Positions 1-64,000 of a DNA stretch of 64,000 nt are shown in pieces. The stretch covers positions 1 through 64,000 of the forward strand of contig CANMSA010000004.1 of NCBI GenBank assembly GCA_947500385.1, written 5' to 3'. The position numbers and the translations under genes are program-made. Each line of letters opens with the position of its first letter. The stretch's first letter is position 1. Under the pieces are notes generated by a model. That model was given only the letters and a program-made list of their open reading frames with translations. It searched no databases and was not told the origin of the DNA. The DNA is from an uncultured Flavobacteriaceae bacterium (lineage in GTDB: Bacteria; Bacteroidota; Bacteroidia; Flavobacteriales; Flavobacteriaceae).

Positions 1-588
1 ATGGTCGTTCCGGCCGCGTCTATAGACAAATCTTGGGTATCGGCCCCGCCGTCGTCGTCGATCCAACTGTAGGTGCCGCTGCCGTCCGTGGAAAGCACTT
101 GGCCATTCGTACCGCCCGTGGGCAGTTCTATTTCATTCGTTGGGTCGTTGTCGTTATCCGCAACCGAAATGGCACCTCCGCCATTGGAAAGTGTGACGTT
201 CGTTCCTGTTTGTGAGAGGGTCTGGATCTCGTTGGTCGCATCCGCATCCGCATCATCGACATCCACCGTTACCGATCCACCGTCGACCAAGGAGATGGTC
301 GTACCGGCCGCGTCGATCGAAAGGTCCTGGGTATCGGCCCCGCCGTCATCGTCGATCCAGCTATAGGTACCGCTGCCATCCGTGGAAAGCACTTGGCCAT
401 TGGTACCGCCTGCTGGTAATTCTATTTCGTTCGTCGAATCGTTGTCGTTATCCGCAACGGAGATCGCGCCGCCGCCATTGGAAAGGGTCACGTCCGTTCC
501 GGTCTGAGACAAGGTCTGGATTTCGTTGGTCGCATCTTCATCCGGATCTGTTGAATTCACGGTGTAGTTCCCGTTGCCATCATCGTTT
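1..588 (-). repeat. 294-bp tandem coding repeat
   Basis: Bases 1-294 and 295-588 are near-identical direct repeats within the truncated surface-protein gene, differing mostly at third codon positions. The array probably continues beyond the left edge. Confidence 0.75.
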
Positions 589-1259
589 ACCGTTACCGCA
601 CCAGTGCCCGCTATCACGGTTTCAGAAAGTTCCGAGAGGTCTACCGTGCTGGTGTTTCCATCCTCTAAAGTAAGAGTTAAAATTCGGGTCCCATCATCAT
701 AACTAAAATCTGTGATGGTCTGGTTATCCGATCCAATATCGGTCAAAGGAACAATCAAAGTTCCATTGGCGTCCTCGATTTCAAGGTTCGCACCCACCAC
801 TTCAAAACGGGTGTTGATTTCGTTAGAAGGGTCGCTATCGGCATCATCAACGTTCAGCGCAATAGTGTTTCCTCCCGTTATTCCTAGATTACCCGGGGTA
901 TTGTCAGTAGTCAATGTCTGACTGTCAGTGCCGATATCCACTAAGGGAACAGACAATGTGTTACCGTCACTATCTGTAAGCAGTAAGTCCGAACCAACCA
1001 CCTCAAATTGACTATTTGTCGTATTGGTATCCACCGCCGTTAGCTCCCAGGAATCACCATCCCAATAGTAAATAGTACCTGTATTCGTATTGACGTAGAT
1101 ATCCCCTGTATCAGCGCCTGCTGGGGTAATCATTCCTGCAGCTGTGACATCAGGGCCACTAAGTACCTCACAGTTACATTGGTCTTCCAACGTAACCGTG
1201 GTTTGTGAAAACGCAAACCCGGTCATTAGAAAAACTAAGACGACGATTATTTTTTTCAT
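1..1259 (-). CDS. Secreted repeat-rich surface protein, 3' part outside window
   Basis: The reading frame opens with ATG at 1259-1257 and runs off the left edge without a stop, so only the N-terminal ~419 residues are visible. Residues 1-19 form a clear signal peptide (MKKIIVVLVFLMTGFAFSQ), so the protein is exported. A short Cys pair (CNC) follows, then a 'GDIYVNTNTGTIYYWDGDSWE' type segment common in Bacteroidota surface proteins, then Asp/Thr/Gly-rich repeats. The last visible part repeats with a 98-residue period (294 bp at DNA level, positions 1-294 against 295-588). Each unit carries GGTNGQVLSTDGSGTYSWID and DxDxDxxNEI motifs. Function is unknown; a surface adhesin or collagen-like/tail-fibre-like stalk is plausible. 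No sorting domain can be assessed because the C-terminus is missing. Confidence 0.8.
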   Translation of the reverse strand, partial: MKKIIVVLVFLMTGFAFSQTTVTLEDQCNCEVLSGPDVTAAGMITPAGADTGDIYVNTNTGTIYYWDGDSWELTAVDTNTTNSQFEVVGSDLLLTDSDGNTLSVPLVDIGTDSQTLTTDNTPGNLGITGGNTIALNVDDADSDPSNEINTRFEVVGANLEIEDANGTLIVPLTDIGSDNQTITDFSYDDGTRILTLTLEDGNTSTVDLSELSETVIAGTGAVTVNDDGNGNYTVNSTDPDEDATNEIQTLSQTGTDVTLSNGGGAISVADNDNDSTNEIELPAGGTNGQVLSTDGSGTYSWIDDDGGADTQDLSIDAAGTTISLVDGGSVTVDVDDADADATNEIQTLSQTGTNVTLSNGGGAISVADNDNDPTNEIELPTGGTNGQVLSTDGSGTYSWIDDDGGADTQDLSIDAAGTT

Positions 1260-1894
1260 GATTACTCTTTTACTTTTTACTAAATGTCGTTTGTACAACC
1301 CGAAACGACTTTGCATCGGCCTCACACGGGCCGTTGGTATCTTTTAACTCTTAAAAAGCAGAATAGTATCACCGAGTTCAAAAAGAACAGTAATGGAAAG
1401 GACAACAGTTATCTCGGAAACATTGGTTTGCGCCCTATTTTTTTCCGCTAGGGAAAATTGGTAGAATTCGGTTAAGTTATTCATGCTTTGGGTTGTATCA
1501 AAACTGCGCAAAAAAGAACAGTCCTTTTACAGCATACAAAATTAACCTAAGTGCCAGCACTAGAAAATAAATGTTGTGTAGAGGTAAATTTCTACTGTAA
1601 AGCATCCAAAAGATGAGGTTTCGTCCATTTTAATAGTCCATGAAAACCAACGCAAACTATGGGTAAAATTTGAAAATCAAACGCAACAACTGTAGGAAAA
1701 ATAATAAAAACAAGCACTAGAAATGAACAAAATCTTCTCATTTTTAATCATTTATTTGGGAGCGTAGGGTAGGTTGAAATTGTTAAATAGTACGCTAGCA
1801 TTGGGGGTATTTTTCTAGTAAGCTCAAAAAGTTCCAGTAACGGGTTCTATTTTGTAGCGTTTTTTGAAGAGGATTTATTTGCCTTAACTTGCGA
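1260..1894. other. 635-bp intergenic region, no gene seen
   Basis: This AT-rich stretch separates two minus-strand surface-protein genes. It should hold the promoter of the left-hand gene and the end of the 1557-residue gene. A minus-strand TAnnTTTG-like box (CAAAATTA on the plus strand near 1536) has no matching TTG at the right distance, so no promoter is called. No hairpin with a T-tract is obvious after the stop at 1895. Only very short open frames occur. Confidence 0.6.
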
Positions 1895-4800
1895 CTAGTC
1901 CTTTTTTACCCGGTAGGTAATCCGTCTATTGGTAATGACACTTGTGACTCTTACTAGCAATTCAGCTTCGGTAGAGACTACGGCCGCGCAAGAAGTTGCC
2001 GAGCTGCTAACCACAACCCGATATTGATTTTGGTTATCGGCTTCCTGCACATTGAGCACGGCAAGCGTATTCGTGCCAGCGCCGATATATCGGACCCCGT
2101 CATCGATAAGGTTCGACCAGCTGGTACCCCCATTGGTGCTTTCCTGCCATTGGTAGGTATCGGCATTGTTCCATGCCGTCGTAAAAGTAGCCTGGTTCCC
2201 AACGAAAGCCGTTTGATCCGTAGGCTGTGTGATCGCCGTAACTTCCGGGATATCGGATATCGTAAAGTCACCTAAATCTATTGGACATGAGTCATCTCCC
2301 CAGCGCACCCATAAATCGTACGTTCCCGAACTCATAGAAGCATAAGAGACAGAACCGATAGCATCTGCCACCCTTGCCTGATAGGATACTTGATCATCAA
2401 GACTAAACTCAATACCGGATCTCTCGGGATGGTCGGGAAAGGTAAAAGTTATGATTCCATTATCCAAACCGCAAGTCGCATCAGTAACCGAAACCGTTGC
2501 AGCTGCTATGGTCTCTACCTCTACACTTACCGTATCAGAGTCCTGACATCCATTGGAATCGGTCACGGTTACCGTGTAATCAATCGTAATATCCTGGTTA
2601 GGGTCTCCCGCTGGGGTAAACGTAATACTTGGGGTCGTTTGGCCTGTATTCCATAAATAGGTATAACCCGCAGTACCTCCGGTTGCGGACGCTGTCAAGG
2701 TCACAGATTCTCCCGTACATATTTGTTGATTAGAACCCGCATTGACCGAGGGTTCAGATACTGATAGTGTTACCTGGTCAGATATTTCGCTGCTACATAC
2801 ATATGCATTGTTGACCACTAAAACCCTGTATTGATTTCCATTATCCGTTAACGTGGCTGCCGTTATTGCAAGGGTAGTCGATGTGGTTCCGTTGTGGATT
2901 CCGGCATCGATTAGATCAACCCAATTGGTACCATTAAACTGTTGCCATTGAAACGTATTTGCATTCGAGGCATTCACCGTAAAAGTGGTATCTCCTCCCG
3001 GACAGACCGCCCTGTTAGAAGGTTGCGTGGTGATAGAAGGGGCCAAACCTGCCTCTTGAAAATCATACACGGCATTATTATCTGCATCTGTGGGAGTACT
3101 ATACCCTCCTTGCCCAGTAACTAATCCGTTGGCATCTACGGATACGGGAGAAGTACCTAAAATACCGTCGCCATCTGGATCGGTAAAGCCAGCTTCCAAT
3201 GTATCCGCACAACCGTCACCATCACTATCTAAATCCAATTCATCTGTAAGGCTATCCGCATCGGTATTCACAGCACATTCTTGAACCAAACTAGTAATGC
3301 TTCCTTGCATAAAAGTAGATCCCGACACTGCTTGGCCTAGGATAAAACTGTTGGTAGGGTTCCATGAAACCGGATTTGCAGTTAATCCATTTGTAAAGAC
3401 CATTGGCTCTAGGGGGCCATTTAATGTTTTAGACCCGAACAATTCAAGGTTGCCATTTGAATCAACTATAATTCGAATCAAAGGCGTTTCGGGATTGGCA
3501 GGAGTTGTCCATGTAATTTGCCAAACTTGATTTATTCCTCCTGCGCCATAATACGTACCATCCGCAAATTCAACATTCCTTAACGCAGAGTAAAAATTAA
3601 TTTCTGCAGAGGTCAATTGGGTGCCATTGACACTTAAATTAAAACTGTTATCAATTCTTGTAACATCAAAAACAAAACCATTTGAATTGTTATTCAATGA
3701 AAATGAAGCAGTGTTCCCACCGGTGATCGAATAATCAAAAGACTCAAAAAAACAACCTTCATCAGTATCAAGAATCCCATCATTATCATCATCTAGATCT
3801 ACTATATCGGGTACATTATCATTATCCGTGTCAATACAGGCGTTTACACCAGCGTTCTGAAAATGCGTACTTGGTGTTCCATAAGGGGCTCCAACCACTA
3901 ATCCGTTCGCATCGACCGAGGGTGCTCCCGTTCCATAAATACCATCATCATCGGGGTCTATAAAGCCTGCTTCTATGACATCGTTACAACCGTCGCCGTC
4001 ACTATCCGCATCTAAATAATCATAGTCCCCATCCCCATCGGTGTCAGTGGTACAAGCGACGAAACTACTCGCATCTTTTCCAAAAACAAAAAGTTTTCCG
4101 TCTCCGGCATCATTACTACCATGATTATCATATAGCCTTATTTTAGAAACATTCGCCCCCATCGGAGCCAAAGAGCTCAAAGGGATCAATGCTATTCCCA
4201 AACCTTCTGTACCTCCTCCAAGCCTGTCTATTACCACACCTGTGTTAATATAATCCGAGGTATTTATCGTTAACTGACTTGCCAAGGCATCGCCATTCAC
4301 GTCAAAAGCTTCAATTCTAAAACTGTTATTGAGGTTTCTTTCCGATAACACAACAAAATTCTCCCCATTCACAAAAATCGGATCAATATAGCCAAGTTCC
4401 CAATAGGCAGTGGTACCGCCAAATGTACTTACTAAATTCTGCATCCAGTTCATATCCGCGGATTGGAACAAGGGCAAAATTTCCGCATTCCAATCGGGGG
4501 AAGTGGTATAATCTATGAGTTCTGTACCATGTTGCAGACTTGTCGCATCATTGCTACCAATAGATAAGGTTTCAAAATTGGAATCATAGGAATCTGGATA
4601 AATAAACTCAGAATAGGTTTCCCCGTTAAAAGTGATACTATTTAAGGTAACCGGTCCCCCAGCACTTCCCGTAATACTAAAGGTTGCTGTAGGGATTGGG
4701 CCAGTGATAGGATACGCTTCAAAACCACATTCTATATAATCTTCTATTCCATCATTATCATCGTCTAAATCAACGTGATCACCTATTCCGTCCAAATCAG

Positions 4801-6568
4801 CATCTAGAAAGGGCAAAACCGTAAGAACCCCCGAAGTATCACCAGATAAGGGAATGTTCTGATCATTGGAAACATCGGCCGCAGAGAGTGTATTGGTATA
4901 GCTTCCATCTGCATTTACGACTACAGAAAAGGTAAAAGAACAGGTAGAACCTGCCGGAATATTAGCTCCAGAAATCATAAAACTGCTAGATCCGGGGACC
5001 GCGGTCATTGTTCCCCCACATATTGAATTGGCATTGGGTACGGGTGCAAGTGTCATTCCTGACGGAAGATAATCTGTAAGTACAAAATTGGTCAAGGATA
5101 CCCCGTTTGAAGGATTGTTCACTGTTAAGGTCACCAAAGACTCTCCGTCTTCATAAATTGTAGACGGGCTAAATGTTTTGCTTGACACTGCCGGAAAGGC
5201 AATTTCATTCGAAGTTACAAAGACTCCGCCCCAAACTCCTTCACTACTACTGCCCAATACCACATCCATATCGGTTGCCGAATTAGGAACCAATCCTGTA
5301 ACATCAAAAACATCAATATCAATGCCCCAATTGTACGTTTCTACGGGATTCCTTCCTCCAACATCGATTCCATACTCCGAAATAGTTCCGTTTAAGGTAT
5401 TATCTGCTGGGTTTAAGGCATTTGAAAGTGCTGTCCCATTAATGCTTAAAAAATCACCTGTTAGATCGGCTTCCCCATCAAAGGCAAAATAACCTGCAGC
5501 AGTATCAAAGCTTCCGGAGGATGGCGTTAACAAACCGTTAATGGTAAAGGAATCGTTGTCACCGAAACCAAAAAACTGAAAACCATCCCAAACAGCAATA
5601 TTTCTAGATTTTTCGGTAGGGTCTTCATAGACAATAACCATCGTCCAACCTCCAAAAGGCCCAGTAAAACCACTTCCTGTGACCAAAGCAATATCGGCTA
5701 CAACATATTCACCACTTCCTGCCGCCTGCACGATGCCGGTCACATCGGCATGGGCCATAAAAGAGTTCCAACCTCCAAAACGGGTAGCTTCTACATTACG
5801 AACACTAGCGTTTACGGTGGTATACGCAGCAGCTCCCGGCTGCTTTAATTTTACTTGGTCAATAGTTAAGCCCGTAGGGTTGGTTATGCCTCCAAATCGA
5901 CTTTTATAGGCACCACCCCAATATAGGCCTGCCCAAGCTACCGTAGCACCGGGAGGTATCGTTATGGTACTGCCACTAGAGTTATCGGTCCCCGTATCGC
6001 TATCTACATCAACATAGCCCATAGTGACTCCATTATTAGTTACTGGAGTTACAGGACAACCCGAAACACATTCTACATTCGTATTTCCACGCATAATGAA
6101 ATTACCAGTTATATTCCTGGCTTCCCGTTCTTCATAAGGTCTTGTATTATTATTCGCCCCAAGACTAAAATATACAGCACTGGAGGCGCCTCCTGTAAGG
6201 TCTGTGTCGAGTATTAGGACGCCATCATCGTATACCCGTACATAGGATGTACCATTCCAACCATCCCCGAAGTCATCCTGTAGAAATAGGATATAACCTG
6301 CGTCATCTGGAACTCCGGCAAATGTCGCAGGACTCCCTAAATTGTTATAGGCGGTATTTGAAGCTCCTGTGAAACAATCAGCCGGGTTGCAAATAGCTGT
6401 TCCTATCTGATTCACATCTGGATCGTATAGGGTGACTCTGTTTTCCGAAGACCAACTCCCCCAACTTACTTCAATAGTAATGGTAGATTGTCCAAAAGCC
6501 GAAGCACTGAGACAAAGGAGTAAGATAAGTGTAAATTCCTTGTAGTATTTTAGATTTACAGGTAACAT
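1895..6568 (-). CDS. Large secreted multidomain surface protein (DUF11-like, TSP3-type and Ig-like domains)
   Basis: About 1557 residues. An upstream in-frame TTG at 6595 exists, but ATG at 6568 gives a compact signal peptide ending [12 protein letters not shown], so that start is chosen. In order: an N-terminal beta domain (~30-140), a region with an AWAGLYWGG motif typical of Flavobacteria surface proteins (~190-450), a DUF11-like domain with TVNNPSNG and LPSGM (~465-590), acidic DxDxDGxxD calcium-binding repeats split by two beta-rich inserts (~595-1180), Ig-like segments ([17 protein letters not shown], ~1190-1275) and a C-terminal module (~1275-1557) shared with the next gene. It ends in a basic tail, [14 protein letters not shown], not a recognisable type A or B T9SS domain. 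Probably a cell-surface adhesin; ligand unknown. Confidence 0.85.
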
Positions 6569-6840
6569 TAGGTTGACTTGGGATTCTATTTTCAAAAATA
6601 AGGCAACCTACTATGTTAGTCTAAATTATGTTGTGTACTCCCCAATTAGCTCTATGAAGCACTCTAAATGTGCTGTTTGCATGAATCAATCATCATTAAA
6701 AGCGTATGATATAATAGGATTCGTATACAACTATCCTCTGTTGAAGCAAGCTGTAAATAGCTATATTCTTCATCCCCATTCAAGTTTATGTCCGTAAAAT
6801 ATGTGAAACAAACTTTCAACCCTGGTTGATCTCCCAAAAA

Positions 6841-7692
6841 TCAGTTTTTATTGACCCGGTACGTAATTCGTCGGTTCGTAATAACACTTGCAACTCTCAC
6901 CAGTAATTCAACCTCTGTAGAAATTATAGTGGTACAAGATGTTCCCGAGTTGCTTACCAAAACCCGGTATTGATTTTGATTGTCCGCTTGCTGTACACCG
7001 AGTACCGCAAGGGTATTGGTACCGGCCCCAATATACCGGATACCGTCATCCGTAAGATTAGACCAACTGGCACCGCCATCCGTACTTTCCTGCCACTGGT
7101 ACGTATCGGCATTGTTCCATGACGTTGTAAAGGTGGCCTGGTTTCCAACCAGCACAGTTTGGTCGGTAGGTTGTGTATTGGCCGTAACCTCCGGAATATC
7201 CGATATGCTAAAGGTTCCCAAATCTATAGGACAGGAGTTATCGCCCCAACGTACCCAAAGGTCATAACTCCCTGCGCTTAATCCGTTATAGGTTACCGAG
7301 CCACTATTATCGGCAACAGTTGATTCGTAACTCGCTTGATCATCAAGACTGAACTCGATTCCCGTTCGTTGGGGATGGTTTGGAAATGTAAAGGTAATCG
7401 CGCCATTGTTCAGGTTGCAACTAGCGTCCGTAACGGACACACTTGCCGATGGTATAGTCTCTACTTCCACACTGACCGTATCACTATCCTGACAGCCATT
7501 CGAATCGGTCACTGTAACGGTATAGTCAATTGTAATGTCCTGGGTGGGGTCTCCGGCGGGGGTAAAGGTAATCGTTGCAGTGGTTTGCCCTGTATTCCAT
7601 AAATAGGTATAACCTGCGGTACCTCCCGACACGTTGGCTGTGAGCGTTACCGATTCCCCCGTGCAAATCTGCTGATTCGACCCTGCATTGGC
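6841..7692 (-). repeat. Second copy of a shared ~850-bp 3' gene module
   Basis: This segment (~284 codons to the stop) is closely similar at DNA and protein level to 1895-2742. Both copies encode an [18 protein letters not shown] domain, a SprB-repeat-like domain, an Ig-like domain with [10 protein letters not shown], and the basic tail. A duplication or gene-conversion event is inferred. Confidence 0.7.
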
Positions 7693-10458
7693 GGTCATCG
7701 AAGCAACCGTAATCGTTTGTTCGACGTCAGTGGTATTTCCAGCAGCATCGGTCACTCGATAGGTTCTTGTAATTATTTCAGGGTTGGAACCTCCGTCGCT
7801 CACATCACTCACGAAACTTACCGTCGGGCCGGTGGTACAGTTGTCGGCCTCATCGGTTACCACAGATATGTCAGCTGCCGGAATATCGCTTGTACAATAC
7901 ACGGTGACGGGTGCGGGGTCGCTCGCTGTTGGATCTTCGTTATCTGTTACTATCACATCAAAACTATAAGTACCTGTATTACCAAAAGCATCGGTGGTTT
8001 CAAAGGTATTGGTCGTCGTACCCAAGGGAAACGTCGCCCCGGAAGCTAGTCCGGCTGTTTGGGTAAGTGTAAAACTTGCTGCGGGACACGCACCAGACCC
8101 AGAGGTATCTGCCACCTTTAGTCCTGGAATAGTGAGCCTATCCAATCGCGCTCTATCGGTCGCATTGCTGTTTGTTTCAAAATCGAAACGCACCCTATAA
8201 TTACCTGTTGCGGTAATAGCAATAGCTTCAGTTTCCGCAACATTGGAGGCATACACTTCCGTAAAGATAGTTGTCGCCGTACCTGCTTCATCCACCAAGC
8301 TTACCGTGATACGATTATTATTACGTACCCGATCGATTCGATGCGTAAAGGTCAATTGTCCATTTCCATTCAAATATACCAACGGACTGATCAAGGTTCT
8401 AGGACCACTACTGATCAAGTTACTGGTACGCATACTTTTGGTGTCCACTAGGGGATTGTTCGTAGAGAGTGTGGTTCCGGAAAACTGCCAACATTCATTG
8501 ATCATGGCGGCCCTATCGGCCGCTTCAAATTCCCCTACTACAGGGTAGGTACCATCTCCTGCAGCACAATTATCAGTTATGGTAGGTATGGCATAGGTAA
8601 CGACCGCATCACAGGAACTACCGTCTGTATTCACCGATATATTTGATGGTCCCGATACAATAGGGTCCTCATCGTCGGTCACCGTTACCGTGAAACTACA
8701 GGTATCGGTATTTCCTGCAGCATCGGTAGCGGTATAAACAACCGTGGTTGTTCCGGGCAAAAATAGGTCTCCCGAATTATAGTTATTGGTGGTAAGGCTT
8801 ACCGCCCCACAATTATCGGACACCGTGGGTGCGGTCCATGTAACTAGTGCGCCGCAACTTCCGGTATCATTCGAAACGACAATATTTGTCGGACAAGCTG
8901 CTATCACCGGATCGGTGGTATCATTGACCGTAATAGTCTGTACCACATCAATACTATTACCGGTCGCATCGGTAACCCTATAAGTTCTTGAAATAGTTTC
9001 AGGATTACTACCACCATCACTCACATCACCTATAAAGGTAACTGTGGGATTCGTTGTGCAGTTATCGGCTTCATCGGTAACAACGGTAACATCCGCGGAA
9101 GGCACATCTGCACTACAATTCACGGTCAAAGTACTTGGGTTACTGGCCGTGGGATTTGTTTTGTCTATCGTAATGGCAGTGGTGGCAGAAACATTTACCA
9201 CCGGATCGCCTGCAGTTCCTCCAAATTCTACAATGTATCCTTGAGGGGCGTATGCTCCTCCTCCACCTACATTCGGTAAATCGTTCCATGATCCCGGGAT
9301 TCCAATTGAACTATCGGTAATATGGGCAAAGTTCTCTTGCCCAGGGGTACTTGGACCATCAGGATAGTCGTTGGGTTCATTGTTATTCCAAAAGGCAAAT
9401 GTAAGTTCTGTTCCACCAACACCACCACTCCAAAAAGAAGTGCCTGCTTCCGGTCCGGTCACCCATTGCCAGTCTCCTTCCGTTGTGTCATCATTTGCAC
9501 CGATCCACCCAACTCCGGTAGCCTGCGACCCTGAAAAATCGGCTTCCGCCTGTGAAGTTAAAGTGGCCAGATACCCCTGCAATCCATAATAGGTTCTTAA
9601 CGCCGCCGCGTCTCGCGCATCGGTCCAAGTGATACCGGGATCTGCGACGAACTCATAGTAGTGGCCTGAAGAGGGTAAGAAATTGGGGTCGCCCATGGTG
9701 ATAGAAAAGCCTCTACTCCCAGACGGACTCGCAGCACTGCTGGCAAATACTACTGCACTGATGGCATTTTCAAATTCCGCTAAAGTTGCTGGTCCGGTAA
9801 GGGTAAGTTTTCCTTCCGAGGCACTCCATATGGTCGTGATGCTCGGATGAGCTCCCGTTAAGGTAAGCGTGTCTTCACCATTAACATACCCTGAAGAAAT
9901 TTGAATGGCCACTTCATCGGCCGTTGTGTCATCAGGATCAGTGATACTGATGGTTTCCACTACCGGGATTGTAGTGCCTGGGCAATACTCTTGGTCTCCT
10001 GTAGCGGTCAATACCGGTGGATCATTTGAAGAAGGGGCGATACCTGAGTACGCCACCAAGGTTGTGTTCGCAGAGGAGGAACAGAAAAATTCATTGACCA
10101 TAATCCGAATCTGACCTGTAATCGGCGCAGTAAAAGAAATCTCTGATTGTAATCCGCAAAAGTCATCATTATAGTCAACGAGGACGCCTGCAGCAGTGTA
10201 AGCCGTTAGTTGCGTATCCCAAGAAGCAATTCCGCAAACGCTTACGGTATAAGTTCCCCCGTTCACCACATTCATCTGGAAATACTCCCCAGCCGTGATG
10301 CTTGTAGTTTGCTGTGTCGCCGCAGTGGGTGAAACCACCACAGAAGAATTTGTACCCCCAAACGAACATTGGCCGTGTATTTTAGTACCCAGCAATAACA
10401 GGCATAAAAAAACAAATAGCTTTCGCAGTTTAATCTGTATTTCGAGCGTAGGAGGCAT
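6841..10458 (-). CDS. Large secreted surface protein with C-type lectin and HYR domains
   Basis: 1205 residues; start ATG at 10458 is followed by a signal peptide ending KIHGQ (residue 30). Domains in order: a pre-peptidase-like beta domain (~31-140), a cadherin/VCBS-like segment (~148-260), a C-type lectin domain (~265-414) with the EPN motif at 361-363 and WND at 391-393 (calcium and sugar-binding signature), then several HYR domains (~430-920), one interrupted by a ~140-residue beta-rich insert. Residues ~922-1205 match the C-terminal module of the 1895-6568 gene, including the terminal [14 protein letters not shown] tail. Likely surface-displayed and carbohydrate-binding; the export route is inferred to be T9SS but no standard sorting domain is present. 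Confidence 0.85.
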   Translation of the reverse strand: MPPTLEIQIKLRKLFVFLCLLLLGTKIHGQCSFGGTNSSVVVSPTAATQQTTSITAGEYFQMNVVNGGTYTVSVCGIASWDTQLTAYTAAGVLVDYNDDFCGLQSEISFTAPITGQIRIMVNEFFCSSSANTTLVAYSGIAPSSNDPPVLTATGDQEYCPGTTIPVVETISITDPDDTTADEVAIQISSGYVNGEDTLTLTGAHPSITTIWSASEGKLTLTGPATLAEFENAISAVVFASSAASPSGSRGFSITMGDPNFLPSSGHYYEFVADPGITWTDARDAAALRTYYGLQGYLATLTSQAEADFSGSQATGVGWIGANDDTTEGDWQWVTGPEAGTSFWSGGVGGTELTFAFWNNNEPNDYPDGPSTPGQENFAHITDSSIGIPGSWNDLPNVGGGGAYAPQGYIVEFGGTAGDPVVNVSATTAITIDKTNPTASNPSTLTVNCSADVPSADVTVVTDEADNCTTNPTVTFIGDVSDGGSNPETISRTYRVTDATGNSIDVVQTITVNDTTDPVIAACPTNIVVSNDTGSCGALVTWTAPTVSDNCGAVSLTTNNYNSGDLFLPGTTTVVYTATDAAGNTDTCSFTVTVTDDEDPIVSGPSNISVNTDGSSCDAVVTYAIPTITDNCAAGDGTYPVVGEFEAADRAAMINECWQFSGTTLSTNNPLVDTKSMRTSNLISSGPRTLISPLVYLNGNGQLTFTHRIDRVRNNNRITVSLVDEAGTATTIFTEVYASNVAETEAIAITATGNYRVRFDFETNSNATDRARLDRLTIPGLKVADTSGSGACPAASFTLTQTAGLASGATFPLGTTTNTFETTDAFGNTGTYSFDVIVTDNEDPTASDPAPVTVYCTSDIPAADISVVTDEADNCTTGPTVSFVSDVSDGGSNPEIITRTYRVTDAAGNTTDVEQTITVASMTANAGSNQQICTGESVTLTANVSGGTAGYTYLWNTGQTTATITFTPAGDPTQDITIDYTVTVTDSNGCQDSDTVSVEVETIPSASVSVTDASCNLNNGAITFTFPNHPQRTGIEFSLDDQASYESTVADNSGSVTYNGLSAGSYDLWVRWGDNSCPIDLGTFSISDIPEVTANTQPTDQTVLVGNQATFTTSWNNADTYQWQESTDGGASWSNLTDDGIRYIGAGTNTLAVLGVQQADNQNQYRVLVSNSGTSCTTIISTEVELLVRVASVITNRRITYRVNKN

Positions 10459-10614
10459 TGACGAATTACTTATTAAACACTAAAGGTAGTGTTAAGCCCA
10501 ACCCGGCACCAATATTTGTTGTGTAAGGAGTTAAAAGGATGCATGAACTGACAAAAAACCCATGTTTAGGTTTTTAACTACGCGGTTCGTAGGATACACT
10601 GGAAGGGACTACAA

Positions 10615-10646
10615 AAAAAGCAGCTATCATGGAATAGCTGCTTTTT
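10615..10646 (-). terminator. Intrinsic terminator of the T9SS substrate/PorP/OmpA operon
   Basis: A 13-bp perfect stem (AAAAAGCAGCTAT with its complement, 10615-10627 and 10634-10646) closes a 6-nt loop 20 bases after the OmpA-family stop. On the minus strand it ends in a U-rich run. Confidence 0.85.
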
Positions 10647-10666
10647 AAAAAGAAAACTTTATTTTT

Positions 10667-12634
10667 TTATTCCAAAATAATAAACTCAGATCGACGGTTT
10701 AATTCATGTTCATCTGGGGTACATTTAACCCCGTTGGAACACTTGTTCATTAGTTTGGTTTCACCAAAACCTTCCCCTTCCAAGCGATCAGCGGAAATTC
10801 CTTTGGCTACCATATAATTGACGGTCGCTTCGGCTCTTTTCTGCGATAACCACAAGTTATAAGCATCTTTACCCCTGCTATCTGTGTGAGCGTTCACCTT
10901 TATTCGTAAGCTTGGATATTTCTCCATGGCGGCGATTACTTTTTCCACCTCTACCTCTGAATCTTGCCGGATATTGTATTTGTCAAAATCGAAATAAATT
11001 GTACTTAGCTGCAGTAACTTGGCCAAATCATCTCCAAAACCAGCTGTAATCGTATCTCTTTCCAAATAAAAATCAATGATTTTAGCTTTACCATCCGATT
11101 TTCCCAAATATTCTTCAGAAGGTACATATCCTTGAATAGAAGCTCTTACGAAATTTCCTTTTTTACAATCTACGGAAAGTTTATAGTTACCATCGGAATC
11201 TGTAATTGTAGACATCAATTCCTGGTTGTTTTCATCGATCACCTTCACAGTAGCACCGACCAATACTTCATTCGAAATTTTATCGCGTATCGTTCCGGTT
11301 ATTTCCTGCACGCACTCCAACACCAACGGTTCTGTTTCCAAAAAGGAATAAATATCATCGGCACCTTGTCCCTCCGCCCGATTCGAAGCAAAATATCCCC
11401 TTCTAGTATCTTCATCAAAAATGAACGTGAAGTCATCCATTTTACCATTCACGGGTTCTCCAACGTTGACAACGGCCCCGTCAAGTTTCCCATCGGCAAT
11501 TTTAGTCGCAAAAATATCCAAGCCTCCCAATCCCGGGTGGCCGTCCGAGGAAAAATACAAAACTTCTTCCGAAGTCACATACGGAAACGTTTCACGTGCT
11601 TCGGTATTGATGGTATTCCCAAGATTCTCAGGGTTTCCGAAGGTGCCATCTTCGTTGACCGCTACCTTAAAAATATCAGAGGCTCCTAAGGTTCCCTTCA
11701 TATCGGAAACAAAATAGAGTGTCTTTTCATCCGGACTCAAAGAAGGGTGCGCAACGGAATGCATATCACTGTTAAAGGGAAGTTCTTGGATAGAATCCCA
11801 TACCCCTTCCTGATTCAAACGCGCTCTAAAAATTTTCAAACGAATAACGCCTTCTTCATCCTTCACATACTTGCCCTCCTTAAAATTGTTTCTTGTAAAA
11901 TAGAGAGTGTTTCCGTCAGAGGTAGTAATAGAAGTAGATTCGTGTAGACGTGTGTTGATGTCATCTCCCAGTTTGGAAACGGCACTCATAGAAGCGCTAT
12001 CGGCATCGACTTTATACAAATCCAAAAAATCCTTCGAATTCCAAGTATGTCTGTACCTCGCCAGGTTTCCGGTATCCCTATCAGAAGAGAAAATCAACCC
12101 TTCTTTATAAAAGGATGGTGCAAAATCAGAGTAAGGAGAATTGTACTTAAACTCCCCAATATCGTAACGTCCTGAGTTTTTCTTGATTTCCTCAAGAAAA
12201 TCCCGCTCGTTTTTATAAAGGGAAGCCCTGTTATCCGTTCCGTTTGAGGTTGCTTCGATGAATTTTCCCATAATTTCCTTAGCGCCCGGATAATCTCCCA
12301 AAGTCTTCAGGGTTTGTGCATACTTAAAATAATCTTCCGGTTCTACTTCGGCCCCATACTCTTCTACCAATCTCTTGTATGTGGCAGCTGCCTGTACATA
12401 GTCTGCATTAAAATAATAGGAATTCCCGAGTTTTTTAAGCAGATCTGCGGAAACATATCCCTTGTCCAATACCCTTTTGTAGATATCGATTGCCGGGCTA
12501 AACGAATATTGCTCATACCGCTCGTTTGCTTTGGTCACCAATCGATTCTCTTTTTTCACTGAGTCCTGTGCCACTAGGTTGCCCAAGAAAGTGAAAGACA
12601 AAATCATTAATAAAAGCTGTACTTTTTTTGCCAT
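10667..12634 (-). CDS. OmpA-family outer membrane/peptidoglycan-binding protein with PD40 repeats
   Basis: 655 residues with a signal peptide ending GNLVAQ (~22). TPR-like helices occupy ~30-150, WD40-like PD40 beta-propeller strands ~165-430 (SSDRDTG, YFVSDMKGTLGASDIF, FSSDGHPGLGGLDIF, YFASNRAEG), a CarboxypepD_reg-like fold ~445-525, and a C-terminal OmpA domain ~535-655 with FDFDKYNI, NAHTDSRG and LSQKRAEATVNYM, which binds peptidoglycan. It is the last gene of a three-gene operon (12-bp gap after PorP/SprF). In Bacteroidota this gene type accompanies PorP/SprF genes and type B T9SS substrates; it may anchor the apparatus to the cell wall. Its exact role is inferred. Confidence 0.9.
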   Translation of the reverse strand: MAKKVQLLLMILSFTFLGNLVAQDSVKKENRLVTKANERYEQYSFSPAIDIYKRVLDKGYVSADLLKKLGNSYYFNADYVQAAATYKRLVEEYGAEVEPEDYFKYAQTLKTLGDYPGAKEIMGKFIEATSNGTDNRASLYKNERDFLEEIKKNSGRYDIGEFKYNSPYSDFAPSFYKEGLIFSSDRDTGNLARYRHTWNSKDFLDLYKVDADSASMSAVSKLGDDINTRLHESTSITTSDGNTLYFTRNNFKEGKYVKDEEGVIRLKIFRARLNQEGVWDSIQELPFNSDMHSVAHPSLSPDEKTLYFVSDMKGTLGASDIFKVAVNEDGTFGNPENLGNTINTEARETFPYVTSEEVLYFSSDGHPGLGGLDIFATKIADGKLDGAVVNVGEPVNGKMDDFTFIFDEDTRRGYFASNRAEGQGADDIYSFLETEPLVLECVQEITGTIRDKISNEVLVGATVKVIDENNQELMSTITDSDGNYKLSVDCKKGNFVRASIQGYVPSEEYLGKSDGKAKIIDFYLERDTITAGFGDDLAKLLQLSTIYFDFDKYNIRQDSEVEVEKVIAAMEKYPSLRIKVNAHTDSRGKDAYNLWLSQKRAEATVNYMVAKGISADRLEGEGFGETKLMNKCSNGVKCTPDEHELNRRSEFIILE

Positions 12635-12646
12635 TTGTGCCTAAAT

Positions 12647-13612
12647 TTAGAAGAAACGTGGTGATACCAATTTTTGGAAAGATTTTACCAATTCAAATCT
12701 CAAAAACACCTCGAAAGAACCGTCGTTAAATTGCGTACCGCCCAGCTCGGTTGTTTCCCTATCATACGCAAGCCCCAACATAAACTGGTCGGTTATCTGA
12801 AAACCTGCCAATGCGCTTACCGCCGCATCCCATCTGTAGGCAGCGCCGAATGTAAATTTGTCATTATACATAAAATTTGCAGAGAAATCTATTTGCAACG
12901 GGGCTCCACTGACCACCTTGGTAAGCAAAGCCGGTTTGAATTTGAAATTGTTGTTCAAATCAAAAACATATCCCGTAATGAGATAAAGGTTGATACGTTC
13001 TTGGGAAAGAAAATCAACGGTGGTAGAATTGCCTCCGGAACCATCAAAGTGTTCCGTTTCCAAAAGGTTGGGTGCTGAAAGGCCTGCATAGAACTTGTTT
13101 GTATGATAATAGACCCCTAACCCAACATTCGGTGAAAACCGATTATCAATATTATCGGTATTCAAATTTTCCTGTAGTTGTGGATCATCCCTTTGTCTTA
13201 GCCCTTCAACATCTAGATTAAAGAGATGTCCTCCCGCTTTTAATCCGAAAGATAATTTAGCATCCAAAGAAACATCAATGGTATATGAAATCACTGCATC
13301 GAAATACGTTTCTTGCACCGCACCTTCCCCAATTTCATCGTTCACAATCGAAAGTCCGTAACCCACGCGGCTATTACGGATTGGCGAATGTAAATTCAAG
13401 GTTTGCGTCTTCGGTCCCCCTTCGAGACCCACCCATTGAGAGCGATAAAGGGCGGCAGCACTAAATTGTCCTCTAGAACCCGCATAGGCCGGATTTACAC
13501 TCATTGTGTTGAACATATATTGTGTATACTGCGCATCTTGCTGTGCATTGGATGTTTCCCAGAAAAGCAGTACTAACAATAGGGGTGCTAAGAAGCTCTT
13601 TTTTAGTGTCAT
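12647..13612 (-). CDS. PorP/SprF family type IX secretion membrane protein
   Basis: 321 residues with a signal peptide ending TSNAQ (~24). The N-terminal QQDAQYTQYMFNTMSVNPAYAGSRG is the family signature (QDPQYTQYMFN...NPAYAG), followed by alternating amphipathic strands of an outer-membrane beta-barrel ending in an aromatic residue (RFF). Such proteins partner with type B CTD substrates; in Flavobacterium johnsoniae SprF is needed for secretion of SprB. It lies 14 bp downstream of a type B substrate gene, so it is probably the cognate partner of that protein. Confidence 0.92.
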   Translation of the reverse strand: MTLKKSFLAPLLLVLLFWETSNAQQDAQYTQYMFNTMSVNPAYAGSRGQFSAAALYRSQWVGLEGGPKTQTLNLHSPIRNSRVGYGLSIVNDEIGEGAVQETYFDAVISYTIDVSLDAKLSFGLKAGGHLFNLDVEGLRQRDDPQLQENLNTDNIDNRFSPNVGLGVYYHTNKFYAGLSAPNLLETEHFDGSGGNSTTVDFLSQERINLYLITGYVFDLNNNFKFKPALLTKVVSGAPLQIDFSANFMYNDKFTFGAAYRWDAAVSALAGFQITDQFMLGLAYDRETTELGGTQFNDGSFEVFLRFELVKSFQKLVSPRFF

Positions 13613-13626
13613 AGGTGCGAAAGCAT

Positions 13627-16600
13627 TTACTTACTTATGTAAAGATAATCGTTCTCTGTCGTTTTAGGCTGACCTTGAAGGTTGTACTCAAAGATATAAA
13701 AATATACCCCTGCCGGTAAATAATCGGTTGCACTCACCGTAGAGCGTCCTTTCGAACGGCCATCGAACACATTATTTTGATTGTTATAGTTACTGCCATC
13801 ATACACCAATACCCCCCATCGGTTAAAAATCTTAAGGGTATTGTTCAACGCTTTATCTACATTTTCTATCCACAAGAAGTCATTTCTTCCGTCTCCGTTT
13901 GGTGTTACAATTTGCATAACAATCACCTCGTCATCAGAGTCATCGATAGGGTCTAGATAATCCGGGGTACCATCGCCATCGGTATCATCGTTGGTAGGGT
14001 CGCCATCACCATCCGCATCTTCGTTCGGGGTATCAATGCCATCGCCGTCGTCGTCCAGATCACGATAGTTCACATCCTCGGTACCATCGGTATCGGGCAG
14101 GTCGTTCGCGGGATCGTCGATCTCGTCGTTCACATCGAAACCATCATCCACATCCGAGCCTTCATAACCATCGTCAAGACCATCGCCGTCGGTGTCGACC
14201 CCTGTAAAGGTCTGATCGGGAATACCGTCAAAGTTAAAGTCGTTCCCTTCGTTGTTATCCGGTACCGTATCGTTGTCGCTGTCCAAGTCAATATAATCAG
14301 GCGTTCCGTCCCCATCGTGATCGTTCGGTGTGATGCCATCTGGCAAATAGGCCGAGTTCAAACCATTATTAGCTGCATAGGTGGCCGCGTCATCATCATT
14401 TGGTGGAATGTAACCTGCAGTTGTTTGACCTTCCACATTGTCGGGGATACCATCGTTGTCGGCATCGATATCCAGGTGGTTCGGAATTCCGTCACCATCG
14501 GTATCCAGGGGATCGGTCAACGGATTGTCATCGCCATCCAAATTAGGATCTTCTTCGGTATCGAGAATACCATCGTTGTCGTCGTCTAAATCAACGGTAT
14601 CGGGAACACCGTCGCCATCGGTATCAGGACCATCATCGTTCGGGTCTAGGTAATCAGGGGTACCATCGCCATCGGTATCATCGTTGGTAGGGTCGCCGTC
14701 ACCATCCGCATCTTCGTCCGGGGTGTCGATGCCGTCTCCATCATCGTCCAGATCACGATAGTTCACATCCTCGGTACCATCGGTATCGGGCAGGTCGTTC
14801 GCGGGATCGTTGATCTCGTCGTTTACATCGAAGCCATCGTTAACATCCGAGCCTTCATAACCATCGTCAAGACCATCGCCGTCGGTGTCGACCCCCGTAA
14901 AGGTCTGATCGGGAATACCATCGAAGTTAAAGTCGTTCCCTTCGTTATTGTCCGGTACCGTATCGTTGTCACTATCCAAATCGATATAATCGGGCGTTTC
15001 GTCCCCATCGTGATCGTTCGGTGTGATGCCATCGGGCAAATAGGCCGAGTTCAGACCATTGTTTTCAGCATAGGTGGCGGCATCGTCATCGTTGGGCGGA
15101 ATATAACCTGCAGTTGTTTGACCTTCCACATTGTCGGGGATACCATCGTTGTCGGCATCGATATCCAGGTGGTTCGGAATTCCGTCACCATCGGTATCCA
15201 GGGAATCGGTCAACGGATTGTCATCGCCATCCAAATTGGGATCTTCTTCGGTATCGAGAATACCATCGTTGTCGTCGTCTAAATCAACGGTATCGGGAAT
15301 ACCGTCGCCATCGGTATCAGGACCATCATCGTTCGGGTCTAGGTAATCCGGGGTACCATCGCCATCGGTATCATCGTTGGTAGGGTCGCCGTCACCGTCG
15401 GCATCTTCGTCCGGGGTGTCGATGCCGTCTCCGTCGTCGTCCAGATCACGATAGTTCACATCCTCGGTACCATCGGTATCGGGCAGGTCGTTCGCGGGGT
15501 CGTCGATCTCGTCGTTTACATCGAAGCCATCGTTAACATCCGAGCCTTCGTAACCATCGTCAAGACCATCGCCATCGGAGTCGACCCCTGTAAAGGTCTG
15601 ATCGGGAATACCATCGAAGTTAAAGTCGTTCCCTTCATTGTTATCCGGAACGGTATCATTATCACTATCCGAATCGATATAATCAGGCGTTTCGTCCCCA
15701 TCGTGATCGTTCGGTGTGATGCCATCGGGCAAATAGGCCGAGTTCAGACCATTGTTTTCAGCATAGGTGGCGGCATCGTCATCGTTGGGCGGAATATAAC
15801 CTTCTGTGGTCTGCCCCTCTACATTGTCGGGGATACCATCGTTGTCGGCATCGATATCCAGGTGGTTCGGAATTCCATCCCCATCGGTATCCAGCGGATC
15901 GGTCAACGGATTGTCATCGCCATCCAAATTAGGATCTTCTTCGGTATCGAGAATACCATCGTTGTCGTCGTCTAAATCAACGGTATCGGGAACACCGTCA
16001 CCGTCGGTATCAACACCATCGGTAGGGTCCAAATAATCAGGAATACCATCGCCGTCGGTATCATCGTTGGTAGGGTCGCCGTCTCCGTCGGCATCTTCGT
16101 CCGGGGTATTGATGCCGTCTCCGTCATCGTCCAGATCGCGATAGTTCACATCCTCGGCACCATCGGTATCGGGCAGGTCGTTCGCGGGGTCGTCGATCTC
16201 ATCGTTTACATCGAAGCCATCGTTTACATCCGAGCCTTCGTAACCGTCGTCCAGACCATCGCCATCGGTATCGACCCCTGTAAAGGTCTGATCGGGAATA
16301 CCGTCAAAGTTAAAGTCGTTCCCTTCGTTGTTATCAAGGACCAAATCATCATCGCTGTCCTGGTCTCTATAATCTGGTTCTCCATTCCCATCAAAGTTTT
16401 CAGGAGTTACCCCTTCATCACCTGTACCTTCATACGCATTATCAAGACCATCATTATCATCATCGGCGCCTTCGGGAGCAACGTACCCGTCTGTCGGCTG
16501 CCCCTCTACGTTGTCAGGGATACCATCGTTGTCGGCATCGATATCTCTAAAATCTGGTTTGGTATCATCGTCAGAGTTAACGGGAAACAAACCGCCACCG

Positions 16601-17523
16601 CCATAAACGTCATCCAAACCATTTTCATCTACATCTTCGCCCGAAGGAGGCACATATCCATCAGTATCTTGTGATTCAATGTTGTCCAAAATACCATCAT
16701 TATCGGAATCTATATCCAAGGTGTCCGGAATTCCGTCTCCATCCGTATCCAATGGATTTAAACCATCTTCATACGAATCATCGATTCCATTCAAATCACT
16801 GTCTCCGGAAGGCGGAACATAATCCTCGGAAGTTTGTGCCTCAACCTTATCTTTAATTCCATCATTGTCGGAATCAAAATCCCTAAAGTCAGGAAATTCA
16901 TCATCATCAGAGTTAAAAGGAATAATACCAAAACCGAAGCTGCCTTCGTACGCATCATCCAAACCGTTGTTGTTAGCATCCACTCCGCTAGGTGCTACAT
17001 AGTCTAAAAACGGTTGCGCCTCTACGTTATCCCGAATACCATCTATATCAGAATCCAAGTCTATATAATCGGGAAGAACACGTCTGTCGGAATTAATTGG
17101 TATAATACCAAAACCAAATGATCCTTCGTAAGCATCATCCAATCCGTTTCCATTGGCATCTATACCAGACGGAGCAACGTACAAACTCGTTCGCTGACCC
17201 TCATAGTTATCCAGAATTCCATCTCCATCGGAATCGATATCCTGATAGTTTGCAAGTCCGTCACCATCTGTATCCGTTGGGTTGGTGTCCGGATTGTTAT
17301 CCCCATCGGTATTGGCATCCTCTACCGAATCCAATATACCGTCGTCATCGTCGTCCAAGTCTGCCGGATCATCCGCAAAAAATACGCTCGTGTTATTTGA
17401 GAGTGCCATAAACTCTCCGTCTGCCCTCGCAATCGAAAAGCCAAAAAACAAAATAAAAGAAATATACAGGGCAGCTACATTTCTTTTCTTGCTGTTTCTA
17501 AGATTAGAAGTAATAAGTTCCAT
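13627..17523 (-). CDS. T9SS type B substrate with long calcium-binding (TSP3-like) repeats
   Basis: 1298 residues. ATG at 17523 is preferred over the upstream in-frame 17571 because the signal segment (ALYISFILFFGFSIARADG) then lies near the N-terminus. Nearly the whole protein is acidic DxDxDGxxD repeats of the thrombospondin type 3 kind, such as [20 protein letters not shown], predicted to bind many calcium ions and form a stiff rod. Three ~231-residue units are almost identical. The last ~90 residues (VTPNGDGRNDFLWIEN, LKIFNRWGVLVYDG, LPAGVYFYIFEY) are the gliding-motility-associated type B sorting domain (TIGR04131). First gene of an operon with PorP/SprF and OmpA-like genes. Likely secreted and displayed on the cell surface; ligand unknown. 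Confidence 0.92.
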   Translation of the reverse strand: MELITSNLRNSKKRNVAALYISFILFFGFSIARADGEFMALSNNTSVFFADDPADLDDDDDGILDSVEDANTDGDNNPDTNPTDTDGDGLANYQDIDSDGDGILDNYEGQRTSLYVAPSGIDANGNGLDDAYEGSFGFGIIPINSDRRVLPDYIDLDSDIDGIRDNVEAQPFLDYVAPSGVDANNNGLDDAYEGSFGFGIIPFNSDDDEFPDFRDFDSDNDGIKDKVEAQTSEDYVPPSGDSDLNGIDDSYEDGLNPLDTDGDGIPDTLDIDSDNDGILDNIESQDTDGYVPPSGEDVDENGLDDVYGGGGLFPVNSDDDTKPDFRDIDADNDGIPDNVEGQPTDGYVAPEGADDDNDGLDNAYEGTGDEGVTPENFDGNGEPDYRDQDSDDDLVLDNNEGNDFNFDGIPDQTFTGVDTDGDGLDDGYEGSDVNDGFDVNDEIDDPANDLPDTDGAEDVNYRDLDDDGDGINTPDEDADGDGDPTNDDTDGDGIPDYLDPTDGVDTDGDGVPDTVDLDDDNDGILDTEEDPNLDGDDNPLTDPLDTDGDGIPNHLDIDADNDGIPDNVEGQTTEGYIPPNDDDAATYAENNGLNSAYLPDGITPNDHDGDETPDYIDSDSDNDTVPDNNEGNDFNFDGIPDQTFTGVDSDGDGLDDGYEGSDVNDGFDVNDEIDDPANDLPDTDGTEDVNYRDLDDDGDGIDTPDEDADGDGDPTNDDTDGDGTPDYLDPNDDGPDTDGDGIPDTVDLDDDNDGILDTEEDPNLDGDDNPLTDSLDTDGDGIPNHLDIDADNDGIPDNVEGQTTAGYIPPNDDDAATYAENNGLNSAYLPDGITPNDHDGDETPDYIDLDSDNDTVPDNNEGNDFNFDGIPDQTFTGVDTDGDGLDDGYEGSDVNDGFDVNDEINDPANDLPDTDGTEDVNYRDLDDDGDGIDTPDEDADGDGDPTNDDTDGDGTPDYLDPNDDGPDTDGDGVPDTVDLDDDNDGILDTEEDPNLDGDDNPLTDPLDTDGDGIPNHLDIDADNDGIPDNVEGQTTAGYIPPNDDDAATYAANNGLNSAYLPDGITPNDHDGDGTPDYIDLDSDNDTVPDNNEGNDFNFDGIPDQTFTGVDTDGDGLDDGYEGSDVDDGFDVNDEIDDPANDLPDTDGTEDVNYRDLDDDGDGIDTPNEDADGDGDPTNDDTDGDGTPDYLDPIDDSDDEVIVMQIVTPNGDGRNDFLWIENVDKALNNTLKIFNRWGVLVYDGSNYNNQNNVFDGRSKGRSTVSATDYLPAGVYFYIFEYNLQGQPKTTENDYLYISK
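13930..16335 (-). repeat. Three 693-bp tandem coding repeats plus a partial copy
   Basis: Identical landmarks recur at 14130, 14823 and 15516 (period 693 bp = 231 codons), with a partial, diverging copy to ~16335. Near-identity at DNA level implies recent expansion or ongoing homogenisation by recombination. Confidence 0.85.
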
Positions 17524-17962
17524 AAGTGTTAGCAATTTAAAATCTGTACGTATACAGATAGGTTTTACCAATCACCACGGCTTGTAGGTATACTCGTCAA
17601 AAAAGCAAGAAGTTGGGACTACTTTTGTTAAGGAACACGCAAGATATAGTTAAAATTTTGATCTTCAAATTGTTTGGAAACCCTAAATTATGAAAAGTCT
17701 TTCAAAAACCATATTATTCGTTTAACTGTAGTTTTTCATGTTTTTCACCTTGTTTAGTTACGTTTACTTTTGTTAAAAAGATTATCCGAAGACCAATTTA
17801 ACGATGTTTTTTACCGTACCCCGATTGCATAATGGGCATTGCTTACCAGCCAAAGTGCTTGTTTTGCAGGAATTTCGCCCTCTTAAAACCTTCCGGTTTT
17901 ATATGAGGTAATTTTCCCCTTTAATAACTATTATTTAGTTTATTTTTGCGCAAATTTGGCAA
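17524..17962. other. 439-bp divergent intergenic region
   Basis: It lies between the T9SS substrate (minus) and prfC (plus) and must hold both promoters. A TATTTTTG box at 17941-17948, 14 bp before the prfC ATG, fits the Bacteroidota -7 consensus, but no TTG is found 17-23 bp upstream, so it is only a weak candidate. No small gene or structured RNA is apparent. Confidence 0.55.
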
Positions 17963-19552
17963 ATGAGCTTTACAGAAGAAATACAACGAAGACGCACTTT
18001 TGGTATTATATCGCACCCCGATGCCGGTAAAACGACTTTGACCGAAAAACTACTTTTGTTCGGGGGGGCCATTCAAGAAGCAGGGGCCGTAAAGAACAAC
18101 AAGATTAAGAAAACCGCTACGAGCGATTTTATGGAGATAGAGCGTCAACGAGGGATTTCGGTAGCTACCTCTGTATTGGCTTTCCTATATAAGGATAAGA
18201 AAATAAACATTCTCGATACGCCCGGGCACAAAGATTTCGCCGAGGACACTTTTCGAACTTTGACGGCAGTGGATAGTGTTATTGTGGTCATTGATGTTGC
18301 AAAAGGAGTTGAGGAACAAACGGAAAAATTGGTGGAAGTCTGCAGAATGCGAAGCATCCCGATTATTGTGTTCATCAATAAAATGGATAGAGAGGGGAAA
18401 GACGCCTTTGATCTGCTCGATGAAGTGGAGCAGAAATTAGGCCTTACCGTTACTCCTTTGAGCTTCCCGATCGGAATCGGATATGACTTTAAAGGTATTT
18501 ACAACATTTATGAAAAAAACATCAATCTCTTTAGCGGCGATAGCAAAAAAAATATTGAGGATACCATAGCCTTCGATCATATGGATAACCCGGAGCTCGA
18601 GCAGATCATTGGCGCTGCGGCGGCGGAAGAACTTCGTGAAAACTTAGAATTGGTTCGCGGGGTATACCCTGAATTCAACAGGGAATCGTACCTAAAAAGC
18701 GAGCAACAACCCGTTTTCTTTGGCTCTGCCCTTAATAATTTTGGCGTGCGCGAGCTGTTGGATTGTTTTGTTGAAATAGCTCCTCCTCCAAAATCAAAAA
18801 TGGCAGAGGAACGGCTTGTCGAGGCCAATGAAAAAAACCTTACGGGCTTTGTCTTTAAGATTCATGCCAATATGGATCCAAAGCATCGCGACCGACTTGC
18901 CTTTATCAAAATTGTTTCGGGCACTTTTGAACGGAACAAGCCCTATTTGCATGTGCGGCATGGAAAAAAACTCAAATTCTCGAGCCCCAACGCCTTTTTT
19001 GCCGAAAAGAAGGAAATTGTAGACATCTCTTATCCGGGAGATATTGTGGGTTTACACGATACCGGGAATTTTAAGATAGGTGATACTCTTACAGAAGGGG
19101 AAAAGTTGCATTATAAGGGTATTCCTAGCTTCTCTCCCGAACACTTTCGGTATATTAATAATGCGGACCCCATGAAAGCGAAACAGCTCTATAAAGGGAT
19201 CGACCAACTGATGGATGAAGGGGTAGCCCAGCTATTTACCTTGGAGATGAACGGTAGGAGAGTTATTGGCACCGTAGGAGCCTTGCAGTTCGAAGTTATT
19301 CAATATCGCTTGGAACATGAGTATGGAGCCAAATGCACCTATGACAATTTTCCCGTACATAAGGCTTGTTGGGTTTCCGTAAAAGACCCGAAACACCCGG
19401 AATTTATAGAGTTTCAGCGCGTAAAACAAAAATTTCTTGCCAAGGATAAAGGCGGACAGTTGGTATTTTTGGCGGATTCTTCATTTTCCCTTCAGATGAC
19501 CCAACAAAAATATCCCAACGTGCAATTGCATTTTACTTCTGAGTTTGATTGA
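17963..19552 (+). CDS. prfC: Peptide chain release factor 3
   Basis: 529 residues, normal for RF3, a GTPase that removes RF1/RF2 from the ribosome after peptide release. G-domain motifs are intact: SHPDAGKTT (P-loop, ~19-27), DTPGHKDF (G3) and NKMD (G4). The RF3-specific stretches KNNKIKKTATSDFMEIERQRGISV (quoted in part: ATSDFMEIERQRG) and GVAQLFTLEMNGRRVIGTVGALQFEV (GALQFEV) identify it rather than EF-G. It stands alone on the plus strand, convergent with the small lipoprotein gene 38 bp downstream. Confidence 0.96.
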   Translation: MSFTEEIQRRRTFGIISHPDAGKTTLTEKLLLFGGAIQEAGAVKNNKIKKTATSDFMEIERQRGISVATSVLAFLYKDKKINILDTPGHKDFAEDTFRTLTAVDSVIVVIDVAKGVEEQTEKLVEVCRMRSIPIIVFINKMDREGKDAFDLLDEVEQKLGLTVTPLSFPIGIGYDFKGIYNIYEKNINLFSGDSKKNIEDTIAFDHMDNPELEQIIGAAAAEELRENLELVRGVYPEFNRESYLKSEQQPVFFGSALNNFGVRELLDCFVEIAPPPKSKMAEERLVEANEKNLTGFVFKIHANMDPKHRDRLAFIKIVSGTFERNKPYLHVRHGKKLKFSSPNAFFAEKKEIVDISYPGDIVGLHDTGNFKIGDTLTEGEKLHYKGIPSFSPEHFRYINNADPMKAKQLYKGIDQLMDEGVAQLFTLEMNGRRVIGTVGALQFEVIQYRLEHEYGAKCTYDNFPVHKACWVSVKDPKHPEFIEFQRVKQKFLAKDKGGQLVFLADSSFSLQMTQQKYPNVQLHFTSEFD

Positions 19553-19590
19553 AAGAAGCGGCTAACTTTAAAGTTCGAAAGTGTTTTTTA

Positions 19591-20085
19591 CTATCGCCTA
19601 CTATCTGGAAACAAAATATTGACATACCCTGCCGTTGTGGCCTTGAAGATGTGAAACTCCGACAGGCCATAGGACTTGTTCAACACCAGTTTTAGAATCG
19701 CCTTACTTTCCGTATTGCCGGTGGTCAATTCATACACAAAATGGTACACCAATTCGGTCTTTACTATCTTGGATAACGTATAAGTACGGATTTCGCCAAG
19801 CTCATTCTCGATTACTTGGCATACTCCATTATACGGCCCCCAAAATCCCATAATGGACGAATGCATTTTCGGAGTCATATAACTCTTGTCGAGTATTTGG
19901 CGAAGTGAATTTTCTTCTTTACAAAGCCTTAAGAGGTCTCCCGGAATCTCCTCTGCCAATACTTGGTAGTACTCATGCAATTCCTCTAGAGGTACGGTTT
20001 GTTCTTTCTTTTCCGAACAAGACATATTCAAAAAAAGCAAACACGCATAAACCAATCCTAAACCGCTTCTAAAATGGCACTTCAT
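19591..20085 (-). CDS. Small lipoprotein of unknown function
   Basis: 164 residues. The longest frame starts with GTG at 20124, but ATG at 20085 gives a proper lipoprotein signal: charged start MKCHFRSG, hydrophobic VYACLLFLNM and lipobox-like NMSC with the lipidated Cys at 23. The mature part begins SEKKEQ and is a compact alpha/beta sequence with no family I recognise. It follows the DUF3467 gene by 45 bp on the same strand and may be co-transcribed with it. Confidence 0.7.
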   Translation of the reverse strand: MKCHFRSGLGLVYACLLFLNMSCSEKKEQTVPLEELHEYYQVLAEEIPGDLLRLCKEENSLRQILDKSYMTPKMHSSIMGFWGPYNGVCQVIENELGEIRTYTLSKIVKTELVYHFVYELTTGNTESKAILKLVLNKSYGLSEFHIFKATTAGYVNILFPDSRR

Positions 20086-20130
20086 TTTTGGTACAAAAAG
20101 AAATTGAAAGGTAGTGATGGGCACTATGGC

Positions 20131-20442
20131 TTAGGCTTCCCCAGTAGGGCCAAAATTTAGAGGAATCGTGGGTTGTTCATAATCTTTAATGGTACCATGC
20201 GCTTTTTCAAAGCGATGCACGTTGTCGTTCAAAGCCTTTAAAAACTTCTTAGCATGTTGTGGTGTCAATACAATTCTACTTTTCACCTTGGCCTTAGGAG
20301 CCCCTGGCATCATGCTGATAAAATCGACAACAAACTCGGAGACCGAATGATTGATAATCGCCAAATTGGAATACACCCCTTCGGCCGTTTTTTCATCGAG
20401 TTCTATATTAATTTGCTTCTGTTTTTGTTCTTTTTCATTCAT
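20131..20442 (-). CDS. DUF3467 domain protein
   Basis: 103 residues; cytoplasmic, no signal. The core INIELDEKTAEGVYSNLAIINHSVSEFVVDF plus KVKSRIVLTPQHAKKFLKAL (short quotes: EGVYSNLA, SEFVVDF, LTPQHAK) is the DUF3467 signature. The family is widespread in bacteria, of unknown function, and often sits just downstream of rpoC in Flavobacteriia, as here. It is separated from rpoC by an intrinsic terminator and a 10-bp-stem hairpin, so it probably has its own promoter in the 189-bp gap. Confidence 0.85.
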   Translation of the reverse strand: MNEKEQKQKQINIELDEKTAEGVYSNLAIINHSVSEFVVDFISMMPGAPKAKVKSRIVLTPQHAKKFLKALNDNVHRFEKAHGTIKDYEQPTIPLNFGPTGEA

Positions 20443-20481
20443 CTCTTGAAAACTTAGTTGTTTTGATCGGTATTTTTCAGA

Positions 20482-20511
20482 ATGCCGCTAACACATAGAA
20501 CTTAGCGGTAT
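20482..20511 (-). other. Hairpin upstream of DUF3467 gene
   Basis: A 10-bp stem with one G-T pair (20482-20491 with 20502-20511, core CCGCTAA/TTAGCGG) and a 10-nt loop. There is no T-tract, so it is not a terminator; it could be a 5' UTR structure of the DUF3467 message. Confidence 0.4.
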
Positions 20512-20586
20512 ACTTCTTATTTTTTGTCGTAAGGTATAGCTCGGAATTAGTACCGCATCCAGGTGCGATCCTTTCAAATATAGTAT

Positions 20587-20617
20587 AAAAAAACCCCCGA
20601 TGTTCTTATCGGGGGTT
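20587..20617 (-). terminator. Intrinsic terminator of the rpoBC operon
   Basis: A 10-bp GC-rich stem (AACCCCCGAT with ATCGGGGGTT, 20592-20601 and 20608-20617), 6-nt loop, then seven U residues on the minus strand, 15 bases after the rpoC stop. Confidence 0.93.
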
Positions 20618-20631
20618 CGTACAGATTCTAT

Positions 20632-23600
20632 TTAGAATTTCAAGGCTTCTTTTCTCGCCATGATTTCGTCATACTCTTCTTTGGAGCCGACGATAATGTT
20701 CTCGTAGTCTCGCATACCGGTACCTGCCGGGATTCTGTGTCCTACGATAACATTCTCTTTCAAGCCTTCCAAGGTATCTACTTTTCCGCTTACCGCAGCC
20801 TCGTTCAATACTTTGGTGGTCTCCTGGAAGGATGCCGCCGAAATAAAGGACTTGGTTTGTAGTGAGGCCCTGGTAATACCTTGTAGTATTGGGGTGGCCG
20901 TAGCTGAAACCGCATCCCTTGCGGTAACCAATGCCTTATCGGAGCGCACCAATATGGAATTCTCATCCCTTAGTTCACGCGCCGAAACGATCATACCAGC
21001 TTTCAAGTTTTCAGACTCGCCCGCTTCCATTACTACCTTTTTACCGAAAATACCGTCGTTCTCATTGATGAAATCATCTTTGTGAACCAATTGGTTTTCC
21101 AAGAAAATAGTATCTCCCGGATCCACGATACGTACCTTACGCATCATTTGACGTACCACTACCTCAAAGTGTTTATCATTGATCTTCACCCCTTGCAAAC
21201 GGTACACCTCTTGCACCTCGTTTACCAGGTACTGCTGTACTGCAGATGGGCCTTTGATCTTAAGAATATCCTCTGGGGTAACCGAACCATCCGATAACGG
21301 CATTCCGGCTCGAACATAATCGTTCTCCTGTACCAGGATCTGGTTCGAAAGTTTCACCAAGTATTTCTTGATTTCCCCTAACTTGGATTCAATGATTATC
21401 TCACGGTTACCACGCTTGATCTTCCCGAACGAAACGACTCCGTCTATTTCCGAAACAACGGCGGGATTCGATGGGTTACGTGCTTCGAAAAGCTCGGTCA
21501 CCCTTGGAAGACCTCCTGTAATATCACCGGCTTTGGCCGATTTACGCGGTATCTTCACCAAGGTCTTACCTTCCTTGATCTTGTCCCCGTCATCTACCAT
21601 GATATGCGAACCTACCGGTAGGTTATACGAACGTAAGACTTCGTCTTTATCGTTCATGATCAACAAGGTAGGAATCAATTTTTTGTTCCTAGATTCAGAA
21701 ATTACTTTCTCCTGGAATCCTGTTTGCTCATCAATTTCAACCTGATAGGTTACCCCTTGCTCGATATTTTCGTATGCTATCTTACCTGGGAATTCCGAAA
21801 CGATTACACCGTTATAGGGATCCCACTGACAGACCACCGCATCTTTTTTGATTTTAGCGCCATTCTTGATGAACAGCTGCGAACCATAAGGAATGTTGTT
21901 GGTGCTCAAGGTAATGCCCGTAGTGGCATCGACAATCTTAATCTCCGATGTTCTGGAAATTACGATTTCGGCCGTATTCCCTTCTGCATCTTGCCCTTTA
22001 ACGGTTCTCAAATCTTCGATTTCGGCGACACCGGCAAATTTGGCGACCAACTTACTCTCTTCCGAGATGTTCCCTGCAATACCTCCCACGTGGAAAGTAC
22101 GCAAGGTAAGCTGTGTTCCTGGTTCCCCAATTGATTGTGCGGCAACCACCCCCACGGCTTCTCCCCTTTGTACCATTTTATTGGTAGATAGGTTTCTACC
22201 ATAACATTTGGCACAAATTCCTTTTGGAGCTTCGCACGTTAAGGCAGAACGTACTTCAATACTTTCTATTGGGGACGCATTGATCCGTTTTACATCCGAC
22301 TCTAGTATTTCTTGGCCAGCGGATAAAAGCAACTCCTCATTCAATGGATTGTATACATCGTGTAGCGATACTCTACCCAGGATACGCTCTCCAAGGGTTT
22401 CTACCACTTCTTCGTTCTTCTTTAATGCATGTACTTCAACCCCTCGTAGCGTTTCACAGTCTTCTATATTAATGATCACGTCTTGTGATACATCTACTAG
22501 ACGACGGGTAAGGTATCCCGCATCCGCCGTTTTCAAGGCGGTATCCGCAAGTCCCTTACGAGCCCCGTGCGTGGAGATAAAGTATTCCAAAATGGACAGT
22601 CCTTCCTTAAAGTTCGAAAGAATCGGGTTTTCAATAATTTCACCACCACCAGCGGTCGATTTTTTAGGCTTGGCCATCAAACCACGCATACCGGTCAACT
22701 GGCGAATCTGTTCCTTAGAACCCCTTGCACCTGAATCGAGCATCATATACACCGAGTTAAAGCCTTGCTGGTCTTCTCGGATACGTTTCATCGCCAATTC
22801 GGTCAACATGGCATTGGTAGAGGTCCACACATCAATTACTTGATTGTAGCGCTCGTTATTGGTAATAAGCCCCATATTATAGTTAGCCATAATACCATCT
22901 ACCTGTCCATTGGCATCCGAAATCATTTCGTGTTTCTCCTGTGGAATAATAATATCCCCAAGGCTAAAGGACAATCCGCCTTTGAAGGCGAACTCATATC
23001 CCATGGTCTTGATCTTGTCCAAGAAGGCGGCCGTAGCGGGCACATTGGTTACCGCAAGGATATTACCAATTATATCGCGCAATGATTTTTTATTCAACAC
23101 CACGTTCACGTAACCGGCCTCTTCTGGCACTACTTGGTTGAACAATACCCTTCCTACGGTAGTGGGAATGATTTGGTTCACCAACTCCCCTTCCTCGTTA
23201 AAGTCTTTTGCACGTACCTTGATACCCGCATTCAAATCGAGCATGCCTTCGTTAAAAGCAATTACGACCTCCTCAAACGAATAGAAGGTTAGCCCTTCTC
23301 CTTTGACCACTAGCTCCTTGGTAGACTTTCGTTCTTTGGTCATATAATAGAGACCCAATACCATATCCTGAGAAGGTACCGTAATCGGTGATCCGTTCGC
23401 AGGGTTCAATATGTTATGGGATGCCAACATCAACAACTGTGCTTCCAAGATAGCCTCTGGCCCCAATGGAAGGTGAACAGCCATTTGGTCACCATCGAAA
23501 TCCGCGTTGAACGCCGTACAGACCAAGGGGTGCAGACGAATGGCCTTACCCTCGATCAGTTTTGGCTGAAACGCCTGGATTCCCAAACGGTGTAAGGTTG

Positions 23601-24930
23601 GAGCCCTGTTCAACAGTACAGGGTGTCCTTTCAATACGTTTTCAAGAATATCCCAAACAACGGGTTCTTTCTTATCTATAATTTTTTTGGCAGACTTTAC
23701 CGTTTTCACGATACCGCGTTCGATCAGCTTACGAATTACGAACGGCTTGTAAAGTTCTGCAGCCATATCTTTCGGAAGACCGCATTCAAACAGGTTCATC
23801 TCCGGTCCAACAACGATTACCGAACGTGCGGAGTAATCAACACGCTTACCCAGCAAGTTTTGACGGAAACGTCCTTGTTTTCCCTTTAAGGAATCTGAAA
23901 GTGATTTTAACGGTCTGTTTGATTCTGTCTTAACAGCAGAAGCTTTTCTGGTATTATCGAACAATGAATCAACGGCCTCTTGAAGCATACGCTTCTCATT
24001 TCGAAGAATTACTTCGGGGGCTTTGATTTCGACCAAACGCTTCAAACGGTTGTTACGAATGATCACCCTTCGGTAAAGATCATTTAAATCAGAGGTAGCG
24101 AAACGACCTCCATCCAACGGTACCAATGGGCGTAATTCCGGCGGAATTACCGGCACCACTTTCATGATCATCCACTCCGGGCGATTCTCCCTATTCTCTT
24201 GGGACTCGCGCAAAGCCTCTACCACCTGTAGTCTTTTTAAGGCCTCGGTCTTACGTTGTTTAGACGTTTCAGTATTTGCTTTGTGCCGTAGATCATATGA
24301 AAGCTGTCGTAAATCGATTCTACCTAAAAGATCGATCAAACATTCAGCTCCCATTTTGGCGATGAACTTGTTCGGATCATTGTCTTCCAAATACTGATTT
24401 TCCGGCGGAATGGATTCCAGGATATTCAAGTACTCCTCTTCGGTAAGAAAATCCATCTTATTGATTTCCTCTCCTTCCGGTCCCTTTGCTATACCTGGTT
24501 GAATTACTACATAGCGCTCGTAGTAAATGATCATATCCAACTTCTTGGAAGGCAATCCTAAAAGGTACCCGATCTTATTGGGCAACGAACGGAAATACCA
24601 GATATGGGCCACTGGCACAACCAAGTTGATATGCCCCACACGGTCTCGACGTACTTTCTTTTCAGTTACTTCTACGCCACAACGGTCACAAACAATACCG
24701 CGGTAACGAATACGCTTATATTTACCACATGCACACTCATAATCCTTCACAGGACCAAAAATCCGCTCACAGAAAAGTCCGTCGCGTTCTGGTTTGTGCG
24801 TTCTATAGTTGATCGTCTCCGGTTTCAAGACTTCTCCTCTTGACTCTGCCAAAATCGCTTCTGGAGAGGCCAAACCGATTGAAATCTTATCAAACCTTTT
24901 TTGTGGTGTATTATCGTTTATTCTAGCCAT
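20632..24930 (-). CDS. rpoC: DNA-directed RNA polymerase subunit beta'
   Basis: 1432 residues, usual for Bacteroidota. The N-terminal zinc ribbon is [20 protein letters not shown] in part (CxC...CDRCG, ~70-88), the catalytic [15 protein letters not shown] lies near 460, the bridge-helix/trigger-loop region has [19 protein letters not shown] and TLRTFHVGG, and a second zinc site has [14 protein letters not shown]. With beta it forms the polymerase active centre. Last gene of the rplKAJL-rpoBC run, 36 bp after rpoB and followed by a strong terminator. Confidence 0.98.
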
Positions 24931-24966
24931 AATTTATGGTACTCTAAATTATAATGTGTGTAAAAA

Positions 24967-27900
24967 CTATTCTTCCAATCTAATATCCAAGCCCAAACCT
25001 TTCAGCTCGTGCATCAATACATTGAAAGATTCTGGTAAACCAGGTTCCGGCATGGTTTCTCCTTTAACGATAGACTCGTAGGTTTTGGCCCTACCAACCA
25101 CGTCATCAGATTTCACGGTCAATATTTCACGTAAAGTCGCTGAAGCACCGTACGCTTCCAGTGCCCAAACTTCCATCTCTCCAAAACGCTGACCACCGAA
25201 CTGGGCTTTACCACCTAGTGGTTGTTGCGTAATCAAAGAATAAGGTCCAATAGAACGTGCGTGCATCTTATCATCTACCATATGCCCCAGCTTCAACATA
25301 TAGATCACGCCAACAGTTGCTGGTTGATCGAAACGCTGCCCGGTACCACCGTCATACAAATAGGTATGACCGAATCTTGGAATACCCGCTTCATCGGTGT
25401 AGGTATTGATCTCTTCCAAGGTCGCCCCATCAAAAATTGGAGTCGCATACTTTTTACCGAGCTTCAAACCTGCCCAACCAAGCACTGTTTCATATATCTG
25501 TCCAATGTTCATACGAGATGGTACTCCTAACGGATTCAAAACAATATCTACCGGTGTACCGTCTTCCAAGAAAGGCATATCTTCCTGGCGAACAATACGG
25601 GATACAATTCCCTTATTACCGTGACGTCCTGCCATTTTATCACCTACTTTAAGCTTGCGCTTTTTGGCGATATACACTTTGGCCAACTTCATAATACCTG
25701 CTGGCAATTCATCTCCTACAGATATGGTAAACTTATCTCTTCGAAGGTTTCCTTGAAGATCGTTCAGTTTAATTTTATAATTGTGCAGTAAATCCGCAAC
25801 CGAAGCATTGGTTTCTTTATCGGTCGTCCAACTTCCGCCTACCAAGTGAGCGAAATCATCTACCGAGTTCAACATTTTCATGGTGTACTTCTTCCCTTTT
25901 GGAAGTACTTCTTCCCCAAGATCGTTCAATACCCCTTGCGACGTTTTGCCATTGATCAATGAGAAGAGTTTTTCGACCAAGATGTCTTTCAACTCCTCGA
26001 ATTTTACCTCATATTCCAATTCAAGACGGTTGATTGCGTCTTTATCCTCGGTACGCTTTCGCTTGTCTTTGATCGACCTGGAGAACAACTTCTTATCGAT
26101 AACCACTCCCTTTAAAGATGGCGGGGCTTTCAACGAGGCATCTTTTACATCCCCGGCCTTATCTCCAAAAATTGCACGAAGTAGCTTTTCTTCCGGTGTG
26201 GGATCCGATTCTCCTTTTGGTGTAATCTTACCGATGAGGATATCACCGGGTTTCACCTCCGCACCGATACGAATCATACCGTGCTCATCCAAATCTTTGG
26301 TAGCTTCCTCGGAAACGTTCGGAATATCATGTGTCAATTCCTCCGCACCCAATTTCGTATCACGCACTTCGAGCGAATACTCATCTACATGAATCGAGGT
26401 AAAGATATCTTCACGAACCACTTTTTCAGAAATCACGATCGCATCCTCGAAATTGTATCCTTTCCAAGGCATGAAGGCAACCGTAAGGTTTCTACCCAAG
26501 GCCAGTTCCCCTTTCTCGGTAGCGTATCCTTCACAAAGCACTTGTCCCTTCTTCACCTTATCGCCCTTTCTAACAATAGGCTTTAAGTTAATGCTGGTTC
26601 CTTGGTTCGTTTTTCTAAACTTCACCAATTGGTACGTTTTGGAGTCTTCTTCAAAACTAACCATTCGCTCCGCATCGGTACGGTTGTACTTAATGGTAAT
26701 TTTTTGTGAATCAACATATTCAATAGTACCATCGCCTTCCGCGTTGATCAATACACGCGAGTCGGAGGCCACTTGACGTTCTAAACCAGTACCAACAATC
26801 GGAGATTGCGGTTTCAATAAAGGTACTGCCTGCCGCATCATGTTCGAGCCCATCAATGCACGGTTCGCATCATCATGTTCCAAGAAAGGAATCAAGGATG
26901 CGGAAATAGAAGCAATCTGGTTCGGCGCCACATCGGTATAGTTGATTTCGCTAGGGTCTACAACCGGGAAATCGCCTTCTTCTCGGGCAATCACCTTCTC
27001 ACTATCGATGGTTCCATTGTCCTTTAAGGGTATGTTCGCCTGCGCGATTTTCATACCTTCTTCCTCCTCCGCACTTAGGTACATGAATTCTTTTGTATTC
27101 ACTTTCCCGTTGTCCACTTTGCGATAAGGTGTTTCCAAGAAGCCCATTGGGTTTACCTTGGAGAATACCGCAAGGGAAGAAATAAGACCAATATTCGGTC
27201 CTTCCGGCGTTTCGATCGGACACAGTCTTCCGTAGTGGGTATAGTGCACATCTCGCACCTCAAATCCTGCACGTTCTCTTGAAAGTCCGCCAGGTCCCAA
27301 TGCCGATAGTCTTCTTTTATGCGTAATCTCCGCCAATGGATTGGTTTGATCCATAAACTGAGACAACTGGTTGGTACCGAAGAACGAGTTGATGACGGAA
27401 GACAAGGTCTTTGCGTTGATCAAATCGATCGGGGTAAACACTTCATTGTCACGAACGTTCATACGCTCACGAATGGTTCTGGCCATACGGGCAAGCCCTA
27501 CGCCGAACTGAGAAGATAATTGTTCCCCTACGGTTCGTACACGACGGTTTGAAAGGTGATCGATATCATCGATCTCTGCTTTCGAGTTGATCAGTTCGAT
27601 CAAGTACTTTATTATCGTGATGATATCTTCTTTGGTCAAGACCTGCTTGTCCATTCCGATATCCAACCCTAATTTTTTGTTCATTCTATAACGTCCTACC
27701 TCACCAAGGTTGTAGCGTTGATCAGAAAAGAACAGTTTGTCAATAATACCGCGTGCCGTCTCCTCATCGGGCGGTTCCGCATTTCTTAATTGACGATAGA
27801 TATGTTCAACAGCCTCTTTTTCGGAGTTTGTTGGATCTTTTTGTAGCGTATTATGAATAATGGCATAGTCACTTTGCGCATTGTTCTCTTTGTGTAAAAG

Positions 27901-28776
27901 TATGGTCTTCACATCGGCCTCGATGATTTGTGCAATGTGCTCCTTATCCAACACAGTATCACGATCGAGTACGATTTCGTTTCGCTCGATAGAAACCACC
28001 TCACCGGTATCTTCATCTACAAAATCCTCGTGCCATGTATTCAATACACGTGCCGCCAATTTGCGACCCAATACTTTCTTTAACCCTGCATTGGAAACCT
28101 TGATTTCCTCAGAAAGGTCAAAAATTTCCAAAATATCCTTATCACGCTCAAATCCGATTGCCCGGAACAAGGTTGTTACAGGTAATTTTTTCTTTCTATC
28201 GATATAGGCGTACATTACCCCATTGATATCGGTAGCGAACTCGATCCAGGAACCTTTGAAAGGGATTACCCTAGCGGAGTATAATTTAGTACCATTGGCA
28301 TGGAAGGATTGTCCGAAGAAAACCCCGGGCGAACGGTGCAATTGGGAAACTACGACTCGTTCCGCGCCATTTATGACAAACGTACCACTTGGTGTCATGT
28401 AGGGGATGGTTCCCAAATACACATCTTGTACGATGGTTTCGAAGTCTTCGTGCTCCTCATCGGTACAGTATAATTTTAGTCTTGCCTTTAAGGGAACACT
28501 ATAGGTGAGTCCACGTTCGATACATTCTTGAATTGAATATCTTGGCGGATCTATGAAATAATCGAGAAACTCCAATACGAACTGATTTCGAGTATCAGTT
28601 ATAGGGAAGTTTTCCATAAAGGTGTTGTACAATCCTTCATTGCCCCTTTCGTCAGATTTCGTTTCAAGTTGAAAAAAGTCCTGAAATGATTTGATCTGAA
28701 TGTCTAAGAAATCTGGATATTCCGGAGTGTTCTTAGCGGATGCAAAATTTATTCTTTCAGTCTGTTGTGTGAACAT
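24967..28776 (-). CDS. rpoB: DNA-directed RNA polymerase subunit beta
   Basis: 1269 residues, normal for the phylum. The rifampicin-pocket region [52 protein letters not shown] is present (short quotes: [26 protein letters not shown]) with sensitive-type residues D, H and S in place. [14 protein letters not shown] and [26 protein letters not shown] (in part [16 protein letters not shown]) close the active-site side. It is separated from rplL by a 143-bp spacer with two hairpins. Confidence 0.98.
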
Positions 28777-28847
28777 CTATGGATAAAATTTTGATCATGA
28801 ATATTATTGGGTCGTATATACCTATATATACGGTGTCTATAAAATGG

Positions 28848-28905
28848 TTTAGGTCTAGCCCCGTCAAGCGACGGGGAAAGACCTAAAACTCCCGAAGAAT
28901 CGGGA
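28848..28905 (-). promoter_or_regulatory. Paired hairpins in the rplL-rpoB spacer
   Basis: A nested stem, TTTAGGTCT with AGACCTAAA (28848-28856 and 28879-28887) enclosing CCCCGTC with GACGGGG around a 4-nt AAGC loop, is followed by a TCCCGA/TCGGGA hairpin (28890-28905). Neither has a long U-tract. In Escherichia coli the rplL-rpoB spacer carries a partial terminator and an RNase III site that lower beta relative to L12; these structures may play the same part. Confidence 0.5.
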
Positions 28906-28919
28906 CTATTGTCATGCTC

Positions 28920-29300
28920 TTATTTAAGCTCAACTTCTGCTCCTGCTTCTTCCAATGATTTTTTGATACCTTCTGCCTCATCTTTAGAAACACCCTCTTT
29001 AACAGCTTTTGGTGCGCTATCAACAATATCCTTCGCATCTTTCAAGCCAAGACCTGTCAATTCTTTCACCAATTTAACCACTGCCAATTTAGATCCACCG
29101 GCGGCTTTCAAAATTACATCGAATTCTGATTTTTCCTCCGCTGCTTCACCAGCTTCACCAGCACCACCACCGGCGGCTACGGCTACCGCTGCTGCCGCAG
29201 GCTCGATACCATACTCATCTTTAAGAATATCGGCCAACTCGTTTACCTCTTTTACGGTCAAGTTTACCAACTGTTCTGCGAAATCTTTTAAATCTGCCAT
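28920..29300 (-). CDS. rplL: Large ribosomal subunit protein bL12 (L7/L12)
   Basis: 126 residues. N-terminal dimerisation helix region [19 protein letters not shown], an Ala/Gly hinge ([20 protein letters not shown]), and the C-terminal domain [35 protein letters not shown] (short: [20 protein letters not shown]) that recruits translation GTPases. It forms the ribosomal stalk with L10, whose gene is 49 bp upstream. It starts with Met and ends EVELK. Confidence 0.97.
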
Positions 29301-29349
29301 TTTACTATCGTTTAATAAATTTTAAAATATACTAGTTTTTAGTGCGTAC

Positions 29350-29865
29350 TTATCTTTCTGACAATGTTTTCAGGATACCTGCCAATTTACCACCACCGGA
29401 CTTCAAGCCAGAGATAACGTTTTTAGCTGGGGATTGTAACAATCCAATAATCTCACCGATCATTTCTTCCTTCGACTTGATGCTTACTAAAGTATCAAGA
29501 TTATCATCGCCAATATAAATTGCTTCCTCTACGAAAGCACCTTTTAACAAGGGTTTTTCAGACTTTTTTCTAAAAGCCTTGATCAACTTCGCTGGTCCGT
29601 TACCAGTTTCGGAGAACATAAGGGAAGTGTTTCCTTTAAGAACTTCGGGCAATTCCCCGAACTCCTTTTCGGAAGCTTCCATTGCTTTTGCAAGCAAGGT
29701 ATTCTTCACTACCGAAAGTTTAATGTTCGCCTTGAAACAAGCTCTTCTCAAATCGGAGGTGGTACCGGCATCCAAACCAGAAATATCTGCTAGGTAGATG
29801 GTAGCATTCTCTGCCAATTGCGAAGTTAGATCCTGAATAACTACTGCTTTTTCTTCTCTTGTCAT
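29350..29865 (-). CDS. rplJ: Large ribosomal subunit protein uL10
   Basis: 171 residues. N-terminal RNA-binding domain with MTREEKAVVIQDLTSQL, LADISGLDAGTTSDLRR and VVKNTLLAKAM, and C-terminal helix that carries L12 dimers. It lies 26 bp after rplA and 49 bp before rplL. That short upstream gap leaves no room for the long structured L10-binding leader known in Escherichia coli, so any autoregulation must act elsewhere. Confidence 0.97.
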   Translation of the reverse strand: MTREEKAVVIQDLTSQLAENATIYLADISGLDAGTTSDLRRACFKANIKLSVVKNTLLAKAMEASEKEFGELPEVLKGNTSLMFSETGNGPAKLIKAFRKKSEKPLLKGAFVEEAIYIGDDNLDTLVSIKSKEEMIGEIIGLLQSPAKNVISGLKSGGGKLAGILKTLSER

Positions 29866-29891
29866 ACTATAAATTTTAAGACACCGACCGA

Positions 29892-30581
29892 CTAAGCCGT
29901 TTTGGGATCTAGTTGAACACTCGGACTCATAGTACTGGACATGAAAATACTTTTCATGTATACTCCTTTTGCCGCTGCAGGTTTCATTTTATTCAAAGTA
30001 TCGAGCAACTCTTTTGCGTTATCAGCAATTTTTTCGGGTGTAAAGGAAACCTTCCCGATCGCTGCGTGCACAATCCCTGTTTTGTCTACTTTGAAATCGA
30101 TTTTACCTGCTTTCACTTCGGTAACCGCTTTTGCTACTTCCATAGTAACGGTTCCTGTTTTTGGATTTGGCATTAGTCCTCTTGGTCCTAAAACACGTCC
30201 CAAGGGTCCTAATTTACCCATTACGCTTGGCATGGTGATGATTACATCAACATCGGTCCAACCGCCTTTGATTTTATCCAAATACTCGTCTAACCCAACA
30301 TAATCGGCTCCCGCCGCAGTGGCTTCGGCTTCTTTGTCCGGGGTCACCAAGGCCAAAACCTTTACATCTTTACCTGTTCCGTGCGGAAGGGTAACCACGC
30401 CACGCACCATTTGGTTGGCTTTTCGGGGATCTACACCCAAACGAACCGCCAAATCAACTGAAGCGTCAAATTTTGCACTGGTGATTTCTTTTACTAAAGC
30501 GGAGGCCTCCTCGACGGAATAGAGTTTATCTTTCTCTATTTTAGCGTGGGCTTCTTTTTGCTTCTTGCTTAATTTTGCCAT
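29892..30581 (-). CDS. rplA: Large ribosomal subunit protein uL1
   Basis: 229 residues, the usual length. Contains the L1 signature [24 protein letters not shown] (short: [15 protein letters not shown]) and [21 protein letters not shown]. It binds 23S rRNA at the mobile L1 stalk and often represses its own mRNA. It follows rplK by 20 bp in the same transcript. Confidence 0.97.
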
Positions 30582-30601
30582 TTAAATTGCTTTATAAGAT
30601 T

Positions 30602-31039
30602 TTAAAAAGGTCTTTTACCAGCCACTTTTAAGCCCATAGATCTTGCCGTACCGGCAATCATACTCATCGCAGACTCTACCGTAAACGCATTCAAGTCTAC
30701 CATTTTGTCTTCGGCTATGTTCTTAATTTGGTCCCAAGTCACGTTTCCGTTCTTGACACGGTTCGGTTCGCCAGATCCCTTTTTAATCTTAGCTGCTTCC
30801 ATCAATTGCACTGCCGCCGGGGGTGTTTTTACGACAAAGTCGAACGACTTGTCTTTGTACACGGTGATAACGACCGGCAATACCTTGCCAGGTTTGTCCT
30901 GTGTTCTAGCATTAAACTGCTTACAGAACTCCATAATGTTAACACCGGCAGCACCTAAGGCGGGTCCAACCGGTGGCGACGGATTCGCTGCACCTCCCCT
31001 AACTTGTAGCTTAACTACTTTACCTATTTCTTTTGCCAT
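30602..31039 (-). CDS. rplK: Large ribosomal subunit protein uL11
   Basis: 145 residues. Starts [20 protein letters not shown] with the family PPVGPALG stretch; the C-terminal RNA-binding part has [19 protein letters not shown] and GTARSMGL. It binds the GTPase-associated 23S rRNA region. First of the rplKAJL run, 67 bp after nusG. Confidence 0.97.
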
Positions 31040-31106
31040 TGTTTAAATTTAAATTGAAGTTGTATTTAATTGGAAGCAACACAACTTAATATATGTAACA
31101 CTTGTA

Positions 31107-31658
31107 TTAAACTTTTTCTACTTGCATATAACTCAATTCCAAAGGTGTTTTTCTTCCGAAAATTTTCACCATCACCTCGAGCTTGCGTTTTTCTTCATTA
31201 ATTTTCTCTACAGTTCCATTAAAACCATTGAAAGGGCCATCAATTACTTTCACCGTTTCACCAAACACAAATGGTATCGCCACCGCATCAGTATTTACCG
31301 CCAATTCGTCTACCTTCCCTAGCATTCTATTTACCTCCGACTTTCTCAACGGTACAGGATCTCCGCCCTTTGTTTCTCCTAAAAAGCCGATCACGTTGGT
31401 AATAGATCGTATGATATGGATCATCTCACCTGCCAAATTGGCTTTCACCATAATATACCCTGGAAAATAAACACGCTCTTTGTTGATTTTTTTTCCATTC
31501 CGAATCTGCACGACTTTTTCAGTAGGCACCAACACCTCTTCCAAGTAATCGGCAAAGCCATGACGCTCTACTTCGCTCTCGATATAGCCTTTGATCTTGT
31601 TCTCTTGGCCGCTTACCGCCCTTACCACATACCATTTCTTTTCCAATACTTCTGACAT
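31107..31658 (-). CDS. nusG: Transcription termination/antitermination factor NusG
   Basis: 183 residues. N-terminal NGN domain (KKWYVVRAVSGQENKIKGYIE, in part WYVVRAVSGQENK; VYFPGYIMVKANL) and C-terminal KOW domain (FGETVKVIDGPFNGFNGTVEKI, in part DGPFNGFNGTVEKI). It binds RNA polymerase and couples it to Rho or the ribosome. It is 10 bp after secE in the conserved secE-nusG-rplKAJL order. Confidence 0.97.
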   Translation of the reverse strand: MSEVLEKKWYVVRAVSGQENKIKGYIESEVERHGFADYLEEVLVPTEKVVQIRNGKKINKERVYFPGYIMVKANLAGEMIHIIRSITNVIGFLGETKGGDPVPLRKSEVNRMLGKVDELAVNTDAVAIPFVFGETVKVIDGPFNGFNGTVEKINEEKRKLEVMVKIFGRKTPLELSYMQVEKV

Positions 31659-31668
31659 AGGGACGAAC

Positions 31669-31857
31669 TTAGTTTAAAACGTTGTTGAAATACAATTTGA
31701 TCACCTTACTGAGCAAACTATCGACTCCCCAAGTAGCCAGCGCAAAAAGAATCGAGAATACGGCCACAACGACCATAAGGTTCGACGCTTCCGCCTTTGA
31801 CGGCAAGGAAACATTATTTTTCAACTCTTCTATCGATTCCTGAATATAGGTAAACAT
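31669..31857 (-). CDS. secE: Preprotein translocase subunit SecE
   Basis: 62 residues, the short single-span form. MFTYIQESIEELKNNVSLPSK (in part ESIEELKNNVSLPSK) is the amphipathic cytoplasmic helix, followed by one membrane helix (LMVVVAVFSILFALATWGVD). It stabilises SecY in the Sec translocon. Placement just before nusG confirms the call. Confidence 0.95.
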   Translation of the reverse strand: MFTYIQESIEELKNNVSLPSKAEASNLMVVVAVFSILFALATWGVDSLLSKVIKLYFNNVLN

Positions 31858-32047
31858 AGTTTTTCAGTATTTGGGTTATCACAATAACCGCTCTCGGCCA
31901 TCGCTGTAACAAAAGTCATTAATCTTTAACAAATGAAAAGTTCTTAAAAACCAACAACCCATCATTTTAATTGCAGAGGAGGGGATGTTTCCCTAGACCG
32001 TTCTCGGGAAAGGCTTCTCGCCTCACAAACATACTTCACAATTTCAG

Positions 32048-32120
32048 CACGGGAGGAGAGACTCGAACTCCCGACACCTGGTTTTGGAGACCAGTGCTCT
32101 ACCAACTGAGCTACACCCGT
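32048..32120 (-). tRNA. trnW: tRNA-Trp (CCA)
   Basis: 73 nt without an encoded CCA end. The anticodon loop between paired CTGGT/ACCAG arms reads CCA; the T-arm GGGAGTTCGAGTCTCTC is typical. It lies between tuf and secE. Confidence 0.95.
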
Positions 32121-32189
32121 TTCTATTTACATCGAAAGGTATCCCGCCAATGGCGGGACACCCTTAAATATAATATCTATACTAAACTC

Positions 32190-33377
32190 TTAGTCTATAA
32201 TCTTGGTTACCTGACCTGCACCAACCGTTCTACCACCTTCACGGATAGCAAACCGAAGTCCTTCGCTCAATGCGATAGGCGAAAGCAAATCAACAGTAAT
32301 CGTAAGGTTATCACCGGGCATTACCATTTCAACTCCGCTAGGAAGGTTAATCGTACCAGTAACATCAGTAGTTCTTACGTAGAACTGAGGACGGTAATTG
32401 TTATGGAAAGGAGTGTGACGCCCACCTTCTTCTTTCTTGAGGATATATACCTCAGCTTCGAACTTGGCGTGTGGCTTCACAGAACCTGGCTTACAAATAA
32501 CCATCCCTCTTTTGATATCGGATTTTTCGATACCTCTCAAAAGAATACCTACGTTATCACCGGCCTCACCTCTATCCAATATCTTACGGAACATCTCAAC
32601 ACCTGTGATAGTAGAACTTAATTTCTCAGCTCCCATTCCGATGATATCAACGGCATCACCTGTATTGGCAACACCTGTTTCGATACGTCCTGTTGCAACA
32701 GTACCACGACCTGTAATCGTAAATACGTCTTCTACGGGCATCAAGAAATCTTTTTCAACGTCTCTTTTTGGAAGCTCGATCCAATCATCAACGGCAGCCA
32801 TCAATTCCATTACCGTATCTACCCATTTTTGCTCTCCGTTAAGTGCACCAAGGGCAGAACCTGGAATTACAGGTCCGTTATCACCATCATACTCGTAGAA
32901 AGAAAGCAATTCTCTTACTTCCATTTCAACAAGCTCGATAAGCTCCTCATCATCGACCATATCTACCTTGTTCATGAAAACAACAATTCTAGGAATACCA
33001 ACCTGGCGACCTAAAAGGATGTGCTCACGTGTTTGAGGCATTGGACCATCTGTAGCAGCAACCACAAGGATGGCACCGTCCATTTGAGCAGCACCAGTAA
33101 CCATGTTCTTCACGTAATCCGCGTGACCTGGACAGTCAACGTGCGCGTAGTGACGGTTTGCCGTTTGGTATTCAACGTGCGACGTATTAATAGTAATACC
33201 TCTTTCTTTTTCTTCAGGAGCGTTGTCGATAGAATCGAAACTTCTCAATTCAGAAAGTCCTGCATTTGCCAAAACGGTAGTAATAGCAGCAGTCAAAGTT
33301 GTTTTTCCGTGATCTACGTGTCCAATGGTACCAATATTTAAGTGCGGTTTGGAACGATCAAAAGTTTCCTTTGCCAT
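32190..33377 (-). CDS. tuf: Elongation factor Tu
   Basis: 395 residues, full length. GTPase motifs [10 protein letters not shown] (19-28), DCPGHADY and NKVD are intact, and the C-terminal barrel domains carry [11 protein letters not shown] and GGRHTPF. It delivers aminoacyl-tRNA to the ribosome. The gene follows the Thr-Tyr-Gly-Thr tRNA group, the same order as in the Escherichia coli tufB operon. Confidence 0.98.
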
Positions 33378-33432
33378 TTTAAATGAATTTTAATCTTAGT
33401 TTATATTAGTGTACAATATTATCTTTTTATTG

Positions 33433-33504
33433 AGCCAACGATGAGATTTGAACTCATGACCTCTTCCTTACCAAGGAAACGCTCTACCCCTGAGCTACGC
33501 CGGC
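33433..33504 (-). tRNA. trnT: tRNA-Thr (GGT)
   Basis: 72 nt; acceptor GCCGGCG pairs with CGTTGGC with two G-T pairs, and the anticodon loop TTGGTAA gives GGT. It is the tRNA nearest tuf. Confidence 0.94.
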
Positions 33505-33627
33505 TTTTCGACAGGTTCAAGGTTTAAAGCCCACCCTTCGGCAGGCAGGTTTAGAGTTCAAGACAAACGCCCCGACCATAAACTCATGTCGTTTTAAGAA
33601 GAAACACATTCATGCTTCCTATATTAG

Positions 33628-33700
33628 AGCGGGAGACCGGGTTCGAACCGGCGACATTCAGCTTGGAAGGCTGACGCTCTACCAACTGAGCTACTCCCGC
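33628..33700 (-). tRNA. trnG: tRNA-Gly (TCC)
   Basis: 73 nt; acceptor GCGGGAG/CTCCCGC is perfect, anticodon stem TCAGC/GCTGA encloses CTTCCAA, giving TCC. Confidence 0.95.
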
Positions 33701-33765
33701 AATTTCAAAAACCGATAGATTTACACTTCATACAAAGTGAACCTTTTCAGCATTTGTGTTCTCAA

Positions 33766-33953
33766 AAAATGTGGGGAGAGCGGTCCCGACGCTTCGGGAG
33801 AACCTGCGAAGGCCCTCAAAACAACATCGTTCCCGTCCCAACACTTCTTTTTTTTAAAAATGTGGGGAGAGCAGTCCCGACGCTTCGGGAGAACCTGCGA
33901 AGGCCCTCAAAACAACATCGTTCCCGTCCCAACACTTCTTTTTTTCAAAAAAT
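33766..33953 (-). repeat. Tandem ~91-bp repeats carrying 3' relics of tRNA-Tyr
   Basis: Two near-identical units begin with GTGGGGAGAGC at 33771 and 33862, and the real tRNA-Tyr 3' end starts the same way at 33954 (spacings 91 and 92 bp). On the minus strand each unit keeps the acceptor 3' strand and the T-stem region (CTTCGCAGGTTC), but the T-loop is replaced by the palindrome TCCCGAAGCGTCGGGA. The rest of each unit is a unique ~45-bp filler ending in a T-run. The 5' half and anticodon arm are absent. Confidence 0.85.
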
Positions 33954-33954
33954 G

Positions 33955-34036
<82 letters not shown>

Positions 34037-34113
34037 AATTTTTTTCTTACAATATGTAATGAACTTATAAAACTTTTCAACTTCGGAAGTCGTTTACATT
34101 TCTTCCTATTTTG

Positions 34114-34187
34114 AGCCGATAGAGGGACTCGAACCCACGACCTGCTGATTACAAATCAGCTGCTCTAGCCAGCTGAGCTACATCGGC
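34114..34187 (-). tRNA. trnT: tRNA-Thr (TGT)
   Basis: 74 nt; acceptor GCCGATG/TATCGGC, anticodon stem GCTGA/TCAGC enclosing TTTGTAA, giving TGT. First of the tRNA group ahead of tuf. Confidence 0.95.
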
Positions 34188-34210
34188 CTTTTTACCCCCT
34201 TTTTGAGCAT

Positions 34211-34237
34211 AAAAAAGTCCGCTATTTCTAACGGACT
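34211..34237 (-). terminator. Probable terminator after hpf
   Basis: A 6-bp stem AGTCCG/CGGACT with a 10-nt loop is followed on the minus strand by a run of U residues. It lies 50 bases after the hpf stop and before the tRNA group. Confidence 0.6.
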
Positions 34238-34286
34238 GCAAATGTAGATATTTATTTGTTTAATCAAAACAAAATTTACGAAATTT

Positions 34287-34592
34287 TCACCAGAGTTGAA
34301 GTCGCCCTTTTTGTTTCCTTTTAATTAGCTTTCTTTCCAACGAACTGCAAGCGGAATCTATTGCTTCTTCAAACGATTTACATTGTTTCTTGACTACAAA
34401 CCTGTCTTTGGGTATATTCACCTGTATCTCCACTATTTTATTCTCCTTTACACTGGTCTTCTGAACTTTTAAATATACATCGGAACTGATGACCTTATCA
34501 TAGAACATATCAAGTTTGTTCAGCCGATTCTGAACAAAGTCGATGAGTTTGCCGTCGGCGTTGAAGTTGACAGATTGCGCGTTTACTTTCAT
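34287..34592 (-). CDS. hpf: Ribosome hibernation-promoting factor (HPF/RaiA family, short form)
   Basis: 101 residues, the short form lacking the C-terminal dimerisation domain. The beta-alpha-beta-beta-beta-alpha fold is visible (VNAQSVNFNADGKLIDFVQN, in part; LDMFYDKVISSDVYLKV; FEEAIDSACSSLERKL) with the basic C-terminus KRKQKGR. It binds the small subunit and blocks the mRNA/tRNA site in stationary cells. It follows xerC by 33 bp. Confidence 0.92.
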   Translation of the reverse strand: MKVNAQSVNFNADGKLIDFVQNRLNKLDMFYDKVISSDVYLKVQKTSVKENKIVEIQVNIPKDRFVVKKQCKSFEEAIDSACSSLERKLIKRKQKGRLQLW

Positions 34593-34625
34593 AAAAAACT
34601 TTTTAGGTTAAACGTATGCTAGTTG

Positions 34626-35516
34626 CTAATTCTTGCTTCTCGGGTGTGAAGCGGCATGCACTTTCTTAAGTTCGGCGATGCTGTTATGGGTATACACCTG
34701 GGTGGAAGCCAAGCTAGAATGACCCAACAATTCTTTCACCGAATTTAAATCTGCCCCCTTATTGAGCAGATGTGTCGCGAACGTATGTCGCAGGATGTGA
34801 GGACTCTTTTTTACCTTGGACGACACCTTACTAAAATAACCATTTATAATTCTGTATACAAGGGTTTCGTATATTTTTTTCCCTGCCTTCGTTAAGAATA
34901 GAAACGGCTCATCGGCAATAACCGCTAACTGCTTCCGCTCTTCATAGTAGTTTTTAAACAATAATACCGTACTAGATAGCAGCGGTACCAGCCGTTCTTT
35001 ATTTCTTTTCCCCAATACCTTCATGGTGTTGGTATTAAAATCAACATCGCCTATTTTTAGCCCGATAAGTTCGGCCCTTCGTATACCAGTTGTGTACAAC
35101 AACTCGATCAACAGCTTGTTTCGAACCCCTTCGAACCCTTCTTCATAGGTGATTTGCTGCAGTACGCTTTCCATCTCCTTTTCAGAAAAGGGCACTTCTA
35201 CTTTTTTGACGGTCTTTAAAGCCTTATGCTTTGCCAGTGGGTTAATGGTAAGGGTACCGATACGTAGTAAAAATTTATAATACGCCTTCAATGAGGCTAT
35301 TTTACGATTGATCGAGCGGTTATCCATGCCCGATTCCACTAAGCTAACGATCCAGCTCCGAATAACGGTATAGGCAATCCCGTCAATTCCAGGGGCGTCG
35401 TGCACTTCTTTACAATAAAGCGTAAAAGCTTCAATATCCCTTTGATAGGCCACTACCGTATGTGGGGAATAGTTTTTCTCTAACGAGAGGTAGGAAAGAA
35501 AAGCAGTGAGCGCCAT
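34626..35516 (-). CDS. xerC: Tyrosine recombinase XerC/XerD family
   Basis: 296 residues, normal for Xer proteins. N-terminal SAM-like core-binding domain (~1-90) and catalytic domain with R146 (TGIRRAEL), H240-xx-R243 (HILRHTFATHLL), H266 (LLGHSSL) and nucleophile Y275 (STQVYTH). It resolves chromosome dimers at dif. Position between rpsU and hpf is the usual Bacteroidota arrangement for this chromosomal recombinase, so it is not a phage integrase. XerC versus XerD cannot be settled from sequence alone. Confidence 0.9.
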   Translation of the reverse strand: MALTAFLSYLSLEKNYSPHTVVAYQRDIEAFTLYCKEVHDAPGIDGIAYTVIRSWIVSLVESGMDNRSINRKIASLKAYYKFLLRIGTLTINPLAKHKALKTVKKVEVPFSEKEMESVLQQITYEEGFEGVRNKLLIELLYTTGIRRAELIGLKIGDVDFNTNTMKVLGKRNKERLVPLLSSTVLLFKNYYEERKQLAVIADEPFLFLTKAGKKIYETLVYRIINGYFSKVSSKVKKSPHILRHTFATHLLNKGADLNSVKELLGHSSLASTQVYTHNSIAELKKVHAASHPRSKN

Positions 35517-35603
35517 AGCCGTAAAGTTAACAATAAGGAACGACTAAAAGGAATACGACCCGACAGCCATCCTTCGCATCAAGGCCTGTTCGCTGCGCTG
35601 CAT

Positions 35604-35632
35604 AAAAAAATCCCATCGTGTAGATGGGATTT
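35604..35632 (-). terminator. Intrinsic terminator after rpsU
   Basis: A 10-bp stem (AAATCCCATC with GATGGGATTT, 35608-35617 and 35623-35632), 5-nt loop, and a run of U residues on the minus strand. It lies 26 bases after the rpsU stop, so rpsU is largely a single-gene unit. Confidence 0.88.
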
Positions 35633-35657
35633 GATATCATAGTTGGGACGGAAAGAC

Positions 35658-35852
35658 TTAAATCTCTTCTCTATCCCTAAGACCTTGAATATACTGCGCT
35701 TTTTGTATTTGCGCTCTTCGTTGAACGGAAGGTTTCGTAAATTGTTGACGTTTGCGTAACTGTCGCATGGTCCCTGTCTTATCGAACTTTCGCTTGAAGC
35801 GCTTTAAAGCTCTATCGATGTTTTCTCCTTCTTTAATTGGTATTATTAACAT
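35658..35852 (-). CDS. rpsU: Small ribosomal subunit protein bS21
   Basis: 64 residues, MLIIPIKEGENIDRALKRFKRKF followed by the basic KRQQFTKPSVQRRAQIQKAQ region (both bS21 hallmarks). In Bacteroidota bS21 helps hide the anti-SD of 16S rRNA, and rpsU itself is translated through a strong SD. Here a perfect SD precedes the ATG by 8 bases. The gene has its own promoter and terminator and is 142 bp upstream of xerC. Confidence 0.95.
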   Translation of the reverse strand: MLIIPIKEGENIDRALKRFKRKFDKTGTMRQLRKRQQFTKPSVQRRAQIQKAQYIQGLRDREEI

Positions 35853-35860
35853 TGGCTACA

Positions 35861-35869
35861 ACCTCCTTT
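35861..35869 (-). promoter_or_regulatory. Perfect Shine-Dalgarno of rpsU
   Basis: AAAGGAGGT lies 8 nt before the rpsU ATG and is fully complementary to the 16S rRNA 3' tail. Other starts inspected in this window lack such a match. Work on Flavobacterium johnsoniae ties this rare SD to autoregulation by bS21 occupancy. Confidence 0.9.
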
Positions 35870-35887
35870 CTTTAATGATTAAGGCTG

Positions 35888-35917
35888 CAAAGATAACACC
35901 TTTTTTAAGAACCACAA
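35888..35917 (-). promoter_or_regulatory. rpsU promoter
   Basis: On the minus strand TTG (35917-35915), a 19-bp spacer and TATCTTTG (35895-35888) match the Bacteroidota consensus TTG-N17-23-TAnnTTTG. The predicted start leaves a ~30-nt leader containing the SD. Confidence 0.75.
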
Positions 35918-35918
35918 T

Positions 35919-37280
35919 TTATTTTTTGGACCAAACCGTATAACTTTTTGGTGGCGCCTGGATCTTCACCCATCCATTGCCTTGGGTGACGGGCTGCCAG
36001 CCTGAATTTCCAGTAAAGTCCTTAATTCGTGTATTCCGCCATTTTACCGGTACCCATCGTTCTTTCCAGGAATTGCTATTATTGATATACACGACCAAGC
36101 CCGGGTTACCGTTGCGCTGGGCAATGTATTCATCATTGTCAACATGTAATATTGAGGTACTACCGGCCGCTTTATTATTATGAATCCATATAAGATTGTT
36201 CATTTTATTTTTATCGAGCCAATGCTCATAATCCCTATAAAAGACTGTTGGATATCCCTCATGGGTAAGAATATAGGCATAAGCCAATAGCTTTCCATTA
36301 ATGATTTCATCGGTATCATGGTTTGCTACAAAAGTTACCGCCCTAGCACCACTTCTTTTCCATAACATATCCCTGTTCAAAGCATTTAGATTATTCCCTT
36401 GGAAGGCATCGCGCATGCGGTAGTAACAGGCAAAATCAAAAGCGGAGGCATTTGCCTGGCTCGACCACCAGTCCAAGGTAGCGGCATTGCCATCCCAATA
36501 CTCCCCTACCGTAAAGCCACCAACGGCTTTTTTCCATTCTTTTACCACCCAAGGCTCAAAGCCTTTCACATAGTCGAAACGCCACCCATCAAAACCCAAA
36601 TTGTTCTTGTAGTATTTCGCAACGGAGTTACTTCGTTTCCATAGCCAGTCTTGCACATAGGCTTTATGATGGCACATATCGGCAAACCCGCCAAATATAC
36701 CCGAATCGTTGTTGTGATAGTCATTGGGATGAAAATCGTAGGCAGTCCTATTAAAAAGGCCCGAAGCCCCACTGTAATCGGTATAAGTATTTGTATTGGT
36801 AAAAATATTGAACTCGGAATCGCCCCCGCTGTTATGATTGATAACGATATCAGCAATCACGCTCATATTGTTGTTATGCGCCCTGTTGATCAAGGATTTT
36901 AACTCAGACTTAGAACCAAAACGGGTTTCCGTCGACCCTTTTTGATTAAAGTTTCCAAAATCGTAATAGTCATAGGGATCATACCCCATCGAAGTGGCCC
37001 CGTTCAAAGCCTTGTTTGCAGGAGGAAGCCAAATCGCATCAAAACCGGCATTGCTCCAAGCAGGCACTTTTGATTTCACCGTGTTCCACCAAGTACCGCC
37101 TGAAGGTACATTCCAATAAAAGGCCTGCATCATTACCCCAGAACCTATTCCGGTAACCGCTTTTACCTCCTCGATAGGTACTTCATTTTGTAATTCTTCT
37201 TCAAGAGGCGTTTCTAATTTTTCATTTTGACACCCCAAAATGAGCCCCGCCGTGGCGAGCCATATGAACTTGTTTTTCAT
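35919..37280 (-). CDS. GH13 alpha-amylase, lipoprotein
   Basis: 453 residues from ATG at 37280 (an earlier frame start is TTG). Signal peptide with lipobox LILGC, Cys17, so it is membrane-anchored outside the cytoplasm. The (beta/alpha)8 barrel carries the four GH13 motifs: DIVINH (~144-149), GWRFDYVKG with nucleophile D236, acid/base E260 in GEYWDG, and HD at 321-322 in FVANHDTDE. It should hydrolyse alpha-1,4-glucans to maltodextrins. The C-terminal small beta domain ends SYTVWSKK. No starch-utilisation (SusC/D) genes are nearby; the gene stands alone, 66 bp before rpsU. Confidence 0.92.
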   Translation of the reverse strand: MKNKFIWLATAGLILGCQNEKLETPLEEELQNEVPIEEVKAVTGIGSGVMMQAFYWNVPSGGTWWNTVKSKVPAWSNAGFDAIWLPPANKALNGATSMGYDPYDYYDFGNFNQKGSTETRFGSKSELKSLINRAHNNNMSVIADIVINHNSGGDSEFNIFTNTNTYTDYSGASGLFNRTAYDFHPNDYHNNDSGIFGGFADMCHHKAYVQDWLWKRSNSVAKYYKNNLGFDGWRFDYVKGFEPWVVKEWKKAVGGFTVGEYWDGNAATLDWWSSQANASAFDFACYYRMRDAFQGNNLNALNRDMLWKRSGARAVTFVANHDTDEIINGKLLAYAYILTHEGYPTVFYRDYEHWLDKNKMNNLIWIHNNKAAGSTSILHVDNDEYIAQRNGNPGLVVYINNSNSWKERWVPVKWRNTRIKDFTGNSGWQPVTQGNGWVKIQAPPKSYTVWSKK

Positions 37281-37573
37281 GGTCAATAAAATTTAATGGT
37301 TGTGTTATTGACCTCAATGTAAGAAAAATAGTATGCCGAAATGCGCGAAGTGGAAAGAGATGCTTATGAAAACGTTTGAATGTTAAAAAGTTTTCAAATT
37401 ACCTATTATTGAACCCTTATTTTACGAAAAAATCAAAATTATAGATGAAACAATACCGCTTACTGAGAATTTAATAAAATAATACCTTTTTAACCCCAAG
37501 TATTCTCCATAGCGGCAAACAATCGTTACGAAGCAACATCTATCGCGGAAAAACCTTCTTTTTTTTGTACGGA

Positions 37574-38758
37574 CTATTTGATAAGTTCTTTCTTAGTGGC
37601 CGGTCTGTACTCTTTTTTATCGATGACAATCTTGGCGATGATCTCTCGCAGAATTTCGGAAGTACCTCCCCCGATAGGCCCAAGTCTGCTATCCCGAAGC
37701 AAACGTGCCATCGGATAATCCTCTATATACCCATAGCCTCCTAAAAACTGAAGGCAGGCATAGGCGACTTCATCGGCCATTTTGGTAGCCTTGAGTTTTG
37801 AGATGGTCGCTTCTTTTACTACATACTCTCCCTTATCCAACCGATAGGCAACGGAGTAGTTGTACTCTCGACACATTTCCATGTCAGCATATAAATCGGC
37901 AATGCGATGTCTTAAGGCCTGATATTGATTGATCGGTTTTCCAAAAGTCTCCCTTTCCGACATGTATTGCATCGTATATTCAAGCGCATATTCCGATCGT
38001 GCGTGGGCGTTGATTCCCATGACGAGTCGTTCCAGAGCGAAGTGCTCCATGATATACGAAAATCCCTTCCCTTCTTCGCCCATTAAATTCGCAGCAGGCA
38101 CTTCTACATTATCAAAAGCAATTTCAGCCGTATCGGAAGCCCGCCAACCCAGTTTGTTCAATTTATTGGTCGACACCCCTTTGCTGTCGCTATCCAAGAC
38201 AAAGATGCTGATGCCTTTGTTACCGGCTTCAGGATTGGTTTTCGCCGCCACGATCATGTAGTCGGCATATACGCCATTGGTGATAAACGTCTTTGAACCA
38301 TTTAATATATAGGTATCCCCTTTCTTTATGGCCGTGGTTCGCATACCGGCGACGTCACTGCCCCCAAAAGGTTCCGAAACGCACAGGCATCCTATTTTTT
38401 TACCATCTACACTGGCACCTAAGTACCGGGCTTTGACATCTGGGCCTGCTTCTTTGTTCAAATGAGTCATTGCCAAATAGGCATGTGCCCAAATAGCGGC
38501 CGCAAATCCGCCTGAATTTATTTTCTGAAGTTCTTCCAATAGAATAACGGTATAAAACAGATCAAGTCCCAAACCTCCGTCTTCCTCGGGAGTTGCAAGT
38601 CCAAAATAGCCCATCTCACCGAACTTCTCCCATATAAAACGTTCAATAGTTCCTGTTTCCTCCCATTTCTCGATATGGGGTACCACTTCCTTCTTTAAAA
38701 AGTCTTTGAGGCTGTCTCGAAATAATTGATGTTCTTCGTTGAAGTACATGCTATGCAT
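37574..38758 (-). CDS. Acyl-CoA dehydrogenase
   Basis: 394 residues, full length. It oxidises acyl-CoA at C2-C3 using FAD. Motifs include CLCVSEPFGGSD, GSKTFITNG, FGKPINQYQ and LQFLGGYGYIEDYPM. The usual C-terminal catalytic Glu (Y-E-G-T) is replaced by Gly (G364 in IGGGTSEIL), while a Glu stands at 243 in FALERLV, the helix position used by long-chain and isovaleryl-CoA dehydrogenases. Substrate is unknown; branched-chain or long-chain acyl-CoA is suggested. It follows the HhH gene by 11 bp, in an operon with an amino-acid symporter. A second ATG three codons on is equally possible. Confidence 0.92.
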   Translation of the reverse strand: MHSMYFNEEHQLFRDSLKDFLKKEVVPHIEKWEETGTIERFIWEKFGEMGYFGLATPEEDGGLGLDLFYTVILLEELQKINSGGFAAAIWAHAYLAMTHLNKEAGPDVKARYLGASVDGKKIGCLCVSEPFGGSDVAGMRTTAIKKGDTYILNGSKTFITNGVYADYMIVAAKTNPEAGNKGISIFVLDSDSKGVSTNKLNKLGWRASDTAEIAFDNVEVPAANLMGEEGKGFSYIMEHFALERLVMGINAHARSEYALEYTMQYMSERETFGKPINQYQALRHRIADLYADMEMCREYNYSVAYRLDKGEYVVKEATISKLKATKMADEVAYACLQFLGGYGYIEDYPMARLLRDSRLGPIGGGTSEILREIIAKIVIDKKEYRPATKKELIK

Positions 38759-38769
38759 AGGAATATTCT

Positions 38770-39636
38770 TTAGAGAGACAAATATAAAACTATTCTATCT
38801 AATTTGTCGCTTGGAAAATTTTCTATTTTTGACAATTCCTCAAAAGAAGTGATGCTTTTATTATTGTTTCTGTAATTTACTATACCAATAGCGACCTTTT
38901 TTTGAAGATATATCAATTTTTGAAGCTCTTCGACCGATGCAGTATTTATATTTATTTTTTCAATTAAGGGTTTTTCCATCACTTTGAACCGTTGTAGCGC
39001 ACGTTTTACTACTTGAGGTTCAAGACCATAGACATCATATAACTGATCCGCTACCATAAAACCACCCAACCTGTCCCTGAACTTGACGATTCTGGCCGAC
39101 AAGGTAGCCCCTATACCCTTTATTGTTTGTAACTCTTCTTCCGTGGCCAAATTTAAATCTACTACTTGGGCTACAACTTGTTGATTCTTAGCTTTTGCGT
39201 TGGCAACTTTAGTACCGCGCTTCTCGGTCCAATCAGGAAACTTGAAATACGGCGCAACGGTCCGTAACAATGAATCGGATACTTCTGTCACCGCTTGGAA
39301 TTCTTCGGCAGAATTCACATAGGATCCTGTTTTACGGAAAGCATGCAAACGGTCAATTTCCGCTGGTGACATTCCCAAGGTATATCCTTTGTAATCTGAG
39401 ATGAAATTTGGGTTAAAGGGATACCACTTTACCGAGTCTTTCACCAATGCCTCCCGCTTTAGACGAGTTACGGTTGCTTGCTGTAACGAATCTATTTTGA
39501 AGTACTTGGAATTGCCTTGCGCCGGATAGGACTTGTAAACCAATAGGCACACTTGCAAGACCACGATTACAAGCAGTAAAAAGAAAATCCCACTTCGTTC
39601 TTGTTTATTGAACTTGAAGTGGGATTTAAAACTCAT
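38770..39636 (-). CDS. Membrane-anchored helix-hairpin-helix protein, ComEA-like
   Basis: 288 residues. One N-terminal membrane helix (IFFLLLVIVVLQVCLLVYK, ~18-36), then three helix-hairpin-helix regions: MSPAEIDRLHAFRKTGSYVNS (~90-110, short: IDRLHAFRKTG), LNLATEEELQTIKGIGATLSARIV (~160-185, short: ELQTIKGIGATLSARIV) and ININTASVEELQKLIYLQKKVA (~230-250, short: NINTASVEELQKL). Such repeats bind DNA in ComEA, the competence receptor, but this type is common in Bacteroidota and its role is untested. It sits 10 bp after the symporter gene. Confidence 0.85.
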   Translation of the reverse strand: MSFKSHFKFNKQERSGIFFLLLVIVVLQVCLLVYKSYPAQGNSKYFKIDSLQQATVTRLKREALVKDSVKWYPFNPNFISDYKGYTLGMSPAEIDRLHAFRKTGSYVNSAEEFQAVTEVSDSLLRTVAPYFKFPDWTEKRGTKVANAKAKNQQVVAQVVDLNLATEEELQTIKGIGATLSARIVKFRDRLGGFMVADQLYDVYGLEPQVVKRALQRFKVMEKPLIEKININTASVEELQKLIYLQKKVAIGIVNYRNNNKSITSFEELSKIENFPSDKLDRIVLYLSL

Positions 39637-39646
39637 TATAACCCGT

Positions 39647-41236
39647 TTATGCCTTCGCTTCCTTGATCGCTTCCAAGAAGCGGTTGAGTTGCTTCTTCAC
39701 CACCGGGAACAAGAAGAACAAACCGATCATGTTCGGGAAGACCATTGCAAAAATCATCGCGTCGGAGAATGCCCAGATAGAGCCCATACTTGCCGCGGCA
39801 CCGATGATAATAAACATTAAAAACAACATTTTGTAAACCAGATCCGCCGTCTTACCCCGACCAAACAAGAACTTCCAAGATTGAAGTCCGTAGTACGACC
39901 AGGAGATCATGGTAGAAACCGCAAATAGCACCACCGCCACCGTTAGGAAAATATCCGAATAGGGTATGTATTGGGCAAATGCTACCGAAGTGATTCCGGC
40001 CCCTTCATACGAAACACCATCTATTAACACCGAACCACTGCCATCGCCCCCATATTCAAACGCACCACCAAAGTTAAAAATGATGATGACCAAGGCCGTC
40101 ATGGTACAAATAACCACCGTATCGATAAAGGGTTCCAACAAGGCGACCAACCCTTCAGATGCCGAATATTTTGTTTTAACGGCGGAGTGTGCGATGGAGG
40201 CCGAGCCGGCACCTGCTTCATTGGAAAAAGCGGCACGCTTAAAACCGACCAGCAAAACGCCGATAACCCCACCTACACCCATAGCGGTAGGATTAAAAGC
40301 CTCGGAAACAATCATTCCGATGGCATCATCCACAAAAGAAAAATTACTAAAAATAATGTAGAGACAAGCGACCAAATACATGACGGCCATAAAAGGCACT
40401 ACCTTCTCCGTTACCGAGGCGATACGTTTGATACCACCAATAATGATGATTCCTACCAAAACTGCCAATACGAATCCTATGATAGCTCCTGCGCTTGTGC
40501 TCTCCCAGCCCATTAAATCTTTTAAAACTATGGTAGCTTGGTTCGATTGGGCGGCATTACCACCTCCAAAAGAACCTCCGATACAGAAAATAGCGAACAA
40601 GACCGCCGCCACTTTACCAAGGGTGGCAAAGCCTCGCTCTTTAAGGCCCTTGCTGATGTAGTACATAGGACCGCCATAGACCGTACCGTCTTCCCCCACG
40701 TCTCTGTATTGAACCCCTAGGGTACACTCCACGAATTTGGAAGACATGCCCAAGAGTCCACAAACGATCATCCAAAAAGTAGCTCCCGGCCCTCCAAGGG
40801 CAATTGCCAAGGCGACCCCTGCAATGTTTCCGTTTCCTACGGTACCCGACACAGCGGTTGCCAATGCCTGAAAATGGCTAACCTCACCTTCTTCACTCTC
40901 ATCCCTGATCGTATCGGGAATATCCCCATCAATGGTCACATCGGTTTCTAAAGCCCCGTGTTTTTCAATATCATCATATTTTCCTCGAACGGTATTGATC
41001 GCTTTCCCGAAATACCGAATATTTGGAAATCCGAAGTAAATAGTGAAAAACAAAGCACTACAGACCAACAGGATCAAGACAAAAGGAACCCCCAAAATTT
41101 CAAAGAAAATAACGGCTGAAAAGAAGTCTGATACGGGTTGGAATGCTTGGTCGATCTTTTGATCTAACCCCATTTCCTGAGAGGAGCCCAAAAATGGGAG
41201 TAATAGGGTAATAAAGGTAAGAAGTCGGTACTTCAT
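39647..41236 (-). CDS. AGCS family Na+/alanine (glycine) symporter
   Basis: 529 residues with about ten membrane helices. AGCS hallmarks include SHFQALATAVSGTVGNGNIAGVALAI (short: ALATAVSGTVGNGNIAGVA), GGPGATFWM, KRAAFSNEAGAGSASIAHS and SWSYYGLQSW. It imports alanine or glycine with sodium. An unusual N-terminus (RLLTFITLLLPFLGSSQ) resembles a cleavable signal, seen in other Bacteroidota members. First gene of the symporter-HhH-acyl-CoA dehydrogenase operon; its start is 96 bp from the K+ channel gene. Confidence 0.93.
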   Translation of the reverse strand: MKYRLLTFITLLLPFLGSSQEMGLDQKIDQAFQPVSDFFSAVIFFEILGVPFVLILLVCSALFFTIYFGFPNIRYFGKAINTVRGKYDDIEKHGALETDVTIDGDIPDTIRDESEEGEVSHFQALATAVSGTVGNGNIAGVALAIALGGPGATFWMIVCGLLGMSSKFVECTLGVQYRDVGEDGTVYGGPMYYISKGLKERGFATLGKVAAVLFAIFCIGGSFGGGNAAQSNQATIVLKDLMGWESTSAGAIIGFVLAVLVGIIIIGGIKRIASVTEKVVPFMAVMYLVACLYIIFSNFSFVDDAIGMIVSEAFNPTAMGVGGVIGVLLVGFKRAAFSNEAGAGSASIAHSAVKTKYSASEGLVALLEPFIDTVVICTMTALVIIIFNFGGAFEYGGDGSGSVLIDGVSYEGAGITSVAFAQYIPYSDIFLTVAVVLFAVSTMISWSYYGLQSWKFLFGRGKTADLVYKMLFLMFIIIGAAASMGSIWAFSDAMIFAMVFPNMIGLFFLFPVVKKQLNRFLEAIKEAKA

Positions 41237-41332
41237 AATATTTTTTTGGTTTAAAAGTTTCGTTAGAAAGGCGACAATATCCTAAAAATATTCAATGCAA
41301 TCAAATATAATTGTTGAATTAACGGTGCTGTC

Positions 41333-42340
41333 TTAATCGATATGAAACATCTCGTTCAATTTCCGAATCTGTTCCGGTCGGCCCAAAACGATGACTTTAC
41401 TCTTCGGTTGTAGCTGTAGGTCGGCCTCGGGGTTGATGATGTACTCCCCATCGGGGGCAATATAACCAATGATGGTACAGCCTGTTTTTTTACGAAGGTC
41501 AAGATCTCGCAAGGAGTTGCAATCGATTTGATCGGAAAAATCCTCGATGGCCACTTCTTCTAAATTCGTCGTATGCTCCCCTTCCATCGAAAGCTTGTCC
41601 ATAAAAGTGATCAAATCGGGCATTACCACCAATGACGCCATGTGGTCCCCTCCTATCTTATCGGGCATGATCACCTTATCGGCACCTCCTAAAAACAGTT
41701 TCTTTTGAGAAGTCGCCAATGAAGCCCTGCTAATGATAAACAGTTTTCCGTTTAATTGGCGCGCCGAGAGTACTACAAACAAATTTGCCGCATCATCGGG
41801 CAAGGCTACGATCAAATACTGGGCGCGATCAATACCGGCTTGTTTCAACACCTCATCATCACTGGCATCACCCTCCACAAAAACAACCTCTCCCTCGTAT
41901 TTCTCGATAACTTCCCTGTTTTTTTCAATCACCACAAAGGGGCGTTTATAGGCCTTTAAGCGATCCGCCGCCTGCATTCCGTTGCGACCATATCCGCATA
42001 CAATCACATGATTGGAGAGTTTCTTGATCATATTCTTGGTTTTTTTCTTTTTTAACAACTGTAAGGAGTTCCTTCCCATGATATATTCAGTAAGCACAGC
42101 AATGGCAAAGCCCAGAATAAAAACGCTGGCCAAAATAAGGAACACAGTAAAAATTTGGGCATCCGTATCTAAGGGCCGTACTTCTTTAAAGCCTACAGTG
42201 GCCATGGTGATGACCGTCATATATAAGGCCTCTACCCATCCATAGCCCGCAATAAAACGATATCCCAAGACCCCAAATAATAAGACCGATAATAGCAATA
42301 TAATTGCCAGGTATATTTTAGAACGGGAAAGTCTTACCAT
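41333..42340 (-). CDS. Two-helix potassium channel with RCK (TrkA-N/TrkA-C) domain
   Basis: 335 residues. Two membrane helices (~8-28 and ~64-88) flank a pore helix and filter; the cytoplasmic part has a Rossmann RCK domain with the nucleotide-binding GYGRNG (~117) and an acidic strand end VVIEKN, then a TrkA-C domain (~250-335). The filter reads TVGFKE (48-53) where TVGYGD is standard, so ion selectivity or gating may differ. It is one base after the PspC-like gene and is probably translated in coupling with it. Confidence 0.9.
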   Translation of the reverse strand: MVRLSRSKIYLAIILLLSVLLFGVLGYRFIAGYGWVEALYMTVITMATVGFKEVRPLDTDAQIFTVFLILASVFILGFAIAVLTEYIMGRNSLQLLKKKKTKNMIKKLSNHVIVCGYGRNGMQAADRLKAYKRPFVVIEKNREVIEKYEGEVVFVEGDASDDEVLKQAGIDRAQYLIVALPDDAANLFVVLSARQLNGKLFIISRASLATSQKKLFLGGADKVIMPDKIGGDHMASLVVMPDLITFMDKLSMEGEHTTNLEEVAIEDFSDQIDCNSLRDLDLRKKTGCTIIGYIAPDGEYIINPEADLQLQPKSKVIVLGRPEQIRKLNEMFHID

Positions 42341-42341
42341 C

Positions 42342-42569
42342 TTATAAATCGAAAACTGAAGTTCGTTTCGTATAAATCAAATCCTTTATCTTAAGCCAAA
42401 AGGCCACAAATAAATACACCGCAAAGCCAAAACCCAGTGTAACGAAAGTAAGGTAAATAAAAGAAGTACGCACCACCCTGGTACGAATCCCCAAACGCTC
42501 CGCAATTCTGCGGCAAACCTCAAAACCTCGTTTTTGAAAATAATGTAAGATGGTATAAAAAAGGTTCAT
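42342..42569 (-). CDS. PspC-like small membrane protein
   Basis: 75 residues. EVCRRIAERLGIRTRVVRTSFIYLTF (short: RIAERLGIRTRVVR) matches the PspC pattern GxxxGLAxxxGIDPxxVR, followed by one or two membrane passes (TFVTLGFGFAVYLFVAFWL). PspC proteins serve envelope-stress responses, but this solo short form has no Psp partners here. It is directly adjacent to the K+ channel gene. Confidence 0.75.
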   Translation of the reverse strand: MNLFYTILHYFQKRGFEVCRRIAERLGIRTRVVRTSFIYLTFVTLGFGFAVYLFVAFWLKIKDLIYTKRTSVFDL

Positions 42570-42628
42570 ACGGCAAAATTAATCAAAAAACCTCTGGCCA
42601 GTACCATGGATTATCTCTTTAAAGAAGA

Positions 42629-43906
42629 TTATGAGCGTAGCAAACTACTCCCTACGGCACATTGCAGACATTTATTTTTTGTACAGTATTCGGTATATAA
42701 TTGCAACAAAGCTTGACTCGTATGAGCATTCGATGATGGGACGTTATAGGTATTAAAATTAGTAACAATAGAATTCTCTTCGCTCTTTAGTCCTCTTGCA
42801 ATGGCCACCAGTTCCGAATTGACGTCTTTGCCCACGGCTTTTGCGTAGCAGAATTTTAATGGAATCAAAACATTGATCAACTGCAAGGAAACAAAGGCCT
42901 TTGTTAATTTTTTAACCCGTTTGCCGGTTGTCTTGCCAAAGGTATAATGGGTATCCCAATAGTCCCCGGCGTGGGCTTCCAGAAGATGGTATAGGTCTTC
43001 CAGGTTTTTCGCCTCCATTAACTTACTAAAGAGGTTTTCGTGCCGGCTATATAGATCGGCCAGCTGGGACATGCGTATTGTTGGGAAGTTGGGCGGTCGT
43101 AATTTGTAGAATTCCGGTTTTTGAACGCCGGTACTATCCAGCTCAAACTTATGTCTTAAATAACTGAACTCTTTCCGGAGTCGCGATCGATAGGTATCTG
43201 CCACCGTCTCATCATCCAATAGACCGGACATTCCCAAAAAAATACTTTCTAACTGCTGCCGATCGGCCCGCACTTTGCGTACCACCGAAAAAGGAAGTAG
43301 TTCCCCAAGACTCAAAAAGGCCGGACCGTTTATTTTTAGCCCAAAACCCTTTAAAAGCAATTTAAAAAGTACCTGCTCCCAATCGTTTTTTGATTCGGAA
43401 AGCATCTGAAAAATAAGGCTTGACTTGCGCTCGAGCCGTTCAATGAACAAACGTTCCAGCCAGTTTTCGAACAAAAAACCGTCTATTTTCGGCAGATCTT
43501 TTTCGCAATTGACGAAGGACTTTTTTCTTTTATCAAGGAGCGCTTCGTAGTTCGAAAGCAATGCTTCCGAAATATAGTCTTTGAGCTGCAGGGTAGGGAT
43601 TTCGGAATTATCACTGCGAAATACCTGCGCATCGTCTTCCCAAACCACGTGTAGTATTACATTGTTGTAGTTGGGGTCTTTTTCATGGTGATGTGCATAC
43701 CAATCGGATGACTTTAAATGAATCTCAACATTTCCTGCCCATAGCTGCGCTCCGATAACGATTTGTGCATTAAAGAAATCGGGGCCGGCCAAATGATTGT
43801 GCGCACCCACTGCTTTTATGCGCAATGGCTCTTTGTTAGAAGTAACCATCCCTGTCAGTGGAAGCTTTTTGTACTTCCATATGAAATGCAGTAGGTCTTC
43901 TTTCAC
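42629..43906 (-). CDS. DUF2851 family protein
   Basis: 425 residues from a GTG start (43906); no nearer ATG keeps the conserved N-terminus. Family features are LHFIWKYKKLP at the start, GPDFFNAQIVIG, WAGNVEIHLKSSDWYAHHHEKD (short: GNVEIHLKSSDWYAHH) and a C-terminal Cys cluster (CTKNKCLQC). The Asp/Glu-rich N-terminal half has been suggested to be nuclease-like in related families, but no function is established. It lies 59 bp upstream of the PspC-like gene on the same strand. Confidence 0.82.
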   Translation of the reverse strand: MKEDLLHFIWKYKKLPLTGMVTSNKEPLRIKAVGAHNHLAGPDFFNAQIVIGAQLWAGNVEIHLKSSDWYAHHHEKDPNYNNVILHVVWEDDAQVFRSDNSEIPTLQLKDYISEALLSNYEALLDKRKKSFVNCEKDLPKIDGFLFENWLERLFIERLERKSSLIFQMLSESKNDWEQVLFKLLLKGFGLKINGPAFLSLGELLPFSVVRKVRADRQQLESIFLGMSGLLDDETVADTYRSRLRKEFSYLRHKFELDSTGVQKPEFYKLRPPNFPTIRMSQLADLYSRHENLFSKLMEAKNLEDLYHLLEAHAGDYWDTHYTFGKTTGKRVKKLTKAFVSLQLINVLIPLKFCYAKAVGKDVNSELVAIARGLKSEENSIVTNFNTYNVPSSNAHTSQALLQLYTEYCTKNKCLQCAVGSSLLRS

Positions 43907-43947
43907 GGGTATCCTTTTTGTCGACGGTTTACAAAAGTAACGCTACT

Positions 43948-44262
43948 TTATTCGCCTGCCACTTCTCCCTGCCAGTTCATAAAACCGCCCTCGAGGTTAT
44001 ACGCCTTTTCAAAACCAACACTGTTCATGATCGCACATGCCTGCCCACTTCGCCCGCCTGATCTGCAATACACGTAATACGATTTCGACTTATCGAGTTT
44101 TTCGAGTTCATCTAAAAAACCTTGTCCTAGGTGAATATCGATATTGGTCGCATTGGGAATATAGCCCTCAGCGACTTCGTCTTCGGTACGAACATCCAAA
44201 AGGAATGCATTTTCGTCTTTCGCTAGTTGGGCTGCCCATTCTTCTTGTGATAAATCTGCCAT
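43948..44262 (-). CDS. Rhodanese-like domain protein
   Basis: 104 residues, a single rhodanese domain without signal peptide. LLDVRTEDEVAEGYIPNATN and the active-site loop YCRSGGRSGQA with catalytic Cys66 are intact. Single-domain members move sulfur or act as sulfurtransferase partners; the substrate is unknown. It is 41 bp before DUF2851 on the same strand. Confidence 0.9.
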   Translation of the reverse strand: MADLSQEEWAAQLAKDENAFLLDVRTEDEVAEGYIPNATNIDIHLGQGFLDELEKLDKSKSYYVYCRSGGRSGQACAIMNSVGFEKAYNLEGGFMNWQGEVAGE

Positions 44263-44316
44263 TTTTTATTTTTTGTTTATCAAAAATAAGGCATTGTAAT
44301 CGTTAAAACCAAAAGA

Positions 44317-45507
44317 CTATATCAATCCCAATGTTTGAAAACGCCCCTTTAAAATAGTAGATGGTTCGGTAGCCAGCCATTCTTTTAATAGCGAGGCGTA
44401 AATATCCCGAAAATCGATTTGATATTTAATATCCCCGTTTGCGTCTAGATTTACCAAATCAGGCGCTTGGTTGTACATGCCCTTGTGCTTTAAATTTTCC
44501 CCCATTAAAAACACCATGTTCGCGGCACCATGGTCGGTACCATTCGCCGTATTTTGCTTCAATCGCCGACCGAATTCCGAAAAAGTGAGCACCAAGGTAT
44601 CTTTCAGTGCCCCGGTACTTTTTAAATCTGCCATAAAGGCCGCAATACCCTCCGAATACACTTCCAACAGTCTTTTTTGCGCATTCACCTGATTGGCATG
44701 TGTATCAAAACCTCCCAGACTAGCGTAGTAAATCTGGGTCTCCAACCCCGAATTGATAAACTCGGAAATGGTTTTTAGCTGCTTCCCAAAAGCATTTTTA
44801 GGGTAACTGGCCTTGCTTTCATAGACCTTGGTCTTTTCATAGATATACCCGGCCGAAGATTTTGCCTCTAAGGCCGTCTTGTATAAATACCCCAGGTTGT
44901 GTTCACTTAAATGGGCATCGGTATTGGCACTCAATACATTGCTAAAAAACGGATCTTGGGTGGTTCTGTAGAACAATCGCGCGTCTTTAGTAGCGATACC
45001 ATTGATGTTCTCCCCTTTCATTAATAGGGAAAGGGTATCGTCTACCTCGATCGCCCCCAAGGGTGAATTGGAAACCTTTTCAAGATACCTACCGACCCAC
45101 CCCGTTTGCAAATATGCATCGGAACCGCTCGCCGTATGCCAAATATCGGTAGATCTAAAATGTGACCTGCTCGGGTTCGGGTACCCTACACTGTTCATGA
45201 CACTCACATACCCTTCATCATACAAACCCTTAAACGCCTTGAGGCTTTCATGAAATCCCAACTCATCGGAAACCGATAGCAGTTGTTGCTTTGTGCGGGC
45301 AATTACCGGTCGGTTCTTTAGATAGTTGTCATTGGTATGTTGCACCAGCGTATTAAGACCATCATTGCCCCCCGAAAGTTGAATGACGACTAATTTTTTA
45401 GCGCCCATTGCCAGGCTCGGGACGGCATCGCACGCCTTTAAAAAACCAGGTACGAACAAGGCACCACTTGCCAAACTACTATTCTTTAAAAAAACTCTTC
45501 TGTTCAT
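44317..45507 (-). CDS. DUF1501 family secreted protein
   Basis: 396 residues from ATG at 45507 (an upstream frame start is GTG). The N-terminus MNRRVFLKNSSLASGALFVPG is a Tat-like signal with the RR pair (short: RRVFLKNSS). Family motifs are VVIQLSGGNDGLNTLV, GFHESLKAF, LGGFDTHANQ and FSEFGRR, placing it near the sulfatase/alkaline phosphatase-like fold. These proteins are nearly always beside DUF1800, as here (17-bp gap after it), which suggests a two-component extracytoplasmic function that is still unknown. Confidence 0.9.
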   Translation of the reverse strand: MNRRVFLKNSSLASGALFVPGFLKACDAVPSLAMGAKKLVVIQLSGGNDGLNTLVQHTNDNYLKNRPVIARTKQQLLSVSDELGFHESLKAFKGLYDEGYVSVMNSVGYPNPSRSHFRSTDIWHTASGSDAYLQTGWVGRYLEKVSNSPLGAIEVDDTLSLLMKGENINGIATKDARLFYRTTQDPFFSNVLSANTDAHLSEHNLGYLYKTALEAKSSAGYIYEKTKVYESKASYPKNAFGKQLKTISEFINSGLETQIYYASLGGFDTHANQVNAQKRLLEVYSEGIAAFMADLKSTGALKDTLVLTFSEFGRRLKQNTANGTDHGAANMVFLMGENLKHKGMYNQAPDLVNLDANGDIKYQIDFRDIYASLLKEWLATEPSTILKGRFQTLGLI

Positions 45508-45524
45508 AACGATCGATTTTTTAA

Positions 45525-46901
45525 TTAACACAATTGGTATTCGGGTAGCGACATTAACTGAATACAGAAATCTTGCTTATTTTCCAGTTCAAGCGTTTGT
45601 AAAAACCTTTTGGTTCCCGAACGTACCGCTCCTCCCAACAAATAAAAAGCAAGCTCCTCATCGGTCAAGTGCCCGTATTGTGCTTCGAATGCCTCCCAGT
45701 TCGTTGCAATGTTCAGTTTTCTACTAAAATTATTTTTCTTGCTAAAAGCCTCAAAGCTGTCCTCGAATTCGCCTTTGACATCAAAAGCGATTTCCCCGTT
45801 CTTCAACAATACGGAGGGGAGTTTTAAACGCACCATCATCGTATTGGCATCGATCCAACTGCGGCCTTCGGGCCAACCCGCTACATTGGGCGGTTCCAAC
45901 AGGACTTGTCCCAGTAGTCGTTCTATGTATTTTAGTTGCTGGGGTTTTTCCCAGTTAAAAGGCACTACCCGCATTAAACCGACCAGCAGATCAATGGGCG
46001 ACTTAATCTTGCTCATCATATTTTCAGCATCATAAAACCAATCTGACATAAAAATAAACCGCATCATTGCCGAAATGTCATAGTTCTTCGAGAATACTTT
46101 TGCAATTGCGGCGACGCGTGCTTCGTCTACTTTGTCATTTACAAAATGACGGTACACCTTGCCTGCAATAAATTGGGCGCACGCGGGTTGCTTTAAAATA
46201 AGTGCAATGATGTCTTCCCCAGAGAAATTTCCCTTGGTCCCCAGGAACGTTTTTTCTCCCGCATCGTGTCTTTTCTTTGCAAATTTGAAATTGCCCAGCG
46301 GGTCGTGTCGCCAGCCCGTAAATGCCCGGGCCGCCTCCTTTATGTCCGTTTCGGTATAACGACCCACCCCCAAGGTAAACAACTCCATCAGTTCCCTTGC
46401 AAAGTTTTCGTTGGGAGCTCCTTTTTTGCTCTGTTGATTATTCAGATAATCGAGCATACCGGGTTCTTGGGCAACGGCGACCACAAAATCTTTAAAATTA
46501 CCCAAGGCATGTGTTCGCAGGGTATTGTTATAGTGTTGGGAAAACACTATGTTTCGCGACCGCATTACAAAATGGTTCGCCCAGAAAAGGGTCATGCGTT
46601 CCCGAAGCACTTCTTGTGTTTGAGCCATTCTATTGACCCAGGCCCTGTTATAGACCACATGCTTTTTTCGGCTCTTTTTTACCAATTCTTTGAAGCGTTT
46701 GCTCTTTCGGTCCATCGGTTTGGTAGCCAAGTGCTCGTCTATTTCAGGAGTAGGAATCGTTAATGGGGCTATTTTACCGGAGTCTTCGAATAGCCCTTCG
46801 ACTATTTTAGAGCGGTTTAACCCTTGAATGTTTGAGAAGGTCTTGGGACCAATACCGAAACCGGCCCGTTGATACAAATGAAGAATATGTGCTTTTTCCA
46901 A
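45525..46901 (-). CDS. DUF1800 family protein
   Basis: 458 residues. The only usable start is TTG at 46901, because a stop lies just upstream and the next Met would remove the conserved LYQRAGFGIGP opening. Other family marks are RMTLFWANHFV, PNENFARELMELFTLGVG, RAFTGWRHDP, FLGTKGNFSG and NVAGWPEGRSWID. Function unknown; it works with the DUF1501 partner directly downstream. There is no obvious signal peptide with this start, which is common for annotated members. Confidence 0.88.
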   Translation of the reverse strand: MEKAHILHLYQRAGFGIGPKTFSNIQGLNRSKIVEGLFEDSGKIAPLTIPTPEIDEHLATKPMDRKSKRFKELVKKSRKKHVVYNRAWVNRMAQTQEVLRERMTLFWANHFVMRSRNIVFSQHYNNTLRTHALGNFKDFVVAVAQEPGMLDYLNNQQSKKGAPNENFARELMELFTLGVGRYTETDIKEAARAFTGWRHDPLGNFKFAKKRHDAGEKTFLGTKGNFSGEDIIALILKQPACAQFIAGKVYRHFVNDKVDEARVAAIAKVFSKNYDISAMMRFIFMSDWFYDAENMMSKIKSPIDLLVGLMRVVPFNWEKPQQLKYIERLLGQVLLEPPNVAGWPEGRSWIDANTMMVRLKLPSVLLKNGEIAFDVKGEFEDSFEAFSKKNNFSRKLNIATNWEAFEAQYGHLTDEELAFYLLGGAVRSGTKRFLQTLELENKQDFCIQLMSLPEYQLC

Positions 46902-47014
46902 AAGAAGGGGGTTTTATAGATATGGATGGTAAAACCGATAAAAGGTTTAGCCCAGTATACGTACGAAATAGAAGTGTCCCCAGATTTTTAACAATATTTT
47001 ATGCTTGCTATTTT

Positions 47015-47052
47015 TTGAGAAATCGAAAACCGTCATACATTTGTATATACAA
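47015..47052 (+). promoter_or_regulatory. marR promoter with palindromic operator
   Basis: TTG (47015-47017), an 18-bp spacer and TACATTTG (47036-47043) fit the Bacteroidota promoter. The perfect 12-bp palindrome TTGTATATACAA (47041-47052) overlaps the end of the -7 box and the start point, the expected place for a MarR dimer to repress its own gene. Confidence 0.75.
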
Positions 47053-47065
47053 TTATTGTAACGAC

Positions 47066-47512
47066 ATGAATGTAGAAGAGCAACTAAAAACGGACAAAGC
47101 GATTCCCTTGGAAACTCGCACTATTATACATTTTATGTTAGTGAACAATACCATAAACGAGCAGATCGCACAGACCTTGAAACCTTTTGATGTTTCCTTA
47201 CAGCAGTTCAATGTGCTACGCATCTTACGGGGACAGCAGGGCAAACCTGCTAATTTATCAACCTTGAACGAGCGCATGGTGACCAAGATGAGCAATACCA
47301 CACGCTTGGTCGATAAACTGTTGGCCAAAGGGTATGTAAAACGCGTCGTATGTTCTTCGAACCGAAGAAAAGTAGAAATTACTATTATCGAAGAGGGCAA
47401 CAAAATCCTGAAAAAAATGGATGTCGCAATGAAAAACACCGAGGCAAGCATTTTAAAAAACTTCTCTCGAGAGGAGCTTGAAAAGTTGAATAACTTGTTT
47501 AATAAGTTTTAG
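47066..47512 (+). CDS. MarR family transcriptional regulator
   Basis: 148 residues from ATG at 47066; the open frame upstream to 46832 crosses the promoter and is not used. Winged-helix core: QQFNVLRILRGQQGKPANLSTLNERM (short: FNVLRILRGQ), recognition helix region MVTKMSNTTRLVDKLLAKGYVKR (short: SNTTRLVDKLLAKGYV), and wing CSSNRRKVEITIIEEG (with RRKVEI). Helices at both ends dimerise. It probably represses itself and the downstream yceI-like gene (51-bp gap) in answer to an unknown ligand or oxidant. Confidence 0.92.
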   Translation: MNVEEQLKTDKAIPLETRTIIHFMLVNNTINEQIAQTLKPFDVSLQQFNVLRILRGQQGKPANLSTLNERMVTKMSNTTRLVDKLLAKGYVKRVVCSSNRRKVEITIIEEGNKILKKMDVAMKNTEASILKNFSREELEKLNNLFNKF

Positions 47513-47563
47513 CAATACCTAATAAATAAACACACTAATTAATTACATTTAAATTTTAGAAAG

Positions 47564-48142
47564 ATGAAAAAAGGAGTAGTAAGTTTAGCATTCACATTAT
47601 TGGTTGGTTTGGCAGCAACGGCCTCTGAACCCGTTAATGAAGAAAAGAAAGTAGTCAATACCGAAACCAGCAAAGTTACCTGGAAGGCATACAAGGTTAC
47701 CGGATCCCATTATGGCAGCATTGCCTTGAAGGAAGGTGCCCTTATGTTCGATGGCGATCAACTGTCTGGCGGTGAGTTTGTGGTCGACATGACCACTATC
47801 AGTACCGAAGATCTCGAAGGTGATTCCAAAGGAAAATTGGACGGACATTTAAATTCGCCCGATTTCTTTGACACTGCAAACCATACGGAAGCATCGCTGA
47901 AGTTCACAGGAATTGAAACCACCGGAAAAAACTCGTATAAAGTGACCGGAGACCTAACGATCAAAGGAATCAAAAAAGCGGTCACCTTTGATCTTTCGGT
48001 TTATGGAAGCAAGGCGACAGCCACCTTAAAAGTCGATAGAGCCAAATACAATGTAAAGTATGGTTCGGGTAGTTTCTTCGACAATTTAGGAGACAAGACC
48101 ATCTATGATGAGTTCGATTTGGTCGTAGATTTGGAATTCTAG
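47564..48142 (+). CDS. YceI family periplasmic lipid-binding protein
   Basis: 192 residues; signal peptide MKKGVVSLAFTLLVGLAATA. The lipocalin-like YceI fold shows as SKVTWKAYKVTGSHYGSI, GGEFVVDMTTIST, DFFDTANHTEASLKFT, GDLTIKGIKKAVTFDL and the C-terminal DEFDLVVDLEF. Members bind isoprenoids or amides in the periplasm. MarR-YceI pairs recur in Flavobacteriia; the pair is probably one transcript. Confidence 0.92.
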   Translation: MKKGVVSLAFTLLVGLAATASEPVNEEKKVVNTETSKVTWKAYKVTGSHYGSIALKEGALMFDGDQLSGGEFVVDMTTISTEDLEGDSKGKLDGHLNSPDFFDTANHTEASLKFTGIETTGKNSYKVTGDLTIKGIKKAVTFDLSVYGSKATATLKVDRAKYNVKYGSGSFFDNLGDKTIYDEFDLVVDLEF

Positions 48143-48197
48143 CACCCCGCACATCGCGAGTGCACTATATGATTTTATAGGCTTAACCTCACAGCCT

Positions 48198-48230
48198 GGA
48201 ACCCTGTAACAACTTTTGTTATGGGGTTCC
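48198..48230. terminator. Long hairpin between yceI-like gene and trp promoter
   Basis: A 15-bp stem (GGAACCCTGTAACAA with TTGTTATGGGGTTCC, two G-T pairs) closes a 3-nt loop, followed by TGAATTTTAT. The T-run is weak, so it is a probable rather than certain terminator insulating the trp operon. Confidence 0.6.
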
Positions 48231-48250
48231 TGAATTTTATGGCCCTCTTA

Positions 48251-48282
48251 TTGGTGATTTTAAAAAATCATTTCTATATTTG
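48251..48282 (+). promoter_or_regulatory. trp operon promoter
   Basis: TTG (48251-48253), 21-bp spacer, TATATTTG (48275-48282): a full match to the Bacteroidota consensus. If the -7 box is centred at -7, transcription starts at ~48286, one base before the trpL ATG. Confidence 0.8.
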
Positions 48283-48286
48283 ACCA

Positions 48287-48343
48287 ATGAACAATTTGAA
48301 CATAAATACTTGGTGGTGGTACAACTCTCGAAACAAATCGTGA
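48287..48343 (+). CDS. trpL: trp operon leader peptide
   Basis: Eighteen codons then TGA: MNNLNINTWWWYNSRNKS. Three consecutive TGG codons (48311-48319) sense tryptophanyl-tRNA supply, as in classical trp attenuation. The upstream in-frame stop TGA (48281-48283) fixes the ATG. The promoter -7 box ends only five bases before the ATG, so the message is predicted to begin at or next to the start codon (leaderless), in keeping with SD-independent initiation in this phylum. It precedes an intrinsic terminator and trpE. A small hairpin (CTCTCGA with TCGTGAG, 48325-48331 and 48338-48344, one mismatch) overlaps its end and stop codon. Confidence 0.88.
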   Translation: MNNLNINTWWWYNSRNKS

Positions 48344-48371
48344 GCTGAGCATCGTTATAGTACAACTATAT

Positions 48372-48400
48372 AAGGCCTGTCTTCACGACAGGCCTTTTTT
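48372..48400 (+). terminator. trp attenuator terminator
   Basis: A 10-bp perfect stem AAGGCCTGTC/GACAGGCCTT (48372-48381, 48387-48396), 5-nt loop TTCAC and six T residues, 28 bases before trpE. It lies 28 bases after the trpL stop. Loop bases TTCACGA (48382-48388) can pair with TCGTGAG (48338-48344) of the leader, a candidate competing structure. Confidence 0.88.
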
Positions 48401-48428
48401 AATTTAAGCGCAAAAACGTTTTATCCTT

Positions 48429-49826
48429 ATGAGATTCAATCTTACCACCCATTACAAACAAATACTGGCCGATACCATTACCCCGGTGAGTGTGTACCTA
48501 AAAATTCGGGATCGTTTTCCCAATAGTATTTTGTTGGAGAGTAGCGACTACCATGCCAATGACAATAGTTTTTCCTATATCTGTTGCAATCCCATCGCCT
48601 CGATCAAGGTAGAAAACGAGCTTATATCCCAAAACTATCCGGATGGTAGTTCGGAAACGGTTTCAATCGCCGAAGACACCGATGTGGTATCTGTCATTGA
48701 TGCCTTTGCAAAAAAATTCAAAGTAGGCGACAACGACTTTAAGTTCATTGACAACGGGCTCTTTGGATATATGTCGTACGATGCGGTACGCTATTTCGAA
48801 GCCATTGAAATCGGGAAGAAAGAAGGTACCGTGGCAATACCCGATATCTATTATGCCGTTTATCAGAATATCATCGCCATCAACCATTTTAAGAACGAGG
48901 CCTATCTCTTCGCGCATTGTTATGATTCTGAAAACAATATTGCAGCAATAGAACAGATCCTCAATGTAAAGAATTTTGCCTCCTATAACTTTTCAACAGA
49001 AGGGGCCCCCATTTCGAATTTGGAAGACGAAGAATACCGGGAACATGTGCGGCTCGCCAAGAAGCACTGCCAGCGTGGCGATGTATTTCAATTAGTACTC
49101 TCCAGACGTTTCTCACAGGCGTTCAAGGGCGATGAGTTCAACGTTTACAGAGCCTTGCGATCGGTTAACCCCTCTCCCTATCTCTTTTACTTCGACTACG
49201 GTGATTTTAAGATTTTTGGCAGTTCGCCGGAAGCGCAATTGATCGTCAAAGACGGTACCGCCGAGATCCACCCGATTGCAGGCACTTTCAAACGTACGGG
49301 CAATGACGAGCAAGATGCGATCTTGGCCAAGGAACTCACCGAAGATGATAAAGAGAACAGCGAACACGTAATGCTGGTAGATCTGGCACGAAACGATCTT
49401 AGCCGCAATGGCAACATGGTCGAAGTAGCCAATTACCGCGAAGTGCAATTCTTTTCGCATGTCATTCACCTGGTATCCAAGGTAACCGGACAGAAAAAAA
49501 AGGACATTCCCACCATGAAGGTCGTTGCCGATACTTTTCCCGCAGGTACCCTTAGCGGGGCGCCAAAACATCGGGCCATGCAATTGATCGAAGAATATGA
49601 AAAAACCGGGCGCGGATACTACGGCGGCGCCATTGGCTTTATGGATTTCAAAGGAAATTTCAACCACGCCATCATGATCCGTACGTTCTTGAGCAAGAAC
49701 CACCAATTATATTACCAAGCTGGTGCCGGTTTGGTAGCGGCATCTGATCCCGAAGACGAATTACAGGAAACCTATAACAAATTGGGCGCACTTACCAAAG
49801 CCTTGGAAATTGCTAAAACCATATAG
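48429..49826 (+). CDS. trpE: Anthranilate synthase component I
   Basis: 465 residues. It makes anthranilate from chorismate with ammonia supplied by TrpG, the first step of tryptophan synthesis. N-terminal LLESSDY (~35) is the feedback tryptophan-binding motif. The chorismate-binding domain has FGSSPEAQLIV, PIAGTFKRTG, VDLARNDLSRNG, FPAGTLSGAPKHRAMQLIEE (short: AGTLSGAPKHRAM) and GYYGGAIGF. First structural gene after the attenuator; 45 bp before trpG. Confidence 0.97.
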   Translation: MRFNLTTHYKQILADTITPVSVYLKIRDRFPNSILLESSDYHANDNSFSYICCNPIASIKVENELISQNYPDGSSETVSIAEDTDVVSVIDAFAKKFKVGDNDFKFIDNGLFGYMSYDAVRYFEAIEIGKKEGTVAIPDIYYAVYQNIIAINHFKNEAYLFAHCYDSENNIAAIEQILNVKNFASYNFSTEGAPISNLEDEEYREHVRLAKKHCQRGDVFQLVLSRRFSQAFKGDEFNVYRALRSVNPSPYLFYFDYGDFKIFGSSPEAQLIVKDGTAEIHPIAGTFKRTGNDEQDAILAKELTEDDKENSEHVMLVDLARNDLSRNGNMVEVANYREVQFFSHVIHLVSKVTGQKKKDIPTMKVVADTFPAGTLSGAPKHRAMQLIEEYEKTGRGYYGGAIGFMDFKGNFNHAIMIRTFLSKNHQLYYQAGAGLVAASDPEDELQETYNKLGALTKALEIAKTI

Positions 49827-49839
49827 AATCCTCCCCGGA

Positions 49840-49856
49840 CCCCTCCGAAGGAGGGA
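49840..49856. other. Small GC hairpin in trpE-trpG gap
   Basis: CCCTCC-GAA-GGAGGG (49841-49855) is a 6-bp stem with a 3-base loop. A short A-run, not a T-run, follows on the coding strand, so termination is unlikely. It looks like a dispersed short palindrome. Confidence 0.5.
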
Positions 49857-49871
49857 CATAAAAAAAATGAA

Positions 49872-50492
49872 ATGAATAGAAAAAGTCTTGATAGCCCTCA
49901 CAACGATCCTTCCATTTCGGGCGGACATAGGGGAGCTATCCTTATCATCGACAACTATGATAGCTTTACCTACAACCTGGTACATTACCTAGAGGACTTG
50001 GGCTGTGAAGTGGTGGTCAAAAGAAACGATCAACTTACCTTGGAAGAGGTAGCCGCTTTCGATAAAATCGTGCTTTCCCCAGGCCCCGGCATCCCGGACG
50101 AAGCCGGACTCCTAAAGGAAATCATTGCCACCTACGCCCCTACCAAAAGTATTTTTGGGGTGTGCTTGGGGCAGCAAGCCATTGCCGAGGTATTCGGAGG
50201 ATCCTTGATCAATCTGGAAGAGGTGTACCACGGTATTGCCACGCCCATCACCATTACAAAAGAAGATATCCTTTTCAAAGACATCCCTTCAACAATAGCA
50301 GTAGGCCGCTACCATTCCTGGGTCGTTGCCCCGGAACTGCCAGCAGTGCTCGAAGCCACCTCCTTCGATGAAAACGGACAGGTCATGTCCCTCCGACATA
50401 CGGAGTACGATGTGCGCGCCGTACAATTTCATCCCGAATCGGTCTTGACGCCGGAAGGGAAGCAGTTGTTGGAGAATTGGGTAAACAAGTAA
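49872..50492 (+). CDS. trpG: Anthranilate synthase component II (glutamine amidotransferase)
   Basis: 206 residues. Class I amidotransferase with nucleophile Cys98 in FGVCLGQQ and His187/Glu189 in QFHPES; SPGPGIP is the usual oxyanion strand region. It feeds ammonia to TrpE. The core normally starts MxILxIDNYDSFTYNL, but here ~22 extra residues (MNRKSLDSPHNDPSISGGHR) precede it and no ATG lies nearer, so the N-terminus looks extended by inserted DNA. Overlap of function with pabA cannot be excluded. Confidence 0.94.
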   Translation: MNRKSLDSPHNDPSISGGHRGAILIIDNYDSFTYNLVHYLEDLGCEVVVKRNDQLTLEEVAAFDKIVLSPGPGIPDEAGLLKEIIATYAPTKSIFGVCLGQQAIAEVFGGSLINLEEVYHGIATPITITKEDILFKDIPSTIAVGRYHSWVVAPELPAVLEATSFDENGQVMSLRHTEYDVRAVQFHPESVLTPEGKQLLENWVNK

Positions 50493-50613
50493 TTAGTATT
50501 CAGTACATGTTAGTTACTAAAACATATTTTGCTAAATTACTTTTACAGTATCCAAAGCACGACTACCAAGGAAATCTAATATCTAACTTCTTATATCTCA
50601 TATCTAATCAACC

Positions 50614-51609
50614 ATGAAAGAAACACTCAACAGACTCATTAACCACGACATACTTTCGAAGGAAGATGCCAAGCAAATTTTGGTGAATATTGCGAAAGGG
50701 GATTACAATACGAGTCAGATTGCGGCTTTTTTAACCGTATATATGATGCGGAGCATCACCATTGAAGAGTTGGAAGGCTTTCGCGATGCACTTTTAGAGC
50801 TGTGCCTTGCCATAGATCTAGACGCCTACCAGCCGATCGATCTTTGCGGAACGGGCGGCGATGGTAAGGACACCTTCAATATTTCTACTTTGGCCTCTTT
50901 TGTAACCGCTGGGGCGGGCGTAAAAGTTACCAAACACGGAAACTACGGCGTATCCTCTAAATGTGGCAGTAGCAATGTGATGGAGTATTTGGGTATCAAA
51001 TTCAGTAATGAAGCCAGCTTTCTCGAGAAGTCGATCAATGAAGCAGGCATCTGCGTATTGCACGCCCCCTTATTTCACCCTGCTATGAAAAATGTGGCCC
51101 CGATCCGTCGGGAGTTAGGTGTCAAAACCTTTTTTAATATGTTGGGACCCATGGTGAACCCCGCCTTTCCGAAACACCAGATGGTGGGCGTATTTAATTT
51201 GGAACTGGCGCGTATGTACGGCTATCTCTATCAGAATACCGATAAAAAATTCACGGTTCTACACGCGTTGGATGGTTATGACGAAATTTCCTTGACCGGA
51301 AATACCAAGACCATTTCGAACCATTCGGAGGGGATGCTACGTCCCGAAGATTTCGGCGTACAAGCGATTCAACAAGCACAAATTGTCGGGGGAGATAGTA
51401 TTGAGGATTCCGCCAAGATCTTTATGACCGTCCTCGAAGGCAAGGGCAGTGAAGCGCAGAACAATGTGGTCTGCGCCAATGCCGGGGTGGCCATCGCGAC
51501 GGTGCGCGACCTAACGCCCAAAGAAGGCTTTGAACAGGCAAAAGAATCGCTTTTAAATGGCAGCGGCCTAAAGGCATTAAAGAAATTACAGGAATTGAGC
51601 AGCATTTAA
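50614..51609 (+). CDS. trpD: Anthranilate phosphoribosyltransferase
   Basis: 331 residues. It joins anthranilate to PRPP. DLCGTGGDGKDTFNIST (~77-93) binds PRPP, VTKHGNYGVSSKCGSSNVME follows (short: KHGNYGVSSKCGSSNV) and the anthranilate-site RRELGVKTFFNMLGPM is intact. It lies 121 bp after trpG, a gap of AT-rich short repeats. Confidence 0.97.
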   Translation: MKETLNRLINHDILSKEDAKQILVNIAKGDYNTSQIAAFLTVYMMRSITIEELEGFRDALLELCLAIDLDAYQPIDLCGTGGDGKDTFNISTLASFVTAGAGVKVTKHGNYGVSSKCGSSNVMEYLGIKFSNEASFLEKSINEAGICVLHAPLFHPAMKNVAPIRRELGVKTFFNMLGPMVNPAFPKHQMVGVFNLELARMYGYLYQNTDKKFTVLHALDGYDEISLTGNTKTISNHSEGMLRPEDFGVQAIQQAQIVGGDSIEDSAKIFMTVLEGKGSEAQNNVVCANAGVAIATVRDLTPKEGFEQAKESLLNGSGLKALKKLQELSSI

Positions 51610-51658
51610 AAAAGAAATAAGAACGGCAGAAGCGTACCCAATGGAATTTGATTTACAA

Positions 51659-51692
51659 ACAACGGATTCCTTCGCTTTGCTCGGAATGACGA
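51659..51692. repeat. Short dispersed palindrome in trpD-trpC gap
   Basis: GGATTCCTTCGCTTTGCTCG followed by GAATGACG contains ATTCC and GGAAT arms. I recognise this kind of element as a frequent intergenic repeat in Flavobacteriia genomes; copy number here cannot be counted from one window. Confidence 0.45.
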
Positions 51693-51699
51693 TTTACAA

Positions 51700-52485
51700 A
51701 TGAACATACTAGATAAAATAGTAGCGGACAAGCGCAAAGAGGTCGCCCTTAAAAAGGCGCTTATTCCCCTTGCCCAATTAGAGGCTTCGGTACTTTTTAA
51801 CCGGGCTACCAACTCCTTGGCAACGGCCTTGCGGAACAGCGATTCGGGCATCATCGCGGAACACAAACGGCGTTCCCCTTCTCGATCGGAAATTAATCAA
51901 GGGTTGAATGTACAGGATGTGGCAAGCGGTTACGAAAATGCCGGCGTCTGCGGCATGTCCGTCCTCACCGATGGGAAGTACTTTGGGGGATCTTTAGACG
52001 ATTTGCTATTGGCCAGGGCGGCGGTACGAATGCCCTTGCTCCGCAAAGAGTTTATCATCGACGAATACCAATTGGTAGAAGCCAAGGCCCATGGGGCCGA
52101 TGTAATTCTGTTGATCGCGGCCATTTTGACCAGGGAAGAAATCAAGGCCCTTTCCGAATTGGCCAAAAGCCTACAGATCGATGTATTGCTCGAGGTGCAC
52201 AACGAAGAAGAATTGCATAAATCAGTGATGCCCAGTTTGGACATGTTGGGTGTGAACAATCGAAACTTAAAGACCTTTGAAGTAAGCTTGGATACGAGCA
52301 AGGCCTTGTCGAAATTGATTCCGGCTGACTTTGTAAAGGTATCCGAAAGTGGTATTAGCAGTATCGAGGCCATTCAAGACCTGCGCACCTATGGGTATGA
52401 AGGCTTTTTAATCGGGGAGAATTTTATGAAAACGAACGATCCGGGGCAAAGTGCAGGGGAGTTTATTGAACAATTGATACAGTAG
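51700..52485 (+). CDS. trpC: Indole-3-glycerol phosphate synthase
   Basis: 261 residues, monofunctional (not fused to TrpF). It closes the indole ring by decarboxylation. Motifs: IIAEHKRRSPSRSEI (catalytic Lys), SVLTDGKYFGGSLDDL, LLRKEFIIDEYQLVEAKAHGAD (short: RKEFIIDEYQLVEA), GVNNRNLKTF and VSESGISS. Starts with ATG after a 90-bp gap. Confidence 0.96.
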   Translation: MNILDKIVADKRKEVALKKALIPLAQLEASVLFNRATNSLATALRNSDSGIIAEHKRRSPSRSEINQGLNVQDVASGYENAGVCGMSVLTDGKYFGGSLDDLLLARAAVRMPLLRKEFIIDEYQLVEAKAHGADVILLIAAILTREEIKALSELAKSLQIDVLLEVHNEEELHKSVMPSLDMLGVNNRNLKTFEVSLDTSKALSKLIPADFVKVSESGISSIEAIQDLRTYGYEGFLIGENFMKTNDPGQSAGEFIEQLIQ

Positions 52486-52493
52486 GGGTTGTT

Positions 52494-52542
52494 GGAGTTA
52501 GGAGTTAGGAGTAAGGAGTAAGGAGTAAGGAGTAAGGAGTAT
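52494..52542 (+). repeat. (GGAGTAA)7 heptamer array in trpC-trpF gap
   Basis: Seven consecutive heptamers (GGAGTTA twice, GGAGTAA four times, GGAGTAT) start 9 bases after the trpC stop. The complementary strand reads TTACTCC, related to the TTACTNN heptamers elsewhere in the window. Confidence 0.9.
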
Positions 52543-52608
52543 AAAGTAAATGAGCTCGGGGCTAGCCTCGGAGCATTTTAATCTCGATTATCGAGAAAAG
52601 AAACGGCT

Positions 52609-53262
52609 TTGGTAAAACAGATAGACACTATTTCGGTAAAGTTAAAGGTGTGCGGTATGAAATCGAATACCGCGGAGGTTGCGGCATTGCAGCCGGACTA
52701 TCTGGGCTTTATTTTCTGGGAACCTTCCAAGCGGTATTTTGAAGGCCCCATGCCCACCGTTCCTGACGGTATTCAAAAAATAGGCGTTTTTGTAGATGCG
52801 ACGGTCCGCGAGGTGGTCGACAAAATAACCACCTACGACCTGCAAGGGGTGCAATTTCATGGGCAGGAAAGCGCCGCCTATTGCGAAGAACTAAGAGCGA
52901 GTGCTGTAGGTGATAAAGTAGCCATCATCAAAGTATTTTCGATCAAAGACGATTTTGATTTTGGACAATTACAACCCTTCGAAGCGGTCTGCGATTATTA
53001 TTTGTTTGATACCAAGGGGAAATTACCGGGCGGCAATGGCTATGCCTTTGATTGGAGTGTTTTGTCCAAATACCCCTCCAACAAGCCCTATTTTTTAAGT
53101 GGCGGTATTGGTTTGGAAGAAGTGGCTTCGCTTCAAGCATTTTTAAAAAGACCCGAAGCCCAGTATTGCCATGCGATCGATGTGAACAGCCGGTTTGAAG
53201 TGGAGCCGGGAATGAAGGAAGTGGCGAAATTGAAAGTGTTTAAAAAGGCGCTCGAAACATAA
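52609..53262 (+). CDS. trpF: Phosphoribosylanthranilate isomerase
   Basis: 217 residues. It catalyses the Amadori rearrangement before TrpC. Catalytic Cys in KVCGMKS (Cys15), GFIFWEPSKRYF, GVQFHGQES, and phosphate-binding FLSGGIGLEEV near the end. The only start that keeps KVCG is TTG at 52609: the next Met lies inside the motif and an in-frame stop occurs 30 bases upstream. This rare start may lower expression. Confidence 0.93.
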   Translation: MVKQIDTISVKLKVCGMKSNTAEVAALQPDYLGFIFWEPSKRYFEGPMPTVPDGIQKIGVFVDATVREVVDKITTYDLQGVQFHGQESAAYCEELRASAVGDKVAIIKVFSIKDDFDFGQLQPFEAVCDYYLFDTKGKLPGGNGYAFDWSVLSKYPSNKPYFLSGGIGLEEVASLQAFLKRPEAQYCHAIDVNSRFEVEPGMKEVAKLKVFKKALET

Positions 53263-53310
53263 AAGAAATAGCATCAATGATGACGTATAATTGTTATGAA
53301 ACACTAAAGA

Positions 53311-54228
53311 ATGAATGCGGTATTAGGAAGTATAATAGAAAATTTAAGAAGTATTGGAATTACATATTCTCCCACAGTAGAAATTTTCAAAGGGGATAGA
53401 ACAAACACTGGCGATGCTAAAGAGTATTCGGTAAATGACTTTATTGCTAGTTACTTAACACAAGATTACGAGGTTAAAAAGGGTAAAATCTACTGTTTAT
53501 CAGGTGAAAGTCAAAATATTGATTGCGTTGTTTTAGCTCCTAATCATCCCAAATTGATTACACCTGTCCGTGATGTAATTCTTGCTGAAGGTGTTTTTTG
53601 TGCTATAGAAGTAAAACCAGACATTAGAACTTTATCAGATTCTTCGGAATTCTATCGAGGTTTAAAACAAATGAAATCAATTAAAAACCTTGAAAGAACA
53701 GTAGATAGATTGAATCTGAATTCACTCAATAAAAAAGAACCTTTACCTCCATATTTTGACAAAATTCCAGCTGTTCTTTTTAGCAAGGAATGTGCAGAAA
53801 TTCCCAAAATGATAGAATTTATTCAAGCAAAAGTCAAGATCAATGAATTAGGCAAAGAGGAATTACCAGATTTAATTTTTTCAATTGAAAAAGGAGTATT
53901 GTTTTATTCTCCTTATTTCAAACATACTAAGTTCTATAAAAAACTTAGCCCTCTTCAGAAAAAGATATTTGATGAAGAAGCATTTATGCATATCCAAGCA
54001 GAAGAACAACATATTAATTTATTATTGTTTTTAATGTTTGTTTTAAGCTTTGATACTCCTCACATAAAAGTATCCGACTTTTTCATTAAAAAGTACTTTA
54101 ATCAAGAAGGTGTTAGTATTTCAACAAAATTCTACCCTTTAGATAAAAACAAAATCGGAAACATAAAACCAAAAGATTTGATTAAATTAAGAAAAGACAA
54201 CTTTAAAAACGATGAAAAGGTTTCATAA
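53311..54228 (+). CDS. DUF6602-like protein, putative PD-(D/E)XK nuclease fold
   Basis: 305 residues; no signal peptide or membrane helix. The N-terminal third fits a PD-(D/E)XK core: acidic helix with E38, D71 in NIDCVVLAP and E100-x-K102 in FCAIEVKPD, the pattern of metal-dependent nucleases. I believe this matches DUF6602, a family without an assigned function. The C-terminal half is helical and Lys-rich. The gene is visibly AT-rich compared with the flanking trp genes and, with the next gene, splits trpF from trpB, suggesting acquisition by transfer. Nuclease activity is inferred, and a Vsr-like or defence role is only speculation. Confidence 0.65.
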   Translation: MNAVLGSIIENLRSIGITYSPTVEIFKGDRTNTGDAKEYSVNDFIASYLTQDYEVKKGKIYCLSGESQNIDCVVLAPNHPKLITPVRDVILAEGVFCAIEVKPDIRTLSDSSEFYRGLKQMKSIKNLERTVDRLNLNSLNKKEPLPPYFDKIPAVLFSKECAEIPKMIEFIQAKVKINELGKEELPDLIFSIEKGVLFYSPYFKHTKFYKKLSPLQKKIFDEEAFMHIQAEEQHINLLLFLMFVLSFDTPHIKVSDFFIKKYFNQEGVSISTKFYPLDKNKIGNIKPKDLIKLRKDNFKNDEKVS

Positions 54229-54331
54229 CACTGTCTATGAAATCAAAACAACATTCGGGATGTTTTATGTTTCGTATACCAAACGTTAACGCATTTTAGA
54301 CATGAATATTTTCATACGATAAACAGTACAA

Positions 54332-55021
54332 ATGAACATCATAAAAAACATATTCGTTCTAATTTCACCAGTACTGGTTTCAAGTAGTTTTGCCCAAACC
54401 AATTTCAAAGAATACTATTATCCTGTTAGAGCGAAGAAGGAAGTGAAAATTTACAAATACGTGGATAAAAACAATCAGAGTAATATTGAATATTGGAAGG
54501 TCACTACAAGTCCAGAAACCAATAGAATCATAACCGCGTCCTATACAACTGACCGTAGATTGTACAACATTTTTGAGGAAGAGTTGAAAACCGATGGTGC
54601 AGAATTAGTGCGATATACTGATTTTGAAATAAGCGATACCGGCGAAAATGTCCAAATAGACGGTATAGTGGTCGATAAAGATGTTTACAAATGGAAAGAC
54701 AAAAACAAATACAGGTATTCAATAAAATACAAGAGTCCAAAATATGGAAATGAATTATTTACAAAAGAACGGACCGTAAATAGTTTCGAAAAAATAATTG
54801 TAAGTGGAATTGAATACGCAACCTTAAAGTTCAGGGATGAATACGAAGTCAAATCCTTGGAAAATAACCAATATTATAAATTTCATCAATTTACTTACTA
54901 TGCTAAAGACATTGGAATGATAAAATATGAACGATATCATCCCGATGGCACCACAATTGAATTAGAATTGAGAGAGTTGCTCACACTAAAGCAATTTGAA
55001 AAATTAATCAAAAAAAGCTAG
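54332..55021 (+). CDS. Secreted protein of unknown function inserted in trp operon
   Basis: 229 residues; signal peptide MNIIKNIFVLISPVLVSSSFAQ, then a beta-rich, Tyr/Lys-rich mature region (YYYPVRAKKEVKIYKYVDK in part; KWKDKNKYRYSIKYKS) with alternating strands. I do not recognise the family. It is AT-rich like its upstream neighbour (103-bp gap) and faces the same way as the operon, so it is probably transcribed with trp genes. Nothing links it to tryptophan synthesis. Confidence 0.75.
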   Translation: MNIIKNIFVLISPVLVSSSFAQTNFKEYYYPVRAKKEVKIYKYVDKNNQSNIEYWKVTTSPETNRIITASYTTDRRLYNIFEEELKTDGAELVRYTDFEISDTGENVQIDGIVVDKDVYKWKDKNKYRYSIKYKSPKYGNELFTKERTVNSFEKIIVSGIEYATLKFRDEYEVKSLENNQYYKFHQFTYYAKDIGMIKYERYHPDGTTIELELRELLTLKQFEKLIKKS

Positions 55022-55086
55022 CGATTAAACACTTAATATTGGTAGTTACATATGTACCATAGACTAAAAAACAACCCTAACTTATC

Positions 55087-55191
55087 ACTGATTACTGATT
55101 ACCGAATACTGAATACTGATTACCGATTACTGATTACTAATTACTAATTACTGAATACTGAATACTGATTACTGATTACTGATTACTGAAT
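55087..55191 (+). repeat. (ACTGATT)15 heptamer array upstream of trpB
   Basis: Fifteen heptamers in unbroken register, ACTGATT or one-to-two-base variants (ACCGAAT, ACTAATT, ACTGAAT), end 9 bases before the trpB ATG. No spacer sequences occur, so it is not a CRISPR array. Confidence 0.92.
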
Positions 55192-55200
55192 ACTAAAAAT

Positions 55201-56385
55201 ATGAACACATACCACGCAGACGAAAAAGGCTATTACGGAGCATTTGGCGGGGCCTTTATTCCAGAGATGCTCTACCCCAATGTAGAAGAACTACGCCAAA
55301 AGTATTTGGAGTTGATGTATGAAGACTCCTTTCAAAAAGAGTTTCACCAACTCCTAAAAGACTATGTGGGACGCCCTTCGCCGCTTTATTTTGCCAAGCG
55401 GCTTTCTGAAAAGCACGGCACCAAGATCTATTTAAAGCGAGAAGACCTCAACCATACCGGTGCGCACAAGGTGAACAATACCATTGGGCAGATCCTCATG
55501 GCCAAAAAACTGGGCAAGAACCGTATCATTGCCGAGACCGGGGCCGGCCAGCATGGCGTGGCCACCGCCACCGTCTGTGCGCTCATGGGCATGCAATGCA
55601 TCGTGTATATGGGCGAGATCGATATTGCCCGCCAAGCACCCAATGTAGCCCGTATGAAAATGCTGGGCGCCGAAGTACGCCCGGCACTATCCGGGAGTCG
55701 CACGCTTAAGGACGCCACCAACGAGGCCATCCGCGATTGGATCAACAACCCGGTCGATACGCATTACATCATCGGTTCCGCCATTGGGCCGCACCCCTAC
55801 CCCGATATGGTGACCCGATTTCAGTCTGTTATCTCCGAAGAGATCAAATGGCAATTAAAAGAAAAAGAAGGGCGTGAAAACCCTGATTATGTCGTTGCCT
55901 GTATCGGCGGGGGCAGCAATGCCGCGGGTACCTATTACCATTTCTTGGACAATGAGGAGGTGGGTATAATTGCCGTAGAAGCGGCCGGAAAAGGCATTGA
56001 ATCGGGCGAAAGTGCTGCGACCTCCGCCTTGGGGAAAGTAGGCATCATTCACGGGTGCAAGACGATGCTGATGCAGACCACAGATGGGCAGATTACCGAG
56101 CCCTATTCCATTTCGGCCGGTTTGGACTATCCCGGAGTGGGGCCCATGCATGCCCATTTGCACGAATCGGGCCGTGCAGAATTCTATTCTGCCACCGATG
56201 ATGAGGCCATGGCAGCCGGACTCGAACTGTCACAATTGGAAGGAATCATTCCCGCCATAGAAACCGGGCATGCTTTTGCCATTTTTGAACATAAAAAATT
56301 CAAACCGGACGATGTAGTGGTCATCAGTCTGTCCGGGCGGGGCGACAAGGATTTGAATACGTATATTGATTATTTCAAACTCTAA
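55201..56385 (+). CDS. trpB: Tryptophan synthase beta chain
   Basis: 394 residues, typical TrpB1. PLP lysine K90 in HTGAHKVNN, catalytic Glu in AETGAGQHG, and the phosphate-binding GGGSNAAG are present. It condenses indole with serine. The coding sequence is GC-richer than the two preceding inserted genes and resembles the other trp genes. Confidence 0.97.
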
Positions 56386-56403
56386 AAATTAGTAAACAGT
56401 ATC

Positions 56404-56434
56404 AAGTACAAAGTAATCAGTAGACTTTGTACTT
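56404..56434 (+). other. Inverted repeat in trpB-trpA gap
   Basis: A perfect 11-bp stem AAGTACAAAGT/ACTTTGTACTT (56404-56414, 56424-56434) with a 9-nt loop, 27 bases before the trpA ATG. There is no T-run; a translational or mRNA-stability effect is possible. Confidence 0.6.
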
Positions 56435-56461
56435 CGTACTTTGTACCTCATACTTATCCAA

Positions 56462-57223
56462 ATGAACAGAATCAACAACAAACTCCAAGAATCGAAAAAA
56501 CTACTCTCTATCTATTTTACGGCAGGCTACCCTGCCTTGAACGATACCGTTCAAATCATTCAGGAACTCGAGAAAAACGGGGTGGATATGATCGAAATCG
56601 GCCTGCCTTTCAGCGATCCCCTGGCAGACGGGCCTACCATTCAAGAAAGCTCAACCCAAGCATTGCGGAATGGCATGCATACCGAATTGCTTTTTGAGCA
56701 GTTGAAAGACATTCGAAAAACCGTTTCCATTCCCTTGATCGTCATGGGGTACTTTAACCCGATGCTCCAATACGGGGTGGAGGCTTTCTGTAAAAAGTGC
56801 CATGAAATTGGGATCGATGGTATCATCATGCCCGACTTGCCCTTGGATGTGTACCAGGCCGACTATGCCGCTACCTTTAAAAAATACGGGTTGATCAATG
56901 TCTTCTTGATCACCCCACAGACCAGCGAGGCCCGTATCCGGGAAATCGATGCCGCTTCCGATGGGTTTATCTACATGGTCAGTTCCGCTAGTGTGACCGG
57001 AGCCAAAACGGGCTTTGGTGATATGCAAACCAACTATTTTGAGCGCATTGCCGCCATGCAATTGAAAAACCCACAGATCGTAGGGTTTGGGATCAGTAAC
57101 AGCGAAACCTTTCAGGCCGCCACCCATACCGCCAAGGGGGCTATTATCGGATCGGCCTTTATCAAGCATTTGACCGCAAGCGGCGTGGAAAGCATTGCCG
57201 AATTTACGCAACGAATACGCTAG
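56462..57223 (+). CDS. trpA: Tryptophan synthase alpha chain
   Basis: 253 residues from ATG at 56462; a longer TTG start at 56441 lies in the repeat and is rejected. Catalytic Glu45 (MIEIGLPFSDP) and Asp56 (LADGPT) are in place, with the phosphate loop GFGISNSE and GSAFIKH. It cleaves indole glycerol phosphate and passes indole to TrpB. Its stop overlaps the next start (TAGTG). Confidence 0.96.
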   Translation: MNRINNKLQESKKLLSIYFTAGYPALNDTVQIIQELEKNGVDMIEIGLPFSDPLADGPTIQESSTQALRNGMHTELLFEQLKDIRKTVSIPLIVMGYFNPMLQYGVEAFCKKCHEIGIDGIIMPDLPLDVYQADYAATFKKYGLINVFLITPQTSEARIREIDAASDGFIYMVSSASVTGAKTGFGDMQTNYFERIAAMQLKNPQIVGFGISNSETFQAATHTAKGAIIGSAFIKHLTASGVESIAEFTQRIR

Positions 57224-57444
57224 TGAAAGATTTGCTCAACAACTGGAAAGTGGTGATTCTCCTATGTCTTGCGCTGGGAATGGCCCCGTTCTTTCCTGAG
57301 CCACATCTCTGGGGCAAATTGAAATGGGTCGCAGGGGGTGCTACCGGTATGGAGGCGCAAGATTGGTTTGATATACTGTTTCATGGAACTCCATTCATCT
57401 TGCTCATACGCTTGCTCATTTTGCACCTTAAAAACAGGGCTTAG
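57223..57444 (+). CDS. Small two-span membrane protein of unknown function
   Basis: 73 residues from a GTG that overlaps the trpA stop by one base, which implies translational coupling. Two hydrophobic stretches (VVILLCLALGMAPFF and GTPFILLIRLLILHL) flank a polar middle (WGKLKWVAGGATGMEAQDWFD in part). Orthologues of this kind occur in Flavobacteriia, sometimes labelled RND transporter, though it is far too short for one. It closes the trp operon; any link to tryptophan is unproven. Confidence 0.75.
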   Translation: MKDLLNNWKVVILLCLALGMAPFFPEPHLWGKLKWVAGGATGMEAQDWFDILFHGTPFILLIRLLILHLKNRA

Positions 57445-57530
57445 AACGACCCTTTTTCGCCTGTTAAACTTCGCCTACTTTTCGCCTAAATATCCTTACA
57501 TTTAATCTCTTAAACCGAAGCGGAACACCC

Positions 57531-59030
57531 ATGAAGAAAATACTTGTTTTACTTTCCCTTTTTGTCCTTGGCAATACATACGGCCAAGAGGCGGTACAAC
57601 TTAAATCCCAAGTACGCCATACCATTGATGAACTGCGCGAATTTGTCGGCATTCCCAACGATGCCCTTGAACATGCAGACATCAATCTAAACCTCAACTG
57701 GCTCACCAAAAAATTCAACGAACGCGGTTTTAATAGCTCGGTACTCCCTACCGAAGGGGAATCCCTATTCTTTGCGGCCCTTCCCATGGACGATGCCAAA
57801 CCGACCATCTTGTTTTATATGCATTTTGATGGGCAATCGGTAGACCCCTCCAAATGGTCGCAGCCCGATCCCTACAAAATGGTTTTAAAATCAAAGGAAG
57901 GGGATACTTGGACAGACCACTCCTTTGATGATTTGGCGGATGATATTGATTACGATTGGCGGCTGTTCGGTCGGTCTACCTCCGATGACAAGGGGCCGAT
58001 CGTCATGTTCCTCAATACCATCGACCTTTTAAAAAAGAACGCTGTCGAAATCCCCTTCAACGTAAAAATCATTTTAGACAGTGAGGAAGAAAAAGGCAGC
58101 AAGCCCTTACCAAAGGCGGTAAAGGAATACCGTGAACTTTTAAAGGCCGACTTTTTGGTCATCAACGATGGTCCGGTACACGTATCGGGAAAACCGACGG
58201 TGGTCTACGGATGCCGTGGCATTACCACCCTGGCTTTGACCACCTATGGCCCTATACGACCGCAGCATAGCGGGCATTATGGTAACTACGCTCCCAATCC
58301 CGGCTTTCAATTGGCGCAGGCCCTGGCCGGTATGAAAGACACCGATGGGCGCGTCTTGATTCCTGGGTATTACTATGGCATCACCATCGACGAGGCGACT
58401 CTGGCCATTTTAAAAAGTGTTCCCGATGATACCAATACCATCAATACAAATCTGGCTATCAAAACACCTGAAAAAGTAGGGGGCTTTTACCAAGAGGCGC
58501 TGCAATACCCATCACTCAATATTCGCGGACTAGCATCTGGCTGGGTAGGTGAAAAGGCACGTACCATCGTGCCTGAAAGTGCCACGGCCGAAATTGACCT
58601 ACGTTTGGTACCAGAATCGGACGGGACCCGCCTGAAAGGCCTGGTCAAAAAACACCTTGAAAAACAAGGGTTCTACATCACTTCTACACAACCCACAAAA
58701 GAACAGCGGGCGGCACACGATAAAATTATGATGATCAAGGAAGGCAGCGTTACCAATGCATTCCGTACCGACCTCAACGATTCTTACGGTGATTTCTTAG
58801 TAAACAGTCTTACCACGATCTTTGGGGAAGAAGTGGTACAAATTCGGATCATGGGCGGTACGGTACCCATTGCGCCCTTTATCAATGAATTAAAGATTCC
58901 CGCCTTTATTGTACCCATGGTCAACCCGGATAACAATCAGCACAGTCCCGATGAGAACCTCCGCATAGGGCAGATTGCCTATGGAATTCAAGCGTTTTAT
59001 GGTTTGTTGAGTACAAAATTGCCGCAATAG
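57531..59030 (+). CDS. Exported M20 family metallopeptidase
   Basis: 499 residues with signal peptide MKKILVLLSLFVLGNTYGQ. M20 di-zinc site: H98/D100 in YMHFDGQ, Asp in RSTSDDKGP, the Glu pair in DSEEEKGS, and a late His in NQHSPDENLRIG. The lid/dimerisation domain lies between ~215 and 380. Likely a periplasmic dipeptidase or carboxypeptidase; the substrate cannot be told from sequence. It is 86 bp after the small membrane protein gene. Confidence 0.92.
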   Translation: MKKILVLLSLFVLGNTYGQEAVQLKSQVRHTIDELREFVGIPNDALEHADINLNLNWLTKKFNERGFNSSVLPTEGESLFFAALPMDDAKPTILFYMHFDGQSVDPSKWSQPDPYKMVLKSKEGDTWTDHSFDDLADDIDYDWRLFGRSTSDDKGPIVMFLNTIDLLKKNAVEIPFNVKIILDSEEEKGSKPLPKAVKEYRELLKADFLVINDGPVHVSGKPTVVYGCRGITTLALTTYGPIRPQHSGHYGNYAPNPGFQLAQALAGMKDTDGRVLIPGYYYGITIDEATLAILKSVPDDTNTINTNLAIKTPEKVGGFYQEALQYPSLNIRGLASGWVGEKARTIVPESATAEIDLRLVPESDGTRLKGLVKKHLEKQGFYITSTQPTKEQRAAHDKIMMIKEGSVTNAFRTDLNDSYGDFLVNSLTTIFGEEVVQIRIMGGTVPIAPFINELKIPAFIVPMVNPDNNQHSPDENLRIGQIAYGIQAFYGLLSTKLPQ

Positions 59031-59082
59031 TACTATCCCGAGCTTCTTTTCGTTTTAGTAATGAACAACTCACTATGTTGGC

Positions 59083-60048
59083 ATGGCTATAAAAAGAATT
59101 CTGCTACTATTCATTTGTTTGACGGTCTTCCAGGCCCAAGGACAACATACCGTTATTCTCGATAGCCTTAGCAATGAGCCCGTGCCCTTTGCCACCATTT
59201 CTTTCGGAGATGGCCTGGGAACTTTTGCCGACGACGATGGCGTCTTCGCTTTTACCAAAAAACGATACAGCGATATAGACACGCTCTACGTTTCCGCAAT
59301 GGGCTATGCCGAGAAGGCAGTACCCACCGATCCTTTTCCTGAAAAAATACGGTTACGCCCCGAAGTTTCGCAATTGAGTGAAGTGGTCGTATCGGCCCGG
59401 AAGGAAGGGAAATTTAAAATGAGGAAACGCAAGGCCACCACCCATACCGATGTTTTTGCCTGTTGGTTGCCCACAGTGGAAAGCGAAGTCGCCGTGCTCT
59501 TCAAACGTAGCGAAGGCAAGGCCACCCAAATCGCCAAATTGTTACTGCCCATCAATACAGAATCAAAATACAAATCGAAAGGCAAAGGGGCCTTCCCCAC
59601 TATTTTTAGAATTCAGTATTACGAAAATCAGGGTGGACTCCCAGGCACGCAGATCGGCTATGAAGAGGTGGTATTCCCCATTAATTCAAAAGAAGACAAG
59701 GTCTTTGAACTTGAGATAGAAGACAAATCGATTTTCATTCCGGAAGGAGGCCTATTCGTATCCCTACAAGTGTTAGGATATGCCAACAAAGCTGGGCGTT
59801 TGGCGCAGACCAAAAAGTACCGTGAAATAAAAACGCCCCGAGGCGTACAAAAGATCTCGACTTCCTTTAGACCCCTGTTGCCCTTTACAAAAGGAACCCC
59901 ACAGCAACGTACGTTTGTACGACGCATTTTTCTAAACGACAAAAAATGGCAGGTGTTCGACAAGACCTATAACAAGAACTCCAAGTTGATTCAAACCGGA
60001 AATCGCAACTATGATATGGGAGCGGTTTTGAAGGTGTACGAGGAATAA
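59083..60048 (+). CDS. CarboxypepD_reg-like domain protein
   Basis: 321 residues; signal peptide MAIKRILLLFICLTVFQAQG. Residues ~21-105 form a carboxypeptidase regulatory-like beta domain (LDSLSNEPVPFATISFGDG in part; GVFAF; VSAMGYAEKAV; LSEVVVSA), the plug-associated fold of Bacteroidota outer-membrane proteins. The remainder is a beta-rich domain ending RNYDMGAVLKVYEE, with no barrel. Function unknown; perhaps an envelope assembly or binding protein. It is 52 bp after the peptidase. Confidence 0.85.
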   Translation: MAIKRILLLFICLTVFQAQGQHTVILDSLSNEPVPFATISFGDGLGTFADDDGVFAFTKKRYSDIDTLYVSAMGYAEKAVPTDPFPEKIRLRPEVSQLSEVVVSARKEGKFKMRKRKATTHTDVFACWLPTVESEVAVLFKRSEGKATQIAKLLLPINTESKYKSKGKGAFPTIFRIQYYENQGGLPGTQIGYEEVVFPINSKEDKVFELEIEDKSIFIPEGGLFVSLQVLGYANKAGRLAQTKKYREIKTPRGVQKISTSFRPLLPFTKGTPQQRTFVRRIFLNDKKWQVFDKTYNKNSKLIQTGNRNYDMGAVLKVYEE

Positions 60049-61215
60049 AAGTGCAAGGGGCAAGTTCAAACTCAAATTCAAACTCAAACTCAAATTCAAA
60101 TTCAAATTCAAAATAGGTTATGAGTTATGAGCGACGAGTTATGAGTTTTAAGTACAAGAATCATAGACGACGGGAAGGGCTATATAATTTGTCACTCACT
60201 GTTCACTGTTCACTATTCACTGTTCACTGCTTACTGCTTACTGTTTACTTACTTCTACCTACCACAAACCATCCTTTTTCCATAGTCTTTTTTCTTTTCT
60301 CCAAACAAACTCAAATACAAACGTCAAATTCAAATTCAAAATAGGTTATCAGTTATGAGCGACGAGTTATGAGTTTTAAGTACAAGAATCATGGACGACA
60401 GAAAGGGCTATATCACTTGTCACTCTCTGTTCACTGCTTACTGCTTACTGCTTACTTACTTCTACCTACCACAAACCATCCTTTTTCCATAGTCTTTTTT
60501 CTTTTCTCCAAACAAACTCAAATACAAACGTCAAATTCAAATTCAAAATAGGTTATCAGTTATGAGCGACGAGTTATGAGCTTTAAGTACAAGAATCATG
60601 GACGACAGAAAGGGCTATATAATTTGTCACTCACTGTTCACTGCTTACTGTTCACTGCTTACTGTTCACTGCTTACTGTTTACTGTTTACTGTTTACTGT
60701 TTACTGTTTACTGCTTACTTACTTCTACCTACCACAAACCATCCTTTTTTCCATAGTCTTTTTTCTTTTCTCCAAACAAACTCAAATACAAATGTCAAAC
60801 TCAAATTCAAAATAGGTTATGAGTTATGAGCGACGAGTTATGAGTTTTAAGTACAAGAATCATGGACGACGGGAAGGGCTATATATTTGTCACTCACTGT
60901 TCACTGTTCACTGCTTACTAACTACCCTTTACGTAATACTGACTACTGCATCCTGTTCACTAAAAACCTTCTTTCAGCGCAGCGGTCTTTCCTCTTTTCT
61001 CTTTCGCCTTTTTATCTTTTTATCTTTTTATCTTTTTATCTATTGTCTATTGTCTAATCATCTAACTTCTAAGTCCCCAAATCTAACTTCTCACACCTTC
61101 CTTTAAGATTTCTTTAAGACCAGATTGCAAAACTATCACGGAAAATTGAACTCTGTGTGATGTAGCTGTTATACCATAGCCGTTCTTTTGTGGAAACATT
61201 CTAAAATCCCTAAAA
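60049..61215 (+). repeat. Four tandem non-coding repeat units plus simple repeats
   Basis: A CAAATT-type hexamer tract (60066-60112) leads into four units starting at GGTTA of 60116, 60344, 60551 and 60815 (spacings 228, 207, 264 bp). Each has GAGTTATGAGCGACGAGTTA, a conserved ~45-bp AAGTACAAGAATCAT block, TTACTGT-type heptamers of variable number, and CCTTTTTCCATAGTC with a TCTTTTCTCC stretch. Length differences come from heptamer copy number. After unit 4, four CTTTTTAT octamers (~61006-61040) follow. No convincing gene lies here; the short open frames are the repeats read through. Confidence 0.85.
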
Positions 61216-62634
61216 ATGAAGAGAGTACATTTATTTGCAAGTTTTCTATTTGCATTAATTCTAGTTGGCTGTAGCGACGATGATGACGGCCAAGACCCAG
61301 TGGTGGTACCGGTTGCCGGTAGTATTAGTGGAGGTCCCTTTACCTTTTGTGTGGATGGCACTCCTGATATGGTCAGTGGCGTTTCGGTTACCGGAACTAC
61401 TTCCGTAGGAACCAATAGTACCTGGGTCGTCACCGATGAAGAACTGAATATCTTAGGCTTGCCCCCAACGGTGGAAGCGCTAGAAGGTGTAAACTTCGAT
61501 GATGCCGGCGGTGGAGTGTGCCTTATTTGGTACCTACGCTATGAGGATGATCTTACTGGAGCAGAAGTAGGCATGAATGCGGGAGACCTTGGTGGTTCTT
61601 TTGACCTATCGAACTCTATTACCGTCACACGGAATGCAACAGAGGCGGGCACCATCACTGGTGGTCCGTTTGAATTTGATGTAGATGGAGAAGCCGATAT
61701 GGTGAGTGGTATTACGCTCGACAATCCCGATGCAGCAGGCACGAACAGTACCTGGGTGATTACCGATGCCGATGGCACCATTCTTGGCTTGCCCCCTACT
61801 TTGGAAGCTGTTGAAGGTGTAAACTTTGATGAAGCGGGCGCGGGTGTTTGCTTGATCTGGTACCTACGATACGAAGACGGCCTACAGGGCGCTGAAATGG
61901 GCATGAATGCCAATGACCTTGAAGGATGTTTTGATCTTTCTAACTCGATTACCGTTACTAGAAACCAAGTGGCAAATGCAGGGGCGCTCGAAGGCGGACC
62001 GTATACTTTTTGTGTAGATGGCACTGCTGATTTCGTAAGCGATATCACCTTGGATGCAACGAATGCGTATGGAAGTAGCAGTACTTGGGTGATTACCGAT
62101 GCCGATGGAATGATTTTGGGCTTACCACCGACACTCGACGCTGTTAAAGGAGTTGATTTCGATGCTGCGGGTGGCGGTGTTTGCCTTATCTGGTATGCTC
62201 GCTATGAAGGCGACATCGAAGGCGCTGAAATGGGGCTGAACGCCAATGACATTACAGGAGACTTTGATCTTTCCAATCCGATCACCGTAACCAGAAATAA
62301 GCCGGAAGCAGGGACCCTTGTAGGAGGTGAATTCAACTTCGTGGTAGATGGTACGCCAGACTTTGTAAGTGGTATCACATTGGATAACCCAGATGCCAGC
62401 GGAAGTAACAGAACCTATCTGATTACCGATGCCGATGGAAACATTTTGGGTATGCCAGCGACATTGACCGATGTGGAAGGAGTTGATTTTGACGGTGCCG
62501 GTGTTGGTGTTTGTCTTATATGGTATTTGCGGTATGAAGACGGACTGCAAGGCCTTGGCATGGGGATGAACGCAAACGACTTTGACGGATGCTATGATCT
62601 TTCAAATTCGATTACCGTAAACCGTACGAATTAA
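61216..62634 (+). CDS. Surface lipoprotein of four ~110-residue repeats
   Basis: 472 residues. Lipobox LVGC with Cys19, followed by SDDDD, a Bacteroidota lipoprotein export signal that sends proteins to the cell surface. Four tandem domains begin at ~35, ~145, ~256 and ~366. Each has GGPFTFCVDGT-like start, STWVITDADGTILGLPPT in the middle, VCLIWYLRYED and a final LSNSITVTRN. The repeat is familiar from large Bacteroidota surface proteins, but I know no assigned function. The gene stands alone between repeat tracts with a strong terminator after it. Confidence 0.88.
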   Translation: MKRVHLFASFLFALILVGCSDDDDGQDPVVVPVAGSISGGPFTFCVDGTPDMVSGVSVTGTTSVGTNSTWVVTDEELNILGLPPTVEALEGVNFDDAGGGVCLIWYLRYEDDLTGAEVGMNAGDLGGSFDLSNSITVTRNATEAGTITGGPFEFDVDGEADMVSGITLDNPDAAGTNSTWVITDADGTILGLPPTLEAVEGVNFDEAGAGVCLIWYLRYEDGLQGAEMGMNANDLEGCFDLSNSITVTRNQVANAGALEGGPYTFCVDGTADFVSDITLDATNAYGSSSTWVITDADGMILGLPPTLDAVKGVDFDAAGGGVCLIWYARYEGDIEGAEMGLNANDITGDFDLSNPITVTRNKPEAGTLVGGEFNFVVDGTPDFVSGITLDNPDASGSNRTYLITDADGNILGMPATLTDVEGVDFDGAGVGVCLIWYLRYEDGLQGLGMGMNANDFDGCYDLSNSITVNRTN

Positions 62635-62717
62635 AAATCCTTAAAAATTTAGGCTCGGTAGTAGTTGTTGCCCAATAGACGCCGATCCTGAAGATCCTTT
62701 GAAAAAGGAAATTGCGA

Positions 62718-62752
62718 AACCTGCGACCAACCTTATGGTCGTGGGTTTTTTT
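62718..62752 (+). terminator. Intrinsic terminator of the repeat lipoprotein gene
   Basis: A 12-bp stem with two G-T pairs (AACCTGCGACCA with TGGTCGTGGGTT), 6-nt loop and seven T residues, 84 bases after the stop. Confidence 0.88.
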
Positions 62753-63574
62753 GTTAAACTCAAATACAAGCGTCAAATACAAGTTCAAGTGTCAAGTTCA
62801 AGCGCAAACTCAAAAACTAATTACTGCTCGACAAACTCAAATACAAATATCAAATTCAAGTACCAAACCCCTTACTGACAACTGATTACTGCATACTGAT
62901 TACTGTTTACTTACTTCTGCCTACTGTAAACAGTCCCTTTTCCTTAGTCTTTTTTCTTTTCTCCAAACAAACTCAAATACAAATATCAAATTCAAGTACA
63001 AAACCCCTTACTGACAACTGCATACTGCTTACTGTTTACTGTTTACTTACTTCTGCCTACTGTAAACAGTCCCTTTTCCTTCGTCTTTTTTCTTTTCTCC
63101 AAACAAACTCAAATTCAAGTAAAAACCGCTTACTGACAACTGATTACTGAATACTACTTACTGCTTACTGAATACTGCCTGCTCCGTACTGAACTTCATT
63201 GTTCATTGTCAATTGCTATGTCAGTCCGAGCCTGTCGAGGACCCATTCACCAAAACAGACGTTTCTAGAGGTCTTTCTTGTATGCGCTTCGACAAGCTCA
63301 GCGTGACAATAGGGTCCCATTTTGACTTTCTCCGAACAGACTCAAATTCAAATGTCAAACTCAAATTCAAAATCGGTTCTGAGTTCAGAGTGACGCGTTC
63401 TAAGTACAAGAATCATAGACGATGGGAAGAGCCATATCACTGTCACTGTTTACTGTCTACTTACTACTGCAAACTGTTTACTGTTCACTTAATACTGATT
63501 ACTGCCTACTGTTCAATGTAAACCTTCCTTCAGCGAAGCGGTCTTTTCGTCTTTATTCTTTATTCCACTTTCCT
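62753..63574. repeat. Degenerate repeat tract between lipoprotein and TPR gene
   Basis: Diverged copies of the 60-61 kb repeat blocks recur: CAAACTCAAATACAA near 62756, 62964 and 63101; CCTTTTCCTTAGTC with TCTTTTCTCC near 62940 and 63075; and TTACTGN heptamers near 62880, 63030 and 63130-63180. A partial AAGTACAAGAATCAT block lies at ~63402. An inverted-repeat element occupies 63219-63308. No gene is supported. Confidence 0.8.
63219..63308. repeat. Inverted-repeat element, 90 bp
   Basis: The 22-bp ends (63219-63240 and 63287-63308) are inverted copies matching at 17 of 22 positions, around TGTCNNNCNGAGCNTGTCGA. There is no coding capacity. It resembles a small palindromic intergenic element common in Flavobacteriia. 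Confidence 0.6.
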
Positions 63575-64000
63575 TCACGAACCGACTTCCGAGGCCAACA
63601 ATTCCCTCGCTTTTGTTATCAAGGCTTTGTTCTCACGATAGCTGGGCTTCGACATTCCTTCGGACTCAATGATCATTTCGTTCAGCAATTCCTTCGCTTT
63701 TTCTTTCTGGGTAGTCCGTATGTAGAATTTGGCCAGCTCCAACCGTTCACGATACCGACTGAAGGGCGCATCGAATTGAGATAGATAGTGCTCCGCCTCG
63801 CTAATTTTTCCTTGTTTCTCCAAGGCCAGGGCATACAGGAAAGCGGCTTCCGATTTTTTAAACTTCGAATGGTCTTTGATCCGTTCGGCACAACGCATGG
63901 CATTGTCAAAATCTGAAGAAAAATAATACGCCTCTGCCAATTTCGAGATTACATAAAAATCATGCTGAAAAGTACCCTCCAAGCAGGTCTTGTATTCCGA
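63575..64000 (-). CDS. C-terminal part of a TPR-containing protein
   Basis: The frame is open from the right edge to a stop at 63575, giving 141 residues of a longer protein; no start is visible inside the window. Helical pairs such as KLAEAYYFSSDFDNAMRCAE, FLYALALEKQGKISEAEHYL and LELAKFYIRTTQKEKAKELL match tetratricopeptide repeats, which mediate protein contacts. The identity of the full protein cannot be determined. Confidence 0.75.
   Translation of the reverse strand, partial: SEYKTCLEGTFQHDFYVISKLAEAYYFSSDFDNAMRCAERIKDHSKFKKSEAAFLYALALEKQGKISEAEHYLSQFDAPFSRYRERLELAKFYIRTTQKEKAKELLNEMIIESEGMSKPSYRENKALITKARELLASEVGS

Follow-up and report, generated by a model that had tools for sequence, protein, structure and literature searches.

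A probable ribosome-mediated attenuator of the trp operon, orthologous to Bacteroid-trp and predicted to start at or next to its leader AUG, in a member of the Flavobacteriaceae

The trp operon of an uncultured Flavobacteriaceae bacterium is preceded by what is probably (at a rough probability of 0.87) a ribosome-mediated transcription attenuator that is orthologous to the Rfam family Bacteroid-trp and starts at or next to the AUG of its leader peptide. The element lies in a stretch of 64,000 nucleotides, all of which was analysed (hereafter, the window). It is a real attenuator of a known kind, ordinary in kind and informative in detail. Attenuation of trp had already been predicted in this phylum; the new detail comprises the strands of the antiterminator, the near-leaderless predicted start, the fold around a ribosome footprint, and the sister leaders for His, Phe and Ile-Val-Leu.

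Architecture of the trp leader

An intergenic region of 286 bases between yceI (47564-48142) and trpE (48429-49826; the regulated gene, which starts the trp operon) holds a promoter, a leader frame and a terminator, all on the forward (+) strand. A terminator scan finds a terminator-like hairpin 3' of yceI (48198-48230; a 15-pair stem with loose Ts behind it), so the leader probably starts its own unit. The terminator in front of trpE is ruled out as that of yceI, which has this separate hairpin.

By direct reading, the promoter consists of a -33 element TTG (48251-48253) and a -7 box TATATTTG (48275-48282; consensus TAnnTTTG), with a spacer of 21 nt in the window versus 19-20 nt in most relatives. 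Four bases, ACCA, separate the box from the leader ATG at 48287, which bears out the promoter with a -7 box just before an ATG that a preliminary description of this DNA had reported. The leader peptide frame MNNLNINTWWWYNSRNKS (48287-48343, direct reading) comprises 18 codons (48287-48340) followed by the stop codon TGA (48341-48343), and similar peptides, mostly of the form NTWWWNxLRxxS-stop, are encoded in relatives. The putative sensor within this frame is a run of three Trp codons, TGGTGGTGG (48311-48319).

Three segments of seven bases are candidates for the switch. Segment 1, CTCTCGA (48325-48331), reads CTTACGA in most relatives and is the predicted partner of segment 2 when free of the ribosome. 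Segment 2, TCGTGAG (48338-48344), consists of the last sense codon, the stop codon and the next base, and is common to both alternative helices, 1:2 and 2:3. Segment 3, TTCACGA (48382-48388), is made up of the loop of the terminator and the first two bases of its 3' arm. The pairing of segments 1 and 2 carries one U-U mismatch, and that of segments 2 and 3 has seven pairs, one of them G-U. The intrinsic terminator itself (48372-48396; AAGGCCTGTC-TTCAC-GACAGGCCTT) was found by folding and by the terminator scan, and its stem of 10 bp pairs 48372-48381 with 48387-48396 around the loop TTCAC. It runs into six Ts (48395-48400, direct reading), and between it and segment 2 there is a small A/T-rich hairpin (48356-48370) that varies among relatives. 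The 18-codon frame with TGG-TGG-TGG, the 10-bp terminator with six Ts and the three segments had all been named in the preliminary description, and each lies where it was placed.

A short frame running from ATG through TGGTGGTGG to a stop codon arose in 0/60 dinucleotide shuffles of the whole window and in 0/5000 shuffles of the 286-base intergenic region, and on the latter count a chance frame is rejected. The fold of 48286-48428 beats all 200 of its shuffles (z -3.1).

In the mechanism that we propose, RNA polymerase would start at or beside the leader AUG, so that a ribosome would have to load on a (nearly) 5'-terminal AUG without a Shine-Dalgarno sequence. When charged tRNA-Trp is scarce, the ribosome would stall on the WWW codons, cover segment 1 and leave segment 2 free; segment 2 would then pair with the emerging terminator loop, and polymerase would pass into trpE. 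With tryptophan plentiful, the ribosome would reach the stop codon and cover segment 2, allowing the terminator to form. If there were no translation, segment 1 could pair with segment 2, and again the terminator would form. We infer the exact 5' end, the loading of the ribosome and the response to tryptophan. Two marks of an attenuator are present in the DNA, namely a leader rich in codons for the end product of the operon and an intrinsic terminator before the first gene; a mutually exclusive antiterminator freed by a stalled ribosome appears in computation only.

In Escherichia coli, the trp attenuator is built of segments 1 to 4, and stalling on the Trp codons frees segment 2. The logic proposed here is the same. 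Unlike in E. coli, the 5' UTR is predicted to be near zero, the stop codon lies within segment 2, and segment 3 is mostly terminator loop. The E. coli family Trp_leader (RF00513) scores 23.1 bits against the window, below its cut-off of 41.

Conservation among close relatives

Close relatives were taken from a TrpE scan of the genome collection as the best 80 of 571 confirmed loci, whose record titles give genera of Flavobacteriaceae, or unclassified Flavobacteriaceae or Bacteroidia. A first look at these best 80 of 571 found a WW frame no more than 400 bases from trpE in 73, and in the remaining seven a leader of identical type precedes a GIY-YIG-like gene instead. All 80 trpE relatives (the best 80 of 571) combine TGGTGGTGG in a short frame with a terminator of the same design, which strongly supports the earlier interpretation as Trp attenuation.

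When the window is aligned with the best 80 of the 571 loci (81 rows), the ATG, the nine bases of the Trp codons, CGTGA at the leader stop codon (81/81) and most of the terminator are invariant. Within segment 3, alignment columns 108 (T), 109 (C) and 111 (C) do not vary, and column 110 is A in 79 rows and G in two. The terminator loop of these 81 leaders (window plus best 80 of 571) reads UCAC, or UCGC in two, and additional loop bases are placed 5' of UCAC, which is the complement of GUGA, the leader stop codon with its preceding base. The parts of the element and their conservation can be seen directly in the sequences, as can the joint replacement of segments 2 and 3 in the distant relatives described below.

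Among 80 distinct rows, the terminator stem is paired in 100% of cells, with one pair changed on both sides, and the 1:2 helix is paired in 89%. The 1:2 hairpin with the Trp-codon region is present in the predicted fold and in the Rfam alignment; in the 80 distinct rows of close relatives, covariation of its inner helix is no better than in shuffles. Covariation of the 2:3 helix was absent from the 81 close leaders (window plus best 80 of 571) because the helix hardly varies there. The preliminary description had suggested comparing trp leaders for conserved Trp runs and covarying pairs; the runs are indeed kept (80/80, among the best 80 of 571), and the covariation of 2:3 did not appear in close relatives. 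The near-invariance of 2:3 is the reason why distant loci were examined (see below).

The frame and the terminator might exist without any regulation by tryptophan, or the structure might serve as a target for a protein or, in the manner of a T-box, for uncharged tRNA. This is very improbable, given that WWW is invariant in 81 leaders (window plus best 80 of 571) and that the three other leaders of this genome carry cognate residues (His, Phe and Ile/Val/Leu). A T-box or other known riboregulator is rejected, as among Rfam families only tRNAs reach their gathering scores in the window.

The gene order downstream, by Pfam, is trpE, trpG, trpD, trpC, trpF, two unrelated frames, trpB and trpA, ending at 57223. 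The unrelated frames, which sit between trpF and trpB (53311-54228 and 54332-55021), match DUF6602 and, below the cut-off, a DUF3108-like domain.

The GIY-YIG-like gene between the trp terminator and trpE occurs in seven of the best 80 of 571 loci (L014, L042, L048 at 1672-1962, L055, L057, L076 and L078). It has hairpin-like repeats on its flanks and, in L048, 96 codons (the family assignment and the repeats come from visual inspection), and it looks like a small mobile insertion; lying downstream of the trp terminator, it would be expressed under trp attenuation. The window's own genome has GIY-YIG genes in tandem outside the window (G000:C1:70098-70993), with two equal-scoring copies and a third stretch broken by a stop codon, among 11 matches in the genome.

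Relation to Bacteroid-trp

A permissive Rfam scan of 48201-48428 matched the leader to the full model (1-131) of RF01692, Bacteroid-trp, with 48.0 bits and an E-value of 4.6e-5. This is one bit short of the gathering score of 49 bits, so a default Rfam scan misses the leader; when 20 of the 80 close relatives were scanned, 14 passed the cut-off. Judged from its alignment with relatives above that cut-off, the leader is an orthologue of this family, a kinship that rests on orthology and not on score. Like the family, it lies before trp genes in Bacteroidota, has consecutive Trp codons in a short leader frame, and shares the 5' arm of the terminator at the 3' end of the model and, by prediction, the 1:2 hairpin. 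The model encodes the 1:2 hairpin only and, in the alignment, ends inside that arm; unlike the description given here, it does not include the complete terminator, the antiterminator, the promoter or the 5' end.

Beyond the window, genomes with matches to RF01692 belong to the same family, order or class. Matches were found in 42/395 genomes of a phylum draw (E<=0.001), 36/395 of a class draw (E<=0.01) and 52/296 of an order draw (E<=0.01), where the three draws overlap and include the window's genome, and strict filters lose weak matches. A comparative study of attenuators from 2004 is said to cover cases in Bacteroidetes/Chlorobi.

The preliminary description had set this element against a classical attenuation established for Proteobacteria, a contrast that is out of date. 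In the portions of the literature covered, trp attenuation in Bacteroidetes was predicted in 2010, when Bacteroid-trp (RF01692) was listed (Weinberg et al., PMC2864571), the element was noted upstream of the trp operon of Flavobacterium psychrophilum in 2019 (PMC6414381), and leader-peptide attenuation was inferred for amino-acid operons of that species in 2021 (PMC9723704). The last of these rests, as here, on leader-peptide clues before amino-acid operons, and the parts covered describe pheA and hisG elements that are kept across Flavobacteriaceae, the hisG element without Rfam hits. Unlike the present account, those parts give no mechanism or pairing, and the words 'trp' and 'tryptophan' are absent from the main text. 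Open-access main texts on Bacteroid-trp, leaderless attenuators and Bacteroidetes leader peptides yielded, in the portions covered, no antiterminator or near-leaderless 5' end for this element.

The antiterminator in distant Bacteroidota

The distant set consists of 73 loci (L084-L156), all other matches of the three genome draws, of which 30 were returned by the search and 43 were fetched as stretches. By script criteria, all 73 have a frame and a terminator, with WWW in 67 and WW in six; since these loci were picked by RF01692, Trp codons are expected in them. For each leader, we determined the best uninterrupted helix that the terminator loop and 5' arm can form with the bases downstream of the Trp codons, and compared it with those of 300 dinucleotide shuffles. 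A contiguous 2:3 helix of at least 6 bp is present in 71 of 74 leaders (the 73 distant ones and the window) and is better than shuffles at p<=0.05 in 51, including the window (p=0.043). Grouped into distinct segment-3 classes, 13/28 reach p<=0.05 and 15/28 are without significance (p from 0.05 to 0.2 in twelve, over 0.5 in three). Combining the classes by Fisher's method gives 1.6e-11, which is a guide only because the sequences are related.

The segment 2/3 pairs that replace one another include UCGUGA/UCACGA, GAACAGC/GCUGUUC, GGCAACC/GGUUGCC, UCAAAGUCUU/AAGACUUUGA, AUGUGGC/GCCACAU and GAGAAGC/GCUUCUC, as well as CCGUGA/UCACGG (p 0.19) and GUGAGA/UCUCAC (p 0.07), which are not significant alone. 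By these sequence comparisons, segments 2 and 3 are replaced together across several sequence classes in distant Bacteroidota, with their complementarity kept; the antiterminator joins the stop-codon region of the leader to the loop or the 5' arm of the terminator. The pairing of TCGTGAG with the terminator loop, suggested in the preliminary description from the window alone, thus gains support from its re-creation with other letters in distant relatives. The 2:3 helix overlaps the leader stop codon in 50/74 leaders and does not in 24/74 (for example, L109, L126, L148 and L118/L147/L150). In L109, TGA stands in place of the Arg codon after WWW, giving an early stop ahead of segment 2.

The antiterminator had also been described as short. 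That needs correction for many relatives, where a second helix, AAGC/GCUU, is found when gaps are allowed and the duplex reaches down to -18 kcal/mol; the window has only a weak second helix. A gapped-duplex test of 140 distinct leaders gave p<=0.05 in 38/71 close and 50/69 distant ones, and the window's gapped duplex was not significant (E -10.1, p=0.204). When terminators were exchanged across species, 13/33 variant leaders and 26/41 common-type leaders ranked in the top 5%; the remaining 20/33 variant leaders and the window (one of the 41 common-type leaders, rank 0.367) fell outside it. A motif common to most leaders, UCGUGA/UCACGA, confounds this test.

Folding with a masked ribosome

Leaders were folded with a ribosome mask assumed to cover up to 13 nt from the first base of the A-site codon. 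When the ribosome occupies a Trp codon and segment 3 has only just emerged, the window has a predicted 2:3 probability of 0.93-0.96 and four relatives (L010, L024, L064 and L081) have 0.88-0.91; with the ribosome at the stop codon, this probability is 0.00 in all five leaders. With Trp1 in the A site and the 3' arm of the terminator partly out, the window drops to 0.14 and L064 to 0.71. If no ribosome is present and the 3' arm has yet to emerge, neither helix prevails in the window (1:2 0.43, 2:3 0.46), 1:2 is dominant in L024 (0.98) and L064 (0.92), and 2:3 is favoured in L081 (0.59) and L010 (0.82). Given this sizeable probability of 2:3, untranslated RNA would not be cleanly off in the model. 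Masked-footprint folding reproduces, within the model and with these caveats, the switch between stalled and non-stalled states.

Whatever the ribosome state, folding favours the complete terminator, and antitermination would therefore have to be a kinetic decision. This preference, together with the weakness of the antiterminator next to the terminator in the window (-10.1 vs -17.0 kcal/mol), is what would be expected if the terminator and the Trp codons were real and the choice were made in some way other than by 2:3, for instance by a ribosome that blocks the terminator or by a different antiterminator. We regard such a choice as quite unlikely, because loop bases that are needless for termination are (nearly) invariant in 81 leaders (window plus best 80 of 571), extra loop bases are placed 5' of UCAC, and other sequence classes have formed the complement anew.

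The 5' end of the transcript

In F. psychrophilum, the TAnnTTTG box spans -12 to -5, counted from the start of transcription, according to the portions covered of PMC9723704, and promoters of F. johnsoniae were deemed probable at 4-5 nt from box to start. Applied to the window, this flavobacterial rule puts the predicted start right on the first base of the leader ATG (A, 48287), with a 5' UTR of 0 nt. Among the 81 close leaders (window plus best 80 of 571), 78 have their nearest TAnnTTTG box 4-8 nt before the ATG and a predicted 5' UTR of 0-4 nt (0 in 4 leaders, 1 in 52, 2 in 4, 3 in 16 and 4 in 2). The exceptions are L004 and L027, with predicted 5' UTRs of 26 and 24 nt, and L030, which has no TAnnTTTG box and whose own box is one base off. 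This promoter spacing supports the near-leaderless 5' end proposed in the preliminary description, as a prediction.

The predicted UTRs of the 73 distant leaders have a bimodal distribution, with 0-8 nt in 26, 12-19 nt in 34 and no box found in 13; one genus, g2, accounts for 21 of the 34 longer ones. A predicted UTR of at most 4 nt occurs in 23/73; some of these leaders belong to a different family of the order (L118, L147 and L150) or a different order of the class (for example, L137-L140), and others are near the window. Near-leaderless spacing is therefore predicted to characterise the window's clade and to occur elsewhere as well; close relatives, having common ancestry, do not count as independent cases.

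The same attenuator could have an ordinary 5' UTR, with transcription starting further upstream and the spacing between promoter and ATG only apparent. The 34/73 distant leaders (21 from g2) whose -7 box lies 16-23 nt before the ATG, and the longer predicted UTRs of L004 and L027, are in line with this, as is the minority status of leaderless mRNAs in the phylum (5.5% in F. psychrophilum, in the covered parts of PMC9723704; in B. thetaiotaomicron, about 3.7% of 5' UTRs are shorter than 10 nt). It is nonetheless unlikely, since the box lies 4-8 nt before the ATG in 78/81 leaders (window plus best 80 of 571), box and start are as a rule 4-5 nt apart in F. psychrophilum and F. johnsoniae, and the yceI hairpin at 48198-48230 would limit readthrough from upstream.

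A start at or beside the AUG, which we prefer, has parallels in other phyla, as described in the portions covered of two papers. The trpL transcript of Sinorhizobium meliloti, upstream of trpE(G), has its 5' end at the ATG of the Trp leader peptide that it encodes (PMC7298713), and trpL1 of Streptomyces lividans is a leaderless WWW leader of 18 residues upstream of trpE (PMC8079986). Unlike the present bacterium, S. meliloti is an alphaproteobacterium and S. lividans an actinomycete; the likeness is one of description, and for S. lividans trpL1 it is presumably convergent. Thus, the idea of a leaderless trp leader is not itself new.

Other amino-acid leaders in the genome and family

The same genome encodes three further leaders with cognate residues, each followed by a terminator: MRTINVHHHFYHCAQAR-stop, with HHH, before hisG (L157; scan-confirmed), the F-rich MIKQYFYNGFYFYFFFRSETGLS-stop before the prephenate dehydratase gene pheA (L158), and MKTIALIVILSLVVP-stop, with I/L/V, before one of three ilvD-like genes (L159; scan-confirmed). 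The his frame begins 7 nt after a -7-like box (TATTTTTA), the ilv frame 5 nt after TACCTTTA, and the phe frame, by eye, about 18 nt after TACTTTAG. Inspection by eye upstream of two thrA-like genes (L164, L165) revealed no leader.

Across the family, 30 hisG loci were compared (L157 and L166-L194), namely that of the window's genome and those of 29 of the 48 other genomes with a match among 60 drawn. In 29/30, a short frame contains two or more His codons side by side and is followed by a hairpin with Ts, and the His leader peptide is often near MxFIQLHHHHFHxCxQA. A loose scan of ilvD found a frame with any hairpin in 19/30 loci, two or three of the hairpins being too weak to count; about half of the 30 are convincing by eye.

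Implications

A complete and testable switch can now be proposed for a family whose catalogue entry has so far consisted of a single hairpin. Messages in this phylum generally lack Shine-Dalgarno sequences, as stated in the portions covered of PMC6847099 and PMC3155529. We give about even odds to the broader proposal that flavobacteria of this clade run ribosome-sensing trp, his and ilv attenuators from transcripts that start at, or a few bases from, the leader AUG. If this is true, initiation at a 5'-terminal AUG without a Shine-Dalgarno sequence would be the entry step of the sensor, the loading of the ribosome would be tied to the moment at which the 5' end leaves the polymerase, and the leader stop codon would itself be the switching strand. 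Were the starts truly at the AUG, these leaders would be natural reporters of how a leaderless mRNA is loaded onto a ribosome quickly enough to control a polymerase about 100 nt ahead.
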